Shown here piece after piece: positions 1 to 64,000 of a stretch of DNA of 64,000 nt (position 1 is its first letter; every line of letters starts with the position of its first letter). The position numbers and the translations under genes are program-made. The notes beneath the pieces are model-generated. The model saw nothing but the letters and a program-made list of their open reading frames with translations, was not told where the DNA came from and ran no database searches. Source of the DNA: a virus. The DNA lies in IMG/VR virus record IMGVR_UViG_3300046387_000246, positions 1-64,000 of that record; one strand, written 5' to 3'.

Positions 1-1
1 T

Positions 2-46
2 GGATTCTCAACAGACAACGAAGTAAAAGGACTTAACTTCAGATGA
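2..46 (+). CDS. 3' end of an unidentified gene (partial)
   Basis: An open frame runs in from the window edge and ends at TGA 44-46. Only 14 residues are visible, ending in KGLNFR. The stop overlaps the ATG of the next gene in an ATGA, the same coupling used by most genes here, so it is probably a real gene end. The product cannot be identified from this fragment. Confidence 0.45.
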   Translation, partial: GFSTDNEVKGLNFR

Positions 47-222
47 AAAGACGTTACATTTTTGAATGCGAAATTGAAGTCAGCGATCTAGATGATATTC
101 AATGGAAGCATCTACCCGAAGAGATACAAATGTATCTAGATTCTAACTATGAGCATAATAACACATCAAATGTTATTAGGTGGAATATTAGAGATAAATT
201 CCCTTTAATTAAGGACAGTTAA
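43..222 (+). CDS. Small hypothetical protein, 59 aa
   Basis: A 59-residue ORF starting MKRRYIFECEIEV and ending FPLIKDS. It begins at an ATG overlapping the previous stop (ATGA). The start is basic and beta-like (alternating RRYIFECEIEV), followed by an acidic helix-like middle. No family is recognised. Its stop codon lies inside the first copy of the palindromic promoter element at 214-233, so gene end and promoter are interleaved. That it is a gene rests on tight packing and the overlap. Confidence 0.6.
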   Translation: MKRRYIFECEIEVSDLDDIQWKHLPEEIQMYLDSNYEHNNTSNVIRWNIRDKFPLIKDS

Positions 223-276
223 ATATGTGTCACAATACACCTAGAATAGGGTACAAAATACCTTATAATAGTAGTA
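214..276 (+). promoter_or_regulatory. Promoter module copy 1 (palindrome plus TATAAT)
   Basis: GACA 214-217, a 10-nt core, TGTC 228-231 followed by AC; then 32 nt to TATAAT at 264-269. The tail after the -10 (AGTAGTATAGAAACAAA) resembles that of the four other copies. No TTGACA-like -35 lies 16-18 nt upstream of the -10, so an activator bound at the palindrome is a plausible requirement. It would serve the operon starting at 295. Confidence 0.7.
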
Positions 277-294
277 TAGAAACAAAAAGACTAA

Positions 295-522
295 ATGAAA
301 CCAAATCTTTACACAATGATGTTCAATACAGTCTTATCGATAGACTTTGGAAGAACATTCTGGTTAGATGAGCAAAAAGAACTATGTTCAGCACCAACTT
401 TTACAGATGGTTCAACTGACTGGGATATGTCAGACTATGTTTGCGACTGGACAGATCTAGATGGTATAAATCTAGGTAAATTACTTAACATTCAAAAATC
501 ACTTCTTAAGGACTTCCAATAA
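295..522 (+). CDS. Small hypothetical protein, 75 aa
   Basis: A 75-residue acidic protein (MKPNLYTMMFNTVL at the N-terminus, then several W and D residues: FWLDEQ, DWDMSDYVCDW). It is the first gene after promoter module copy 1, with ATG about 26 nt downstream of the -10. Its stop overlaps the next ATG by 1 nt (TAATG), indicating translational coupling. No family is recognised. The acidic, small and unconserved look is typical of early host-takeover genes in T4-like phages, but that role is inference. Confidence 0.7.
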   Translation: MKPNLYTMMFNTVLSIDFGRTFWLDEQKELCSAPTFTDGSTDWDMSDYVCDWTDLDGINLGKLLNIQKSLLKDFQ

Positions 523-818
523 TGACAAACGATACAAAACTCACAAATGACCAACTCACCGAAATGAAGGATTCATTCGTTGAGATTATGGTAGATGGGA
601 TGGACACCAAAACCTTAGCACGTTATGTTTATGACTCAATGAGTGAGTACTATGAAAAGATGAATGAACACGATTTCAAAGAAGAAATGGATAATTACGA
701 TGAATGCCTTTATGATGAGTTAATGGAAAATGCACTCATTGAAGATGAAGAAGAAAAAGAAGAACACTTCTCAGAAATTCTATTTGATAGAGAAGTTGGA
801 GGTGCTATTGATGACTAA
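522..818 (+). CDS. Small acidic hypothetical protein, 98 aa
   Basis: A 98-residue, strongly acidic protein with a run of E and D residues near 76-82 (EDEEEKEE). Helix is predicted by eye for most of its length (KDSFVEIMVDGMDTKTLARYVYDSM). Similar short acidic proteins are common in cyanophage accessory regions; the function is unknown. It lies in the operon starting at 295 and overlaps the next gene by 8 nt (ATGACTAA). Confidence 0.7.
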   Translation: MTNDTKLTNDQLTEMKDSFVEIMVDGMDTKTLARYVYDSMSEYYEKMNEHDFKEEMDNYDECLYDELMENALIEDEEEKEEHFSEILFDREVGGAIDD

Positions 819-1020
819 TTACAATTCACCTAGTGAGATCGGTGTTGGTGATGTTGTAAAGTACAATAACACACAATACACAGTTTTGACCAATTACATA
901 AAAGGTCAGACTGATGCAAAAGGTCATACACCTAGAGAAAACAGAACTATTTTAATTGATGCAGAAGACAATCGTACAATGTGTCAAGATTTTAACCTAT
1001 TGGAGATTATTTCACAATGA
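811..1020 (+). CDS. Small hypothetical protein, 69 aa
   Basis: I start this gene at ATG 811 rather than the upstream in-frame ATG at 730. The 811 start has GGAGG at 798-802, 8 nt upstream, and avoids an 81-nt longer overlap with the preceding gene; the extra upstream residues would be a poly-Lys run read from the acidic codons of that gene. The 69-residue product (MTNYNSPSEIGVGDVVKYNN...) looks like a small beta-barrel, with GVGDVVKYNNTQYTVL resembling SH3/KOW-like strand patterns. That fold is a guess. It ends in an ATGA overlap with the next gene. Confidence 0.7.
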   Translation: MTNYNSPSEIGVGDVVKYNNTQYTVLTNYIKGQTDAKGHTPRENRTILIDAEDNRTMCQDFNLLEIISQ

Positions 1021-1202
1021 CAACAAAAGAGAGAGATTTAACTGGTCAGCAGTATATTAACGTAATTGCTGAATTACCTGATAAAGATTTTTATCCTATT
1101 GCTGAACAGATATGGAAAGCACTTGATAGAAATAACATCAAACTTGCTCAAGATGCTGAACTTAGTATAAGAGTATATAATTTTGAAGAATATACTGAAT
1201 AA
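1017..1202 (+). CDS. Small hypothetical protein, 61 aa
   Basis: A 61-residue protein (MTTKERDLTGQQYINVIAELPDK), last gene of the 295-1202 operon, starting in an ATGA overlap. It looks mostly helical (DKDFYPIAEQIWKALDRNNIKLAQDAE). No family is recognised. Its stop is immediately followed by the palindrome of promoter module copy 2. Confidence 0.65.
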   Translation: MTTKERDLTGQQYINVIAELPDKDFYPIAEQIWKALDRNNIKLAQDAELSIRVYNFEEYTE

Positions 1203-1265
1203 GACAGTTGGATTAGTGTCACAAGAGTACTACTATTAGGGCATCCATCCATTATAATAGGTATA
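1203..1265 (+). promoter_or_regulatory. Promoter module copy 2 (palindrome plus TATAAT)
   Basis: GACA 1203-1206, 10-nt core, TGTC 1217-1220 followed by AC, exactly 32 nt, then TATAAT 1253-1258. It lies between a stop at 1202 and the ATG at 1284, and there is no -35 consensus. Same geometry as copy 1. Confidence 0.7.
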
Positions 1266-1283
1266 TACAAACGAATTAAGAAA

Positions 1284-1472
1284 ATGAAAAAAGGTTTAAA
1301 CATCGAAGTCACATCCACACAGTACGATTATCTTTATGATGTACTAATGGAAGCATATGCTAATGACGTAGCAGAGCAAAAAGACTGGGATGTCCAAACT
1401 TTCGATAATCTAATTGACAATGTGTGTCAAGCACAACAGACTAACCTATCCAATTCAGTAAAAGGAGCATAG
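1284..1472 (+). CDS. Small hypothetical protein, 62 aa
   Basis: A 62-residue protein (MKKGLNIEVTSTQYDYLYDVLMEAY) that is helix-rich with an acidic middle (EQKDWDVQTFDNLIDNV). First gene after promoter module copy 2. The next gene starts 4 nt after its stop, preceded by AAAGGAGC at 1460-1467, a good ribosome-binding site. Function unknown. Confidence 0.65.
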   Translation: MKKGLNIEVTSTQYDYLYDVLMEAYANDVAEQKDWDVQTFDNLIDNVCQAQQTNLSNSVKGA

Positions 1473-1476
1473 TCTA

Positions 1477-1659
1477 ATGAGTTGCATACAAAACGAGACA
1501 ATCCTAGAAAATCTATACGATGAAGTATGGGAAGAGTATAGGATTAAAAACAATCTTACTTCAGATCAACTTGATGCTATCGATCAGAATTCTGATCTAG
1601 GTTATCTACCAGTAATTGCAGATGAAGCACAAAAACGTTTCGAGGATTTAATTCAATGA
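1477..1659 (+). CDS. Small hypothetical protein, 60 aa
   Basis: A 60-residue protein (MSCIQNETILENLYDEVWEEYRIKNN) with a helical, acidic N-terminal half. Its C-terminal segment VIADEAQKRFEDL resembles AIADEAKKRVAQSL in the next gene, so the two may be divergent relatives from a local duplication. ATGA overlap with the next gene. No known family. Confidence 0.65.
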   Translation: MSCIQNETILENLYDEVWEEYRIKNNLTSDQLDAIDQNSDLGYLPVIADEAQKRFEDLIQ

Positions 1660-1985
1660 ATTTACATAATGAGGTTATTGCTGAATCACTCACAAATTTG
1701 AAAAAAGAAGGATTTGATGTTAGAGAGTCAGATCTTGATATGGTTGCTATAGCAGATGAAGCAAAAAAACGAGTTGCTCAATCACTTGCAAATTTTGATA
1801 AAAGCAATCAAATTAAACTTGATTTCTTGACAGATACCTACACACAATGGTTACTACAGGAAAATATCTATGAACGTATATGTGCATCGGATCTAAGATA
1901 TGGATCATATGATTTGAGCGATGAGCAAAATCAATGGTTAGAAACATTCATTGAGATATGGGACATTATAGCGGAGGTGGATTAA
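1656..1985 (+). CDS. Small hypothetical protein, 109 aa
   Basis: A 109-residue protein (MNLHNEVIAESLTNLKKEGFDV), helical by eye, with a C-terminal part rich in W and acidic residues (EQNQWLETFIEIWDIIAEVD). Its VAIADEAKKR segment matches a similar segment in the preceding 60-residue protein. Last gene of the 1284-1985 operon; promoter module copy 3 follows. Function unknown. Confidence 0.7.
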   Translation: MNLHNEVIAESLTNLKKEGFDVRESDLDMVAIADEAKKRVAQSLANFDKSNQIKLDFLTDTYTQWLLQENIYERICASDLRYGSYDLSDEQNQWLETFIEIWDIIAEVD

Positions 1986-2005
1986 ATGAAGTCAAGCAGT
2001 CTTGT

Positions 2006-2069
2006 GACAGTTATTTTAGTGTCACTCTTTCTCTTCCATTCGATACCAGTAACCTCTATAATATTAGTA
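2006..2069 (+). promoter_or_regulatory. Promoter module copy 3 (palindrome plus TATAAT)
   Basis: A perfect 6-bp inverted repeat GTGACA (2004-2009), 10-nt core, TGTCAC (2020-2025), then 31 nt to TATAAT 2057-2062 (33 nt counted from the TGTC core). The tail AGTATAAGCAACAAAG after the -10 is identical to copy 5. It is preceded by GAAGTCAAGC, also shared with copy 5. Confidence 0.75.
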
Positions 2070-2087
2070 TAAGCAACAAAGAGGTCA

Positions 2088-2252
2088 ATGGACAATTACA
2101 CCGCACTTCTCACTCTCATAGGAGACATCAATAACTCTTTCTCTCATCTAGAGGACGAGGATTCAGCAGATATATGCGATGGTGACATCAAATTGCTAGA
2201 CAAAGCAGTTAAAAGATTTAAAACTACAGTATGGGAGAATCAACTAAAATGA
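2088..2252 (+). CDS. Small hypothetical protein, 54 aa
   Basis: A 54-residue ORF (MDNYTALLTLIGDINNSF...TTVWENQLK). ATG 2088 follows promoter module copy 3 by about 25 nt and is preceded by AAAGAGG at 2078-2084, a plausible ribosome-binding site. It ends in an ATGA overlap with the nuclease-like gene, the pattern expected for a coupled pair. Helical and acidic in the middle (LEDEDSADICDGD). Function unknown. Confidence 0.65.
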   Translation: MDNYTALLTLIGDINNSFSHLEDEDSADICDGDIKLLDKAVKRFKTTVWENQLK

Positions 2253-2761
2253 ACGTAATACAAATGTTTTCAGCAGAACAACGCTATCAAAAACTATTTG
2301 AACAAATGTATGAGATATGCGAAACTGAAGGATGGGGTGACCCATTCTCTTATGCAAGATCTAGAGAAATCCATATGGCAGGCGTTTTAGGTCATAGGGT
2401 TGCGGATGACTATTCTGGTGCGGATGCATATGATAAGTATGATCTACCAGTAGAATATAAGTCCACTATAGGTAAGAAACTAACAGCAACTTACAATGGA
2501 ATTTCAGTTCAAGATAGTTGGGATAAACAAGTAGAATACATTCTCAATGAAAAGATCGGAAAATACCATCATCACTATTATGCACGATATGAAGGAGGTC
2601 AGATAGTTGAAGTATGGAGACTAACAGCGAAGCAAGTCTATGATAAATTACTTCCAAATCTCAAAAGACAATTTCATTCAACTAAGGTTAAAAAAGACCC
2701 TAGACTTGGATATACTCTATCAGAAAAGTATATCTATGAAGTTGGTACACAAATCATTTAA
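2249..2761 (+). CDS. Probable PD-(D/E)XK-fold nuclease-like protein
   Basis: A 170-residue protein. I start it at ATG 2249 (ATGA overlap with the upstream small gene); an in-frame ATG at 2231 would add six residues and overlap more. The central motif GADAYDKYDLPVEYKS places D59, E69 and K71 in the D-x(n)-E-x-K arrangement of PD-(D/E)XK nucleases, with an upstream E40 and the GH of LGHRVADDYSGAD as in restriction-endonuclease-like proteins. The rest (SWDKQVEYILNEKIGKYHHHYYARYE) fits a mixed fold. No methyltransferase is nearby, so it may degrade host DNA or act in recombination rather than restriction. The fold call is motif-based. Confidence 0.6.
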   Translation: MNVIQMFSAEQRYQKLFEQMYEICETEGWGDPFSYARSREIHMAGVLGHRVADDYSGADAYDKYDLPVEYKSTIGKKLTATYNGISVQDSWDKQVEYILNEKIGKYHHHYYARYEGGQIVEVWRLTAKQVYDKLLPNLKRQFHSTKVKKDPRLGYTLSEKYIYEVGTQII

Positions 2762-2787
2762 TTCACCCAATTCTCCAGGAACTTATT

Positions 2788-3015
2788 ATGGAAACTGACA
2801 ACACAGTCATCGAAAATGAACGTCAAATGAATATAGACGTTTTTGCTAATCACTTCTTAAAGCAATGTAAAAAGCATATTGACAACGGTATGCTAGGCGA
2901 AGCGGATGCACTTTTTAATGAATTTATCGTTGATGGCATCGATCCCGAAGATGGTGACGTTAATTTCATTTTCTTACAAGATCTTACAGACTACTATCAC
3001 GAAGAGGAGGACTAA
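2788..3015 (+). CDS. Small acidic hypothetical protein, 75 aa
   Basis: A 75-residue acidic protein (METDNTVIENERQMNIDVFANHFLKQ) ending YYHEEED. Helical N-terminal half and an acidic C-terminus (DGIDPEDGDVNF). It lies 26 nt downstream of the nuclease-like gene, probably in the same transcript, and is followed directly by a small membrane protein. Function unknown. Confidence 0.65.
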   Translation: METDNTVIENERQMNIDVFANHFLKQCKKHIDNGMLGEADALFNEFIVDGIDPEDGDVNFIFLQDLTDYYHEEED

Positions 3016-3180
3016 ATGAAAGTCACTTTTAAAAACACTAAAAAAGAGATCTATGATGCTATGCTACGGTATGACAATATCAAATTTCTAAAAGAAAAGG
3101 ATATTATCAAATTGAAGCAAGAGCGTAATGTACTTGTCTATATTGCTATCATACTTTTTACCTTAATGTGTCTTACATAG
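3016..3180 (+). CDS. Small C-terminally anchored membrane protein, 54 aa
   Basis: A 54-residue ORF starting right after the previous stop (TAA-ATG). The N-terminal two thirds are charged and helical (MKVTFKNTKKEIYDAML, KEKDIIKLKQERN). The last 15 residues (VLVYIAIILFTLMCL) form one hydrophobic segment, so it looks tail-anchored in the host membrane with its basic domain in the cytoplasm. Function unknown; host-takeover or membrane-targeting roles are only guesses. Confidence 0.6.
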   Translation: MKVTFKNTKKEIYDAMLRYDNIKFLKEKDIIKLKQERNVLVYIAIILFTLMCLT

Positions 3181-3243
3181 GACACTTATATTACTGTCAC
3201 ATTCAGACGTGAATACAGGTGTTCATCCCTTATAATAGTAATA
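3181..3243 (+). promoter_or_regulatory. Promoter module copy 4 (palindrome plus TATAAT)
   Basis: GACA 3181-3184, immediately after the TAG of the previous gene; 10-nt core CTTATATTAC; TGTC 3195-3198 followed by AC; exactly 32 nt; TATAAT 3231-3236, then AGTAATATAAGCAACAGAGG. Same layout as the other copies. Confidence 0.7.
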
Positions 3244-3264
3244 TAAGCAACAGAGGAAAAAACA

Positions 3265-3657
3265 ATGGGATTCACTAAAGTACTTGCAAAGCACTCTAAC
3301 AAGACTGTAAGGTTAGACACCTATCAGAGATTACTTTTAACCGCAATCGATTCATATGGTAATGGCAGTTGGAAAAATAACGTATCACTACATCACAAAT
3401 ATGACCAGAGAGGAGCATTTGCAAATATTCTCATCGGTGGTAATGTAGTAGGTAAAGTTGTTTACGATATTCCACAGGATGACATATCCGCAGATGACTA
3501 TAGAGCAATCCACATTGATAAAACTAAATTCTCTAAAGTATCCTATATTGCATTTGTTAAAGATGCTGACTATGATATGCAGACCATCAAATATAGAAAT
3601 CTTTTATCAAAATTCTACTTAGTCATCCTTACCGATAATAAGATGATAAAGTACTAA
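3265..3657 (+). CDS. Hypothetical protein, 130 aa
   Basis: A 130-residue, slightly basic protein (MGFTKVLAKHSNKTVRLDTY...DNKMIKY). ATG follows GAGGAAAAAA, a good ribosome-binding site, and promoter module copy 4. It is the only gene between copies 4 and 5. The middle (GAFANILIGGNVVGKVVYDIPQDD) suggests beta strands. No recognised family. Confidence 0.7.
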   Translation: MGFTKVLAKHSNKTVRLDTYQRLLLTAIDSYGNGSWKNNVSLHHKYDQRGAFANILIGGNVVGKVVYDIPQDDISADDYRAIHIDKTKFSKVSYIAFVKDADYDMQTIKYRNLLSKFYLVILTDNKMIKY

Positions 3658-3675
3658 GAAGTCAAGCGATCTTGT

Positions 3676-3738
3676 GCCACTTTTATTACTGGCACTCGAT
3701 CACCTGTATTCACCCATTTATCCATTATAATATTAGTA
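3676..3738 (+). promoter_or_regulatory. Promoter module copy 5, with paired base changes in the palindrome
   Basis: GTGCCA 3674-3679, 10-nt core CTTTTATTAC, TGGCAC 3690-3695; 32 nt from the TGGC core to TATAAT 3726-3731, then the AGTATAAGCAACAAAG tail as in copy 3. Compared with copy 3 the left arm has A to C and the right arm the matching T to G, so symmetry is kept. This indicates that the two-fold symmetry (protein dimer site or RNA stem) matters. Confidence 0.75.
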
Positions 3739-3756
3739 TAAGCAACAAAGGACACT

Positions 3757-4071
3757 ATGAGAAAAATCGAAGCACAAATGAACAGAGCAATCAGAACTGG
3801 AGAGAACTTCACTTCATCCAATACTTCAGTTACTCACACTTCTGAAGGTGCTAACGTTTACCTACACGGAAATCACATAGCAACAGTTAAGAGAAATTCA
3901 ATCCTATTGTTCGATGGCGGTTGGCAGTCCAATACAACTAAATCAAGACTAAACGCACTTTGCTATGAATTTTCATATGGTGCTAGAGTTTTCGCTAAGA
4001 ACTTTGAGTGGTTCGTAGGTTACAAGAATTTAACTGAAGAATTCGCTAATGGATTTGAGTTAGCACTATGA
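3757..4071 (+). CDS. Hypothetical protein, 104 aa
   Basis: A 104-residue protein (MRKIEAQMNRAIRTGENFTSSN). The segment TSEGANVYLHGNHIATVKRNSILLFDGGWQSNTTKSRLNAL matches a small-protein pattern I recall from other T4-like phage accessory regions (beta strands ending in a GGWxSxTTxxRLNAL motif), but I cannot name a function. It is under promoter module copy 5 and ends in an ATGA overlap with the next gene. Confidence 0.7.
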   Translation: MRKIEAQMNRAIRTGENFTSSNTSVTHTSEGANVYLHGNHIATVKRNSILLFDGGWQSNTTKSRLNALCYEFSYGARVFAKNFEWFVGYKNLTEEFANGFELAL

Positions 4072-4199
4072 GCAATAAAAACACCCCATTAACGGAAGAG
4101 GTCTATAAGCAACTATGCGACCCTAGTCCCATTATACAATATTACTTTCAAATAAAACCAAATGAGAAGGAGGAGGATTTGACAGGGGTAGAAAACTGA
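4068..4199 (+). CDS. Small hypothetical protein, 43 aa
   Basis: A 43-residue ORF (MSNKNTPLTEEVYKQLCDPSP...LTGVEN) starting in an ATGA overlap with the preceding gene. A consensus -35 hexamer (TTGACA 4179-4184) lies inside its last codons, so the coding end doubles as a promoter for the next gene. Function unknown. Confidence 0.55.
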   Translation: MSNKNTPLTEEVYKQLCDPSPIIQYYFQIKPNEKEEDLTGVEN

Positions 4200-4214
4200 T
4201 ATATACTAGAGGGT
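4179..4214 (+). promoter_or_regulatory. Sigma70-type promoter for the HNH endonuclease gene
   Basis: TTGACA 4179-4184, 17-nt spacer, TATACT 4202-4207. This is a near-perfect host sigma70 promoter inside the end of the 43-codon gene. Transcription would start around 4214, inside the loop of the terminator hairpin at 4208-4227, so its own RNA would not form that hairpin. Confidence 0.75.
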
Positions 4215-4232
4215 ATTATATCCCTCTTTTTA
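4208..4232 (+). terminator. Intrinsic terminator ending the early small-gene operon
   Basis: AGAGGG 4208-4213 pairs with CCCTCT 4222-4227 across an 8-nt AT loop, followed by TTTT and further T-rich sequence. It sits 9 nt after the stop of the 43-residue gene. It would stop transcripts coming from upstream while leaving the embedded sigma70 promoter free to express the HNH gene. Confidence 0.7.
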
Positions 4233-4244
4233 TTATATCAAATT

Positions 4245-4574
4245 ATGAACCCATTTAAAAAGATCGATGAATCGACTTACCAGGATAGCGAAGGCATCCT
4301 ATATAAACCTATTCCACAATATGAGGATTATTTCGTTTCTAACCTAGGGGAAATATATTCTACGAAGTGGGGTAAATGGAAGAAATTAAAGACTCATCTT
4401 AATGAAAACGGTTACCGAAGAGTTACTTTAAGACAACACGGTAAAACCGTAGTCCGAAGGTGTGCTAGACTTACCGCACTTGCATACCATCCCCACGGAG
4501 ATAACAATCTCAACGTCATTCATATAGATAAGGACAAAGTAAACGACAAAGCGATAAACCTAAAATGGTTATAG
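4245..4574 (+). CDS. NUMOD4/HNH-type endonuclease (probable stand-alone homing endonuclease)
   Basis: A 109-residue protein. Residues about 20-50 (YKPIPQYEDYFVSNLGEIYS) match the NUMOD4 DNA-binding motif W/Y-x-x-I-x-x-Y-x-x-Y-x-V-S-N-x-G-x-I/V-x-S. The C-terminal part (RLTALAYHPHGDNNLNVIHID...AINLKWL) fits the HNH_3 pattern with an H-I-D followed by N and a terminal NLxW. The first metal-site residue of the HNH motif looks weaker (VIHID rather than VnHiD). It has its own sigma70 promoter and is insulated from the upstream operon by a terminator, as expected for a mobile free-standing endonuclease gene. It would cut related phage genomes to spread itself; its target is not visible. Confidence 0.8.
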   Translation: MNPFKKIDESTYQDSEGILYKPIPQYEDYFVSNLGEIYSTKWGKWKKLKTHLNENGYRRVTLRQHGKTVVRRCARLTALAYHPHGDNNLNVIHIDKDKVNDKAINLKWL

Positions 4575-4834
4575 TTTTCCACAGGGTTTTCCACAAAAGG
4601 TAGTATCCTTGAGTATATTTTAAATGGTTAAATAAATATACTTTAGTGTTTTATATTAATGGTTAATTCTTTATATAAACCTATCTAGGAATAGCACTCT
4701 TAGCAGTCTATAATAGAATACTGATTACGTCAACTATATAACAACAGGGGTTGACAAATTAGGAAAACGTAGGTTATAATTAGAGAGTCAACGATTCACC
4801 CCACTAACTAACAACAATCCATCGCTAATTACTA
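4575..4834 (+). other. AT-rich intergenic region with DnaA-box-like repeats
   Basis: About 260 nt without a convincing gene. It begins with two direct copies of TTTTCCACA (4575-4583 and 4587-4595), each matching the DnaA-box pattern TTWTNCACA. Then comes very AT-rich sequence with an AATAAATA at 4631-4638 (like a T4-type late promoter) and a TATAAT at 4709-4714 without a -35. The sigma70 promoter at 4751 closes the region. GTCAAC or its complement occurs at 4729-4734, 4750-4755 and 4787-4792. Confidence 0.5.
4751..4787 (+). promoter_or_regulatory. Strong sigma70-type promoter
   Basis: TTGACA 4751-4756, 18-nt spacer, TATAAT 4775-4780: both hexamers are perfect. It lies 55 nt upstream of the 52-residue basic protein gene. 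GTTGAC overlapping the -35 and GTCAAC at 4787-4792, near the expected start, form an inverted repeat that could be an operator. Confidence 0.75.
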
Positions 4835-4993
4835 ATGGGTAAGACATACAAACGGGATGACAATCCCCTGAGTAATATGTCAAATAGACCACGAAGTCTT
4901 AGAGAAAAGAGAAAACAATCAAAACTAAATAAGGGCAGAGTTTTTAACAACAACTCCGCAGATACTTCCAGGACTAAGTATCACAAACCGTAA
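4835..4993 (+). CDS. Small basic protein, 52 aa
   Basis: A 52-residue ORF (MGKTYKRDDNPLSNMSNRPRSL...SRTKYHKP) very rich in Lys, Arg, Ser and Asn, apparently disordered. The centre (SLREKRKQSKLNKGR) could bind nucleic acid. It is the first gene downstream of the perfect-hexamer sigma70 promoter at 4751, so it is probably expressed at once after infection. No ribosome-binding site is obvious (ACTAATG). Its function is unknown. Confidence 0.6.
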   Translation: MGKTYKRDDNPLSNMSNRPRSLREKRKQSKLNKGRVFNNNSADTSRTKYHKP

Positions 4994-5011
4994 CACCCTT
5001 AAATAATAACA

Positions 5012-5197
5012 ATGCCAAACAAATATGAGGTCTATTGTTCTCTATTAGATGAGGGTAATTTGCCACCTGATGAACAAATAGAGTTAGCACAATTCTTAAT
5101 AGATACAGGACTAAATGAGCAGTTGCTTCAGTATCAACAACTATGTGACTATTTCGTACTCGAAGGTTTATGTTATGAAGTAGGATTACCTACCTAA
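5012..5197 (+). CDS. Small acidic hypothetical protein, 61 aa
   Basis: A 61-residue acidic protein (MPNKYEVYCSLLDEGNLPPDEQ) looking like three short helices (EQIELAQFLIDTG, NEQLLQYQQLCDYFVLEG). It is 18 nt downstream of the basic protein gene. Short helical proteins of this look are common in marine T4-like phages; the function is not known. Confidence 0.65.
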   Translation: MPNKYEVYCSLLDEGNLPPDEQIELAQFLIDTGLNEQLLQYQQLCDYFVLEGLCYEVGLPT

Positions 5198-5346
5198 AGT
5201 AATACTAACTCGTATCGCTACTAAATGTTAATTAGGCACATATAAAAAAGTCCTTTGAGGTTAACCTACAACAGTATAGGGACAGCTATATTATCGAAAT
5301 CGCCCATTATGGTACCTAGATATAGAAAAAATCCCGCAGGAAAAAA
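5198..5346 (+). other. Intergenic region, 149 nt
   Basis: AT-rich spacer between two genes. It holds CATATAAAAAAGTCC at about 5239-5253 (weakly like a late promoter) and AGGAAAAAA just before the ATG at 5347. A 17-codon ORF at 5309-5362 overlaps the next start and is not convincing. No clear terminator or consensus promoter was found. Confidence 0.4.
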
Positions 5347-5763
5347 ATGTCTCAGAAGTTGAAAAGAAAATACGAAGCTGAGTACGCTCAGTTCATCGGT
5401 AAGGAGTGGAGTAAGACCAAGGGTGGTGGTTGCTTCACTCTTTTGTTTGATATGGGAAAGGAGATAGGATATCACACCTGTAAGGAAGACTATTCATTCA
5501 CCGCCAAGGAGTTCCTTAGAGATCTCTGGGAAGCCGAGGATTGGACTGCGATTAAAACGTCGAGTATGGGTGAGGTATTTGATATCAGTGATCTACAAAA
5601 GTACGACATACTGGTGATGAGGTTGGAGAAAAGACTTAATCACTGTGCTGTGTACTTGGGAGAAGGGTTTATATTACATCACAAAGCGTTCTCGAAGTCT
5701 AACATAGAAGCAGTAGAAACCTATATACCTTCGACACTGTACGTTATACGAAAGAATGCATAG
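5347..5763 (+). CDS. NlpC/P60-family peptidase-like protein (tail-associated cell-wall hydrolase)
   Basis: A 138-residue protein with the NlpC/P60 layout: a Cys in GGGCFTLLFDMG (C29), a His in NHCAVYLGEGFILHH (H99) followed by a further His pair (H111/H112). The preceding YDILVMRLEK matches the strand that in this family reads 'GDl/DIvlm'. The family usually has DC at the catalytic Cys; here it is GC. It resembles the peptidase domain of lambda-type tail protein K and cyanophage homologues, which open peptidoglycan during DNA entry or act in tail assembly. The next gene starts inside its end (8-nt overlap, ATG 5756). Confidence 0.7.
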   Translation: MSQKLKRKYEAEYAQFIGKEWSKTKGGGCFTLLFDMGKEIGYHTCKEDYSFTAKEFLRDLWEAEDWTAIKTSSMGEVFDISDLQKYDILVMRLEKRLNHCAVYLGEGFILHHKAFSKSNIEAVETYIPSTLYVIRKNA

Positions 5764-5914
5764 ATTCACAACAACTATTGAAGAAGATGATGATACAGGG
5801 GAACTGTTTGTTAAACTACCAGAGTCTTTATTATCTGCTGCTGACTTAAATATCGGAGATGTGGTAGAATATAGTGTAGAAAATGAAACTATTATCTTAA
5901 CTAAAGATCAATGA
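5756..5914 (+). CDS. AbrB/MazE-like small protein, 52 aa
   Basis: A 52-residue ORF overlapping the peptidase gene by 8 nt and the next gene by ATGA. The pattern TGELFVKLPESLLSAADLNIGDVVEYSVENETIIL follows the swapped-hairpin SpoVT-AbrB/MazE domain: a strand, 'LP', a helix, 'l.iGD.ve', then a final strand. Members are DNA-binding dimers, either antitoxins or transcription regulators. No toxin-like partner lies next to it, so a regulator is more likely. The very acidic N-terminal insert (EEDDDTGE) is unlike a normal DNA-binding arm, so DNA binding is uncertain. Confidence 0.6.
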   Translation: MHRFTTTIEEDDDTGELFVKLPESLLSAADLNIGDVVEYSVENETIILTKDQ

Positions 5915-6102
5915 AAAACTCTTTTGCTGATTTAACTGCAAGTGAATTGGAAATGTGTTATGATGCAGTTAGGTATTATCAAATGAATCATATAGGACCT
6001 TTTAAACACGGACCTTATGAAACTGCTAATTCTATCTTAGCCAAACTACATTATGTAAAGACCCCCTATGACAGATCACAAGCAGTCGGAACAGCAGACT
6101 GA
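5911..6102 (+). CDS. Small hypothetical protein, 63 aa
   Basis: A 63-residue protein (MKNSFADLTASELEMCYDAVRYYQMNH...DRSQAVGTAD). An N-terminal helical half (LTASELEMCYDAVRYYQ) is followed by GPFKHGPYETANSILAKLHYV, a second helix. It is coupled to the upstream gene by ATGA and overlaps the next gene by 35 nt. No known family. Confidence 0.6.
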   Translation: MKNSFADLTASELEMCYDAVRYYQMNHIGPFKHGPYETANSILAKLHYVKTPYDRSQAVGTAD

Positions 6103-6274
6103 GTGGACAATTACTCTCACTAAAGAAGAACGTCAGCTCATATGCAACTCAGGCGGTTGGTGTTTGTTATACAAGGCTGAAGTCTGTGGTGGCAAACCCC
6201 TTGAGAACGTTCAGAAGACGTGGAGATCAATCCGTGCTAAACTAGAAGCTCCTGAGAAGGGATTCATAGAGTAG
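6068..6274 (+). CDS. Small hypothetical protein, 68 aa
   Basis: A 68-residue protein (MTDHKQSEQQTEWTITLTKEERQLIC). The 35-nt overlap with the upstream gene is longer than usual here; an in-frame start further down would lose the conserved-looking WTITLTKEE segment, so I keep this one. The segment RQLICNSGGWCLLYKAE has two Cys and looks helical. No family is recognised. Confidence 0.6.
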   Translation: MTDHKQSEQQTEWTITLTKEERQLICNSGGWCLLYKAEVCGGKPLENVQKTWRSIRAKLEAPEKGFIE

Positions 6275-6318
6275 TAAACCCCTCTGAAACCTTACCCCCG
6301 CGAGCGTCGTAACTAACT

Positions 6319-6858
6319 ATGAGCTTTGACTTTGATATTGAAGATGAATACTTAGATGCTAAGTCTCTTTGCATACTGCAAGAAGAGATGACTAGCGATA
6401 GGTTCAACTGGAATCTATCTACTAAGGTGGAGGATCGTGCTCTTGATATGCTATTTCCGAACGTAGGACTTTGGAATTGGCAACTATGTAATGTAATGTA
6501 TTCTAATGGACGACCTCTAACTGATGAGTATGACCTTGTACTGCCCTTAATTAATAGGATCTCACCGCGTGCGTTAATACGAGTAAAGGCGAACCTAGTC
6601 CCTATAACTGAGTCTAGGAGAGAGTACGAGTTTCATACGGATTTACATCCAGAAGGGTATGAGGGTGCAAAGACCTCGATCTTCTATGTAAATACTAATA
6701 ATGGTTTTACTTCCATACGAGATGAGATAACTGGTTTTCAAAGAGATGTTGAGTCTAAAGAGAACAGGTTACTTAGTTTTCCACAGGAAGTAATGCATAG
6801 GGGTACCTCTTGTACTAATGCCTCAAATCGTATTGTTATCAACCTTAACTATTTTTAA
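6319..6858 (+). CDS. 2-oxoglutarate/Fe(II)-dependent oxygenase-like protein
   Basis: A 179-residue protein with the double-stranded beta-helix signature: H106 and D108 in YEFHTDLHPEGYEG, distal H160 in QEVMHRGTSCTN, and R171 in NRIVINLNYF, spaced 11 residues after the His as needed to bind 2-oxoglutarate. This family is common in cyanophages and is usually annotated as 2OG-Fe(II) oxygenase; substrates are mostly unknown (protein or nucleic acid hydroxylation are options). The gene is followed by a membrane protein and by a second oxygenase-like gene, suggesting a linked function. Confidence 0.8.
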   Translation: MSFDFDIEDEYLDAKSLCILQEEMTSDRFNWNLSTKVEDRALDMLFPNVGLWNWQLCNVMYSNGRPLTDEYDLVLPLINRISPRALIRVKANLVPITESRREYEFHTDLHPEGYEGAKTSIFYVNTNNGFTSIRDEITGFQRDVESKENRLLSFPQEVMHRGTSCTNASNRIVINLNYF

Positions 6859-7098
6859 ATGATCGGATCCGAAATGTATGCTATCAGAGACTTGCTTCTC
6901 TCTTGCCCACCTGTGTATACCCTACCAGGTACGTGGACTAAGTGTAATGCTATAATTCCACACTATAATGCTAATCCTAATGCAACGTTTGCTATTTCTA
7001 TTCTAGTGATCCTTATTCTGGGTACTGGTTATGGTCTATATAAAGCGTTCTTTGATAACAAGGAGTTAGCAGATCCTTGGGATGATCACGATGATTGA
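6859..7098 (+). CDS. Small single-pass membrane protein, 79 aa
   Basis: A 79-residue protein whose middle (FAISILVILILGTGYGLYKAFF, about residues 43-64) is a transmembrane helix. The N-terminal part is polar with two Cys and several Pro residues (LLSCPPVYTLPGTWTKC), and the C-terminus is acidic (WDDHDD). The ATG directly follows the stop of the first oxygenase gene. Its place between two oxygenase-like genes is notable; function unknown. Confidence 0.7.
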   Translation: MIGSEMYAIRDLLLSCPPVYTLPGTWTKCNAIIPHYNANPNATFAISILVILILGTGYGLYKAFFDNKELADPWDDHDD

Positions 7099-7100
7099 TT

Positions 7101-7628
7101 ATGAGAATGTTAATTGAACCGTTCGGACCTAAGATACTCAGGTCTTTTCTACCTGAGAAATACAGACAAGCTTTGTTAGCAGATGCATTTAATATGGACG
7201 ATGATGCATCTCCTATCCTTGCAGGTCAAGTTAATGAGCAGTTATACTTCTATCCCGAAGAAGGGATAATGACTCCTTTTAACTATGCAGTGCACGAGTA
7301 TCTGGGAGAACAAAGATTACATACTATCGAACCCTTATGGGTAAACTTTGCAGTAGCAGGTGATTGGCAACCTGTACACAACCACGATGGTGACTTAAGT
7401 ATGGTTGCATTCCTAGATGTGCCAAAAGGTATTTACGAAGAGACTGAGATAGCAGGTTCCTTGTTCTTTCAGTATGGAGAGAGGATACAACATAATAAGA
7501 ATACTTACGGACCTATTAAACCCCAAGTAGGAGAGTTCTTTATCTTTCCTAGTTGGTTAAACCATTATGTGTATCCTTTTGTCTCGTCGGGACAGAGGAT
7601 CTCACTCTCAGGAAACATTTACACTTAA
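7101..7628 (+). CDS. Second 2OG-Fe(II) oxygenase-like protein
   Basis: A 175-residue protein. I choose ATG 7101; the frame is open to a TTG at 7095, but that would overlap the previous stop and an ATG follows at once. The HNHDGDLS motif (H93, H95, D96), the distal H155 in SWLNHYVYPF and R166 in GQRISLSGN match the 2OG-FeII_Oxy_5-type pattern (H-x-H...H...R). The ordering FPSWLNHYVYPF (proline, aromatic residues, His) is typical of the family. It differs enough in sequence from the 6319 protein to be a different subfamily, not a recent duplicate. Confidence 0.8.
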   Translation: MRMLIEPFGPKILRSFLPEKYRQALLADAFNMDDDASPILAGQVNEQLYFYPEEGIMTPFNYAVHEYLGEQRLHTIEPLWVNFAVAGDWQPVHNHDGDLSMVAFLDVPKGIYEETEIAGSLFFQYGERIQHNKNTYGPIKPQVGEFFIFPSWLNHYVYPFVSSGQRISLSGNIYT

Positions 7629-7630
7629 CT

Positions 7631-7729
7631 ATGGAACTTTTTATTATCTTTGGAGGTGCTTATGCACTCTACACAGTTGGTATGGCAATCGCTACTGAAC
7701 TAGACTATCGTGCTGCTAATAAAAAATGA
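7631..7729 (+). CDS. Very small membrane protein, 32 aa
   Basis: A 32-residue ORF (MELFIIFGGAYALYTVGMAIATE...) starting 2 nt after the previous stop and sharing ATGA with the next gene at 7726. One hydrophobic segment covers about residues 3-20, ending in a polar C-terminus (DYRAANKK). Coupling on both sides supports it despite its size. Function unknown. Confidence 0.55.
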   Translation: MELFIIFGGAYALYTVGMAIATELDYRAANKK

Positions 7730-8013
7730 GCGACATACCTGAGTTTGAAAACTATCAAGACGAACTAGAATGGAGATTCGTAAAGATTGCGGAATCTATT
7801 AAGTCTCTTGCTATTAAGATAAAGACTGTAGAAGGATTCTTTGGAAGAGGATCTTCAATGATCCAGTATAAGATACCTGGTAACGATGACTACAGTGATC
7901 TTGCTAGTGTGTTTGACGATCTGTATGACCGTCTAAATAAGATTGAAGAAGACATTGCTATAAATGGGAGCTTACCTGATCGAAACAGGTCGGAGTTATC
8001 AGAACCCGATTGA
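7726..8013 (+). CDS. Coiled-coil hypothetical protein, 95 aa
   Basis: A 95-residue protein. The N-terminal half is helical (NYQDELEWRFVKIAESIKSLAI), and the second half contains a short heptad-like region (SDLASVFDDLYDRLNKIEEDI). Its last 50 nt overlap the start of the 1152-residue structural gene, longer than other overlaps here. It could be a small virion chaperone or regulator. No family is recognised. Confidence 0.6.
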   Translation: MSDIPEFENYQDELEWRFVKIAESIKSLAIKIKTVEGFFGRGSSMIQYKIPGNDDYSDLASVFDDLYDRLNKIEEDIAINGSLPDRNRSELSEPD

Positions 8014-11000
8014 TTCACACGATTATAATCGTACCTATACTGCTGCGGATTCACCTCATATTGGTAATCTTGTAACGTCAGGTTCTGATGGAGAGATGTC
8101 AGTTGATAAGAATGCGACAGGCGGTACATATACAATTACAACTGGTGGTGGTGCTGGTTCTTATCAGTTTGGTAAGGATGAGGTCTATTATATTGGTACA
8201 CAACAAACAACACGAATAGAATACGCATACGCAGAAAGAAGAGAGATATATCGTTGGTATTCTGGTAGGAGAAACGATCATCTATACTATGATCAAGTGG
8301 ATTTGGATGATAGTTTACCTATGAATCCAAAAAGATATAATAAAGAACCACGTAACGGAAGAGAAGTCTTCCTATTGTCAAAAGATAGTCATACTGGTAA
8401 CACTCAGGTATATTTGCATTATGATGCAGCAAACTTTAATTCATATCTATCAACCAGTAGTACAGGTGCACTAAGATCATTAGGTTATATTTGGTCATCA
8501 CAGGCTGCTGCTGACACTGCACAGATTGTACATCCCTCTGAAGACCTACTACCTCTATACCACTATCGTAGAGCTAACCCTGTTGACGACCTCTATACTA
8601 CAGATCCTACTAAAGAGACGAACATACAGACAGATGTGTCAGGTGTTCCCAACTCCCCTAATCCAGGAAATCAAGAATATCAGTATCAAGGTATATACGG
8701 ATACGTGTTCTCACGTACTGCTCCACGCTATAGAAATCAATATGTTGACGTAGGTAAACCAATAAACACTGGTGAAGTGAACAGATCTAACTGGTATAGT
8801 TGGTCAGGAGGGTATAATGAGGACGCATATAACAATTCTTCGCCTCCTGCAAGCACTTTAGGTTGGGGAAATCCAGATAATGCTGAAATAAACGACTCAA
8901 AAGCGAATTTTGAGTGGTTTTATGGCAAAAATGGAGCTGTAAAGGCGTGTTTACCCAAATTTTTGGGTTTTCACGATGCTTTTGAGGGTCAATTCGTCTA
9001 TTATCTGTATGATACGACATTTCCGTTCTCAGGACCGATATATGGTATTAATTTAATTACAACTGATGCTCCTTGTAACCCATCAACTGCTGATTGCCCT
9101 CACGATCCACATACATTATACCATTCTTACTACTATGAGATGCGTCAAGACGCTTGGGAGACCAAAAAGACGCATATTTCAGTAGATACACCAGGTCAAG
9201 ATGGTTTATCCGAATCATTTTGGGCTGTGGGTACTGATGATCAGATGGTATTCTTTAGATACACTACAGAGACTGGTTTCTTCGTACCTGGTGAACAAGT
9301 AAATGGGTGGTTAATACAGTCAGTGCGTTACTTTGGTGATGAACTGCGTTGTGGTTTTATGAGATTGCAGACTATAGCAGGTGCAAAAGGTAATGTATTC
9401 ACTTATCAACAAACATTTACCTCTACAAACAGTGGAACTGCTTCAATATTGGCAGGTTACGGTATTCCTGATAAAGCAGCATTCTTCGGTGTGTATGAAT
9501 TTCCTAAGAAATTGTCCTATTATAAAGCAGAAATCGATAATGATGCACTAATACCACAAAGAAACTTCGATGAAGCAATTTTACAAGCGTATGTAAGTGA
9601 AAAAGGGGAGATTGAAGAGATAGAAATTATCAATGCAGGTAAAGATTACAAAGATCCTGACATTATTATCTCTATTCCAGACATTAGAAGAGTGGAAGGG
9701 TTCACTGATACTGCTACAAACATCCCAGAAATGTTTGTTGATGGTATTTCTGGTGAACCTCAGCTCAATTTTCAGACTACAGAAGACTTTGAGCAATCAA
9801 ATAAGGCAGGTAGGGAGACAGTTACACATCTTGAAAAGCAAAAATGGGAGACAGATGCAGGTTATACTAAAAGTGTAAAGCAAGCAAAGGCATCTATCAT
9901 ATTAAATGAAGAAGGATGTATCAAAAGTGTAACCATATTGGAACCTGGTGCGGGTTATCAACCAGGTGAAGAGGTTGGTGTGCGTGTTGTAGAGCGTGAT
10001 AAAGAGACTAGAGAAGACACATTCGTTGGAGAAGACACCAAAAATGTCCAAGCGGAGTTAGATAATTCATTTGATAGTGACGATACACCGAAGGAAGTAA
10101 GAGATGCATTAAAAGATCCAATGCGTATTATGAAGGAAGGATTATCTTCCATTGATACAACTATATCAACAGACTATGTAACTGGGTATATTGGTGTAGC
10201 AGATCTTGAAAAAGATGAAAAAACTAAGTTCTGTGACAAGATTCCTTCAGAGTGCTTATCACCTGACCTAGGAAAGAACTGGTATAGACTTGGAAATATC
10301 ATAAATCCAGACACATATGTCGGAGGAATCGCTTCTTCACCAAATTCCACTCCAATAGCAAATGAATTGACTAAGTTTTTAAGTCCATCTGTAAGTAATA
10401 ATGTTGCACATTCAAACTATTTGGAAGAAAAGACCTCAAATGGTCTGCCAGGTATGTTTGGTGGTGCTTGTTTAGAGACATTCCAAGCAAAACTATACGG
10501 AGTGAAAAGATTTTTTGATGTACCTTGCCCTATGACTGGATATGATCAATACGGAAAGTACAAAACTTTTGGATTTATCCCATACAAGTATTGCGGAAGT
10601 AAACAAGAAAGTGCACAGGTACGTGTTTCTATTAGTGTAGAGGGTGATGTATCTAAAAAAGGAGAGACAGTTAATCAAGCGTTCCTTGATTGGTTGGAAT
10701 CTCTACCTAAACCTACACTGACTAGACCAAGACCTGTTATGGATGGTAATACTGATAAAACAACCAAGTCACACGCTTGTAATCGTGGTGGTGATGTGAA
10801 TGGTCGTTGCTTTGCTACAGGTAATGGTACATATAGTTTTGTTCCTGAAGCAGGTGATGAGAATACATTTGACTTTGTAGGAACAGAACTAGAGAAGTTA
10901 GCTACGTGGGTAGGTCCTGGCAACTATAACAGTTACGGAACTGGTACAGTGGAGATTACAGACACGATGTTAACGCCACCTAATGACACGTATTCGCACA

Positions 11001-11422
11001 CCTATAACACAATACAATTTGCTACGTGTACAAATGGCAAGTTTCCTAATCCGTGCTGGCACAATTTCATTGCTGATGGCGTACTTGATGTTTATAGTGG
11101 ATATGATGAGAACGGTAATGGGCTTGCATCTGATAACATATGCACAGGACAACCTTTCTCAGACCCATCTACGTGGGTGCAGAGTAGTGTCTTAAACTCA
11201 TATGGTGAATGTGCTGCATTGCAGAACATTGTGCACTCTACTGTGGCATTTGACACAGGTAAAACTAACGAAGATAATCCATACATAGAACTAGGACCGA
11301 TAAACGGTAATATGCACTGGGTCAACTACCTTCCTGGTGCAACACATCTATTAACCCAATCATTAAAGAGATATGGTAATCCGTATTTCGACGAATGCGA
11401 TATAATTGAACCTGAACAATAA
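7964..11422 (+). CDS. Virion structural protein, 1152 aa, with a DUF5648-like region
   Basis: A long protein immediately upstream of the PAAR and gp25 genes, so probably a baseplate or tail-tip component. Residues about 92-216 repeat the pattern 'YRWYSGRRNDHLYY...' and 'PLYHYRRANPVDDLYTTDP', which matches DUF5648-type modules (aromatic residues followed by DHLYT) found in secreted and cell-surface proteins. Two GxGY-type units appear at about residues 545-580 and 640-680. The C-terminal half is Cys-rich (FCDKIPSEC, FGGACLETF, DVPCPMTG, YKYCGSK), unusual for a cytoplasmic phage protein and suggesting disulfides or metal sites. The start overlaps the preceding gene by 50 nt; I found no better in-frame start with the same N-terminus. 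Confidence 0.75.
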   Translation: MGAYLIETGRSYQNPIDSHDYNRTYTAADSPHIGNLVTSGSDGEMSVDKNATGGTYTITTGGGAGSYQFGKDEVYYIGTQQTTRIEYAYAERREIYRWYSGRRNDHLYYDQVDLDDSLPMNPKRYNKEPRNGREVFLLSKDSHTGNTQVYLHYDAANFNSYLSTSSTGALRSLGYIWSSQAAADTAQIVHPSEDLLPLYHYRRANPVDDLYTTDPTKETNIQTDVSGVPNSPNPGNQEYQYQGIYGYVFSRTAPRYRNQYVDVGKPINTGEVNRSNWYSWSGGYNEDAYNNSSPPASTLGWGNPDNAEINDSKANFEWFYGKNGAVKACLPKFLGFHDAFEGQFVYYLYDTTFPFSGPIYGINLITTDAPCNPSTADCPHDPHTLYHSYYYEMRQDAWETKKTHISVDTPGQDGLSESFWAVGTDDQMVFFRYTTETGFFVPGEQVNGWLIQSVRYFGDELRCGFMRLQTIAGAKGNVFTYQQTFTSTNSGTASILAGYGIPDKAAFFGVYEFPKKLSYYKAEIDNDALIPQRNFDEAILQAYVSEKGEIEEIEIINAGKDYKDPDIIISIPDIRRVEGFTDTATNIPEMFVDGISGEPQLNFQTTEDFEQSNKAGRETVTHLEKQKWETDAGYTKSVKQAKASIILNEEGCIKSVTILEPGAGYQPGEEVGVRVVERDKETREDTFVGEDTKNVQAELDNSFDSDDTPKEVRDALKDPMRIMKEGLSSIDTTISTDYVTGYIGVADLEKDEKTKFCDKIPSECLSPDLGKNWYRLGNIINPDTYVGGIASSPNSTPIANELTKFLSPSVSNNVAHSNYLEEKTSNGLPGMFGGACLETFQAKLYGVKRFFDVPCPMTGYDQYGKYKTFGFIPYKYCGSKQESAQVRVSISVEGDVSKKGETVNQAFLDWLESLPKPTLTRPRPVMDGNTDKTTKSHACNRGGDVNGRCFATGNGTYSFVPEAGDENTFDFVGTELEKLATWVGPGNYNSYGTGTVEITDTMLTPPNDTYSHTYNTIQFATCTNGKFPNPCWHNFIADGVLDVYSGYDENGNGLASDNICTGQPFSDPSTWVQSSVLNSYGECAALQNIVHSTVAFDTGKTNEDNPYIELGPINGNMHWVNYLPGATHLLTQSLKRYGNPYFDECDIIEPEQ

Positions 11423-11955
11423 TGGCATTAGGAGTCTTAAAACCAGTTGCGAATCATAATGGGTTACCTGACACAGGTCACGGTATACCTATTCCTTCGA
11501 CTATTCATAGTACACAACCTTGTAATAGTCCTCCTATTGAATTACCAATTATTGTTAAGGACAAAACTTGTTTATGGCCACCAACACCATTGGTTCCATT
11601 AACTGCTCTCAATCCAATGCGAGCAACAGTATTGGTAAATGGTTTGCCAATTATGATTAACTCTGATACTTTTACCACACACAGAAGTATCACAACCAAT
11701 ATTATTAACTATGTGTGCCCTTGTGGTAAGGCAATGTGCATTATACCGACTCCTATTAACTGTAGTTTGCTTACTATGGAAGATATGAAGGGAATTGGAC
11801 ACGGAAGAACACTATGGGCAACTACATTTACTGTATTTGCGTTCAAAATTCCTATTGGTCGTCTTACAGACCCATTAGGATTCGGTGTAACTGGTAAATC
11901 TTGGCCGTGTTCGTCTGCTATTGCCTTTGGAAGTCCAAATGTATTGGCAGGTTGA
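11422..11955 (+). CDS. PAAR-like baseplate spike-tip protein
   Basis: A 177-residue protein rich in Pro, Thr and Cys, with hairpin-like repeats (NGLPDTGHGIPIPSTIHST, MRATVLVNGLPIMINSDTF, GRLTDPLGFGVTGKSWPCSSAI). This fits the PAAR fold, a cone that caps the T4 gp5 or VgrG spike and is stabilised by a metal bound to His and Cys. Its overlap with the 1152-residue gene (1 nt) and proximity to gp25 support a baseplate-tip role. PAAR proteins are about 90-100 residues in many phages; this one is longer, with CPCGKAMCIIPTPINC as an inserted Cys-rich stretch. Confidence 0.75.
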   Translation: MALGVLKPVANHNGLPDTGHGIPIPSTIHSTQPCNSPPIELPIIVKDKTCLWPPTPLVPLTALNPMRATVLVNGLPIMINSDTFTTHRSITTNIINYVCPCGKAMCIIPTPINCSLLTMEDMKGIGHGRTLWATTFTVFAFKIPIGRLTDPLGFGVTGKSWPCSSAIAFGSPNVLAG

Positions 11956-11956
11956 T

Positions 11957-11963
11957 CTAAATA
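11957..11963 (+). promoter_or_regulatory. Late-promoter-like CTAAATA
   Basis: CTAAATA lies 30 nt upstream of the 45-residue gene. It resembles the T4-type late motif (N)ATAAATA with one change. GATCTA 11954-11959 and TAGATC 11978-11983 form an inverted repeat around it, followed by a T-run, which could also be a weak terminator for the PAAR gene. Confidence 0.4.
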
Positions 11964-11993
11964 TGCTACAATCCTACTAGATCATTATTTTTT

Positions 11994-12131
11994 ATGGCAG
12001 TCTATTCGAATACAAACCTATTGAAGGAACCTAACCCTAAAAAAACACGTCAAGGGATGGGAAAACATAGCAAATTAAGTGCAACTTCACGTAATCAAAA
12101 GCGTAAGAGGTATCGAGGGCAAGGAAAGTGA
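11994..12131 (+). CDS. Small basic protein, 45 aa
   Basis: A 45-residue, highly basic protein (MAVYSNTNLLKEPNPKKTRQ...KRKRYRGQGK) with about 13 Lys or Arg residues. It sits between the PAAR and gp25 genes. It starts after a late-promoter-like CTAAATA at 11957. Its function is unknown; nucleic-acid or scaffold binding are possibilities from composition only. It resembles the 52-residue basic protein at 4835 in composition, not obviously in sequence. Confidence 0.65.
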   Translation: MAVYSNTNLLKEPNPKKTRQGMGKHSKLSATSRNQKRKRYRGQGK

Positions 12132-12138
12132 CTAAATA
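12132..12138 (+). promoter_or_regulatory. Late-promoter-like CTAAATA
   Basis: CTAAATA follows directly after the stop of the 45-residue gene and lies 27 nt upstream of the gp25 ATG. It is one base from the T4-type late motif. The identical 7-mer occurs at 11957, so the two genes may have the same late control. Confidence 0.45.
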
Positions 12139-12165
12139 GACATATAATGTCAATATTAACGCTTA

Positions 12166-12573
12166 ATGGCGTATCGGTTTAACGCAGAAAGAAATTTATC
12201 ACGTCAATTCCGTGACCTCAGTATAGGGATGAAAGCAAACCCCAATACTGAGGATTTTTCTATTGTAAAGAATCAGAATGCTATTAAGCAAGCGATGAAA
12301 AACCTTATCCTGACAGGATTTGGTGAGAGACCATTTCAACCAACTAAAGGATCTCGTTTACGTCAGATGCTTTTTGAACCTTTTGATGTGTTTATGTCAG
12401 AAGAACTTAAAGAAGAGATGTTTAACGTATTAAAGACTTTTGAACCTCGCATCGTGGTTAATGAAATAAGAATGATACCTGGTGAACCAAATGAACTAGA
12501 AGTGGAAGTTGATTACACCATTGTAGGAGAGACCCTCATACAAACTGTTGATTTCTTATTGGAGAAAGTATAA
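12166..12573 (+). CDS. 25: Baseplate wedge protein gp25 (T4 gp25-like)
   Basis: A 135-residue protein; T4 gp25 has 132. The sequence (FRDLSIGMKANPNTEDFSIV, AIKQAMKNLILTGFGERPFQP, RLRQMLFEPFD) matches the gp25/lysozyme-like wedge family including the conserved GERPFQP..G...LF motif. It forms part of the inner baseplate wedge, binding gp6 and helping to start sheath assembly. It shares a 1-nt TAATG overlap with the gp6 gene, the same order as in T4-like cyanophages. Confidence 0.9.
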   Translation: MAYRFNAERNLSRQFRDLSIGMKANPNTEDFSIVKNQNAIKQAMKNLILTGFGERPFQPTKGSRLRQMLFEPFDVFMSEELKEEMFNVLKTFEPRIVVNEIRMIPGEPNELEVEVDYTIVGETLIQTVDFLLEKV

Positions 12574-14666
12574 TGGCAGCAATTCCATCCAATTTAACCT
12601 CGTTAGATTTTACAGAGATCAGAGAATCTATTCGATCATATCTAAGAACAAGAGATGAGTTCACAGATTATGATTTTGACGGTTCTGCTGCATCATATCT
12701 TTTAGATGTTTTATCATATAACACTTATTATGCTTCATTCACCGCTAATATGGCGATGAACGAGGCTTTTCTCGAATCTGCGACTATTAGAGATAACGTT
12801 GTTAAAATTGCAAAACAATTAAACTATACACCACGTTCTGTAAAAGCACCAAAAGGATGTGTGCGATTTGCAGTACAAACTACTGTAATTGGTAATAGCA
12901 CAGACTATCCTAGTAGTGTAACTATGATTGCAGGTGATGTATTTGTTTCTACAACTGCTGGACAGGGATATACATTCACATTGCCAGAGAATTTAGTTGC
13001 TACTGTTGATCAAGCAACTGGAATCGCAACATTTACACAAGTTGTGATCTATCAAGGTAATACATTAGAGTATGAGTACGTTGTAGAGGACGTTAAGAAG
13101 AGAACATATCTAGTTCCATCAGATGCTATTGATACTGACCTATTAAAGGTCTCTATTGCACCTAACGCACAGTCTGAAGAGATTGACACATATAACTTAG
13201 TAGAAAATATTGTTGATGTTGATGGAACTACTCGTGGTTACTTCCTTGAAGAGACTGATGACCAAAGATACAACGTAGTTTTTGGTGATGGAGTTATCTG
13301 TCGTCAGTTAATTGCAGGTGAGGTTATTAAACTTAAGTATGTGAAGACTGAAGGAACTGCTGCTAACGGATGTAAGAGATTTAGCTTCATTGGACGCATT
13401 CAAGATTCAACTGGTCGCTTTGTTGCTACATCAAATGTATCATTAGTGACCATTGACGGTGCACAAGACGGTGAGGACTTAGAATCTACCCTATCGATTA
13501 AATTCAACGCTCCTAGGGCGTTTAACAGTCAAAACAGGGCAGTTACCGAATCAGACTATGAATACATTACCAAAAAAGTCTATCCTCAAGCAAAAGCAGT
13601 AACTGCTTACGGTGGGGAACGCTTACAACCTCCTGTTTATGGAAAGGTATACATTTCAATTAGGACTAAATCAGGTGCTTTACTTAATACCACAACTAAA
13701 AAAAGAATCAGGACAGATTTACAAAAATATTCCATCGCTGCGATTGAACCAGTTATCGTTGACCCAATTACCCTCTTTATCAGACCTAAAACTTGGGCAT
13801 TCTTTGACGGTAATAAGACTACACTATCAAATAATGAAATTGCGTCTAAAGTTCTTGGAGCTATCGATCAGTACAATTCTCAAGCAGAATCAACTCGATT
13901 TAATGGTCGTATTGATATCTCTGCTTACCAAACGATGATCGATTCATCAGATCCTGCAATTAGTGGTAATGTCACTCATATGACATTGGGTATGAACGTT
14001 GCTGGATTTAACTTTGGTCAAACATTTACTCAATGTATTGACTTTGGTAATGAAATCGCTAACCCTAACGATCTTTCAGGAGCAGACAAAGGGGGAAGTG
14101 GTACTGGCACAGATAACGGAGGTACTTGCACACCTAAGTATTCAAGTGTTAAGAGTGGTACATTCTATGCAACTGGTTATACCGAGAGTCTTCTCGCATT
14201 AACTGGAAGCACAAATGGCAATCAGATATCTTCTGCTTCTCTAATAGAGAATGACACTTCTGCATTCCTTCCAGTGAATATTCGTGATGATGGTTACGGA
14301 ACTCTAATTTTGGTTACAAAGGTTGACGAAACAGAGACTGTACTGAAAAAGAATGTAGGAACTGTAGATTATAAGAATGGACAGGTATGTTTAGGACCTA
14401 TCGATGTAGCAAGTACACCTGATGGAACTAATAGAATCCCTGTTACCGTGATACCTGCATCTAGTAACATAGACGTAGGTCCTGGCTTAGATCCAGCAAT
14501 CTTTAACCCAACTGTTCAGTCGATTGATTACACGATTGATACAACAAATGCTAAAACATTTGACCCATTTGACTTTACTCCTATCAACTTCGATGGTAGT
14601 TCTATAAATATCATTGATTATCCAACCACTGTATACGAAGTACCAGAATTTAATTCTTGCTTCTAG
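12573..14666 (+). CDS. 6: Baseplate wedge protein gp6
   Basis: A 697-residue protein; T4 gp6 has 660. The N-terminal segment (SLDFTEIRESIRSYLRTRDEFTDYDFDGSAAS...LLDVLSYNTYYASF) is the conserved start of the gp6/gpJ baseplate family, followed by the NEAFLESATIRDNVVKIAKQLNYTPRS motif. The C-terminal part carries GGGTGT-rich linker-like sequence (about residues 500-520) and further beta domains, longer than T4. gp6 makes the inner ring of the baseplate that rearranges on sheath contraction. It overlaps gp25 by 1 nt and precedes the giant ORF by 16 nt. Confidence 0.9.
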   Translation: MAAIPSNLTSLDFTEIRESIRSYLRTRDEFTDYDFDGSAASYLLDVLSYNTYYASFTANMAMNEAFLESATIRDNVVKIAKQLNYTPRSVKAPKGCVRFAVQTTVIGNSTDYPSSVTMIAGDVFVSTTAGQGYTFTLPENLVATVDQATGIATFTQVVIYQGNTLEYEYVVEDVKKRTYLVPSDAIDTDLLKVSIAPNAQSEEIDTYNLVENIVDVDGTTRGYFLEETDDQRYNVVFGDGVICRQLIAGEVIKLKYVKTEGTAANGCKRFSFIGRIQDSTGRFVATSNVSLVTIDGAQDGEDLESTLSIKFNAPRAFNSQNRAVTESDYEYITKKVYPQAKAVTAYGGERLQPPVYGKVYISIRTKSGALLNTTTKKRIRTDLQKYSIAAIEPVIVDPITLFIRPKTWAFFDGNKTTLSNNEIASKVLGAIDQYNSQAESTRFNGRIDISAYQTMIDSSDPAISGNVTHMTLGMNVAGFNFGQTFTQCIDFGNEIANPNDLSGADKGGSGTGTDNGGTCTPKYSSVKSGTFYATGYTESLLALTGSTNGNQISSASLIENDTSAFLPVNIRDDGYGTLILVTKVDETETVLKKNVGTVDYKNGQVCLGPIDVASTPDGTNRIPVTVIPASSNIDVGPGLDPAIFNPTVQSIDYTIDTTNAKTFDPFDFTPINFDGSSINIIDYPTTVYEVPEFNSCF

Positions 14667-14682
14667 TCTCTAAAAACATAAG

Positions 14683-17600
14683 ATGAAGGCTATTACAATA
14701 TCAGATAGGTTGCAGGATCAAATTCCTGCATTCATTAAAGAAGATAACGACCAGTTTGTCAATCTTTTAACGCAATATTATAAATCTCAAGAGAAATCGG
14801 GTCGTCCGTACGATGTTTTAAGTAACATACTGAGATATACAGATATTGGTTCGGGAGAATTTGACCCAAATTTCCTTTCTTCTACCTCTGCTGTACTAGA
14901 AAGAGTAGATCCGACACAAAAAACTATAATTGCAGAAAACGTAAATTACTTCCTCGAAAATGATGGTACAATTAAGATCGATGAAGAAGTCATTTACTAT
15001 GACAAAATTACACACTCTCCTGACATTGTTTTCACGCCTGGTGTTGACAAAGCCGAATTCGATAGAAAAATCCAAGAATTCGAACCAATTTCTGATCAAT
15101 TTGATGGTTCAACAACGCTATTTCCTTTAAGGTTACTTGGAAAACCTGTAACTCCTCAAAGTTCACAACATCTTCTTGTTATTGTAAATAACGAGTTTAA
15201 ATATCCAGATGTAGACTATTTCCTTGAAGGAGATAAGATACGTCTTGTAAACCCCCCAGAAACCCCTACAGGACTGCTTACAGGTGCTATCAATACAGTT
15301 CGTTACCTAATTGGTTACACAAGCATTCCTGTACGTTCTCTGGACACCATTACTGTTGCTAATGATGCTAAAGAATTTGAATTAAAGTTAGACGGATCAA
15401 GTTATACTCCATTATCTACTGTATCTTCTATAGTTGTTGTTAATAGAGTAGAAAAACGTCCATATGAAGATTTTACAATATTTGAAAATAAATTAATCTT
15501 TAAAGAGGATATTGGTGAAAATTCTGTTATCGCTATTCGTTCAATTGAACTTATTGCACCTGAATTTGGTGGTGGTGCGAGTGCAGTTGCTCAAATTGAA
15601 GATGAGAAGTTAAAATCAGTTATTGTTAAGGAAGGTGGTAGTGGATATCGTTTAAGTTTCGCTCCTAAGATTAGTGTTGCGTCAACTAAGGGTACTGGGT
15701 TTGGTGCTACTGCTGAAGCACTTGTTAATGGTATTAAAGAGACTCAATTACTATTTGCAGGACAAGGTTACGCTTCAAACAATCCTCCAGTTGTTATTGT
15801 TGACTCACCTGCTGACCCTGAAGGTAAAACTGCTCAAATCCGTGCAGTTGTTGATGATTCCATCGAAGGGGTCTCACAACTCATTGTAGACAGTTCAGGA
15901 AGTGGTTACGATAGGATCCCATCGATCAAATTCCAGAATCCTGGTGGTGCAACCATTAGTAACCCAACGTTAACTAACGGTGTGATCGATCCTGATTCAA
16001 TTACTGTCACAGATGATGGTTCAGGATATACTACTGCACCTCTTGTGTATTTGGATCTTCCAACAGGTGACAATGCCATAAGAGCTAACGTTGTTGCAAC
16101 AATTGATGCATTCGGGCGTGTTAATGGCATTACAGTCGTTTCAGGAGGACAAGGTTACACCAGTGTTCCTAGAGCACGTATTATTGATCCTGTAGGTGCA
16201 CAAATACTTGATGTCAATGTAACTGCGGGTAGAGTTACTAATATTGAACTATTAACTGGTGGTGCAGGTTACACAGACGCTCCATCGGTGTATATCGTTG
16301 ATAATAGGAAGGATATTACTGGTGCACCAGCTGGTGGTACTGGAGCAACTGCTGTTGCAACCATATTCAACGGAGAGATTACTGATATCAATATAACCAG
16401 TTTTGGAAATGGATACTCAGAAACAGAACCTCCTCAAGTTTTTATTGCTGCTCCACCTGCACCTGAAGCGTCTTGTGACGTTGGTTTTGGTGAAATTACT
16501 GGATTTACGATCCATAGTGCAGGTTCTGGATATCAACCATCTGCATTTGTTAACTGTAAGCGTGGTGTTTCTAGCACATCTTCATTTGATCAGAAAGGAA
16601 ACCAAGTATACAGTACAGAAGCATCTACAATTCAATCTTCACACGAGATTGGAGGAGTCATTCACAACCTAGATACACTCTTTGCTAAGGAATTATACAG
16701 AAGGTACGTAAATCAATATCTACCAAATGCGGAAATTGACTATGAAAAAGTAAATGCTCCGCAGATCATTAAAACTATTTCGGATTTTTACGCATCTAAG
16801 GGTACAAAGATCTCAACACAGTACCTATTCAAGATGCTGTTCTCTGAGAATGTGGATGTATCTTATCCAAAAGATGAGGTTATTAAACCATCTGCTGCAT
16901 CTTGGAACGTAGATACAGTCCTCCGTGCTGAACTTATAGAAGGTGATCCTATTGATTTACTTGATTCACAGTTAATTCAGTATGTGGATGACGTAGATAA
17001 CTCTGTTAAGGGTGCATCTGCACTGATTGAGAACGTTATTGCTATCAATACTGGTGTAGGAACTGTATATGAACTTGCTATATCTGAGGAAACACTACAG
17101 GGTTCATTCACTATACCCTACAAAACAACTCTTGTAGAATCACTTAACACTACAGAATCAATCATTACTGTTGACTCTACGATTGGTTGGCCAGAAAGAA
17201 ACGGAACTATCCGTATTAATGATACTGAGCAAGTACAATATAAGGAAAAGACACTTAACCAGTTCATTGAGTGTACACGTTCTAAGAATGGTGTTGTTGA
17301 AGATTGGGATGCGGGAACTGTAATTCACTCTGATATATTTGTATATTGCAATCGTGGAACCAATACTGAGATTAAATTGCGTGTTTTAGGTATTGCTGAT
17401 GCAAAATCTACCGTATTGACTGATACTGGTTCGTACTACTTACCTGGTGATAAATTAAACGTTGCATCTCTAGGTTCTACTGCTACAGATCAGCGTATCA
17501 CTTCTTGGTTGTATAACGTTAAGAAACTGATAAACGTTACTGATATTGTACCTGGCGGACTTAATAACCAGACTGCAACCGTAACTTGCTCTAATAAGCA

Positions 17601-20600
17601 CGGTCTTCTTGTTGGTGACACTGTTACCATCTACGGTGCAAACCCAACTGTGTTCAACGGTACGTTCCTAGTTACTTCACGTATTAGTGATTTCCTCTTT
17701 GAATACAATATACCTGCACCAGCAGATGCTGCTCCACAAGGTAATATCCTCCTATCTGTTGACTTGAATAAAGGTAAGTCTACAGAAGAAGGTATCAGCA
17801 TTGCAATTAGAGACTTTACTACAAACGTACAAAATACATTCTTTGACGATACACACTCATACATCGCTTCTTCAGGTATACCGAACTATCAGGTAGGTCC
17901 TTTCGTAGGTTCTGCACTGTTACCAGGTAACCAACGTAAACTTATACGTATACCACGTGTCATCAATACAATAAGTAAACGTGAACAAACAAGTTTCGGT
18001 CCTATCGGAGCCTGGGTGAACGGAGTTTCTGCCTGGTCATACAAGTCTGAAACAAAAATTAAGTACGGTGGTGTTATAGACATCTCCATAACAAACGTTG
18101 GACAGGGATATGATGCAGCGAATCCTCCTGTTATTGAGATTAGTGGAGGAAATGGTACAGGTGCTGCTGCTAGTGTTGTTGTAAACGGAGCGTTAAGTGA
18201 GATTGAAGTTACTTCTGGTGGTACTGGTTATACTTCTAGTCCTCTTGTTTCTATCGTGGGTGGTAACGGATTCGGTGCAACTGCTACTGCTGTTATTACA
18301 AACGGTGTAGTTTCTAAGATCTTAGTAGAAAACCCAGGTCAAGGATATACATCTCAACCTGATGTGTCTATTTCAGGTGGTGAAGGAACAGGTGCAACTG
18401 CTACTGCTGAAGTTCGCGGACCTATTCAGTCTGTAAGTATTGACAATGCAGGTTCATCTTATACCGCATCTCCTACTATTAAACTAAATTCAGGTGAAGG
18501 TGCTGTTGCACAATCAATCATTATTAATGGTCGTATCGTTTCAATCGCTATTATTGCAGCAGGTCGTGCATATACTACTGCACCAGAGATTGTAATCAAT
18601 GGAGATGGTTATGGTGCTGTGGCAAGAGCTACAATTGGTACAGTTGGTGAAGATAGAGGTAAGGTTATTGGTGTTACAGTTGTAAATAGAGGTATAGGAT
18701 ATACAACAGGTAACACAACGATCCGATTGGAAGCAGTCGGTGAGATGGCGACATTCACTGCAAACGTTTTTGAGTGGACACGTAACCTACAAGATGAATT
18801 AGGACAATCCTTTGATACAGCACGCGGTTATGTGTTTGCAGGTTACAACACTCAGTATGGTGGTGAATATGCTCACGTATCTGATCCAAAACAGCTCCGT
18901 TACGTCTTAGGCGATAATGTCTTCAAAAACCAATCGACTCAACAATTACAAGAACTTGCTACTGGGTGGTTACATTCTCCGATTCTTGGATGGGCATTCG
19001 ATGGTAACCCCATTTATGGTCCTTATGGTTACATTGATGCTACCGACCAGTCTTCTGGTGTACGTCGTATTAGAAGCTCTTATAAGATTAAGGATGTCTT
19101 AATCTATGACGCTGCAACTAACCCAACTCCAGTAAGAGCAGACGGACCTCTACTAAGCAACTATTCAGCTGGATCATTTATTGAAGATTATGAATATACT
19201 TTCCAATATGGTGACTTAGATCAATATAACGGGCGTTTTTGTAAGACTCCTGAATTCCCTGAAGGCATATATGCGTACTTTGTGTCTATCGATGCATCAG
19301 ATGCAGGTAATCCTATATTCCCATACATATGCGGTTCTCAACTTTATTCTAAAGCAGATGAGTGGAACTACAGTCAGAATGCTGTTCAAACAAATATTCC
19401 ATTAGGTGTTGTTAGATTTAGAGATCCATATGAAGATGTTGACATCGATATTGATCGTCAACCAAACCAAGATACTGATATTCTTGTAACTGAATTTGGT
19501 GAGGAACTTATCTTTGAAATTGAAGATACAAACCGTGATGGTGTTATCAATAATTTAGAAGATAGTACACCTATTAATATTGCAGAAGAACCTGTACTTC
19601 AGTTATTCGATTACTATCCTAAAGTTTCTACTAGATCAGAAGTTGATATTGACATTGAAACTACGACTAAATTTGAGGATGCTCAAGTTGATGGATTTGT
19701 GGTAGAGAATCCTGGTATTTCTTATAAAGTAAACGATAAACTATACTTTGATAATACAGATACAGAAGGATTTGGTGCTTCTGCTAAAGTTGACTCAGTT
19801 AAAGGTCTTTCAATATCTGGTTATTCTTCATATATGGCGAATGATATACCTTATGGTCGTATCACTACTCCTTCAGAACACGAATTGCGTATTGGTGATG
19901 AAGTTATCGTTACCAGTAATCCTATATTAGATTCTACAAATAAAACTTATAGAGTTAAAGTTATATCTGGTGTTGAAGAATTAACAATTACACAGAATGG
20001 TGTTGGTTATTCTTCTGAACTACCTCCAACCTATGAGTTGATTACTGACACAGGACAAGATTTCCAACTTTCTCTGGTTAGAACTGATGCAGGTGGTGTT
20101 TCACAAGCAAATATTATCAACTCTGGTTCTGGATACAGTGCTTCTAATCCTCCACAGATCAGAGTATCACATCCACAGAGATATAAGAAAGCAACTTACT
20201 TCTTATCCTTTATTAAAGAAGCAACTGGTATTCTTTCAGTAAATGACGTTAGAGTCGCTGATGACCGTACTATCTACGTTGTTGGACAAAGAGATATAAC
20301 TGGTGGTGATACTTGTGGTGTTCTTGCTAAGTTCAACAGTGATGGTCGTTTACTTTGGCAGAGAACCTTAGTTCCTACAGTTCCAAATGCTAATCCCAAG
20401 TCACTAAAATGGAATTCACTATATGTCGAAAACAGCAATCCTCATAATATCTACGTTATTGGTGAAACTGTTCCTAATATTACTAACTTAACTCATAACC
20501 CAGACGTTATCGTTGCAAAATATACTTCAGGATTTGATAATGCAAACAACCCTGATGGTATTCTTCAGTGGCAACGTGATATTGCAGGTATATCTGGTGC

Positions 20601-23600
20601 TACAAGAAGGGACTATGCTACTTCTATTGCTCTTGATCAAGATGGAAGAGTAATGATAGGTGGTTATACAGACTCTAACAGTTTGTATGCTGACGATATG
20701 TGGGTTGCTTTACTTGATATCGATGGATCTATTATGGAGAAGCGTAAAATCGCTTCTAGTGCAGTCAGTGAAAGATTACATCAGTTAAAGTGGAAGTCTA
20801 CAGATAGATTCCTTTTTGTTGGTATTAACGAACCAGATAATACCTCTGACATCATTATTGGTGAAACTGTCTATGATAGTGCAACTATTGAATTAGCTTG
20901 GTCTAAGAAGATCACTAATGCATCTTACAAGTTTAAGAATCCAACATTTACTATTGATGAATATGGTTCTGTATATGTAACTGCTACTGCTGTTAATACT
21001 GATGGTAAGAATTATGGTGTTTTATATGTAAAATTTGACAATGACGTTTATACTTCTACCATACACCAAAAGATCTTTGTACCAAGTGGTACTTATCAGA
21101 GTTGTGAGAATGGTGGAGTTAAATTTGATATCTTTGGTAACGTTGATGTATCTTGTTCTGTACAGGAAGATTTCAATGCTGCTAAATCTGTAACTCTAAA
21201 GGTAGGTTGGAACACAGGTACCGCTATTAATTCTACAGTTCTATCAGAAACAAGTGGTATTGGTTTCAAACCTGTTGCAGTATCTAATGATAACTCAGGT
21301 GATACTATTGTTGTTGGTAATAAAGTTGAATCTGACCAACTTGCAATCTTTAACTGGGATACTGCTGATAACTTATTTGATGAGACATATAATGACACTT
21401 TAAAAACTGGTACAAACAAACAGTGGTATGCTACTGGTAACGCTGTAATTGATGACACTAAGAAATTTGCTGGTGCATCTTCTATTAAATTAGATGCTGC
21501 TAACTCTCTTGCACTTCAGTATGGATCAGATGTAGCAACCAGTTGGACTATGGAGGGATTCTGGGCACTAGGATCTACTCAGTACGCTGCTGCTAATACA
21601 AAACCAATATTCTATACATCTACTGATAATGCAGGTAACGTTGTTAAATTTGGTCTTGATGCTGATCAAAGTAGTCCCAACTACGGTAAATCATTTATAG
21701 ACATCTCAGGTACAACTACATTCTCTGCTGCATCTGTATACTTTGCTGTACTTAATAATGAAGTATTCATTCACGTAGCAGCAGTTAAAGAACGTGTTGG
21801 AGTTGGAGATTACAAATATAGATTCTTTATTAATGGTATTGAAACACAAGTTCTTACAAGTACCACAATTGATGTTAATTTAAAAGATGCTAGTGTGGGT
21901 CCTGATGGAACACCTGGTTCAGTCAATAACTGGATTGGTTGGATTGACAACATAGTCATCTCACCGACCGCCAAGTATGTTGAAGCGTTTACTCCCCCTG
22001 ATACACCGATTCTTGGTTCTAATAGTATCAGTAAAGGTTTCTTATACAAGGTTGACAAAGATAAAACACAGTTAGGATCATTTACTCTTAACGATGTTGA
22101 ATCAGGACATCAGATAACTCTTGCTTCTACATCTGCATATACATTCAATACTCAAGCAGTAACGCTGAATCCTTGGACAATAGGTCCTGCTGGTATTCAA
22201 ATCCTTGACTATGGTGATGTAGTAGCACAGCACGTACCTGGTGTATTTACAGTCACATCTACAGATCAGTCTTACGCTAATAAAACTTCTACTATTCCTA
22301 CACCAGGTGGTAAGAAATTACTTCTTACAACTACTGTTGTACCAAAATACTACTTCAAGGATGCAACATATACACAAATTGACCTTGTTAAGACAATATC
22401 ATTTAATCAACCAGCTACATTCACTAAAGGTGCTACATTACAACAGTATTCAGTGATTGGTGGTTCTGATGTTATATCTGCGTATGGTCAAATTGTTGAA
22501 GTAGGAGCTAGTTCTGTCAAGATTGGTAAGATTATTGGTACATTTGATAACACAAAACTACTAAAATCAACTGCTAATGACATAAATGAACTAGAAAGGA
22601 ACTTTACAGAAGAAAAAACAGAAACACAATGGGCAACTAACTTCAATTACACTGTTGGAGATGTAGTTTATAACGATAAAAAACTCTATACTGCACAAAC
22701 AACTGGTGTTTCAAGTACAATTGCACCTGTACATACAACTGGAGTTGTTTCTGATGGTGCTATTAACTGGGCTTATACCTCAGCATCAGGCATATATGTT
22801 GTAGATCTTGCAAATACATCTTATAATGGCAGTACATTAGCAACATTTGCTTCTTGGAAAGCATTCTCAGCGTCTGATTACACTATTAAGATTGAAGAAA
22901 TCTATGATGACTCCAACTTTATTAAAGGAGACACCATTGATGCTGATGCTGTCAACCTACAATTTGCTGTTGATGCTACTGGTAAGATAGCAACCTTCAC
23001 TGGACTGCTTGGTGTTAAGAAGATATCTTTAATTGCAAAACTTAATAAGGACGTAATTCCTTCTGGATCACTTACAAACACTGATTTAGTATATTGTTCT
23101 GCTGCAAGTAGACATAATTTCGAACTTAATGACATTATATTCACTGAAAACTTTGGTACTAATGATTATAATGGTTCATTCTTCGTAGAAGAGATATTTA
23201 ATTCTAGAGACTTCAGTTTCCGTCTAAGAAGCACTGCTGTACAAGATCCTACCTTTGCTGGAACTGGATCTTCAGTAGCTAACGTCAATATTTACGCTAA
23301 ACATCCTAAATTCCTCTTTGTTAGAGGTCATCAGTACATTTTTGACCTTGATGATGCTTCTAACTTAGGATATTACTTGTCATTCTCTAAAGATAACCAG
23401 TATAAACTGGAATATCCTTTCATTAATATCGTTAGAGAAGGTACACCAGGTTTCACTGATGATGATTCACCAACTCCATTGGTTAAATTTATCATTAACG
23501 AAGACGTTACTAATATTTCATACTACTTTGACCCTTCTAGAACAGGTGCAAACTCTCCTGTTGGTGAAGGATCATTCATTGACGTTATAACTTCACCTTA

Positions 23601-26600
23601 TCAAGGTACATTTAGAGTAACTGGTACAAGTAACGGTGGTAAAACATTCGACTTCAGACTATTAAATGAACCAGAAAAAACTACTGGTGCTGTGGGTAAT
23701 GATGAATTTGGTCTTCCTCGTTCTACTTACTCAACAACATCAATTAAGGCTATCGGACCTATTTCCGCTATTAAACTGGTAAATCCAGGTGGATTCTATC
23801 AGAAACTACCAATCGTTACAGATATTGCTTCTAACAGAGAAATTGAAAAGGTTAGAGTTACTAACGGTGGTACTGAATATGTAAATGGTGTCTATTATAA
23901 TGTTCCTATCTCTGGAGACGGTGAAGGTGCTATGTGTAACATCACAGTTACTGATGACGGTGACTTTACTGGTGTTATAACTGATGTTACTTTAACCTCA
24001 GCAGGTAAAGGATATAAAACTGCAACTATTGATGTAGATGCTATACCAGGTATTTTAGGACCTCTACTTGCAGGTTCTGGTGCAGTACTAGATGTTGTGA
24101 TTCCTGATGAAGGTTCAGGTGCATCTGTATTCTTACAAGGTAAATCAATTGGTAAGATCAAGAAACTTAAGAACAATGAATTTGGTTTCGGTTATTCTCA
24201 CGACTATACACTAAAACCTGAAATAACTTTCCCTGTAAACCTTCAGTTGTTTAATACCGCTTTACTAGCACAAATCAAGATAACTGACCCAGGTTCTGGT
24301 TATACTTCAACACCTGCTGTTGTAATCGAAGGTGGTGGTGGTTCTGGTGCTAGTGCTGAAGCAATAGTTAAGAACAACAGACTTTCCGAGATCATTATTA
24401 AAGATCCAGGTGCAGGTTACAGTTCTGAACCAACAGTTACACTTAAATCAGAATTTAACTACGTTGTTAACGTTGATTTAGGATATCTACAGTTCAACTT
24501 CCCACACGGTATAACAAACGGAGCAGAAGTAACATTAAGAGCAGAGGATCTTGGATCTACAGTCGGTATTCTACCAAAACCTAGTTCAGCAGGTTTGGTC
24601 AGTCTATCTTCTTCCCAGACATACTATGCTATTGCAGGTCAAGCAAATGGTCTTGAATCTGATCAGTTACGTATCTCTCTAACACAGTTAGATGCTGAAT
24701 CTGGTTCTTACATTACATTCCTAACACAAGGTGAAGGTAGACAGATACTTCTTACTGAGGTATTTGGTGGTCAAGCAACTGCTATCGTTGAAACTTCTAG
24801 ATTCCTTGCAGGTGAACTTGTTTATCAAGGTACTTCACTTCAACTTGCATCTGCTACAGGTTATGTTTCTACTAACGAAGGTTGGCAGATCGGACCTAGA
24901 ATCCTTAAACTTGAAAACTATGACGGTGTATGGAATCCTGGTGAAAGAGTAACTGGTGAGGTATCACGTGCTTCTGGTTTGATTGATAACCTTTCTATTG
25001 CAAGAGGTACACTTGAAATTGCATCTCTAACCAATACACCAGGTCAGTTTATCGATGACGTTGGTAAACCATCTGAAATTGTTCAGAAGATTCAAGATAG
25101 TTACTTCTATCAGAACTTCTCCTATGTTATTAAGTCTCAAACACCTATTAACCAGTGGAGAAAACCTGTACTAGAAACAAACCACCCTGTTGGATTTAAC
25201 CTATTTGGTGAACTATCAATCACTGGTGGTAAGGATATATCTGGAAGAAAGGTTGTATCTGACCTTATTAAAGAAGTTAATATTAATAGTTTCACTAATA
25301 TTAATAAAATTACATCATTTGCTAACGCACAACCAATTTATACTCAGTTTAATAACACTGAAGTCTTATTCAGACAGAAGAGACTTACTAACTCTGAGGA
25401 AATTCTAACTTCTATCGTTAAGAAATTAGATGATATTTCTGAGGACTTTGATGGAATTAGAACTCAATTCCCTCTTAATGTAGAGGGTGGAAGTATTACA
25501 GCAGCAGATAATCAGATGTTTGTCTTGATTAATGGTGTTGCACAGTCTCCTAGCGTAGCATTCTCAACTTCAGGACCTTCAGTTGTCTTTACTGAAGCAC
25601 CGAAAGCACCTTCTAGAATTAAGTTTAGAAAGGTTACACTAGCACAAAAGATAATCACAAGACTAACATTTAGTAGTATTGGTGGTATTTTCCCATTACT
25701 AGGCAATACAGTTCGTGGTATAGTTTCTGAAGCAACTGCAACTGTAATTGACTCTGGTACTAATTACATTGACGTTATTGATGGAGAAGGAACTTTCCAA
25801 ATCAATGAAAATGTTCTTAATAGTGCCACAGGATTTAACTCTGTTCTTAGCGATGTTTCTCCTCAAACTTCTAAGACTATCTACGAACAAGGTGAAAGAA
25901 TTACTAACCTACAAGGTAAGTTTGCTGTTATTGAAGAAAATAACCTAGATGATGGTACTGTTACTAATTTACTTGTTGTTTCTCGTACATCTGGTACTGC
26001 TGAGTTTGAAACTGGTGAATTTGATTTAGGATTTAACGATATAATTTATTCAGCACGTTCTAAGATTGCAGCAACTATTCAGTCTATTGCACCTTATCAG
26101 GATGAGGTATCTAATCAAATTATTGATACAGTTGATCTATCTCCTTCATCTTCCTTCTTTGGTCTTGTATTCCAGAGGGTTCCTTCAATTACTTTCCCGA
26201 ACGTTATCCTTGATAATATTTCAGAGACTGTTATTAACCCAACTGAACTTTATACTGAAACAGTTAATAACCAAGACTTCCTAGACTTTGAGAATGTACG
26301 TAACCAAGAGGTTAGACTTTATAACCAATCTGGTACTGCATTTGTTGCTGGTGATAAATTACGTCTTAAGAAACTATACTTTGGTAACTCTTCACTAAGA
26401 AGGGGACACGATGTACGTACATTTAACGCTGCTGAGGCTCTAACACGTAATGCAAGATTTATTGCAGAAGAATCCGTGGGAGCAATGTTGGCTTTCTACC
26501 CCTCCTTTAGCATTCAAACTGGAAGAAACGCAGATTGTGAAGATGATATCGTAGATGCTCTTACTATGATGGCGTGGCAGTTAGAGTTTGATGGTAACTC

Positions 26601-29600
26601 TGAAGTATTTGATATTGCTAATACTTACGTTCAAGGTGGCGGTGTATATCACGTAGATGGTGAAGTACCTCAAACTGTTTACGCAATGGAACAGGCACGA
26701 GATCTAGCGATCAAGTGTATCAATATGGTGACTATTAATACTGTACATACTTCATTACAGCAATGGAAAGATTTAACCGTTACTGGTGAGTATAGTGTTA
26801 CTGATAACTCTCACGGTGATGCAAGAACAATGATTCTTGCTAACAAGTGGTATATCGCTCACGAAGCATTGTACTATGCTAAACAGCAGAATCCTGGTTA
26901 TACAGTATCTGGTGGAGATGAGCATTGTCTTTCTGATATTGTTGATGTTCTAGAAGCATTAGGATATAACACTGCTCACGGTGGTAATGACTTTGTATAT
27001 GAAGCAACTGATAGAATTCTTCATTATGGTGTTACTTCTGGAGACAGAGATACCATCGTAAATGCGATGACTAAAGCCAGAGATATGGCAATCGCTGTTA
27101 TGAGAAATACTGCTGTTGCAAAACAAGATACTTCACACGGTTGGACACAGTTTACTGATGCAACTCTAACTGCATCACTTGAAAGTCCACTTTGTGCAAC
27201 AGTTGAGGCAACAATAACCACGTTGATGAATTTACTGATTAATGCCCTCGGTACTACTGCATCACCTGGTACAAGAGCAGCATTCTTAGCTGGTCAAACT
27301 AGAACAGAACCAAGTACAGCACTATTATCAGTTCCTGATGCTAATGCTTGTGTAAACCAGACATCTGCTATTACAAACTACTTCAGAATAATTACTGATA
27401 CATTACAGGATCCTACAGGTGCTGATAAAGTAACTTATCCTTGGTCTACAAGTAACTTACAAAGAGTTGCACCTCCATACTCATTTGTTGACACTGAAAA
27501 TCTTAAATCTATTAAGCACGCTTATAAAGATAAGTCATCTGGTGGATTCTTCGTCTTTGGTGAGACAGTTACAGGTATCACATCTGGAAACACTGCTGAG
27601 ATCATCGGTTCCAATGCAGGTAATAAGTGGATCTATACTAAGAACCCAACTGGTGCATTTACTGCTGGAGAATACATTACTAATAGTCTCTTAACTAATA
27701 CTAATGTAGTTGTAGATAACTTAGATTATGCTGTTGGTACTGGATCATTAGAATTTAACGGTAGTGCATACTTAACATATCCTGCAACTGAAAATGTTGC
27801 TTTTGGAGATGGTGCTGGTGCTGCTGGTGACTTTACTATTGAATTATGGGTCAAGGTTACTGCTGTTAATACTAACCAAGTTCTTATTGACTTTAGAACT
27901 GCTGCTGGTTCTACAACCGAAGCATACTTAATCATTGTTAATAACACTGTTCGTTGGAACACAGGTAATGTTGATAGAATTACATCGTCTGCTAGTTTAC
28001 AAGCAAATACTTGGACACATATCGCTGTAACACGTAACTCTGGTCTAACTAGACTATTTGTTGGTGGTTCAAAAGAAGGTGTTGATTATACAGACGCTAC
28101 AAACTATGGCAATATGCCAGTTAAGATTGGTGCGAACGTTGCTGGTTCTCTACCAATGACAGGTCATATTGAAAACTTGATGATTAAGAAAGGGATTGCT
28201 GAATACAGTTCTAGCTTTACTCCAAGTGCAACATATGATTCTGGAGACTTACGTCTAACATTTGGATTTGATGGTGAAGCACCTATTCCTCTTATTAAAG
28301 GTGAAATTTATGCTACATTCCAACAAACAATAACATCTCAATGTTCTGCTGATGGTGTAGAACTATGGCGTGATGAGATTATGACTGAAGAGATTGATCT
28401 TGCTCGTGATACTTATAGAGATTGTGCAGATATAATTGAGAAGAATAAGTATTGGATTGCTGAGGAAGCTATCGGAAGAATGAAGGCGAAGTATCCTGAC
28501 TTTATCATTCCTGGTGATACTGGTATATCTGATCAAGGTACTAAGACTTGTTTAAGAGATACTTACGAATATATTATACCTGCTATCGTTGCTGATCTTA
28601 AATACGGTGGTAACTATAATACTATTGTTGCAGGTAGAGGATATCTTGCTAACCAACAAGGTCAGTTAGCACACGTTAATGGAGAACTTCTCCAGTCCAT
28701 CTATGCTTGGAGAGAAGTTGGTAAGTTATGTAATACTGTTATCACTGCTAACGCTGATGATCTAACTGGCGTATATACAACTCGTATTCGTGTTCCTAAT
28801 TACTTTGCATCACCAGCCTCCAGTACAATCACTACTTACATTAGTGATATTATGGATGATCTTCTTGATGTTCTAGGTCCTACAGGTCACAGATATAGAG
28901 ACGGTGCTGATCTATTGTACTTTAATAGAAAGGCAATCGCTGAAGAAACAGTGATGTGGTTGGAAGAAAAATACAACATAATGATTGGGTTTAATACCGC
29001 AGATAAACTCACTATACCTGGTGGATCTGTAGGTACCAATAAGTGTATTCGTGACTTGAGAGACCACATTATACCTGCGATCTCAGGAGATTTACTTACT
29101 GGTGGTAATGCTAATATTCAAGGAATTATAGATTCTTATTTAAGTTCATCTGATAATATTTCTTACGTTGAGACAGAACTACTACCAATGCTTGATGCTA
29201 TTGGTTATACTAAGTGGTTAATGGAGAAAGCATTACAGAACTGTTTGGTTGGTAGATCTGAAAACGTCGCTAATATTACAGGTATGACTCCACTGACTAT
29301 AGATGATCTATTCCAGTTGCAGTATACAGACATTCCAGTATTCCGTAAAGAAGTTTCTGCTGATGACAACTTTGCAGAGCAACCTCTTGATCCTCAGATA
29401 TATGCAGGATCACAACGTGCTTTAGATGCTGCTGATCTAATCAATACTAATAAGAGAGCGATTGCTGAGGAAGCAGTTGACTTAACAATCAAAACAGAAG
29501 CATTCAAACATTATGGATTTAGAGTTCCTGGTGGAAAGGTTAATTGTGAAGATGATATTGTTGATATTCTAGAAGGTGTTGTTCACGATCTTAGATTTAA

Positions 29601-32600
29601 CTCTAACTCTAAGACTTACGATGCTGCATTATTGTATCTTGATTCTGAGAATGGATTGAAGCACGTTAAAGATCAACCTGCTGAAACACTCTTTGCTATG
29701 AAGATGGCAAGAGATATGACAGTTCTCGCGATTCAGAACCGTCTTGGATTTAAACCATATGCAACATATGCTCCAGCTGGCGGTGGTGCTACTGGTGGAG
29801 AGGGCTTTGCTGGCGGTGGTGCTATTGTAGAACCACGTGATACTTACTACGAAAACGCTTCTGGTAACAAGGCATATAATGCTGCTGATGAGATTAGAAA
29901 TAACTTAAGATTCATTGCTACCACTGCTGTTGGACGTGCTGTACAGCAGTATCCTTCACTAGCATTTGGTGGATATGGTTATCAGTCTTGTGTTGATGAC
30001 TGTGTTGATATTCTAGAGTCATTAGTATTCAACTTATCACACGGTGGTAATAACAAGATGTGGTATGCCACTGAGTTTTATATCACTGATGCTAATGCTA
30101 TTCAACACGTCAATAACCAAGCAGCTGAAGTTAAGTACGTATTCGAACAAGCACGTGACCTTGCTATTGCAGTAATGAGACAGCAGTTGATCACAACTAA
30201 CGGTTATACCGAAGGTGATGCGATCTATGATCTTGATATTACTATTGACCAAGCAAGTGGAACTGCTAAACATACACCATCAAATGCAACTTATAATCCT
30301 AATACTGGAGACTTAGTTCTTACTATCACTGGTTCTCATTCAATTACTACAAGTGATACTCTTAGAATTGATACTAATTCATTAGTCTTTACTTGTGATC
30401 AAGATGATCATCAAACTTTACACCCATATCCAAGAGCAACTGATCCTGCTGCATTAGCAATTCTTCCTATTACTGCTGTAAGTGGACAGGATATTACAGT
30501 CAATGTTGGTATAACACAGAGAATTAACTTTGATGCAAAGGATTCTACTTATGATCCTGAGACAGGTCTATTAACTCTTGATATTGGATCACACAATCTA
30601 AGAATTGGTCAATCACTTAAGATTCTACAAGATGAACTACTATTCCGTTGTTCACAGGATAATTACAGAACTATTCATAAGTATCCTCGTATTACTGACC
30701 CAGTAGTTGATAAAGCAATTGATATTGAAGCTGTCGGGACTACATTCCATACTGCTACATTTGCTTCTTGGAGACCTGACAGTGCGTTCTTAAGTATTAC
30801 TATTCCTAATCACGGATTCAAGAATGGTGACAGAGTTAGAATCTCTAATCATTCTATGACATTCACTTGTTCTATGGATCAGCATTATAGTAAGAAGACT
30901 TATCCAAGACTTTCTGATGCTGCAAGTGGATTATTCCTACCAATTTCTAATGTAACTAGAAACAATTTTGATGTGAACATTGGTAAGAGTCCTATCAAAT
31001 ACTTCACACCATCTCAAGCAAACTACAACCCAACTACAGGTGCACTAGAACTTATTCTTGGAAACCACGGTTTGACTGCTGGTACTCACATCAAGATAGC
31101 AGATAACTCTCTAACATTCACTTGTGATGAGGACGATAACGCTACTTATCACACATACCCAAGAACACAGACTGTACAGGTTACTCCAACAGATGCTTCT
31201 TACAATCCTGTTAATGGTCACCTAACAGTTACTGTTGCTAATCACGACTTTAAGGTTGGTGAGTTTGTTAAGGTTGCTGAAAATGGAATCGTGATGACTT
31301 GTGATATGGACGGAAATGCTTCTGAGCATCCATATCCACGTAAGAAGGATCCAGCATATGATTCTTGGATGGAAATTGCAGCAATATCTACAAACACATT
31401 TACATTTAAGGTTGGAGAATCTCCTCAAATAAGTTTCACACCGACAGATGCGGTTTACACCCCTACTACTGGTGATATGAAACTCACTATTGGTACTCAC
31501 AATCTACAAGCTGGTACTGCATTGAAGATTGAAGAAAGTGGAATCGTATTCAGTTGTGCACAAGATAATCACGCTACAGAGCATCCTTATCCACGTAGTA
31601 CTATTCTTACTGCTCCTAATATTTCCAACGCTATGTATGATCCAGCGGCTGGTTTATTAACAGTAACAACTGCTGCTGTTCACGGCTTCACAGATGGCGA
31701 TAAAGTTAAGTTTGCTGATAATGCTATTACATTCACTTGCTCAATGGATAGTAATGCAACAAATCATCCATATCCAAGATCAACTGACCCTGCATCTGGT
31801 AAGTGGTTAGAAGTTGATGTAACTAGCACAACTGAGTTTACTTGTAACGTAGGTAGGACACCTAGTGTTGTATTCGATCCTTCAATGGTCGTTTATGATC
31901 CTTCTACAGGTATTATGGTTATGACCATTGGTGCTCACGACTTAACAGTTGGAACATCTGTAAGAATCGCTAATAATTCAATTACATTTAAGTGTGCTCA
32001 AGATAACTACGCTACTGATCACTCTTATCCTCGTTCTACTGACCCATTCTATGATACTTCTTGCCCAATCACTGCTGTTACTGACACCACAATTTCAGTA
32101 CAAGTTCTAAGTACAGTTCCATCTACAAACGTAACTGCTCATACTTGGCAACCACCTGCTAAGTTGACACCAACTAATGCAACTTACAACCCAAGTACAG
32201 GGGTTATGGAAGTTACTGTTGCTAATCACGGTTTAATGAATGGTGAGCACATCAGAATCGATGAAAATGCTTTCACATTCACTTGTAATCAAGATAGTAA
32301 TGCTACTAACCACGCATATCCAAGATCAACTGACCCTGCATACCATCAGTTCTTACCAGTTTCTAACGTAACTCAGAATACATTCCAAGTTACTGTTCTT
32401 GCTGTAACACCTTCTACTAATACTACAACTCACGCATTTGTAAGTGCTGTTTCTGATAGCATTACTAGAGGTGTTGTGAGAAGCGGTGGTATTTACACTC
32501 ACGCATTTGTAAGTGCTGTTGCTGGATCTCTTTCATATAAGAAAGACCAAGCATTTGATTCTTCAGTTACTATTAAGCACGAAGGTACTCCTTTAACTCC

Positions 32601-35600
32601 TACAGGTGCTTCTTATAGTGGAACTACTGGTATTTGTCAGATTACTAGCAACAATCACGGATTAATTGATGGTGATTATGTCAAACTAAGAGATGGTGCA
32701 TTGACATTTACTTGTGCTGAGGATAGCAATGCAACAAACCATCCTTATCCAAGACACACTGATTTAGCATCTAATAAGTGGTTAAAAGTAACTAACGTCA
32801 CTCAGAATACTTTTGACATTCAAGTACTATTCTCTATCCCATCTACTAACCAAACTGCTCATTTATTTGTTTCTGGTTTAACTGATGGAATCGTTAAGAA
32901 GGACGATACAATTACTGTTAATGTTGGTGCAACTACTGCTGGTAACTACGAGCATAAGTTCTTATATGCAGAACCTGCTGCAATCAAGACTGGTGGTAAT
33001 TACAACCACGTATTTAAGTCAGCGTTGCCATATTCTATTACTAAGTCTAAGGATCCATCATACAGTAATGTATTGACAATCGATGGTGCAACTTCAACTT
33101 CAATCACAGTTAATGTTCTTCCAGCAGTACCTTCTACTAACGAAACATCTCATACATTTATTTCTGCTTCCAATAATGCTATTACTACTGGTGGTCAGTA
33201 TGTTCATAAGTTTATTGAAGCACAACCTGATGGTATTGAATTAGAATCTGGATCAATTACAGTTAATGTTGGTACAACACCTGCTGTATTCTATAGTGTT
33301 GCTGATGCAATCTATGATGGTGAAACAGGTGATATGGAACTTATGGTTGGTGCACACGAACTTCTTGAAGGAACAAGTATCAAGATTCACGATAATGCAT
33401 TGACATTTACTTGTGATATGGATGATCACGCTTCTGAGCACGTTTATCCTCGTTTAACTGACCCTGCTGCAAACACTGCTTTAGTAATGAAGGAAGCAGG
33501 TTCCACTTCTCATACTGTTACTGATGCATCTTACAATACTATAACTGGTGATATGACCTGTACCCTTAATGGTCACGGTCTAAAAACCTCAAGAACACTC
33601 TCTCCAACCTTTGCTAAGTTTGATCCTACAACAGGTGATATGGAAATATATTCAGTTAATCACGGTATTACTGATGGAGAAAGTGTCAAACTTGCTGATG
33701 GTGCTGTTACATTTAGATGTGCTAAAGATCAATTCAGTTCAACTCATCCATATCCAAGATCAAGCGATCCTGCATCTGATCAATTCCTAGTTGTTAAACA
33801 CGCTTCTCAAAATAGATTTACAGTTAACGTTGGTACTGGAGAAACTGGTGGTGCTATCTCTGACCAGAGTGAGCATAGATTCCAAGCATCAGTTCCTAAT
33901 AGTATTACTGTTGCTCCTAATATGGTTAAGTTTGATCAGGATGCTATTACATTCACTTGTACTAAAGATAGTAATGCTACTAACCACGCATACCCAAGAG
34001 CAGATGATCCTGTAGCTGGACATTGGATTCCAATTAAGGCAGTAACTACAAACACATTTACTGTTAATGTTGGTGTTTCAACTGCTGCTGGAAACTATCC
34101 TCACACATTCGTCAGTGCAACTACTGGTGGAATGAAACTACAAACTGGATGGGTTAAGGTTAACGTTGGTTCTACACCTTCTACTGGGTTTGATCCTGCC
34201 ACTGCGAGTTTCAACGCAATCACAGGTATTATGACTCTTGGTTTGGGTAATCATTACTTCAATAGATTTGATAATATTAGAGTACAACCTGAGTCATTAA
34301 TATTCACTTGTGGTTTAGATAACAATGCAACGAATCATCCATATCCTCGTTCTACTCTCATCGAATCTACTCCTAGTGATGTAGATTATAATCCTTCTAC
34401 TGGATACTTAACTATCACACAGAATAATCACGGATTCTCTAATGGTGATTTTGTAAGATTCAAGGAAAACGCATTCACATTTACTTGTGATATGAACGGT
34501 AATGCTGATAATCATTCATATCCTCGTACAACTGATCCAGTTTATGATAAGTGGGTTACAGTTGAGAGTGTTCAAGCAAATACCTTTAATGTATTTGTAG
34601 GTAAGACACCTACTACTGGATTTGAACCATATGCTGTAGATTATAATCCTTCTACTGGATTGATGAAGATGACTATTGGTGAGCATAAGTTTACTACAAG
34701 TCAGAGCATTCGCATCGCTGCGATGTCATTGAACTTCCGTTGTGATCAGGATGGTCAAGCTACAGACCACTTATATCCAAGATCTACTGACCCTCTATAT
34801 CAAACTTCAGTACCTATCTCTGCTGTTGACGATACAAGTATTACTATACAAACTCTTGCATCTGCACCTTCAACTAATATAACCACTCACGTTTGGCAAC
34901 CTCAAGTTGGTATTACTCCTACTGGTATTGATTATGATCCTGTGACTGGAATGATGACAGTTACTTGTTCTAATCACGGATATAACGAAGGAGATATGGT
35001 TAAGTTTGCTGAGAACGGAATTACATTTACTTGTGATAAAGATAGTCACGTTTCTGATCACCCATACCCACGTAAGACAGACCCTGCTTGGGATAAGTGG
35101 TTACCAATTGAAACTGTAACTGGTACAACATTCAGAGTTAAAGTTCTTGACAATGTTCCTTCCACTAATATTTCTACTCATACATTTAAATCTGCTGTTG
35201 CTAATTGTATAACAAGAGCAACTGTTAGAGGTGGTGGTGTTTACAATCATACTACTGTGTCTATTGCTTCTAATAGTATGGAGCATAAGAGAGATCCATT
35301 CTATCAGAGAGGAATCAACATTGATCAGGTTGAAGAGACAACTCATACAGTAACCAATGCTTCATACAGTCCATCATCAGGTGTGATGAGACTTACAATA
35401 CCTAATCATAATTTCACTGCTTCCACATCTCATACTGTAACTGATGCTCTTTATACACCTGCTGACAGTATGTTGAGATTGACTATTGCAGGTCACGGAT
35501 TCAAGGAAGGTGACAGAATTAGAATCGCTGATAATTCTATTACATTTACTTGTGATCAAGATAGTAATACTACTAATCATTCATATCCAAGATCAACTGA

Positions 35601-38600
35601 TCCTGGTAGTGGTGCTTGGTTAGTTGCAACTAAGGTAAGTACAAATCATTTCCACGTTAATGTTGGTAACTTCTTTGGTAGAGGTCCGATTTCTAATCAG
35701 ACAACTCACTCATTTGTATCTGCAACTGCTAATGGTGTAGAGAAAGCAAATGATAAAATCAAGATGGCAGAAAACTCAGTTACATTTACTTGTGCTAAAG
35801 ATGATAATGAAACTCTCCATCCATATCCTAGACAAAATGATCCTGCATACAACGAATATCTACCTATTTCTGATGTAACTACTCACGAGTTTGATGTATT
35901 TGTTGGTCGTGCAAACTTAGATCAGACTGTTCATCAGTTCTACTCTGCAACAGATAACGGAGTTACACATCCTACTGGAAATATTACAATCAACGTTGGT
36001 ATTTCTTCTAACACTACAACTCACAACTACGTTACCACTACTACAACTTACGATATAACTGGAGCGACCTACAGCCCAACTACAGGTGTAATGACGCTGA
36101 CCATTCCTAATCATAAGATGTATGTGGGTGAGTACATTTATCTTGCTGATGGTGCTGTTACCTTTAGTCAAGGTGCTTTACCAAATTCAAATGATGAAGT
36201 AAGTGGAAGAATGATTCGTGTACAAGGTGTAATTTCTGATAACCGCATTCTTATTGTTTACGGAACTAATAGTAATACTGCATCTTGGTCATATCAATCT
36301 GCTACTGCTGGTGCAGTTACTAAACCTAAGATTCTTGGTGGTGGTGTTTACAATCACAAGTATGTTAGTTCTACTGGTATGGCAGTTCGTGGTGGTGGAC
36401 ATTATACTCACCAATTCGAAGGTCCTGCTAAGACAACTGTTACTGACGCTGCATACAATCCTACTTCAGGTGTTATGACTGTTACAGTTCCTAACCACGG
36501 TTGGGAAACTGGAGATGGTGTTATTATCGATGACGATTCTATCGTATTCACTTGCACACAAGATAGTGGTGCTACTGAACATCCATATCCAAGATCAAAG
36601 GATCCTGTAAGTCGTCAGATTCTTACAATTTCAAATGTAACTACTAACACATTTGATGTACAGGTTCTAGCAACCACACCTTCTACAAACACAACTACTC
36701 ATACATTTGTAAGAGCAACTAAGCACGGTATCAGAAGAGCTGCTATTCACACTGGTGGTGCTTATAATCACATCTTTGTTAGTTCTACAAATGATTCTCT
36801 AACATCATATGTTGGTGGTGGTGCTGCTCGTTGTCAAAACGAAGCATCTGCTATTACTACATTAATGAATATTCCTATCAATCTATTTGGTAGTGGATCA
36901 GCTAATCCAAATACTTACATAAGTGGTATTACTAGAACTCTACCGAAGGAGTGGCCACTAACAGGTGAACGTGCAATTCAACGTGATATTTCAATCACAT
37001 ATGATAGTGGATCTGGTGACTGTGCAACTGAAGCATCTACAATTAGTACATTATTTGGATACTTAATTAATGTTATTGACACTGCTTCTAAAGGAAATGG
37101 TAACTACTTTACTAACCAATCAATAACAAGAAACGCACCTGCTCAAACTAATACACTTCTTGCTGGTGGTGGTATTTGCTATAACGTAGTTTCTGCTATG
37201 TCAACATTGGCAGACTTGTTAGAAGATACTCTTGGACAAGCTCCTGAAATGTATCGTCAAACTGCAAGACTACTATTATTGAATGACACATACGTCAGAC
37301 GTGAATCATATTATAAGACAGTACAAACTTACGCAGGTTATAACGGTGACGAAGATTTCGGTGATTCAGTACGTAAAGCATTTATTTATGACTTACTCAC
37401 AGACGGTAATATTGCAACAATCGACTTAGTTAATAGTTGGTTTGATGCCGAGGGTAATTTCATCGCGTATCCTGGCATCTTCAGGACACAATTAATCTTC
37501 CACGCAGACGCTGTTAAAGAAATGTGTGTCAAGATTATTAAACAGAAAGCAGATAATCCTGGTGGATATAACCAAGAGATTCCTTATGAGAATAAGGAGT
37601 ATCGTCCTACTGAGACTGCTGAACACAAATTACATCAACTATATCATATAATTGACGTTGCACTTAACCGTTCTACATTCCCATCAATTTACTTGAAGTT
37701 TAACTTTGATGTTGGTGCTCAGGTTAATCAGAATGGTTCACTTGATGCTCCTGATGGACACAACTTCGAAGCATATGATCGTGTAACTTATACAGTTCTT
37801 GGTACTGCTATTGAAGAATTAGATCGTACAACTTATATCATTCACCCAGACACATCAGAGAATCTAATCTGGTTGGCAGAAGAGATTGATGGTGAGAAAC
37901 TTACCGTACTATCTCCAGGCACACCTGGTCAGACTCACCAATTATCTGTATCTGATGAGACTGGTATCAATAGAGTTCCTACAACTTACGGTACACGTAA
38001 TGTTCCTACACCTATTACTGGTGGTATCAATACTGCTGATATATTCTTCGGTGAAACTTCAGGTGCATATGGTGAAGTTATTAGAATCCAAGACAACTTA
38101 GCAGATATTCTATACGCTGTTAAGTGGATGCCACTCACACGTACAAGTGATCCTGAGACATTTGTTAACGGTGAAGAAGTTGTTAAGACTGGTGCTACTG
38201 GTAACAAAGGAACTATCCTCGCTACAGACAATGCAACATATGTGAAGATTATTATTACTGGTGGAAACATTCAATCTGGTGATGCAATCGAGGGATCTAC
38301 CTCTGGTGCTACAGGTAATATTGGATCTGATATTCACGATCGCTTATTGATCAACATCAAGCAAGGTGATTTCATTGCTACTGATATACTTTATGCTAAG
38401 AATGCTACAAGTAAGGCAGAAGCATTGATAGTACGTAATAACGATGGTGCTCTACTTGATAACCAATCTGGACGTGTCACATTTGACATTGAATCTGTTA
38501 AAGGTCAATTCAATAGTGGCGATGTTATCTACGGTTCTGTTACTGATCAAATCATCGAGATTGAAGGATTTAATATCCTTCCTGGATTTGGAGAATATAT

Positions 38601-40383
38601 TCACTCAACATTCATAACAAGATTTGAATATGCATCATTAGTTACTGACTTCGGTGTTGATGATACCTTTAAGGTTGGTGATACATTACAATTACAGAAC
38701 GCTGGACAATCTGTAGGACATACATTTATTGTTACTGAACACGATGCAGACAATAATTACGTATACCTTGCAAATGAAGAAGGTAGATACGTAGGTATTG
38801 GTGAAGATTTAACTGTAATCCAAGGTGATACTGCATATCAACTTGCTAAGATTCCACCTGGATCTAACTTCCCAAGCGTTACAACTTCTGCAATAACTAC
38901 AGTAAATATTTCAAACACAACTGCTTATGGAAAGATTGAAAAAATTGAACAAATCGGTCTACGTGCGATCATTCACCTTGGTGATACTTCTGGAACATTC
39001 GTTAAGAACGCTCAAATCATCGGTGATTATGGATTCAGAGGTGCTTGTTCAGTTGCTAAGACTTTACGTGGACGTGTTAGAAGGTACTTCAGAGGATTCG
39101 ATGGAGAAACTAAGAACTTCAAGTTAACACAAACAAACGGTACTGCATACTTCCCAGATCCAGCAGGTCATATGATGATCTTCGTGAACGGTATTCTACA
39201 ACCACCAGGCGGTAGTAACGCATTCACTGCATTCTCTGACAACATTCAATTCACTGAAGCACCTGCAATTAACTCTACCTTCCACGGTGTGTACGTAGGT
39301 AAGTTAAGACAGTTGGATGACATCTCATTCGACTTCGATTCATTACGTAACTCATTCAACTTGAAGTTAGGTGGAGTGTTCTACTCCTTGACACTAACTG
39401 AAGGTGTACAGTCAAATACAATTAGACCTGAAAACAACATCATCTGTCAGTTAAATGGTGTTATTCAGGAACCAGGCATCGGTTTTGAGATCGTTGGTTC
39501 ACGTATTATCTTCTCTGAAGTTCCTCGTGCTGGTTCAACATTCGTTGCATTCTCCTACATTGGTTCTGATGTTGACGTTATTGCTGCAACAGTCGTACCA
39601 CCAATCGAAGCTGGTGACAAACTAGCAATTGAAGGTGAAGAATTTGAAAGAACTGTTGCTCTGATTGAGTCTTCTAACTCACTAATTACCTTCGAATACA
39701 CTGGATCTGTTCGTGGACGTAACGCTTCTGCTCTTGCAACTATCGAGAAAGGACGTATCACTGAAGCGATACTTACAAACTCAGGTGATGGTTATACATC
39801 TCGTCCAAACGTTGATGTGATTTCCTCCTCTGGTTTCGGTGGTAAGATTAAAGCACTCGTTGGTCTCGCACGTATTGATGTTAAGAATGCGGGTCAAGGT
39901 TACTCACATCCATCGATTGAAGTTGCTACTACAGTCGCAGACGACTTCTTAGGACCTATAGGTGCTGGTGTTAACGGTGGTATCGATATTTACGATCCTA
40001 ATTACATTCCACCTGGCGAAACTGAGGCAGTTGGTGAAGCATTTATAACCATTGAATCACAACCTGTTAACACAACAGTTAACCAAGGTGATCCTGCATC
40101 ATTCACTGTGATCGCATCCACAACACCTGCTGGTGGCACTATTAACTATCAGTGGCAGAAGAAGGATTATGGTACTAACGCTTGGATAAATATATCAGGT
40201 GCTACATCACCTACCTTCAATGCTCCTGCAACTACACAGGCAGATGGTGGTGATGAATTCAGAGTCGGACTTACATCAGTCGGTGCAACTCCAACATTAT
40301 CTCAATCAGCAGTTCTAACGATTAACATCGGTGCAACTACAGTTGATAACTTCAGTCCAGATCAAATCTTTGATGACAACTAA
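14683..40383 (+). CDS. Giant mosaic virion structural protein, 8566 aa
   Basis: One uninterrupted frame. Approximate layout by residue: 1-290 N-terminal domain (QLQDQIPAFIKEDNDQF-like start after gp6, in the position of T4 gp7); 295-625 Gly-rich GxGY repeats; 650-735 helical part; 1130-1355 more GxGY repeats; 1428-1545 YHYH domain (AFDGNPIYGPYGY, LDQYNGRFCKTPEFPEG); 1840-2220 beta-propeller-like; 2245-2440 LamG-like; 2870-2970 cupredoxin-like fold lacking copper ligands; 3030-3255 GxGY repeats; 3920-4150 helical Cys-containing modules; 4350-4525 second LamG-like; 4570-5180 more helical modules; 5195-7380 about 20 YPR-centred repeats; 8130-8300 NGVxQ-type adhesin cassette; 8450-8555 Ig-like. 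The largest T4 protein, gp34, has 1289 residues. It is likely a baseplate- or fibre-associated surface protein; a gp7 identity is inferred from order and only for the N-terminus. ATG follows gp6 by 16 nt. Confidence 0.85.
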   Translation: MKAITISDRLQDQIPAFIKEDNDQFVNLLTQYYKSQEKSGRPYDVLSNILRYTDIGSGEFDPNFLSSTSAVLERVDPTQKTIIAENVNYFLENDGTIKIDEEVIYYDKITHSPDIVFTPGVDKAEFDRKIQEFEPISDQFDGSTTLFPLRLLGKPVTPQSSQHLLVIVNNEFKYPDVDYFLEGDKIRLVNPPETPTGLLTGAINTVRYLIGYTSIPVRSLDTITVANDAKEFELKLDGSSYTPLSTVSSIVVVNRVEKRPYEDFTIFENKLIFKEDIGENSVIAIRSIELIAPEFGGGASAVAQIEDEKLKSVIVKEGGSGYRLSFAPKISVASTKGTGFGATAEALVNGIKETQLLFAGQGYASNNPPVVIVDSPADPEGKTAQIRAVVDDSIEGVSQLIVDSSGSGYDRIPSIKFQNPGGATISNPTLTNGVIDPDSITVTDDGSGYTTAPLVYLDLPTGDNAIRANVVATIDAFGRVNGITVVSGGQGYTSVPRARIIDPVGAQILDVNVTAGRVTNIELLTGGAGYTDAPSVYIVDNRKDITGAPAGGTGATAVATIFNGEITDINITSFGNGYSETEPPQVFIAAPPAPEASCDVGFGEITGFTIHSAGSGYQPSAFVNCKRGVSSTSSFDQKGNQVYSTEASTIQSSHEIGGVIHNLDTLFAKELYRRYVNQYLPNAEIDYEKVNAPQIIKTISDFYASKGTKISTQYLFKMLFSENVDVSYPKDEVIKPSAASWNVDTVLRAELIEGDPIDLLDSQLIQYVDDVDNSVKGASALIENVIAINTGVGTVYELAISEETLQGSFTIPYKTTLVESLNTTESIITVDSTIGWPERNGTIRINDTEQVQYKEKTLNQFIECTRSKNGVVEDWDAGTVIHSDIFVYCNRGTNTEIKLRVLGIADAKSTVLTDTGSYYLPGDKLNVASLGSTATDQRITSWLYNVKKLINVTDIVPGGLNNQTATVTCSNKHGLLVGDTVTIYGANPTVFNGTFLVTSRISDFLFEYNIPAPADAAPQGNILLSVDLNKGKSTEEGISIAIRDFTTNVQNTFFDDTHSYIASSGIPNYQVGPFVGSALLPGNQRKLIRIPRVINTISKREQTSFGPIGAWVNGVSAWSYKSETKIKYGGVIDISITNVGQGYDAANPPVIEISGGNGTGAAASVVVNGALSEIEVTSGGTGYTSSPLVSIVGGNGFGATATAVITNGVVSKILVENPGQGYTSQPDVSISGGEGTGATATAEVRGPIQSVSIDNAGSSYTASPTIKLNSGEGAVAQSIIINGRIVSIAIIAAGRAYTTAPEIVINGDGYGAVARATIGTVGEDRGKVIGVTVVNRGIGYTTGNTTIRLEAVGEMATFTANVFEWTRNLQDELGQSFDTARGYVFAGYNTQYGGEYAHVSDPKQLRYVLGDNVFKNQSTQQLQELATGWLHSPILGWAFDGNPIYGPYGYIDATDQSSGVRRIRSSYKIKDVLIYDAATNPTPVRADGPLLSNYSAGSFIEDYEYTFQYGDLDQYNGRFCKTPEFPEGIYAYFVSIDASDAGNPIFPYICGSQLYSKADEWNYSQNAVQTNIPLGVVRFRDPYEDVDIDIDRQPNQDTDILVTEFGEELIFEIEDTNRDGVINNLEDSTPINIAEEPVLQLFDYYPKVSTRSEVDIDIETTTKFEDAQVDGFVVENPGISYKVNDKLYFDNTDTEGFGASAKVDSVKGLSISGYSSYMANDIPYGRITTPSEHELRIGDEVIVTSNPILDSTNKTYRVKVISGVEELTITQNGVGYSSELPPTYELITDTGQDFQLSLVRTDAGGVSQANIINSGSGYSASNPPQIRVSHPQRYKKATYFLSFIKEATGILSVNDVRVADDRTIYVVGQRDITGGDTCGVLAKFNSDGRLLWQRTLVPTVPNANPKSLKWNSLYVENSNPHNIYVIGETVPNITNLTHNPDVIVAKYTSGFDNANNPDGILQWQRDIAGISGATRRDYATSIALDQDGRVMIGGYTDSNSLYADDMWVALLDIDGSIMEKRKIASSAVSERLHQLKWKSTDRFLFVGINEPDNTSDIIIGETVYDSATIELAWSKKITNASYKFKNPTFTIDEYGSVYVTATAVNTDGKNYGVLYVKFDNDVYTSTIHQKIFVPSGTYQSCENGGVKFDIFGNVDVSCSVQEDFNAAKSVTLKVGWNTGTAINSTVLSETSGIGFKPVAVSNDNSGDTIVVGNKVESDQLAIFNWDTADNLFDETYNDTLKTGTNKQWYATGNAVIDDTKKFAGASSIKLDAANSLALQYGSDVATSWTMEGFWALGSTQYAAANTKPIFYTSTDNAGNVVKFGLDADQSSPNYGKSFIDISGTTTFSAASVYFAVLNNEVFIHVAAVKERVGVGDYKYRFFINGIETQVLTSTTIDVNLKDASVGPDGTPGSVNNWIGWIDNIVISPTAKYVEAFTPPDTPILGSNSISKGFLYKVDKDKTQLGSFTLNDVESGHQITLASTSAYTFNTQAVTLNPWTIGPAGIQILDYGDVVAQHVPGVFTVTSTDQSYANKTSTIPTPGGKKLLLTTTVVPKYYFKDATYTQIDLVKTISFNQPATFTKGATLQQYSVIGGSDVISAYGQIVEVGASSVKIGKIIGTFDNTKLLKSTANDINELERNFTEEKTETQWATNFNYTVGDVVYNDKKLYTAQTTGVSSTIAPVHTTGVVSDGAINWAYTSASGIYVVDLANTSYNGSTLATFASWKAFSASDYTIKIEEIYDDSNFIKGDTIDADAVNLQFAVDATGKIATFTGLLGVKKISLIAKLNKDVIPSGSLTNTDLVYCSAASRHNFELNDIIFTENFGTNDYNGSFFVEEIFNSRDFSFRLRSTAVQDPTFAGTGSSVANVNIYAKHPKFLFVRGHQYIFDLDDASNLGYYLSFSKDNQYKLEYPFINIVREGTPGFTDDDSPTPLVKFIINEDVTNISYYFDPSRTGANSPVGEGSFIDVITSPYQGTFRVTGTSNGGKTFDFRLLNEPEKTTGAVGNDEFGLPRSTYSTTSIKAIGPISAIKLVNPGGFYQKLPIVTDIASNREIEKVRVTNGGTEYVNGVYYNVPISGDGEGAMCNITVTDDGDFTGVITDVTLTSAGKGYKTATIDVDAIPGILGPLLAGSGAVLDVVIPDEGSGASVFLQGKSIGKIKKLKNNEFGFGYSHDYTLKPEITFPVNLQLFNTALLAQIKITDPGSGYTSTPAVVIEGGGGSGASAEAIVKNNRLSEIIIKDPGAGYSSEPTVTLKSEFNYVVNVDLGYLQFNFPHGITNGAEVTLRAEDLGSTVGILPKPSSAGLVSLSSSQTYYAIAGQANGLESDQLRISLTQLDAESGSYITFLTQGEGRQILLTEVFGGQATAIVETSRFLAGELVYQGTSLQLASATGYVSTNEGWQIGPRILKLENYDGVWNPGERVTGEVSRASGLIDNLSIARGTLEIASLTNTPGQFIDDVGKPSEIVQKIQDSYFYQNFSYVIKSQTPINQWRKPVLETNHPVGFNLFGELSITGGKDISGRKVVSDLIKEVNINSFTNINKITSFANAQPIYTQFNNTEVLFRQKRLTNSEEILTSIVKKLDDISEDFDGIRTQFPLNVEGGSITAADNQMFVLINGVAQSPSVAFSTSGPSVVFTEAPKAPSRIKFRKVTLAQKIITRLTFSSIGGIFPLLGNTVRGIVSEATATVIDSGTNYIDVIDGEGTFQINENVLNSATGFNSVLSDVSPQTSKTIYEQGERITNLQGKFAVIEENNLDDGTVTNLLVVSRTSGTAEFETGEFDLGFNDIIYSARSKIAATIQSIAPYQDEVSNQIIDTVDLSPSSSFFGLVFQRVPSITFPNVILDNISETVINPTELYTETVNNQDFLDFENVRNQEVRLYNQSGTAFVAGDKLRLKKLYFGNSSLRRGHDVRTFNAAEALTRNARFIAEESVGAMLAFYPSFSIQTGRNADCEDDIVDALTMMAWQLEFDGNSEVFDIANTYVQGGGVYHVDGEVPQTVYAMEQARDLAIKCINMVTINTVHTSLQQWKDLTVTGEYSVTDNSHGDARTMILANKWYIAHEALYYAKQQNPGYTVSGGDEHCLSDIVDVLEALGYNTAHGGNDFVYEATDRILHYGVTSGDRDTIVNAMTKARDMAIAVMRNTAVAKQDTSHGWTQFTDATLTASLESPLCATVEATITTLMNLLINALGTTASPGTRAAFLAGQTRTEPSTALLSVPDANACVNQTSAITNYFRIITDTLQDPTGADKVTYPWSTSNLQRVAPPYSFVDTENLKSIKHAYKDKSSGGFFVFGETVTGITSGNTAEIIGSNAGNKWIYTKNPTGAFTAGEYITNSLLTNTNVVVDNLDYAVGTGSLEFNGSAYLTYPATENVAFGDGAGAAGDFTIELWVKVTAVNTNQVLIDFRTAAGSTTEAYLIIVNNTVRWNTGNVDRITSSASLQANTWTHIAVTRNSGLTRLFVGGSKEGVDYTDATNYGNMPVKIGANVAGSLPMTGHIENLMIKKGIAEYSSSFTPSATYDSGDLRLTFGFDGEAPIPLIKGEIYATFQQTITSQCSADGVELWRDEIMTEEIDLARDTYRDCADIIEKNKYWIAEEAIGRMKAKYPDFIIPGDTGISDQGTKTCLRDTYEYIIPAIVADLKYGGNYNTIVAGRGYLANQQGQLAHVNGELLQSIYAWREVGKLCNTVITANADDLTGVYTTRIRVPNYFASPASSTITTYISDIMDDLLDVLGPTGHRYRDGADLLYFNRKAIAEETVMWLEEKYNIMIGFNTADKLTIPGGSVGTNKCIRDLRDHIIPAISGDLLTGGNANIQGIIDSYLSSSDNISYVETELLPMLDAIGYTKWLMEKALQNCLVGRSENVANITGMTPLTIDDLFQLQYTDIPVFRKEVSADDNFAEQPLDPQIYAGSQRALDAADLINTNKRAIAEEAVDLTIKTEAFKHYGFRVPGGKVNCEDDIVDILEGVVHDLRFNSNSKTYDAALLYLDSENGLKHVKDQPAETLFAMKMARDMTVLAIQNRLGFKPYATYAPAGGGATGGEGFAGGGAIVEPRDTYYENASGNKAYNAADEIRNNLRFIATTAVGRAVQQYPSLAFGGYGYQSCVDDCVDILESLVFNLSHGGNNKMWYATEFYITDANAIQHVNNQAAEVKYVFEQARDLAIAVMRQQLITTNGYTEGDAIYDLDITIDQASGTAKHTPSNATYNPNTGDLVLTITGSHSITTSDTLRIDTNSLVFTCDQDDHQTLHPYPRATDPAALAILPITAVSGQDITVNVGITQRINFDAKDSTYDPETGLLTLDIGSHNLRIGQSLKILQDELLFRCSQDNYRTIHKYPRITDPVVDKAIDIEAVGTTFHTATFASWRPDSAFLSITIPNHGFKNGDRVRISNHSMTFTCSMDQHYSKKTYPRLSDAASGLFLPISNVTRNNFDVNIGKSPIKYFTPSQANYNPTTGALELILGNHGLTAGTHIKIADNSLTFTCDEDDNATYHTYPRTQTVQVTPTDASYNPVNGHLTVTVANHDFKVGEFVKVAENGIVMTCDMDGNASEHPYPRKKDPAYDSWMEIAAISTNTFTFKVGESPQISFTPTDAVYTPTTGDMKLTIGTHNLQAGTALKIEESGIVFSCAQDNHATEHPYPRSTILTAPNISNAMYDPAAGLLTVTTAAVHGFTDGDKVKFADNAITFTCSMDSNATNHPYPRSTDPASGKWLEVDVTSTTEFTCNVGRTPSVVFDPSMVVYDPSTGIMVMTIGAHDLTVGTSVRIANNSITFKCAQDNYATDHSYPRSTDPFYDTSCPITAVTDTTISVQVLSTVPSTNVTAHTWQPPAKLTPTNATYNPSTGVMEVTVANHGLMNGEHIRIDENAFTFTCNQDSNATNHAYPRSTDPAYHQFLPVSNVTQNTFQVTVLAVTPSTNTTTHAFVSAVSDSITRGVVRSGGIYTHAFVSAVAGSLSYKKDQAFDSSVTIKHEGTPLTPTGASYSGTTGICQITSNNHGLIDGDYVKLRDGALTFTCAEDSNATNHPYPRHTDLASNKWLKVTNVTQNTFDIQVLFSIPSTNQTAHLFVSGLTDGIVKKDDTITVNVGATTAGNYEHKFLYAEPAAIKTGGNYNHVFKSALPYSITKSKDPSYSNVLTIDGATSTSITVNVLPAVPSTNETSHTFISASNNAITTGGQYVHKFIEAQPDGIELESGSITVNVGTTPAVFYSVADAIYDGETGDMELMVGAHELLEGTSIKIHDNALTFTCDMDDHASEHVYPRLTDPAANTALVMKEAGSTSHTVTDASYNTITGDMTCTLNGHGLKTSRTLSPTFAKFDPTTGDMEIYSVNHGITDGESVKLADGAVTFRCAKDQFSSTHPYPRSSDPASDQFLVVKHASQNRFTVNVGTGETGGAISDQSEHRFQASVPNSITVAPNMVKFDQDAITFTCTKDSNATNHAYPRADDPVAGHWIPIKAVTTNTFTVNVGVSTAAGNYPHTFVSATTGGMKLQTGWVKVNVGSTPSTGFDPATASFNAITGIMTLGLGNHYFNRFDNIRVQPESLIFTCGLDNNATNHPYPRSTLIESTPSDVDYNPSTGYLTITQNNHGFSNGDFVRFKENAFTFTCDMNGNADNHSYPRTTDPVYDKWVTVESVQANTFNVFVGKTPTTGFEPYAVDYNPSTGLMKMTIGEHKFTTSQSIRIAAMSLNFRCDQDGQATDHLYPRSTDPLYQTSVPISAVDDTSITIQTLASAPSTNITTHVWQPQVGITPTGIDYDPVTGMMTVTCSNHGYNEGDMVKFAENGITFTCDKDSHVSDHPYPRKTDPAWDKWLPIETVTGTTFRVKVLDNVPSTNISTHTFKSAVANCITRATVRGGGVYNHTTVSIASNSMEHKRDPFYQRGINIDQVEETTHTVTNASYSPSSGVMRLTIPNHNFTASTSHTVTDALYTPADSMLRLTIAGHGFKEGDRIRIADNSITFTCDQDSNTTNHSYPRSTDPGSGAWLVATKVSTNHFHVNVGNFFGRGPISNQTTHSFVSATANGVEKANDKIKMAENSVTFTCAKDDNETLHPYPRQNDPAYNEYLPISDVTTHEFDVFVGRANLDQTVHQFYSATDNGVTHPTGNITINVGISSNTTTHNYVTTTTTYDITGATYSPTTGVMTLTIPNHKMYVGEYIYLADGAVTFSQGALPNSNDEVSGRMIRVQGVISDNRILIVYGTNSNTASWSYQSATAGAVTKPKILGGGVYNHKYVSSTGMAVRGGGHYTHQFEGPAKTTVTDAAYNPTSGVMTVTVPNHGWETGDGVIIDDDSIVFTCTQDSGATEHPYPRSKDPVSRQILTISNVTTNTFDVQVLATTPSTNTTTHTFVRATKHGIRRAAIHTGGAYNHIFVSSTNDSLTSYVGGGAARCQNEASAITTLMNIPINLFGSGSANPNTYISGITRTLPKEWPLTGERAIQRDISITYDSGSGDCATEASTISTLFGYLINVIDTASKGNGNYFTNQSITRNAPAQTNTLLAGGGICYNVVSAMSTLADLLEDTLGQAPEMYRQTARLLLLNDTYVRRESYYKTVQTYAGYNGDEDFGDSVRKAFIYDLLTDGNIATIDLVNSWFDAEGNFIAYPGIFRTQLIFHADAVKEMCVKIIKQKADNPGGYNQEIPYENKEYRPTETAEHKLHQLYHIIDVALNRSTFPSIYLKFNFDVGAQVNQNGSLDAPDGHNFEAYDRVTYTVLGTAIEELDRTTYIIHPDTSENLIWLAEEIDGEKLTVLSPGTPGQTHQLSVSDETGINRVPTTYGTRNVPTPITGGINTADIFFGETSGAYGEVIRIQDNLADILYAVKWMPLTRTSDPETFVNGEEVVKTGATGNKGTILATDNATYVKIIITGGNIQSGDAIEGSTSGATGNIGSDIHDRLLINIKQGDFIATDILYAKNATSKAEALIVRNNDGALLDNQSGRVTFDIESVKGQFNSGDVIYGSVTDQIIEIEGFNILPGFGEYIHSTFITRFEYASLVTDFGVDDTFKVGDTLQLQNAGQSVGHTFIVTEHDADNNYVYLANEEGRYVGIGEDLTVIQGDTAYQLAKIPPGSNFPSVTTSAITTVNISNTTAYGKIEKIEQIGLRAIIHLGDTSGTFVKNAQIIGDYGFRGACSVAKTLRGRVRRYFRGFDGETKNFKLTQTNGTAYFPDPAGHMMIFVNGILQPPGGSNAFTAFSDNIQFTEAPAINSTFHGVYVGKLRQLDDISFDFDSLRNSFNLKLGGVFYSLTLTEGVQSNTIRPENNIICQLNGVIQEPGIGFEIVGSRIIFSEVPRAGSTFVAFSYIGSDVDVIAATVVPPIEAGDKLAIEGEEFERTVALIESSNSLITFEYTGSVRGRNASALATIEKGRITEAILTNSGDGYTSRPNVDVISSSGFGGKIKALVGLARIDVKNAGQGYSHPSIEVATTVADDFLGPIGAGVNGGIDIYDPNYIPPGETEAVGEAFITIESQPVNTTVNQGDPASFTVIASTTPAGGTINYQWQKKDYGTNAWINISGATSPTFNAPATTQADGGDEFRVGLTSVGATPTLSQSAVLTINIGATTVDNFSPDQIFDDN
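26430..30220 (+). repeat. Helical Cys-containing repeat modules interrupted by a LamG-like domain
   Basis: Within the giant ORF. Modules at about 26437-26730, 26836-27120, 28434-28750, 28910-29250, 29440-29740 and 29890-30190; a degenerate seventh at about 37280-37550. Each begins '(N/D)xxxIAxEAV', has a Cys before a (D/E)D(I/C)VD helix, a 'GGN' or 'NSN' turn, 'HV.....ETVYAM.QARDLA' and a final helix. A LamG-like domain (about 27735-28260) sits between copies 2 and 3. Confidence 0.75.
30270..36820 (+). repeat. In-protein repeat array (YPR/TDP modules)
   Basis: Within the giant ORF, residues about 5195-7380. I count 20 copies of a motif around H-x-YPR-x-(S/T)DP preceded by FTC-x-(Q/M)D-x-(N/H)-A-T. 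Each full unit is roughly 75-130 residues: 'Y(N/D)P(S/T)TG.m.lti.nHgl..g' then 'd.r...n.itFTC..D.nat.HpYPRstDP', then 'w l.i..v...tF.v.VG'. Repeats differ by single substitutions and insertions. DNA repeats are also conserved (for example CATATCCAAGATCAACTGA), making slippage or recombination likely. Confidence 0.8.
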
Positions 40384-42128
40384 TGGCAGCTCAAGGTTCC
40401 TATAATGCAGCAACAGATGTACTAACAGTAACTGGCGATGGAATGCCACATCCAGTTGCTAAGGGTACGTTCCCTAATGCAAACAATCTAAATGAAGTAT
40501 CTGCGTATACTTTCAGTCACGCTTTTACGTATAGAGGTGGAGATAACACAACTGCTGGTGGTTCTATACCACTAGGTATTGTTGGAATTTCTGCCAACGG
40601 TGTTGCTTTGTTTAATCCCTCTGCTGGTAGTCTTGGAACTCCTCCATCTGGATTTAATTGGGTTGCTTCTGATGTCTTTGGTATGTACAATCCTGGTGAT
40701 GATGCTGCTGGTGGTAGACCTAACGCTAATGATCAATACCATTATATTGATGGTGATTTTCTAAGTTCTTGGAAAGTTAATCAAGTGATGGGTTCTTACA
40801 ATGATTATTATGGATTAAGTCAGTATCAAGGTGATAATATGCGTCACCCTGATGGACATTCTAAAATTTTAGGATTGGCATTTGACGGTTATCCTGTCTA
40901 CGGTCCTTATGGATATGATTCAGCACAAGATAACACATCTCCTGTTAAAATTATGGAGACAGGTTATCAAATTAGAGAAAGTATTGCTACTAATAGACCT
41001 GCATATGGTAATACAGCAGCAAATCCTCCTAAAGGTTCTCTTGTAGAGGACTATGAATATAACGTTAGTAAATCTGGGAGACATTTAGATGTATACAATG
41101 GTCGCTATTGCCATACTCCTGAGTATCCAAACGGTACTTTTGCTTATTTCGTCACCATATGGAACGACGAAACGGAAACAAAAACACATACGGTAACTGT
41201 TACAAGTGAATCTGATGGTAACAAATATCGTCTTGATGGTGTTCTTTATCCCAACTTAACATTTATTCAAGGAAGTACATATAAGTTTATACAGGATGAC
41301 TCTAGTAATCTTACACATCCTATTAGATTTTCAACAACACAACACGGTATTCACGGTGGTGGAGTTGAGTATACCAGTGGCGTAACTCACGTTGGTACAC
41401 CAGGTCAACCTGGTGCATATACAGAGTTTGTTGTGCCATCAGATGCACCAAACTTATACTACTATTGCCACAACCATAATGGTATGGCTGGTACTGGTGG
41501 TGCTATTACAGTATTGCCTAATCGCTACTTGACACCTAAGTTTCCGTATATATTAGGACTTTCTTCTAAAGAGACACTAAATATACCAGCAAACCAAGGT
41601 ATTGGTCAGGCAGCAGCAGGTGGTGGAGATGCTGGTGGAGGAACTCCATCCCAACCTCCTAATATTATAATTACTAATCAACCTACTAATGCAACTATTG
41701 CTGCTGGAGGATCACAATCCTTTAGTTTGATTGCTGTAATTGAACCTGAAGATGGTACTAAAGGGTACCAGTGGCAAGTTTCAACTGACGGTGGATTTGC
41801 TTGGTCTAATATATCTGGTGCAAATACATCATCATATACATTGACAGCAGCAGCCTTTATGACTGGTTACAGATACCGATGTGTCGTGACAGGTCCTATA
41901 GGTGAATCACAACAAGCACAAAACTCACCCCTTGCATCAAACCTTGTAATCCTTACTGTGACTGGTGGTACCAGTCAAACCGATACGTCCAATGTTTTGA
42001 AGTGGGACAGTAGTATTGGTAAATTCGATATGACTTCGATACCTTTTGATAGGGATAATAATAATCCCGACTTGGCGAGATCTGACGTACGTTTTGATCA
42101 AACCAATTTTGAATTCGACCTCACATAA
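40383..42128 (+). CDS. YHYH, cupredoxin and Ig-like virion protein, 581 aa
   Basis: Starts in a 1-nt TAATG overlap with the giant gene. Residues about 150-260 hold a YHYH domain (LAFDGYPVYGPYGYDS, YNGRYCHTPEYPNG). Residues about 270-385 form a cupredoxin-like domain with a complete type-1 copper ligand set: H312 (LTHPIRFS), C362, H365 and M368 in YYCHNHNGMAG, i.e. C-x2-H-x2-M as in amicyanin. A Gly-rich linker (QAAAGGGDAGGGTPSQPP) and an Ig-like domain (NQPTNATIAAGGSQSF, YQWQVSTDGGFAWSNISGA) follow, then a short tail. All three domain types also occur in the giant protein, so this looks like its short sister. Copper binding is inferred from the ligand pattern; no assembly factor is seen. Confidence 0.75.
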   Translation: MAAQGSYNAATDVLTVTGDGMPHPVAKGTFPNANNLNEVSAYTFSHAFTYRGGDNTTAGGSIPLGIVGISANGVALFNPSAGSLGTPPSGFNWVASDVFGMYNPGDDAAGGRPNANDQYHYIDGDFLSSWKVNQVMGSYNDYYGLSQYQGDNMRHPDGHSKILGLAFDGYPVYGPYGYDSAQDNTSPVKIMETGYQIRESIATNRPAYGNTAANPPKGSLVEDYEYNVSKSGRHLDVYNGRYCHTPEYPNGTFAYFVTIWNDETETKTHTVTVTSESDGNKYRLDGVLYPNLTFIQGSTYKFIQDDSSNLTHPIRFSTTQHGIHGGGVEYTSGVTHVGTPGQPGAYTEFVVPSDAPNLYYYCHNHNGMAGTGGAITVLPNRYLTPKFPYILGLSSKETLNIPANQGIGQAAAGGGDAGGGTPSQPPNIIITNQPTNATIAAGGSQSFSLIAVIEPEDGTKGYQWQVSTDGGFAWSNISGANTSSYTLTAAAFMTGYRYRCVVTGPIGESQQAQNSPLASNLVILTVTGGTSQTDTSNVLKWDSSIGKFDMTSIPFDRDNNNPDLARSDVRFDQTNFEFDLT

Positions 42129-42131
42129 ATA
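42125..42131 (+). promoter_or_regulatory. T4-type late promoter motif ATAAATA
   Basis: CATAAATA at 42124-42131, 24 nt upstream of the 554-residue fibre gene. It matches the T4-like (N)ATAAATA late promoter and overlaps the stop (TAA 42126-42128) of the preceding gene. Confidence 0.6.
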
Positions 42132-42155
42132 AAACTGTAGAAAAACCCCACTACT

Positions 42156-43820
42156 ATGGCTAAACAGAATCTTAATATTGGTGTAAGTGCCAATGATGGA
42201 ACAGGTGATACCCTGAGAGATGGTGCTATAAAAGTTAATAATGTTATTAACGAAATGTATGCGGCTCTTGGAGATAATACAAACTTACAAATTTCAATCG
42301 GATCACCTTCGACCAACCAAGTCCTAAAATGGAATGGTTCAGTATTTACTGAAGGACAACTTGCAGCATCTAATCTGACAGACGTGGACGTTAGTGGGGT
42401 TACTAATGGACAGGTTCTTAAGTGGAATACTGCAAATGCTCGCTGGCAGCCAGGCGACGATCTACAAGGAGCAGGTGGTGGTGGATCTGCAATCAACAAC
42501 CTAACCAATAATGGTTCTGGTAACGTTGTTATACAAACTCACTTATTGCCTAATAGTGATAATACATACGACTTAGGATCTCCTACATTACGTTTTAGGG
42601 ATGCTTACCTGTATAACGCTTCATTATGGTTAGGCGAAACTGCACTCTCTACTGATCCTACATCTCAAGAGATGCAACGTAAGAAACGTCAAGAACATAC
42701 TGTACAAACTATTGACACTGGTGCTACTCGTACCGTTCAATCTAAATTGTCTTCTGAAGACTCAACACAAGAGGAGAAGTTTAGATTGCGTTTCAATGCT
42801 ATGAAAGCTGGTACTAAGTTACATATTGAAGATAGTAATGGTGCGAAGGCAGAAGTAGAATTCACTTCATTTACTGCTGAAGCAGGTGCTTCTAGAGGAT
42901 CTATTCAAGTTGCTGCTGTTGGTGCTAACCAATCACAAGAACTATCTACTGCAAGTGCTGTTAAGATTACATCTATCAACCGTATGTTATCTGAAGATGA
43001 AACAGGTAAAGTTGATATTAGTGGACAAGATTTAGATTTTGGTGGTAGTAATAAACTATTCTTTGATGACTCTGGTGTTTTAGAACTTACTGGATCTAAG
43101 ATTCGTTTTGGTGCTTCTGGTTCTAAGAAACTTATAGAATTTGATGGTAATGATAACCTAGTTCTTGATCAAGATACTGAGATACAATTTGGAGCAACAC
43201 ATAAATTGGCGATGGACTCATCTGGTAACCTGACGGTACCCGATGGGGAAATCAGGTTTGGTTCTTCTGCGAGGAAACTTAAGGTTGACTCTGATGGAAA
43301 CCTTGAACTACCAGCAGATGGTGAGATCAAGATTGGAACCAAGCGTATGAAGATTGGTAGTAACGGTACTTTAGACGTTGCTAACGATGGTACTACCTTC
43401 ACTGAAGTTGGTGGTGGATTCCAGACTCAGATTGGTAATGCTCCAGCTGGTGCATCTATCATTAAGGGTCACCAAAATGCGACTGTATACAAACCTTCAC
43501 CTGCGTTTTTATACAGGTTTACTGCATCAGGTCAGTCTGCATACTTAGTAAACGGACCTGGCTTGCCAAGCAACGCATCCAATCCTACTACTTTGGTATT
43601 CCATAGAGGATTTACTTATGATCTTCATAACCAAGCAGGTGGTGTACATCCTTTGAGATTACAAACAACAACTGGTACTTCGGGTACTCCATATACTACA
43701 GGTATTACTGGTGATCAATCTGGTATGCAAGAATTTGTAGTTCCTATGGATGCACCAAATACCTTGTATTTACAATGTACTGCACATACTCCAATGGTAT
43801 GTACTATTACTGTAAAATGA
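42156..43820 (+). CDS. Tail-fibre-like protein with a C-terminal cupredoxin-like domain, 554 aa
   Basis: The N-terminus (LNIGVSANDGTGDTLRDGAIK...INEMYAAL) is the 'NiG...NDGTGDTLRda..KiN.n..e.y' attachment motif of many cyanophage fibre proteins. The middle (about 185-425) contains repeated short beta units (EIRFGSSARKLKVDSDGNL, EIKIGTKRMKIGSNGTLD) typical of a fibre shaft. The C-terminal ~100 residues form a second cupredoxin-like domain with H498 (VHPLRLQ), C541, H544 and M547 (LQCTAHTPM), again C-x2-H-x2-M. A late promoter (ATAAATA at 42125) precedes the gene. Confidence 0.75.
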   Translation: MAKQNLNIGVSANDGTGDTLRDGAIKVNNVINEMYAALGDNTNLQISIGSPSTNQVLKWNGSVFTEGQLAASNLTDVDVSGVTNGQVLKWNTANARWQPGDDLQGAGGGGSAINNLTNNGSGNVVIQTHLLPNSDNTYDLGSPTLRFRDAYLYNASLWLGETALSTDPTSQEMQRKKRQEHTVQTIDTGATRTVQSKLSSEDSTQEEKFRLRFNAMKAGTKLHIEDSNGAKAEVEFTSFTAEAGASRGSIQVAAVGANQSQELSTASAVKITSINRMLSEDETGKVDISGQDLDFGGSNKLFFDDSGVLELTGSKIRFGASGSKKLIEFDGNDNLVLDQDTEIQFGATHKLAMDSSGNLTVPDGEIRFGSSARKLKVDSDGNLELPADGEIKIGTKRMKIGSNGTLDVANDGTTFTEVGGGFQTQIGNAPAGASIIKGHQNATVYKPSPAFLYRFTASGQSAYLVNGPGLPSNASNPTTLVFHRGFTYDLHNQAGGVHPLRLQTTTGTSGTPYTTGITGDQSGMQEFVVPMDAPNTLYLQCTAHTPMVCTITVK

Positions 43821-43823
43821 TAA

Positions 43824-45698
43824 ATGACAAGAACCGTCCCAGGCACAGGAGCAAAAATTGAACCACTCTTTAACTCTATATTTGGTGTTCGAGATGTTTA
43901 TGTGGTGGATGGTGGTAGTGGCTATAACAGCTCTGATCCTCCCCACTTAAAGATATCTAACTGCGGTACTCCAATTCGAGATGCAATACTTGAACCAGTT
44001 ATTGAAAACGGTCAAATTGCATCTGTTAAGGTCTTGGATCCTGGTGAAGGATATGATCCTTTTAGAATAGATGTTGAAACATCTGGAAATGGTTCAGGTG
44101 CATTTGCATCTGCTGTCTTATGGGAAACAGATCAATATGATCAGTTAGGAAATCTTCTTGCTCCTGCTGGATCAATTCAATATATACAAGTATTATCTAA
44201 CGGTGACGAATACTTTTCAGATGCTACAACTGCTACTATAAAAGGTGGTGGTGGATCTGGAGCAGAATTACGTCCTGTTGTGGGATTAGTTACTGGTTTG
44301 TCTTTGGAGACTGCTGGTGCTAATTATGAGATAGGGGATGTAAACCTCATAGTCTCTGGTGGCGGGGGTCAAGGTGCTACAGGTGTTACCGAAGTCAGTG
44401 AATTTGGTATCGTTAAGAATATAACCATATCAAATCAAGGTGAGTTTTATGAAACTCCTCCTGTTATTCTATTGAATGGTGGTGGTGGATCTGGTGGTAA
44501 AGCAGAAGCAACAGTAAATCTTGGTGCTATTACTAGCATTGATATTAGTAATCCTGGTGGTGGTTATTCTAGTAACCCATCAGTTATCTTTACTAGAAAT
44601 ACTGATCTAACAAAACAGTCAAGAACCAGACAATCATTTAACTCAACATTATATGATATAAGTGGTCTTCTTAAAGACGTTGATGAAAATGATGAAACAG
44701 TCTTTGTTCAAACGACAGCTCCTTATCCAGGATCAGGTAAGATCCTACTTGGTAGGGAGGTTATTCGTTATACAGGAAAGACTCTTACATCATTTACTGG
44801 ATGTGACCGTGCTCTAAACTTTAGATACGATCAAAAAGTTGTATTAGATACTCTCTCAGATATTGACGGTGTATCTAACTATGACTTTAATGTTGGTGAT
44901 AGAGTTGTAAGAACTAATGAGAGTTCTGGTAATAAGATTGCTAGAGTATATGATTGGATTCCAGAAACACGTGCTTTATATTTGGTATTTGAGGTAGACG
45001 AACTAGCATTCATTGATGGTGGTTCTTCTAAGATGGTATCACAGGTGATTGACTTTTCTGGTGGTGTATCTGCTGCATCTGCTACAGGTGTTGAACCTCA
45101 TATCTTGATTGATGCACCTGGTGAAAAGATTATTACTTTAACAGTTCCTATTCAGGATATCCCAGATAAAGCATTCCAAGATATCGCTGAATTACAAGGT
45201 TTGGGTGATGGTATCCCTGACCTGGTAAATACTAATACCGATTTCGAAGGTGAAATCAGTCTTGATGGTGGTATTGCATCATCTTTATATGGTATTGAAG
45301 AAACCCTCGGTGGTACTAACACAACTCTGTTTGCAGTTGGTGACCAAATGACTGACGGTTCTAAACCATCTTTATCACCTACTGTTTCCATTGCTGGAGA
45401 ACTTGGTGATGGTGATTATCATTATGCTTATGTTGATTTTGAGTTCCGTAGTCTCGATGCTAGTGGTTCTCAAAACTTTAGTGTTGATGAGACTGTCACT
45501 GGTTCTATTACTGGAATCACTGCTACAGTTATGACTTGGGATGCAACAACAAAAATACTAAGAGTTAAATCCGTTGTTGAAAATAATGGAAATTCACTCT
45601 GGAATGGCAACGAATTAATCACTGGTTCTTCGACTGGTGCAGTGGGTACGATCAAACAAATCTTGTATCCATCGAGTATTCGAAACGAGCCTGATTAA
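43824..45698 (+). CDS. Virion structural protein with GxGY repeats, 624 aa
   Basis: A 624-residue protein beginning MTRTVPGTGAKIEPLFNSIF. Residues about 25-270 hold at least five units of the form 'v.dgGsGY..s.PP......GtGa.a.a.v.nG.i.si.v...G.GY', the same repeat found in the giant protein and in gp8. The middle (about 280-400) contains 'GKILLGREVIRYTGKT', as in the giant protein (TIRINDTEQVQYKEKT), and the C-terminus has 'ETVTGSITGITATVMTWD', the GE/DTVTGxxSG module. Exact role unknown; probably baseplate-associated. It starts 3 nt after the previous stop. Confidence 0.7.
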   Translation: MTRTVPGTGAKIEPLFNSIFGVRDVYVVDGGSGYNSSDPPHLKISNCGTPIRDAILEPVIENGQIASVKVLDPGEGYDPFRIDVETSGNGSGAFASAVLWETDQYDQLGNLLAPAGSIQYIQVLSNGDEYFSDATTATIKGGGGSGAELRPVVGLVTGLSLETAGANYEIGDVNLIVSGGGGQGATGVTEVSEFGIVKNITISNQGEFYETPPVILLNGGGGSGGKAEATVNLGAITSIDISNPGGGYSSNPSVIFTRNTDLTKQSRTRQSFNSTLYDISGLLKDVDENDETVFVQTTAPYPGSGKILLGREVIRYTGKTLTSFTGCDRALNFRYDQKVVLDTLSDIDGVSNYDFNVGDRVVRTNESSGNKIARVYDWIPETRALYLVFEVDELAFIDGGSSKMVSQVIDFSGGVSAASATGVEPHILIDAPGEKIITLTVPIQDIPDKAFQDIAELQGLGDGIPDLVNTNTDFEGEISLDGGIASSLYGIEETLGGTNTTLFAVGDQMTDGSKPSLSPTVSIAGELGDGDYHYAYVDFEFRSLDASGSQNFSVDETVTGSITGITATVMTWDATTKILRVKSVVENNGNSLWNGNELITGSSTGAVGTIKQILYPSSIRNEPD

Positions 45699-45704
45699 AC
45701 CCAG

Positions 45705-45712
45705 TATAAATA
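45705..45712 (+). promoter_or_regulatory. T4-type late promoter (TATAAATA)
   Basis: Perfect TATAAATA 22 nt upstream of the gp8 start, between the stop at 45698 and ATG 45734. Followed by AAAGGAAGG (45713-45721), a strong ribosome-binding site 12 nt before the ATG. Confidence 0.8.
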
Positions 45713-45733
45713 AAAGGAAGGCAATAGTATCCA

Positions 45734-47269
45734 ATGGCATTACTAACCGATCAATTTAGAATTTTTACCGCAGAGAAGTTCATCAAATCGCTTGAAGGTC
45801 CTGATAAGAACCAGAGCGATATAGCTGCTGGTGCGAACAGAGATCGCTTGTATGTTTTTATTGGACGACCTCAAGAGTGGGATAATGAAAATAACCCACC
45901 GACTCCTGTTGACTCTTTCCAAGAGTTCTCAGATAGTTACGATGATATGATCTCGATGAAGCGTGTTCTAGCGAATGACGCTGTTCAGGTTATACGTCGT
46001 ATTGACTGGATTCCCCCAGAACAAACAACTGGTGGTTTGGGTTATGTGTACGATATGTATCGTCACGATTATTCATCCAGTAAGACAGCATCTTCTGGTG
46101 CTACTAAATTATATGACGCAGATTTCTACGTTGTAAACTCATCTTATCAAGCATATAAGTGTATCTACAACGGAACAAGTCCAAGTGATCCTAATGGTAA
46201 ACCATCAACGGTTGAACCTACAGGTACTTCTACATCTATCATCACAACTGCTGATGGTTATCGTTGGAAGTATATGTTTACGATCCCAGTTGGACAAGTT
46301 TTGAAATTCTTCTCAGGCGATTATATGCCTGTGTTACAAGACACTGCTGTTCAATCCGACGCTGTTGGTGGTGAGATTGATACAGTGGTTATCCAATCAT
46401 CTGGTTCGGGGTACAACAATGGTACATATGAAAACATTCCTATTAAAGGAGACGGTACTGGTGGACGCATATCTGTTGTGGTTGACGGTGGTCGTATCGT
46501 TAGTGCTACTGTAACGTCTGGAGGATCTAATTATTCCTTCGGTAAAGTTATCATTGATGAAATCAATGGTATTGGTGCAGGTACTGGTAGTGGTGGTGCT
46601 ATTGACGTTATCATCCCTCCTAAAGGTGGTCACGGATCTAACCCTGCAATCGAACTTGGAGGTTTCCGAGTTATGATTAACACGAAGTTTACCTACGATG
46701 AAGGATCAGGTGACTTCCCAACTGATAACGATTACAGACGTATCGGTCTAGTTCTAAACCCATTGAAATATGGTACTGAAGAATTAGGTGATGCTATTAC
46801 ATTATCTTCCACAAACGCTGTGATATTTTCTCCAGATTTTACAGGATCCTTTAACACTGATGAAATTATTACTCAAACTCGTACTATTGGTGGTCAACAG
46901 GTCACTGCTAGGGGTAGAGTTGTTTCTTGGAATAGCACAACTAAAGTTCTGAAATACTATCAGAATAGAGTTGACGGTATCTTCCCAGAAATTTCTGGTA
47001 ATAAAACTGTATTTGATGGAGGTAATACTATCGTTGGTTCAGGTTCTGGTACTTCAGCCGACCCTGATATTAACTTCCCAATCATTCCTGGTGAAGCAAC
47101 ACGTGTTATTAATAACACTGAATATGATCTCGGTATGTCATTCACATCTGGTTACGCCAAACCTGAAGTGAAAAAGGACTCTGGAAAAGTCATCTACATA
47201 GACAATAGGAGAGCAATCTCCCGTGCTGGCGACCAAATTGAAGACATTAAGATCGTAGTAGAGTTCTAA
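45734..47269 (+). CDS. 8: Baseplate wedge protein gp8
   Basis: A 511-residue protein; T4 gp8 has 334. The N-terminal half matches gp8: 'RLYVFIGRPQEWDNENNPPTPVDS' corresponds to T4 'TIFITFGRSEPW...PYPTDS', 'MKRVLANDAVQVIRRIDW' to 'VKVLPSMLDAVIPRRDW' and 'TADGYRWKYMFTIP' to 'PGDGYVWEYLFEIP'. The extra length is an inserted GxGY-type region (about residues 215-300, GSGYNNGTYENIPIKGDGTGG) and a C-terminal 'GEATRVINNTEYDLGM'-type domain. gp8 dimers bridge wedge subunits (gp6, gp7, gp10 in T4). The late promoter TATAAATA at 45705 precedes it. Confidence 0.9.
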   Translation: MALLTDQFRIFTAEKFIKSLEGPDKNQSDIAAGANRDRLYVFIGRPQEWDNENNPPTPVDSFQEFSDSYDDMISMKRVLANDAVQVIRRIDWIPPEQTTGGLGYVYDMYRHDYSSSKTASSGATKLYDADFYVVNSSYQAYKCIYNGTSPSDPNGKPSTVEPTGTSTSIITTADGYRWKYMFTIPVGQVLKFFSGDYMPVLQDTAVQSDAVGGEIDTVVIQSSGSGYNNGTYENIPIKGDGTGGRISVVVDGGRIVSATVTSGGSNYSFGKVIIDEINGIGAGTGSGGAIDVIIPPKGGHGSNPAIELGGFRVMINTKFTYDEGSGDFPTDNDYRRIGLVLNPLKYGTEELGDAITLSSTNAVIFSPDFTGSFNTDEIITQTRTIGGQQVTARGRVVSWNSTTKVLKYYQNRVDGIFPEISGNKTVFDGGNTIVGSGSGTSADPDINFPIIPGEATRVINNTEYDLGMSFTSGYAKPEVKKDSGKVIYIDNRRAISRAGDQIEDIKIVVEF

Positions 47270-47273
47270 AACA

Positions 47274-50200
47274 ATGCCACAGAATACCAATCTGAACATA
47301 TCGCCATATTTTGACGATTTCGACGCGGCTAATAACTTTTATCGTGTGTTATTCCGTCCTGGATATCCTATCCAAGCGAGAGAATTAACAACGATGCAAA
47401 GTCTGATGCAGAATCAGATTGAGTCGTTTGGTTCTCATATGTTCAAGGATGGCAGTATGGTCATTCCTGGTCAGATTGGTTATGACTTAGATGCAAAAGC
47501 AGTTATACTTCAAGGATCATTCTTAGGTGCAGACGTTGAGCAATATAGAACACAGTTAGACGGAAAGATTATCAGTGGTTTGACTACTGGTGTAAAAGCA
47601 AAAATTATTTTTAGTATTCCTTCAGCAACTTCTGAAAGAGGATACATTACATTATACGTTAAGTATCTAACATCTGGTGGTGAGGAATCTACTGAAGCAA
47701 CCTTTGTTGATAACGAACAGTTAATTTGTGAGTCTGAAATCACTTATGGTAGTTCTTTGATTGAGATCGGAACTCCATTTTCACAGTTGTTACCTACTGG
47801 TTCTACTGCTGTGGGTTCTACTGCTACCATTTCTAATGGTGTATATTTTATTAGAGGATACTTTGTTGACATCGTAGAGCAAACTATCATTCTTGATCAA
47901 TATACAAACAGTCCATCTTATAGGGTTGGTCTTGAGATCTTTGAATCCATTGTTACTCCTGAAGATGATCCTGCACTAAACGATAATGCTACAGGTACTT
48001 CTAACTACTCTGCTCCTGGTGGTCACAGATTTAGAATCAGAACCAGTCTAGTTAAGAAGGTTATCGATGATGATACAGATAAAAACTTCATCGAACTTTT
48101 AAGAATTAATAATTCTCAAATTGAGAGTTTTGTAGAACGTTCAGCATATAATGAATTAGCAAGAGAGATGGCTCGTCGTACATTTGATGAGTCTGGTGAC
48201 TATACTGTTAGAGATTTTGATATCCGTGTAAGGGAACATCAGAACGATGGTATCAATGGTGGTGTATATTTACCTGGTGAAACATCTCCTGATGGTGTTG
48301 CATCATCTGATGCATACTTTGCTGTTGAGATCGGACCTGGTAAAGCGTATGTTAGAGGATATGAATCTGAAACTCTAGTTCCTACATTCGCTGACTTAGA
48401 GAAATCAAGGAGTACTGTTGCATTACAGAACTCTATTATCCCATTTGAACTTGGCAACTTTATGCTAGGTGCAAATGTTAAAGGTTCTCCTATTATTAAT
48501 GGTAATAATATTACAGAAAACTATCAGGTTATTGAGTTTAGAGATATTGCACCAGGTGGTAACCTAACTGCATCTGGTACTTGTATTGGATATGGTCGTG
48601 TTGCAGCATTTGAGTATCATACTGGTACAAGTGCTGTTGCTTCAAATACTATTTTCAAAGCATACATCTTCGATTTACAACCACTTACTGTAATGAAGAT
48701 GAGTGGTAATGTTACTGTAAACCAAGGACACGTCATTAGAGGACGTAGTTCTAAAGCAAAAGCATTTGTAGAAGCAGATTATACTGGTGTTGATTTAATT
48801 AAAGTATATCAAGTCTATGGACAGTTTAGAGATGGTGAAGTTATTGAAAGAGATGGTGTAGAAATTGGTACTCTAAGTGATTTCTATCAGTATGAGATTA
48901 CTGATTCTAAAGGAATCATTGGTAAAGATCCAGATACTAATGCTATTAGATTTGCAATGGACTTCCTATTAGATCAGGAAACAATCGTTGCAGGTTCTAA
49001 CTTCAATATTAATGGTAATCCTTCTGGTACTCTTACAGGTACACAGTCTAACTTTACTTTAGACTTGAGACCTGGTGACATCCTAACTGTTAATGGTGTT
49101 GCTGAACTACAGATAGATTTAATTTCTACAGTTTCAACTAACATTGATAATCAGATTACCAGTGCTACATCTGCTGCATATAGTAGTAACGCAGTTCCTA
49201 TTCCTAATGGTGACTATGGATTTATTGTAAGACGTAGACCACAGATTTATGATAGTGAAACTGCTGATTTGATGATTGAGATGCCTAAACCATCTATCAA
49301 ATCAATCGCTGATGAATCTGCTATTGTTGCAAGATCATTTGATGATATTACTGTTACTGGTGCTAATGACTTTACAATCTCATTACCAGCAGACGAACAG
49401 TTCCTTGCATATGATAAAGATCATTACCAGTTAGTTGAACTAGCACCTACAGCAGGTACTCTAATTGATATTGCAGCTTCTCATTCATTTAACACAACTG
49501 GTACTCCTAGGACATCATTAACTGTCACAGGTCTAACAGGTGTAAGTTCTTGTCGTATGATTACCTCAGTTTCTAAGAACCAAGCTGAGAAGAAGTTGAA
49601 AAATGCTACTGAAATGGAAGTGATGAAGGTTGAGCGTACTGCTAACTCTTCTGATAATATTAGATATGGTTTAACTTATGGTTCTTTATATGGTACACGT
49701 ATTGAAGACGAAGAGGTATCTCTAGGTTCTACTGACGTATATCATATTCACGCAGTATTCGAATCTAACGATGACAACGCTGCTGTCATTCCTCATATGA
49801 CTTTCCAAGATGCAACCATCTTTAAGAAAGGTACTATCATCGAGGGTGCGACATCTAAAGCAAAAGCACGTGTTGTTAACTTCAACTCAGTGTCGTATGT
49901 ATGCCACTTTGTATATGAAAATGAAAATAGATTCTCTCTTGGAGAAAGTGTTAGTGGTTTTGATGCAAACAATAATGTAATTTCAGGTCTAGTTAATGAC
50001 GCGGATAATAGTATTAATAATGGTTCAAGAAATATTACTGCTAACTTCTATCTTGATCCTAACCAAAAAGGGCATTTTTATGATGTAAGTAAACTACTAA
50101 GGTATGCATCTTCTGGTGCACCTCTTCGTAAGTTGATGATCGTATTTAACCGATTCACTCACGAAGCAACAGGTGACTACTTTGCTGCTCAATCTTATGT

Positions 50201-53200
50201 TGGTATTGATTATTCTAGCATTCCAAGTGTTTCATTCAATGGTGAGAGTAGAGAACTCAGAGATGTTCTTGACTTCAGACCTGCCGTAACTCCAGTTCTT
50301 TCTGGATCAGGAACGGTTGGATCACCATACTATGTTAACTGTGCATCGTTAGACTTTAAAGATAGAGGATTCTCTTCTGGTGGTGTTTCAAATAACGCTA
50401 CGATTATTGATATTCCAAAACCAGAATCAGACTTCCGTTGTGACTATGATTATTATGTAAGTAGAATTGATAAGTTATTCTTAACTGATCAACAGAAATT
50501 CAAACTTGTTAAAGGTATTCCTGGTGAAGGAGATGATGTACCTGGTAATATTGATAATGCGATGTTACTTGCTACTTTATATCACGAACCTTATGGATAT
50601 GATCCTAGGAATGTAAAAATTGTTAGAGAAAACAACAGACGATTTACTATGCGTGATATCGGTCTGATTGAAAGACGTGTTGATAATTTAGAATATTATA
50701 CTGCCCTAAGTTTACTTGAACTAGAAACATCATCTATGTCTGTTAAAGACTCTGATGGTTTCGATAAGTTTAAGAATGGTTTCCTTGTAGATGACTTTAC
50801 ATCTTTTGATTCAGCAGCAACACTACACGAAGACTTTGCTTGTGCTGTTGACTTTGCTGGTGGTCAGTTACGTGCATCACATTACACAACTAATGTACCA
50901 CTCCAATATAATGCTTCAGGATCTTCAGGAGTTACTTATCACACAACAGGAACTTTAACACTTCCATATGAAGAGATTACATTTATTGTTCAACCTTATG
51001 CATCACGAGTTGAGAATGTAAACCCATTCAACGTGTTTGCTTACATTGGTAGATTAGATCTATTCCCATCATCTGATGACTGGGTAGATACACGTCGTGC
51101 TCCTGATGAAGTTGTGAACTTAGAAGGTGATTTTACTGCACAGGTTCAACGTTTTGGAGGAGATACAAACACAGGATTTGTTCCAACACAATGGAACTCT
51201 TGGAGAACTAACTGGTCTTCAAGTTCTAATAGATCTGATACTCAGACTATGAGAAGGGGTTCTTGGCCATTCATTAGAAGGATTACAACTAATACTACAA
51301 ATACAACCAGATCACAAACACGTTCTGGTATTAGAACTACTATCACACCAAGAATTGATAGACAATCTCTAGGTGATAAGGTAATTGAAAGGACAGTAGT
51401 TCCATTTATTAGATCAAGAAACATTGCGTTTAAGATTCAACGTCTAAAACCAAATACAAGATTCTATGCTTTCATTGATAATGTCAACGTAAATTATTAC
51501 ACCTCACCAAGATTAATTGAGGTTATTAAGAACCCAACTGATGATACTCGTACTAATAACACTCCATTTGTTAATGGTGAAACTGTTGTTGGTCAAACAT
51601 CTGGTTGTAGATTAAGGATCGTAAGTCCAGACACAGGATTTGATGATGGTTTAAGTCCCTATGATAGTTCTGAACTACCAACATCTTATGCATCTACCAC
51701 ACCTCTTCTTAACATCGATACTAAAACGATGTCTGAAACAGTTGCAGGTACTTACTTTGGTAACCCATTAGAAACTGAAATTCTAGTTGGTCAATCTTCA
51801 GGTGCTCGTGCTGTTGTTAAAACAAAACGTTTAGTTGCAAACACTAACGGTGATATGGAAGGTATTATGTGGATACCTAATCCTGGTGTACAAACTAACC
51901 CAAGATTTGCTACAGGTACACGTGTTATTAGATTAACAACTTCAGAAAAAGACTCTAGAGTTCCTGGTACTGTTGACTCTGCTGCATCTGCTAACTACGT
52001 TGCATCTGGTGTCATCGAGACTAAGCAACAAACAATTCTTGCTGTTAGAAATGCTGACATTGTAAGAGATACAGTTGTTAGTGATCGTGTTGTTAACGAT
52101 AACTCCACATCAACCAGAGACACAGGTTGGTATGACCCTCTTGCTCAGTCCTTCTTGGTTGAGTCTAAGGGTGGTGCATTTATTTCTAGTGCTGAATTGT
52201 ATTTCAATACAAAGGATGCAAGAATTCCTGTATCAGTACAGATCAGAGAGATGGCAAATGGTTATCCAACTACTAAGGTTCTTGCTTTCTCTGACGTTAC
52301 TCTTCTACCTTCACAGATCAATCTATCTGAGAATGGTACAGTTTCTACAAGATTTACATTCCCATCACCTGTATACGTTACAGAGAATAGAGAATACTGT
52401 TTAGTTGTTCTTTCTGACTCAAACGAATACAAACTCTGGATCTCCAGAATGGGTGAGGATGACGTTACTAATGACAGAACGATCTCTGAACAGCCATATG
52501 CTGGTGTTCTATTCAAATCACAGAACGCATCTACTTGGACTGCTGACCAGTATGAAGATTTAAAATTCAACATATACAAAGCTAGTTTTAGTACCTCTGG
52601 TTCTGGTACTGCTATATTCAATAACTCTGAACTTGCTATAGGTAACAGTGGTATTGCTCAGTTACGTTCTAATCCAATCAAGACTCTAAAACCAGAGATT
52701 AAGATTATCCTTTCAGATCACCAAGCAAACTTTACTATCGGTGCTGAGATTACACAGACGGATACATCTCCTATACCTTCAGCGATTATTAGATCTGTTG
52801 TACAAGGTATTTCAGGTTCATCTAATGCTTATATCATCGTTGATGATGTAAACGGAACATTTAGAGAAGGTGTTCAGTCTGGTTCTAATTACATCTATAG
52901 ACTTGTATCTTCAAGATCACTTGCTGATATTACATTAACTGGTGTGACAGGTACGTTTGCAACTGGTACTGCTGTAACAAATGGTACTGGTGCATCTGGT
53001 ATGGTCACCGCTTGGAATTCAGGTACTGGTGTTCTTTCAGTTAAGTCTGTTACTGGTACGTTTGCAGACGCAGACGCAATTCAACAAGAGACTGGTGGAT
53101 CTACAACTGGATCTGGTACTATCGGATCTAGTGGTGTAACAGCAACTGGAGATGATATTAACGATTACCCTGCTGCTCCTATCTCATACTTCAACCAAGC

Positions 53201-54488
53201 AACTGAGGTTGAGATCTTACACGCTAACCACTGTATGCACGACGCAGGTAATAATGTAAAAATAGATGGTGTAATTTCAGAAGTTGCTCCTACAATCATT
53301 GACTCTGCATATCATACAAATGGTATCACTGCTGCTGATGGTGTGTCTGGTACATTCTCATTACACGTTAACGATGCTTCAGCATTCCATACTACTATTA
53401 ATGGATCTACTGTAGGTACAAGTAATCCTGGTTACATTATCATTCGTGACCCTGAAATTGGACAGAAGCATTATGAAATTATTGAATACAGTGGTATATC
53501 TTCTGATGGTAAGATCATTACACTTCCTTCTGGATCTCGTGGTAAGGCAGGAACTGCTGCATTAATACACAGTTCACTAAGTCTTATTGAATGTTATAAC
53601 ATAGATGGTATTCCTTTAACAGAAGTTAATAAGTTACACACTGCTATTGGTACACCTACTTTGGATTCTTACAAAGTCGCAGTTACATCTGTGTCTACAA
53701 ACGGTATCCAAAATGGTGGTCATAATATCACAGCAACTCAGAACGTTCAATTCGAACAGTTCTATCCACAGTTGCAACAAACTGTATACCCAGAAACAGA
53801 TATCATTCCTAGATTGAACGTTGTTTCTGCTACATCTATTAAAGATGGAAATAATACAGACGAAGCATCCTTCATTAATGATGGTGTTTATCTCGACTGT
53901 ATTGCAAATGAGGATAATTACCTCACATTCCCTAAACTTATATGTTCTAAAGTAAATGAAGATGCTAAGTTAAGTGGTTCTAAATCACTGACTTTCCAAA
54001 TGTTATTAAATTCTAATAACGCTAACTTGACTCCTGTCATTGACACTGATCGTTGTTCTTTGATTACTACATCTAATAGAATCAACGAAGTAACACAAGC
54101 AAATTCAAATGCTGAGAATAGAACTGGTGATAAGAATGATGCAGTATACATTACTAAGGTAATGAATTTATTGCAACCTGCGAACACCTTGAAGGTACAG
54201 TTTGAAGGATGGAGACATCCTGATACAGAGATCTATGTTATGTACAGAATTCAACCTGTTGGTTCTTCTATTGCATTCGATGAAATCGGATATACATACT
54301 TTAATGGGAATGGTAAAGAAGACAAAACTATTCAAAAATCTGAAGCATACTTGCTCAGAGACCTTGAATACACATACAACGGACCTGAGTTCATTTCAGC
54401 TCAAGTGAAAATTATTATGACTTCGAGAAACCAAGCATATGTTCCTCTCATTAAGAACCTTCGCTGCTTATCGTTAAGTGACCTCTAA
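47274..54488 (+). CDS. DUF4815-type virion structural protein, 2404 aa
   Basis: The N-terminus (MPQNTNLNISPYFDDFDAANNFYRVLFRPG...PIQARELTTMQSLMQNQIESFGSHMFKDGSMVIPG) is the DUF4815 signature shared by large structural proteins of marine myoviruses. The middle contains a region (VKIVRENNRRFTMRDIGLIERRVDNLEYYTALSLLE) conserved in these proteins. The C-terminal third has the pattern 'LAQSFLVESKGGAFISSAELYFNTKD...VSVQIREM', several 'GETVVGQTSG'-type modules and Gly-rich loops. It likely forms a large baseplate or tail-fibre-root component. It sits 4 nt after gp8 and its last 11 nt overlap the next small gene. Confidence 0.8.
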   Translation: MPQNTNLNISPYFDDFDAANNFYRVLFRPGYPIQARELTTMQSLMQNQIESFGSHMFKDGSMVIPGQIGYDLDAKAVILQGSFLGADVEQYRTQLDGKIISGLTTGVKAKIIFSIPSATSERGYITLYVKYLTSGGEESTEATFVDNEQLICESEITYGSSLIEIGTPFSQLLPTGSTAVGSTATISNGVYFIRGYFVDIVEQTIILDQYTNSPSYRVGLEIFESIVTPEDDPALNDNATGTSNYSAPGGHRFRIRTSLVKKVIDDDTDKNFIELLRINNSQIESFVERSAYNELAREMARRTFDESGDYTVRDFDIRVREHQNDGINGGVYLPGETSPDGVASSDAYFAVEIGPGKAYVRGYESETLVPTFADLEKSRSTVALQNSIIPFELGNFMLGANVKGSPIINGNNITENYQVIEFRDIAPGGNLTASGTCIGYGRVAAFEYHTGTSAVASNTIFKAYIFDLQPLTVMKMSGNVTVNQGHVIRGRSSKAKAFVEADYTGVDLIKVYQVYGQFRDGEVIERDGVEIGTLSDFYQYEITDSKGIIGKDPDTNAIRFAMDFLLDQETIVAGSNFNINGNPSGTLTGTQSNFTLDLRPGDILTVNGVAELQIDLISTVSTNIDNQITSATSAAYSSNAVPIPNGDYGFIVRRRPQIYDSETADLMIEMPKPSIKSIADESAIVARSFDDITVTGANDFTISLPADEQFLAYDKDHYQLVELAPTAGTLIDIAASHSFNTTGTPRTSLTVTGLTGVSSCRMITSVSKNQAEKKLKNATEMEVMKVERTANSSDNIRYGLTYGSLYGTRIEDEEVSLGSTDVYHIHAVFESNDDNAAVIPHMTFQDATIFKKGTIIEGATSKAKARVVNFNSVSYVCHFVYENENRFSLGESVSGFDANNNVISGLVNDADNSINNGSRNITANFYLDPNQKGHFYDVSKLLRYASSGAPLRKLMIVFNRFTHEATGDYFAAQSYVGIDYSSIPSVSFNGESRELRDVLDFRPAVTPVLSGSGTVGSPYYVNCASLDFKDRGFSSGGVSNNATIIDIPKPESDFRCDYDYYVSRIDKLFLTDQQKFKLVKGIPGEGDDVPGNIDNAMLLATLYHEPYGYDPRNVKIVRENNRRFTMRDIGLIERRVDNLEYYTALSLLELETSSMSVKDSDGFDKFKNGFLVDDFTSFDSAATLHEDFACAVDFAGGQLRASHYTTNVPLQYNASGSSGVTYHTTGTLTLPYEEITFIVQPYASRVENVNPFNVFAYIGRLDLFPSSDDWVDTRRAPDEVVNLEGDFTAQVQRFGGDTNTGFVPTQWNSWRTNWSSSSNRSDTQTMRRGSWPFIRRITTNTTNTTRSQTRSGIRTTITPRIDRQSLGDKVIERTVVPFIRSRNIAFKIQRLKPNTRFYAFIDNVNVNYYTSPRLIEVIKNPTDDTRTNNTPFVNGETVVGQTSGCRLRIVSPDTGFDDGLSPYDSSELPTSYASTTPLLNIDTKTMSETVAGTYFGNPLETEILVGQSSGARAVVKTKRLVANTNGDMEGIMWIPNPGVQTNPRFATGTRVIRLTTSEKDSRVPGTVDSAASANYVASGVIETKQQTILAVRNADIVRDTVVSDRVVNDNSTSTRDTGWYDPLAQSFLVESKGGAFISSAELYFNTKDARIPVSVQIREMANGYPTTKVLAFSDVTLLPSQINLSENGTVSTRFTFPSPVYVTENREYCLVVLSDSNEYKLWISRMGEDDVTNDRTISEQPYAGVLFKSQNASTWTADQYEDLKFNIYKASFSTSGSGTAIFNNSELAIGNSGIAQLRSNPIKTLKPEIKIILSDHQANFTIGAEITQTDTSPIPSAIIRSVVQGISGSSNAYIIVDDVNGTFREGVQSGSNYIYRLVSSRSLADITLTGVTGTFATGTAVTNGTGASGMVTAWNSGTGVLSVKSVTGTFADADAIQQETGGSTTGSGTIGSSGVTATGDDINDYPAAPISYFNQATEVEILHANHCMHDAGNNVKIDGVISEVAPTIIDSAYHTNGITAADGVSGTFSLHVNDASAFHTTINGSTVGTSNPGYIIIRDPEIGQKHYEIIEYSGISSDGKIITLPSGSRGKAGTAALIHSSLSLIECYNIDGIPLTEVNKLHTAIGTPTLDSYKVAVTSVSTNGIQNGGHNITATQNVQFEQFYPQLQQTVYPETDIIPRLNVVSATSIKDGNNTDEASFINDGVYLDCIANEDNYLTFPKLICSKVNEDAKLSGSKSLTFQMLLNSNNANLTPVIDTDRCSLITTSNRINEVTQANSNAENRTGDKNDAVYITKVMNLLQPANTLKVQFEGWRHPDTEIYVMYRIQPVGSSIAFDEIGYTYFNGNGKEDKTIQKSEAYLLRDLEYTYNGPEFISAQVKIIMTSRNQAYVPLIKNLRCLSLSDL

Positions 54489-54711
54489 TAAAAAAAAGTA
54501 CCTCTATGTGGAGGGAAAACCCAATCTAGTCCGAGATACTAATTCTGGTGCTATACTAAATACAAATGCAACCCCTCCTGGCACTGCTGCTAAAGCAAGA
54601 CGTGCTAAGGATGACCGAATAGAATCTATGCAAACTGAGCTAGATGTGCTAAAATCAGAACTATCTGACATTAAATCATTACTTATTAAATCATTGGAGC
54701 TGAACAAATGA
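54478..54711 (+). CDS. Small protein with C-terminal coiled coil, 77 aa
   Basis: Start codon is GTG 54478, 11 nt inside the end of the 2404-residue gene; no ATG gives the conserved-looking N-terminus (KKKYLYVEGKPNLVRDTNSGAIL). That 'KYL.VEG...LVRDTNSGAILNTN' pattern is common to small proteins of T4-like cyanophages. The C-terminal half is a coiled coil (DRIESMQTELDVLKSELSDIKSL). It overlaps the next ATG by 4 nt (ATGA). Likely a virion-assembly or structural accessory; exact role unknown. Confidence 0.7.
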   Translation: MTSNKKKYLYVEGKPNLVRDTNSGAILNTNATPPGTAAKARRAKDDRIESMQTELDVLKSELSDIKSLLIKSLELNK

Positions 54712-54920
54712 CTGCTGACCAAACTGAAACTGTTGATCAGGAAAAACTACTTTCTGATTTTAAAACTCGTTACCAAAACCTGATTGGAGAGAACCAAAAA
54801 CTCGCTGGTCAAATCAAACAAAACGAAACTCAAGCACTAAAACTGCAAGGAGCAATCGAAACGCTAGAATATATTTTACAACCTGGAGAAGAAGTAGACG
54901 AGGTTTCAACCGCAGAATAA
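54708..54920 (+). CDS. Small coiled-coil protein, 70 aa
   Basis: A 70-residue, mostly helical protein (MTADQTETVDQEKLLSDFKTR...EEVDEVSTAE) with heptad-like spacing in QNLIGENQKLAGQIKQNETQ and IETLEYIL. It pairs with the preceding coiled-coil gene (ATGA overlap); the two may form a complex. Both are followed by a strong terminator and a late promoter for the tail fibre. Confidence 0.7.
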   Translation: MTADQTETVDQEKLLSDFKTRYQNLIGENQKLAGQIKQNETQALKLQGAIETLEYILQPGEEVDEVSTAE

Positions 54921-54922
54921 GC

Positions 54923-54948
54923 AAAGAGACCGCAAGGTCTCTTTTTTA
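54923..54948 (+). terminator. Intrinsic terminator upstream of the tail-fibre gene
   Basis: AAAGAGACC pairs with GGTCTCTTT around a GCAA tetraloop (54932-54935), followed by a T-run. It lies directly after the stop of the 70-residue gene and just before the late promoter at 54953. The structural cassette is therefore split into separate late transcripts here. Confidence 0.85.
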
Positions 54949-54952
54949 CGGT

Positions 54953-54960
54953 TATAAATA
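54953..54960 (+). promoter_or_regulatory. T4-type late promoter (TATAAATA)
   Basis: Perfect TATAAATA immediately downstream of the intrinsic terminator, 53 nt before the tail-fibre ATG. It gives the fibre gene and probably the following neck genes their own late start. Confidence 0.8.
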
Positions 54961-55012
54961 TCTCCAGTAGGCATTTCGTTTTCGTGCACGGAAACCATTA
55001 GAGATCTAACCA

Positions 55013-58000
55013 ATGGCAAATAGATTACAATTACGACGTGATGGAGCTCAGCAGTGGGCTAACATCAACCCCATTCTCGCACAGGGTGAATTGGGTATTG
55101 AGATTGATACATCACGTATTAAGATCGGTGATGGAGTAACTCCGTGGAATAGTTTAAAATATGAAAGACCTTTAGAAACAGAATCGAACGCTGCTAATAC
55201 ACTTGTAAAGAGAGACGCTGATGGTAACTTCCAAGCAGGTGCTGTAACTGCTACTCTAATTGGTAATGCTTCTACATCCACACGTCTTGCCAACGCACGT
55301 CAAATCCAATTAGCTGGTCAAGTTACTGGATCAGGTTCTTTTGATGGATCTCAGAACCTTACATTAACAACTGACCTATCATTAATTACAACACTTCCTC
55401 ATTATAACCCTGCTGATCCTGACGCTAGTGATCTATACACTCGTGTTAGAGTTAACTCACAGGGTAGAGTTATCGGTGCTGAACTTGCTTCTACACTTGC
55501 AAACTATGGTATTACTGATGCTCAACCATTAGATGACGAACTTACTTCACTTGCTAGTTTAACCACACTTGGACTTCTTGTACGTTCTTCTGTTGGTAAC
55601 GTTTCTACTAGACAGTTAACTGGTGGTGCAGGTCGTCTTGTATTTACAGTACCTGATGGTAGTTCACAAAACCCATTTATTGACCTTGCTGACACAGCAG
55701 TTGTTGTTGGTAACTATAACGTTGAATCATTAACATCTGTTGATTCTACTGGATCTAGTTCAGAACCTTTTGGTACCGAGACAGTTAATGCTACAAGATT
55801 TAGTGTTGATAGATATGGTCGTGTTACATTAGCAAAGAATGTTCCTATTGCTACAGCAGTAGAAGGATCTAAGTATGGTGCATATGATGCAGGTGTCGCT
55901 TATAACCGCTATGACATAGTTGAACAGGGTGGAAGGATATATCAGGCAATTCAGGATCTAACTGCTGGTCTAGGTGCACCTGGGCATACTACAGGAGATG
56001 TGGGTGGATGGAGATTTACAAATAATGCTACAATTGAACAGAAAGGACTTGCATCATTTGCTCAAGAAGACTTTGATGTAGATTCAAATGGTCACGTAAC
56101 TATCTCAGCAGCAGGTGTTGATAACACCCAACTACAGAACAACCGCATCATTTATACTGACGGAAATACTGTACAGGAATTTGAGTTAGACAATGAGCTA
56201 ACAACTTCCACTGGACACACAGGATTTGATTACCTCAACTATATTAAAATTAATGACACTTCTGGAAATCTTCTCTTTGGTGCTAATAACACCGATAATA
56301 GTTCTGCTGGTGGAGTTGATATTAATGTTGACACTAATATTAGTGGTGCGAATATCATCCTAGACAGACCTGGCAACACTCCTTTACAGACTATTGAAAG
56401 GACAGCAGGTTCATTAAAAATTCATCATAATGTCAATTCAGCAACTGATAGAACTCTTGATATTATTTCAAACAATAGCGGTGCTGGTACTGCTAGTATT
56501 AATATTACGGCTGACGAAGATATAACAATATCTGCGACTAATGTATCTAATAGAGTTAATGTAGAGGGATTCCAATTCCAAGACGATACCCTCAGTAGCA
56601 CTGCTACTACTATGATCTTGGATCCAGGTGATGACGATGCTGCAACTGGTAAAGTTCAGATTCGTGGTGACCTTCAAGTAGATGGTACAACCACTACTGT
56701 TAATTCCACTGTGGTAACTGTCGATGATCCAATCATCGTTCTTGGTGGTGACACTGCTCCTGTTGCAGATGATAACAAGGATCGTGGTGTAGAGTTCTCA
56801 TATTACGACACACAAGCAAGGACAGGATTTTATGGCTGGGACGAAAATTACACAGACTCTAATATCTGGAATGGCACTGGTGGCTTTAGGTTCCTCTACA
56901 ATGCCACTAACACCAATGAAGTATTTACTGGTACAGACGCTGCTCTCATCGCTGGCAACCTCAGACTAACAACAAACACAGGTTCTACATCAGATACAAC
57001 AGGTACATTAGTTGTAACTGGTGGACTTGGACTTTCTGAGAACGCACATATCGGTGGTACTGTTACTATTGCAGGTCAATCCGAAGTTAATAACAATGTA
57101 ATTATCAAGGCAGATAATAAGTCATTCAATATACAGACTGCTGCTGGTGTAGATAAGTTTACAGTTGATACAGATAACGGAAATACAGTTATTGAAGGTA
57201 CATTAGATGTTCAGTTAGAAACAACTATAACTGACAATGTAATCATAAAAGCAGACAATAAGAAATTTGATATTCAAACTGCTGCTGGTGTCAGTGTATT
57301 TGATGTAGATACTGACAACGGTAACACACATACAGATGGTACTCTTGACGTAGACAGTGGTGTCACCTTCAACAGTACACTCGACGTTGACCTTGCTACA
57401 ACTCTTAATAACATATTAGATGTCGATGGTATTTCCACATTCCATAATGACATCATACTTGATACAACTGGTAAGACCTTTAAAATTACTAACGGTTCTG
57501 CTGATAGATTCGTTGTAAATAGCACCTCTGGTAATGTAGATTCAGAAGGAACATTAAACGTAGCAAGTCTTGTTCACTTTGAATCTGCTGATGTACCCAC
57601 AGTTACTACTGATGCAGGTAATAACTTTATTATAGGATCAGCTGACTACGGTGCTTTACGAGTAGATGGAGGTGGTTACATTGCAGGTGATGTTCTGTTT
57701 AACTCTGACATCTATGTCAACGGTATTATCAATGAAAGAGACTTAGGTACTACTGAAACATTCAACACACAAAACTATTTAAGAGTAAGATATAAACTTC
57801 GTACTGGTGTTACTGCACAATATACTCCAACTTTTGCACAAGATAATTCTTCAAACTTGAGAGTATTTGGTGGTGGAGGTATTGCAACTGATCTTCATAT
57901 TGGTGAAAATCTATTTGTAGGTAAGAAAGCAAACTCAGATAACATTGAATTCTCTGTTGATGAAGATGGTAATACAGTTATTGGTAGATCTGGTATTGGT

Positions 58001-61000
58001 TCTAACTCTCTAGGAACTTTAACAGTACACGGTGACGTTACATTAAACCGTGACGTGTCGTTAACTGGTTCACAAATTACTCTTGGTAATGAAACTGCTG
58101 ACGCTCTAACTGTCGAAGCAACAAGTACGTTTAATTCTAATGTTACTTTAGCATCGGGACAGGATCTGTTAGTTGGTGGTAATGCTGAAATTACTGGTAA
58201 CTTAACAGTTCAAGGAACTACTACAACAACTAATAGTACAGTCGTTACTATTGATGATCCTATTATCACACTGGGTGGAGATACTGCTCCTAACACGGAT
58301 GACGATAAGGATCGTGGTATTGAGTTCCGTTATTATGATTCACAGGCTCGTCTTGGATTCTTTGGATGGGACGATTCTGCTGGACGTTTTGCCCTTTATA
58401 ATAATGCTACTAATAGTTCTGAAGTATTCTCTGGTACAAGATCTGGTATTGATGCTGGTTCTATCAAATTGTTTGATACAACTAACGCAACCAATTCTTC
58501 AAGTGGTGCTCTTATAGTTGGTGGTGGTGCTGGTATAGGTCTAGATCTACACGTCGGAGATGACCTCACGGTTGTTGACGATGTATCAATCGGTGGAAAT
58601 GCCGAAATTACAGGTACTCTGGATGTAACAAATGATTTTGCAATCAATTCTAATAAGTTCAACGTTGATAGTATTACTGGTAACACAACTGTGGCTGGGA
58701 CGTTCGGTGTGTCAGGCATTGCAACACTTTCTTCAACCGTTAACATCAGTGGAGCAGGTTCGAACCTCACAGTAGGTGGTACTGCTTCTATTTCAAATGA
58801 CTTCGATATTAACTCTACTAAGTTTACCGTTGCTGCTGCATCTGGTAACACAGTAATTGATGGAACACTAGACGTAGATGAAGCGACAAACGTTACATCA
58901 ACCCTTGGTGTTACTGGAATTATTACTGCTACAGATAGCACACAGTCATCAGTTGGTGGCACATACAATAGCGATGGTGCTTTCAGATTAACTGGTGGTG
59001 CTTCTATCGGTAAGAACGCTGCTATTTCTGGTGATCTTAGAGTTTATACTAACTCACAACTAGATGGAACTCTTGATGTAGAAGGTGTAACTAACTTCAC
59101 AGAGCAAGTCAAGATTAATAAAGTTACTGATTCTGGAAGTGCATCTGATACTTCTGCATCAGTATATACAGCAGGTGGTTTAGCAGTTACTAAGAAAGCA
59201 TTCATTGGAGATGACTTGAATGTTGGTGCAAATAACTTTACTGTTGACGGACCTACAGGTAACGTTGGAATTGCAGGTACTTTAGATGTATCACAAGCAT
59301 CTGGATTCTCTACTATTACTGCTAGTGGTGTTGCTGAACTACAATCAACTCTAAACCTTGGTGGAGGATTTAACATCAACACCAACAAGTTTAACGTTTC
59401 ATCTGCAACTGGTACTACAGATATTGCAGGTCAGTTAAATGTCGTAAATGCTGTTGACTTTGATTCTACTCTTAACGTAGATGGTAATGCAGATTTCAAT
59501 GCTGGTATAGATGTCACAGCAGGTAATGCAACTTTTGCTGGTCTTGTACAGGCAGATAACGTAACTGATTCTACTGGATACACTGATGCTTCTGCATCTG
59601 TATCTACAGACGGTGGTTTATCAGTTAAGAAAAAAGCATTCGTTGGTGGTAACTTCTCTGTTGGTGGTGCTGCTGGAGTTAAAGCATCTATCCTTGCTGC
59701 ATCTGGTAACACAGATATCAAGGGAACATTAAACGTTGACGATGCTGTAACCCTTGGTTCAACTCTCGGAGTCACAGGTCAGATTACTGGTAATGTAACT
59801 GGTGATTTAACAGGTAACGCTGATAGTGCAACTCAGATTAATACTACTAATACTAACAACAACACTCTGTTCTACCCTGCATTTATGGGTGGTAACACTG
59901 GTAATCAAGGAGTGTTCGTTGACTCAAGTAACTTAACTTACAACCCATCTTCTAACACTTTATCAGTTAATAACTTTGTATCTACTACGAACTTCGAAGT
60001 TCAAGGTAATATGAACGTTACTGGTTTGATTAGTTTCGGACAATCAGAAGTTTCAAGTCTTGCAAACCACACCACTGATGTTCTTACTGAAGGTTCAACT
60101 AACTTATACTTTACTGACGAACGTGTAGATGACAGAGTAAACAATCTATTTACTGCTGGAACTGGTATCACTAAGGTATATGATGACGCTGCTAATACTT
60201 ACACACTATCAGTAACTCAGGTAGATATCGATACTGACAATGTAACTGAAGGATCAAGCAACTTGTTCACCACTGCTGCTCGATCAAGGACACACTTTAC
60301 TTACGGAACAGGTATTGAGTTGTCTGGTAGTGGTGAACTATCTGTGACTCAAGGTGATATTAATACTGATACAGTAACAGAAGGTTCTACAAATCTATTC
60401 ACAACAAATACAAGAACAAGATCTCACTTCACTTATGGTAATGGTATTGCATTATCTGCTGGTGGCGAACTAACAGTAACTGAATCTCAGATCGATACTG
60501 ACAATGTAACTGAAGGATCAACAAATCTATTCACAACTGCTGCAAGAACTAGAACTCACTTCACATATGGAGTTGGTGTTAAGTTAACCTCTGCTGATCT
60601 AGCAATAGACTTTACAGAATTTGACACAGGAAGTATCACTGAAGGGTCTAATCTATACTATACAGATGAGAGAGTTGATGACAGAGTTAATAATCTGTTC
60701 ACTGCTGGCACAGGTATCACTAAGGTTTACGATGATGCTGCTAACACATATACTCTTACAGTCACACAGTCAGACATTAACACTGACAATGTAACTGAGG
60801 GATCAACAAATCTCTTTACCACTGCTGCTAGGACAAGGACTCACTTCACATATGGCACAGGTATCACTCACAGTTCTGGTACTCTTAGTGTTACTCAGTC
60901 AGACATTAACACTGACAACGTAACTGAAGGATCTACTAATATCTTCTATACAGAAGCACGTTTCACAGCAAGTCTTGGAGGTAAGAGTACAGCAGATTTG

Positions 61001-61705
61001 ACAGAGGGAGCTAACCTCTACTACACAGATGCTAGAGCAGATGCAAGAATTGCTGCTGCTGATACTGACAATCTATCAGAAGGATCAAGCAATCTTTACT
61101 TCACAAATGCTAGAGCAGACGCTAGAATTGCTGCTGCGGATACTGGAGACCTCAGTGAAGGATCTAACCTTTACTATACAGATGCAAGAGCAGACGCAAG
61201 AATCGCTGCTGCATCTACAAGTGATCTAACAGAAGGAACAAATCTATACTATACAAACGCTCGTGCTGATGCTCGTGTTGTCGCTGGTATCACTGGAAAA
61301 CTTGACGCATCTGCTGTCAGCACCTTCGGTGGAACCCTAATTGATGATGCTGACGCTGCTGCTGCAAGAACAACTCTTGGTCTTGGCACTGCTGCTACCA
61401 CTGCTGCAACTGCATATGCAACTGCTGCACAGGGAACACTCGCTGCATCTGCTACACAACCAGGTGACTTAGCAACTGTAGCAACCAGTGGAGACTATGA
61501 TGATCTAAGCAACAAACCTACATTGGGAACTGCTGCTGCGACTGCATCTACTGCATACGCTACTGCTGCACAAGGTACAAAGGCAGATGCTAATGACACT
61601 GACATAGATGACATCTATACTCAGTTAGATACGATTGGTAATAACGCTGCTATTACAACAGTTGCAGAACTTAAAGCAGCATTACTAGCAATGGTAAGGA
61701 GTTAA
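55013..61705 (+). CDS. Large tail fibre protein, 2230 aa
   Basis: The N-terminus (MANRLQLRRDGAQQWANINPILAQGELGIEIDTSRIKIGDG) is the 'RLQLRRgt...w...np.La.GE.g.e.dt..lKiGDG' attachment motif of phage fibres. A ~100-residue module occurs twice, about residues 556-662 and 1061-1156 ('STVVTVDDPIIVLGGDTAP' and 'STVVTIDDPIITLGGDTAP'). The middle has many short beta units (DITGTLDVT, NFNVDSxTGNT). Residues about 1690-2090 repeat 'TEGSTNLFTTAARTRTHFTYGTGI' and then 'EGSNLYYTDARADARIAAAD'. The C-terminal end is Ala-rich and probably trimeric. It likely recognises the host surface. Terminator plus late promoter lie directly upstream. Confidence 0.85.
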   Translation: MANRLQLRRDGAQQWANINPILAQGELGIEIDTSRIKIGDGVTPWNSLKYERPLETESNAANTLVKRDADGNFQAGAVTATLIGNASTSTRLANARQIQLAGQVTGSGSFDGSQNLTLTTDLSLITTLPHYNPADPDASDLYTRVRVNSQGRVIGAELASTLANYGITDAQPLDDELTSLASLTTLGLLVRSSVGNVSTRQLTGGAGRLVFTVPDGSSQNPFIDLADTAVVVGNYNVESLTSVDSTGSSSEPFGTETVNATRFSVDRYGRVTLAKNVPIATAVEGSKYGAYDAGVAYNRYDIVEQGGRIYQAIQDLTAGLGAPGHTTGDVGGWRFTNNATIEQKGLASFAQEDFDVDSNGHVTISAAGVDNTQLQNNRIIYTDGNTVQEFELDNELTTSTGHTGFDYLNYIKINDTSGNLLFGANNTDNSSAGGVDINVDTNISGANIILDRPGNTPLQTIERTAGSLKIHHNVNSATDRTLDIISNNSGAGTASINITADEDITISATNVSNRVNVEGFQFQDDTLSSTATTMILDPGDDDAATGKVQIRGDLQVDGTTTTVNSTVVTVDDPIIVLGGDTAPVADDNKDRGVEFSYYDTQARTGFYGWDENYTDSNIWNGTGGFRFLYNATNTNEVFTGTDAALIAGNLRLTTNTGSTSDTTGTLVVTGGLGLSENAHIGGTVTIAGQSEVNNNVIIKADNKSFNIQTAAGVDKFTVDTDNGNTVIEGTLDVQLETTITDNVIIKADNKKFDIQTAAGVSVFDVDTDNGNTHTDGTLDVDSGVTFNSTLDVDLATTLNNILDVDGISTFHNDIILDTTGKTFKITNGSADRFVVNSTSGNVDSEGTLNVASLVHFESADVPTVTTDAGNNFIIGSADYGALRVDGGGYIAGDVLFNSDIYVNGIINERDLGTTETFNTQNYLRVRYKLRTGVTAQYTPTFAQDNSSNLRVFGGGGIATDLHIGENLFVGKKANSDNIEFSVDEDGNTVIGRSGIGSNSLGTLTVHGDVTLNRDVSLTGSQITLGNETADALTVEATSTFNSNVTLASGQDLLVGGNAEITGNLTVQGTTTTTNSTVVTIDDPIITLGGDTAPNTDDDKDRGIEFRYYDSQARLGFFGWDDSAGRFALYNNATNSSEVFSGTRSGIDAGSIKLFDTTNATNSSSGALIVGGGAGIGLDLHVGDDLTVVDDVSIGGNAEITGTLDVTNDFAINSNKFNVDSITGNTTVAGTFGVSGIATLSSTVNISGAGSNLTVGGTASISNDFDINSTKFTVAAASGNTVIDGTLDVDEATNVTSTLGVTGIITATDSTQSSVGGTYNSDGAFRLTGGASIGKNAAISGDLRVYTNSQLDGTLDVEGVTNFTEQVKINKVTDSGSASDTSASVYTAGGLAVTKKAFIGDDLNVGANNFTVDGPTGNVGIAGTLDVSQASGFSTITASGVAELQSTLNLGGGFNINTNKFNVSSATGTTDIAGQLNVVNAVDFDSTLNVDGNADFNAGIDVTAGNATFAGLVQADNVTDSTGYTDASASVSTDGGLSVKKKAFVGGNFSVGGAAGVKASILAASGNTDIKGTLNVDDAVTLGSTLGVTGQITGNVTGDLTGNADSATQINTTNTNNNTLFYPAFMGGNTGNQGVFVDSSNLTYNPSSNTLSVNNFVSTTNFEVQGNMNVTGLISFGQSEVSSLANHTTDVLTEGSTNLYFTDERVDDRVNNLFTAGTGITKVYDDAANTYTLSVTQVDIDTDNVTEGSSNLFTTAARSRTHFTYGTGIELSGSGELSVTQGDINTDTVTEGSTNLFTTNTRTRSHFTYGNGIALSAGGELTVTESQIDTDNVTEGSTNLFTTAARTRTHFTYGVGVKLTSADLAIDFTEFDTGSITEGSNLYYTDERVDDRVNNLFTAGTGITKVYDDAANTYTLTVTQSDINTDNVTEGSTNLFTTAARTRTHFTYGTGITHSSGTLSVTQSDINTDNVTEGSTNIFYTEARFTASLGGKSTADLTEGANLYYTDARADARIAAADTDNLSEGSSNLYFTNARADARIAAADTGDLSEGSNLYYTDARADARIAAASTSDLTEGTNLYYTNARADARVVAGITGKLDASAVSTFGGTLIDDADAAAARTTLGLGTAATTAATAYATAAQGTLAASATQPGDLATVATSGDYDDLSNKPTLGTAAATASTAYATAAQGTKADANDTDIDDIYTQLDTIGNNAAITTVAELKAALLAMVRS

Positions 61706-61707
61706 TT

Positions 61708-62028
61708 ATGAAACCATTTCCACTTAAATTTGTCCCTTTATTATTTGTGCTTTGTTGCCTAGCATCATTCACTATAAATGTGGCACCTGTATTTGCTAAT
61801 CACTTACCAGTGATGTATGTACAAGTACCTCAGTGGGCAGATGATTGGGCAGTGTGTGCTGTTGATATACCTGATGCTAAATGTCATTGGTATGTTATGG
61901 CACCTGATAATACATTTGGTGAGGGATTTGACTGGGAGAGTGCTCCTTGGTTTGATGCCAATGGATTAAGTGATATCGCTCCTATGGGTAAAGAAACAGT
62001 TGTACAACAACTACAATATCAAAAGTAA
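61708..62028 (+). CDS. Secreted-looking small protein, 106 aa
   Basis: A 106-residue protein with an N-terminal Sec-type signal: MKPFPLKFVPLLFVLCCLAS...VAPVFANH, with a hydrophobic core at about residues 8-24 and a plausible AxA-like cut near FANH. The mature part is acidic and Trp-rich (PQWADDWAVCAVDIPDAKCHWYVMAPD). It lies between the tail fibre and gp13 and shares a 1-nt TAATG overlap with gp13, in a place usually held by structural genes. Function unknown; if exported it may act in the periplasm. Confidence 0.7.
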   Translation: MKPFPLKFVPLLFVLCCLASFTINVAPVFANHLPVMYVQVPQWADDWAVCAVDIPDAKCHWYVMAPDNTFGEGFDWESAPWFDANGLSDIAPMGKETVVQQLQYQK

Positions 62029-62846
62029 TGGCACAACCTAATTCAAAAGCAACATTAAAGGAGTTTGCTCTTCGTAGACTCGGTAAACCTGTATTGGAAA
62101 TAAATGTTTCTGATGATCAGGTAGATGATGCATTAGATTATACTATTGAAAAGTTTCAAGAATATCACTACGGTGGTTCTGAGAAGATGTATATGAAGCA
62201 TCAGTTTACTGCTGAAGATTTAGCTAGGTTCCAAGCAGATGAATCTACAACTGGTACTGATACTTTACAGGCAGGTAATACAGGAACTGTATTTAAAACA
62301 CAGTCAAACTATTTGATAATGCCTGATCATATTCGGGCAGTGAATGGTATCTTTACTTTCCAAGATAAGGGTACTGCAAATATGTTTGATATTAGATATC
62401 AGTTACGTTTGAATGACCTGTTTGATTTTACATCAACACAGTTTCATCATTACTATATGATTCAGACACACCTTCAAACTATTAACTTCTTACTAGAAGG
62501 AATGAAACCAACTAGGTTCAATGCTTCTAATGGTAAGTTGTTTATTGATATGGATGTTCTAACTGATGTTAGAGAAGGTGAGTTTGTTGTTATGGAATGT
62601 GTCAGTGCTATTGATCCAGCTAACTGGACAAAAATATATAATATTATGTGGGTTAAAGATTATGCAACCGCAATGCTGAAGAAGCAATGGGGTCAAAATA
62701 TGACTAAGTTTCAGAACGTTCAATTACCAGGTGGAGTTACTCTTAATGGTGAGAAGATTTATTCTGATGCTGTGACTGAATTAGAACAACTAGATGAACA
62801 ACTTCGTAACACATACGAAACTCCACCTATGGATATGATCGGCTAA
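62028..62846 (+). CDS. 13: Neck protein gp13
   Basis: A 272-residue protein; T4 gp13 has 309. The N-terminus (SKATLKEFALRRLGKPVLEINVSDDQVDDALDYTIEKFQEYHYGGSEK) is the conserved gp13 signature, and the WVKDYATAMLKKQWGQNMTKFQNVQLPGGVTLNG segment is conserved near the C-terminus. gp13 closes the filled head and forms part of the collar that joins head and tail. It is followed by gp14 in a 1-nt overlap. Confidence 0.9.
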   Translation: MAQPNSKATLKEFALRRLGKPVLEINVSDDQVDDALDYTIEKFQEYHYGGSEKMYMKHQFTAEDLARFQADESTTGTDTLQAGNTGTVFKTQSNYLIMPDHIRAVNGIFTFQDKGTANMFDIRYQLRLNDLFDFTSTQFHHYYMIQTHLQTINFLLEGMKPTRFNASNGKLFIDMDVLTDVREGEFVVMECVSAIDPANWTKIYNIMWVKDYATAMLKKQWGQNMTKFQNVQLPGGVTLNGEKIYSDAVTELEQLDEQLRNTYETPPMDMIG

Positions 62847-63712
62847 TGGCTACTAATTCTTATTTCACAATGGGAACTTCGGGGGAACAGAACCTCGTTG
62901 GATCTCTAGTTAAAGAACAGATAAAAATGTTCGGTCAGGATGTGTATTACATTCCTAGAGTCATAGTGGATGAAGATCCTGCATTTGGTGAAGACTCGAT
63001 GTCTAAATTTGATGACGCATATATTATAGAAGCGTACTTAGAAAACGTACAAGGATTTGAAGGAGATGGAGATTTATACAGTAAGTTTGGTGTAAGGATA
63101 TCTGATCAAGTTACATTTGTTATATCAAGGGATAGGTTCACAGAGTTAGTGGATGACAATACAACTCTAGTGGTTGAAGGTAGACCTAATGAAGGTGACT
63201 TAATTTACTTCCCTTTAGCATCTAAGTTATTCCAAATTCAATATGTAGAATATGAAACTCCTTTCTTCCAATTAGGTAAGATTCATACTTGGGGTTTGAA
63301 ATGTGAACTCTTCGAGTTCAGCAACGAGAACTTCGATACAGGTGTGGATGCTATTGATGTAGTTGAAAGAAATTTCTCTACTACTATCACTCTAAATTTT
63401 GCAGAGGGTGGAAGTGGTACCTTTACTGCTGGTGAAACAATTGCAGGTGGTACATCTAATGTAACTGCTGAGGTTAAATCGTTTGATTCTACTACAAGAC
63501 AACTACAGATATACAACAGGTCTGGTATCTTTACAATTCCAGAAACCGTTACTGGACAGACATCTGGAGCAGCGTGGACAACCTCAAGTTATAATACCCT
63601 AAATAATACTAACTCAGAGTTTGATCAAAATCAATTCTTTGAGACAGGTGGTGATGCAATACTTGACTTTAGTCAAGGCAATCCATTTGGTGAATTCGGA
63701 GGCAAGAGTTAA
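62846..63712 (+). CDS. 14: Neck protein gp14
   Basis: A 288-residue protein; T4 gp14 has 256. The N-terminal half (EQNLVGSLVKEQIKMFGQDVYYIPR, DPAFGEDSMSKFDDAYIIEAYLENV, FSKFGVRISDQVTFVISRDRF) is the conserved gp14 region. The C-terminal part carries a 'GETIAGGTSNVTAEVKSFD...ETVTGQTSGA' insert of the type seen in the 624-residue, 2404-residue and giant proteins, so even the neck protein has received this module. It follows gp13 and precedes gp15 (1-nt overlap), the normal order. Confidence 0.9.
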   Translation: MATNSYFTMGTSGEQNLVGSLVKEQIKMFGQDVYYIPRVIVDEDPAFGEDSMSKFDDAYIIEAYLENVQGFEGDGDLYSKFGVRISDQVTFVISRDRFTELVDDNTTLVVEGRPNEGDLIYFPLASKLFQIQYVEYETPFFQLGKIHTWGLKCELFEFSNENFDTGVDAIDVVERNFSTTITLNFAEGGSGTFTAGETIAGGTSNVTAEVKSFDSTTRQLQIYNRSGIFTIPETVTGQTSGAAWTTSSYNTLNNTNSEFDQNQFFETGGDAILDFSQGNPFGEFGGKS

Positions 63713-64000
63713 TGTTAGGAACATATTCGTACAACGAAATATTTCGTAAGACTGTTATCGCATTTGGTACTATCTTCAATAACATTGAAGTAAAACGTCA
63801 GGCAACTGGTGCAGCAACTGAAGTTATGAAGGTACCTTTGGCATACGGTCCGAAGGATAAATTTCTAGCACGTTTGAATCAAACTGCTGATGCAAGTGAT
63901 AGAACAACTCAAATTACTTTACCTCGTATTTCATTTGAAATATCTGGTTTCTCTTATGACACCACAAGGAAAGTAGCACCTACTCAGATCATACGTCACG
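63712..64000 (+). CDS. 15: Tail sheath stabiliser gp15 (5' part)
   Basis: Starts at ATG 63712, 1-nt overlap with gp14, and runs off the window after 96 residues. The sequence (MLGTYSYNEIFRKTVIAFGTIFNNIEVKRQ, LAYGPKDKFLARLNQ, LPRISFEISGFSYD) aligns with T4 gp15 ('YFYNSSFRRYATLMGDLFSNIQIKRQ', 'ITYASKEHFMMKLN', 'LPRINLHLVDFSY'). gp15 caps the sheath and tail tube and binds the neck. No full-length check is possible here. Confidence 0.9.
   Translation, partial: MLGTYSYNEIFRKTVIAFGTIFNNIEVKRQATGAATEVMKVPLAYGPKDKFLARLNQTADASDRTTQITLPRISFEISGFSYDTTRKVAPTQIIRH

Follow-up and report, generated by a model that had tools for sequence, protein, structure and literature searches.

What is the palindrome that stands, five times over, at a near-constant distance ahead of a TATAAT box close to the start of this viral sequence, and what might read it? 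The window (the whole stretch of DNA analysed here, 64,000 nucleotides) comprises bases 1–64,000 of a 75,493-base IMG/VR virus entry (IMGVR_UViG_3300046387_000246) whose nearest relatives are T4-like cyanophages; judged by those relatives, the source is a ~75.5 kb fragment of a T4-like cyanophage genome. The original prediction, made from the letters of the window, described a promoter module and offered two readings of its palindrome: a site for an activator dimer, or an RNA stem. We consider it probable that all five belong to a single promoter class of T4-like cyanophages, in which a symmetric upstream site would hold a dimeric activator.

All five copies are present (Table 1) and share a common plan: a palindrome of the type GTGMCA-N10-TGKCAC (22 bp, numbered from its outer base), a 30–31 nt spacer, TATAAT, an A at the predicted +1, a leader of 19–22 nt and an ATG. 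The predicted +1, seven bases past TATAAT, is an A in 5/5 copies, with leaders of 19, 19, 19, 22 and 19 nt for copies 1–5 respectively. The spacing had previously been put at 32–33 nt; its constancy stands, whereas the figure itself, counted from an inner base of the palindrome, becomes 30–31 nt when counted from the outer one. The reported lack of a −35 element also holds, the best match being 2–3/6 in each copy, with no TTGACA-like hexamer at 16–18 nt; in this the modules differ, as had been said, from the TTGACA-bearing sigma70 promoters found just downstream. TATAAATA late promoters show no enrichment within the window. Copies 1, 2 and 4 have lost the outer GTG on the left, because their palindromes run into the 3′ end or the stop codon of the preceding gene. 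Copies 3 and 5 share an 18-base stretch ahead of the palindrome and therefore look like recent duplicates.

Table 1. The five modules, the genes that follow them and neighbouring promoters (positions are those of the window)
Feature	Position	Strand	Details
Copy 1 palindrome	212–233	+	AGGACAGTTAAATATGTGTCAC; left arm degenerate, overlaps 3′ end of ORF 43–222
Copy 1 −10 box	264–269	+	TATAAT; spacer 30 nt; predicted +1 A276
ORF after copy 1	295–522	+	75 aa; phrog_13427 (function-unknown family)
Copy 2 palindrome	1201–1222	+	AAGACAGTTGGATTAGTGTCAC; left arm fused with stop codon TAA (1200–1202)
Copy 2 −10 box	1253–1258	+	TATAAT; spacer 30 nt; predicted +1 A1265
ORF after copy 2	1284–1472	+	62 aa; no Pfam or PHROG match
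Possible divergent −10	1965–1970	−	exact TATAAT, 33 nt off other side of copy 3 palindrome
18-mer, first copy	1989–2006	+	AAGTCAAGCRRTCTTGTG; runs into copy 3 palindrome; shared with copy 5
Copy 3 palindrome	2004–2025	+	GTGACAGTTATTTTAGTGTCAC
Copy 3 −10 box	2057–2062	+	TATAAT; spacer 31 nt; predicted +1 A2069
ORF after copy 3	2088–2252	+	54 aa; phrog_18882 (function-unknown family)
Copy 4 palindrome	3179–3200	+	AGGACACTTATATTACTGTCAC; left arm fused with stop codon TAG (3178–3180)
Copy 4 −10 box	3231–3236	+	TATAAT; spacer 30 nt; predicted +1 A3243
ORF after copy 4	3265–3657	+	130 aa; weak phrog_33741 match
18-mer, second copy	3659–3676	+	AAGTCAAGCRRTCTTGTG; before copy 5
Copy 5 palindrome	3674–3695	+	GTGCCACTTTTATTACTGGCAC
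Copy 5 −10 box	3726–3731	+	TATAAT; spacer 30 nt; predicted +1 A3738
ORF after copy 5	3757–4071	+	Kyanoviridae Gp96 protein; PF23790; phrog_554
Sigma70 promoter	4179–4207		TTGACA-17-TATACT; just downstream of modules
Sigma70 promoter	4751–4780		TTGACA-18-TATAAT; just downstream of modules

Searching the window for G[AC]CA-N10-TG[TG]CAC-N28-33-TATAAT returns the five copies on the + strand and a single match on the − strand, the latter being the palindrome of copy 3 in reverse. When the window is shuffled 200 times with a dinucleotide model, one match appears in all. Scored as whole modules, the five copies reach 27–47, whereas 10 shuffled strands never exceed 7.8, and no further module is found elsewhere in the 75,493-base record. 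A MazE/AbrB-like protein (phrog_661; window positions 5756–5911) is conserved beside the module cluster; no evidence ties this protein to the palindrome.

Among T4-like cyanophages the module is common. Scanning complete genomes with a weight matrix (threshold score 16, with shuffled maxima of ~12 or less) gives 16 modules in P-SSM2, 14 in S-PM2, 12 in S-TIM4, 11 each in metaG-MbCM1 and P-HM2, and 10 in P-TIM40; Syn9 has four clear modules, four to six in all, weaker than those seen elsewhere, and the exception is the T4-like cyanophage S-SM2, with only one or two degenerate or weak copies. The same scan finds zero modules in the pelagiphage HTVC008M, and the palindrome is missing from T4, HTVC008M, the T7-like cyanophages P-SSP7 and Syn5, Ma-LMM01 and S-TIM5. 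Within IMG/VR the module occurs at hundreds of loci at least; other T4-like cyanophage homology is present, among the matches listed, on 91% of the loci fetched, and T4-type gp23 in 6/10 sampled records, the four lacking it being shorter ones with the exception of one of 107 kb. Taken together, the genome counts, the absences, the homology and gp23 indicate that the module therefore belongs to T4-like cyanophages and, as judged from these genomes, is confined to them; our five copies thus look like real promoters of a class common to most members of the group. A scan of all genome contigs also shows matches scattered across phyla; the apparent bacterial carriers of the module are probably the result of contamination or misbinning (over 3 kb, one Nonlabens contig matches P-TIM40 at 97.7% identity).

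In these relatives the modules are mostly clustered among small hypothetical genes, and P-TIM40 carries both the module and the gene family seen at copy 5 with its Gp96 protein. None of the 10 modules of P-TIM40 lies ahead of structural genes, replication genes, psbA, hli, talC or nrd. The auxiliary metabolic genes of P-HM2 are all of the middle class (PMC5082946).

The distance between palindrome and −10 is held in relatives too, rather than being randomly set. So as to avoid choosing loci by their spacing, we scanned with the palindrome only: for one marine variant, 58 of the 84 directed palindromes listed have an exact TATAAT at 29–33 nt, 34 of the 84 at exactly 30 nt, and only five at other distances up to 100 nt, while a second variant, from more mixed sources, gives a weaker peak at 30–31 nt. 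For the 197 modules with an exact TATAAT that remain after dereplication at 70% identity, the spacer is 30 nt in 116 and 31 nt in 52 (85%), and the first ATG follows TATAAT at a median of 25 nt. With a spacer of 30 nt, and the last T of TATAAT taken as −7, the palindrome is centred at about −53.5. When modules are aligned on TATAAT, their spacers reveal no TTGACA, and an A is conserved at the predicted +1 (12 bases past the first T of TATAAT) in 94%. A −35 match of 5/6 or better is nonetheless seen in 13% of relatives versus 2.6% of shuffled spacers, such that '−35-less' is not a universal description of the class.

On the side opposite the main promoter, the same 197 modules carry 41 −10-like boxes (at most one mismatch) at 30–31 nt, where 4.3 are expected, making these mirror-image boxes ten times commoner than chance; the count takes in 13 modules whose palindrome is flanked by an exact TATAAT on either side, several of which enter it once in each direction, and an earlier count that left those 13 aside gave 45 at 30–31 nt with ~7 expected. 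Such boxes would be explained by a symmetric activator that can work towards both sides, and not by an RNA stem or a one-sided element.

We would thus picture a host RNA polymerase that, with its primary sigma factor, reads TATAAT but has no useful −35, and is recruited by a dimeric DNA-binding activator sitting on TGTGMCASTTnnnnAASTGKCACA, centred about −53.5; recruitment would most simply proceed via the alpha C-terminal domain, in the manner proposed for P2 Ogr. Since the site is symmetric, some copies would in addition act on another −10 at their far side, and the class as a whole would drive clusters of small, mostly hypothetical genes, very probably early in infection. The centres of the half-sites lie 16 bp apart (about 1.5 turns), a separation that is unusual for a simple dimer and so speaks against the dimer model.

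Whose protein would bind? No such set of sites is seen across 121 host-family genomes, and a phage protein, either delivered by the virion or made first, is therefore somewhat more likely than a host regulator; as an early-acting factor it would need to arrive in the virion, or else to be expressed from a promoter independent of itself. In its fullest form, our preferred reading (a class restricted to T4-like cyanophages, whose phage-specific activator, virion-carried or made first, switches on early genes and sometimes does so in both directions) is one that we put forward tentatively. Counting against an activator, early genes call for a factor that is there from the outset, and no candidate has been found. 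A phylogenetic profile (present in module-bearing phages, missing from S-SM2 and HTVC008M) picks out several proteins, including a Dam methylase, a DUF1825 protein and a small Cys-rich protein, which could serve as no more than a lead, S-SM2 being the single negative among T4-like cyanophages.

Alternatively, the phage may hijack a host system, with the site being read by a host regulator or by RNA polymerase itself (the alpha C-terminal domain on an UP-like element); this departs from our preferred reading only in whose protein binds. Early genes do need a factor that is present on entry, and the TTnnnnAA centre of the palindrome is A+T-rich and located where UP elements lie. Against this, in the consensus of 189 palindromes it is the outer GTGMCA, and not the A+T core, that is most conserved; the T7-like cyanophages P-SSP7 and Syn5 do without the palindrome; and across 121 genomes from the marine Synechococcus/Prochlorococcus family (recognised by a psbA sharing as much as 96% identity with the Syn9 gene; one small-genome family that proved non-photosynthetic was left out) the palindrome is at chance level, no commoner than its reversed control, with no conserved copy bearing the phage core. 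The full module is likewise found in 0/290 other genomes sampled from the cyanobacterial phylum. We regard a host reader as rather doubtful.

Less likely again is that the palindrome is an operator, the −10 starting early transcription alone or with host help until an early-made phage repressor shuts it off. A symmetric dimer site that is absent from the host would suit a phage regulator of either sign, and an early product could repress without being carried in the virion; but a centre at −53.5 is clear of the −10/−35 region where repressors usually act, the spacer is held to 30–31 nt with mirror −10 boxes at the same distance, and promoters lacking a −35 usually need help rather than blocking. 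We consider this reading unlikely.

How its two arms vary bears on whether the site acts as DNA or as RNA. At positions 4 and 19 of the 197 dereplicated modules, matched pairs number 98 against 96.8 expected (p = 0.88), so that the arms vary independently; a weak association in a first, non-dereplicated count (p = 0.003) disappears on dereplication. The joint change of both arms in copy 5, noted in the original prediction as preserving symmetry, is thus real but follows no general rule, and is a coincidence of two independent half-sites. At positions 7 and 16, Watson–Crick pairing is in fact depleted (49 versus 91 expected, p = 1e-10), a G on one half accompanying a C on the other. The depletion may mean that longer hairpins are avoided, or that the site is contacted asymmetrically; the rule is not accounted for by a strictly symmetric dimer. 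A stem in read-through transcripts, serving the processing or termination of the upstream gene, would account for the self-complementary arms, for folds of −6 kcal/mol or better in 31% of spacers (13% when shuffled) and for the resemblance of certain spacers to terminators, but is disfavoured by the pairing statistics at both pairs of positions, lies upstream of the predicted start, needs no fixed distance to the −10 and makes no sense of mirror boxes, leaving it highly improbable. The other reading first proposed, an activator dimer near −53, is by contrast favoured by the 30–31 nt spacing, the independent symmetric half-sites, the mirror boxes and the absence of a consensus −35.

T4-like cyanophages are among the most abundant viruses of the ocean and do without the MotA/AsiA of T4, so that the means by which they initially take over the host polymerase is a live question. 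The module supplies a precise bait of 22–24 bp, a spacing rule and a list of genes, with which a search for the activator, and the prediction of early genes in cyanophages not yet cultured, become practical. Of most interest are the protein that binds, the mirror-image −10 boxes and the rule at positions 7/16; the latter two would, if true, be new features of the class.

Several known systems bear comparison. Promoters dependent on NtcA likewise place a dyad upstream of the −10 in a cyanobacterial system, NtcA normally sitting nearer the start, at about −41.5. NtcA sites, with consensus GTA-N8-TAC, have been predicted in cyanophages (PMC3037559). GTA-N8-TAC does not appear in the consensus of 189 palindromes. 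The middle promoters of T4 keep the −10 and swap the −35 for an activator site, as we predict here; MotA boxes, however, are asymmetric and centred near −30, whereas the module is symmetric, has no counterpart in the T4 genome and does not match a MotA/AsiA-type site, in keeping with the distinction drawn in the original prediction. T4-like cyanophages in fact lack motA and/or asiA (PMC5780444). A MotA promoter is thus excluded by site symmetry and by absence from T4, and an NtcA promoter by consensus mismatch.

Closer in architecture are the late promoters of P2 (Ogr) and P4 (Delta), with a dyad near −55, from which Ogr is thought to recruit polymerase, a −10 and no −35. The half-sites and their spacing nevertheless differ, the P2 late consensus being TGT-N12-ACA (PMC3931495). 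P2 promoters are also late, with Ogr made during infection, whereas the modules seem early; differing in consensus and with seemingly opposite timing, our module falls outside the P2 family.

Closest of all is a novel regulatory element that, according to the abstract of a 2016 study by Doron et al. in ISME J, reportedly controls early genes in both Syn9 and P-TIM40 and occurs widely among T4-like cyanophages, host-like promoters being said to drive the middle genes. We presume that the module is probably this element. Like it, the module is present in Syn9 and P-TIM40 (four clear copies and 10), mostly near small hypothetical genes, and is conserved and abundant across T4-like cyanophages save S-SM2, although the copies in Syn9 are few and weaker; its absence before the structural, replication and auxiliary metabolic genes of P-TIM40 is consistent with the reported early role, as is the middle class of the auxiliary metabolic genes in P-HM2. 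Most likely, then, the five modules represent a real, well-conserved promoter class that has already been reported in outline.

Among the 197 dereplicated modules from related loci, palindrome positions 7 and 16, which lie opposite one another in the two half-sites, carry G in one half-site together with C in the other far above chance, and Watson-Crick pairing between them is depleted (49 observed vs 91 expected).

Within the window itself, the ORF at 3265–3657 is flanked by an exact 13-bp inverted repeat, GTGAATACAGGTG, with one arm in the spacer of module copy 4 and the other in that of copy 5; by chance, none would be expected. Features immediately past the module cluster are listed alongside the arms of this repeat in the table.

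Repeat arms and features downstream of the module cluster
Feature	Position (strand)	Setting
13-bp inverted repeat, exact, arm 1	3209–3221 (+)	spacer of copy 4
13-bp inverted repeat, exact, arm 2	3701–3713 (−)	spacer of copy 5
Strong TTGACA-17-TATACT promoter (predicted)	from 4179	precedes HNH ORF
Terminator-like hairpin	4208–4227	before HNH ORF
HNH homing-endonuclease-like ORF, NUMOD4	4245–4574	immediately past module cluster

In some modules of metaG-MbCM1 (comparison locus L012, 16205–16620) and other relatives, a terminator-like hairpin occupies the spacer between palindrome and -10 element; a single short stretch may therefore serve both as the terminator of one gene and as the promoter of the gene that follows. 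In some modules an ATG lies at, or adjoins, the predicted +1 (TATAATAAAGACATG; L012 19916, L013 9142, L007 7878), an arrangement which suggests that the corresponding mRNAs are leaderless.

Modules also occur in assemblies assigned to bacteria. The P-TIM40 set is present on a 188-kb contig of the Nonlabens xiamenensis genome assembly (NZ_RMVE01000006.1; L138), likely a cyanophage contaminant, with 97.7% identity to P-TIM40 across 3 kb; similarly, the Flavobacteriales TMED113 metagenome bin probably includes misbinned cyanophage DNA, since many modules lie on its contigs (L205, NHFO01000063.1). In the T4-like cyanophage S-SM2 (L489–L498) modules are nearly absent, only degenerate copies being found at ~112–115 kb; this phage is a natural example of module loss or replacement.
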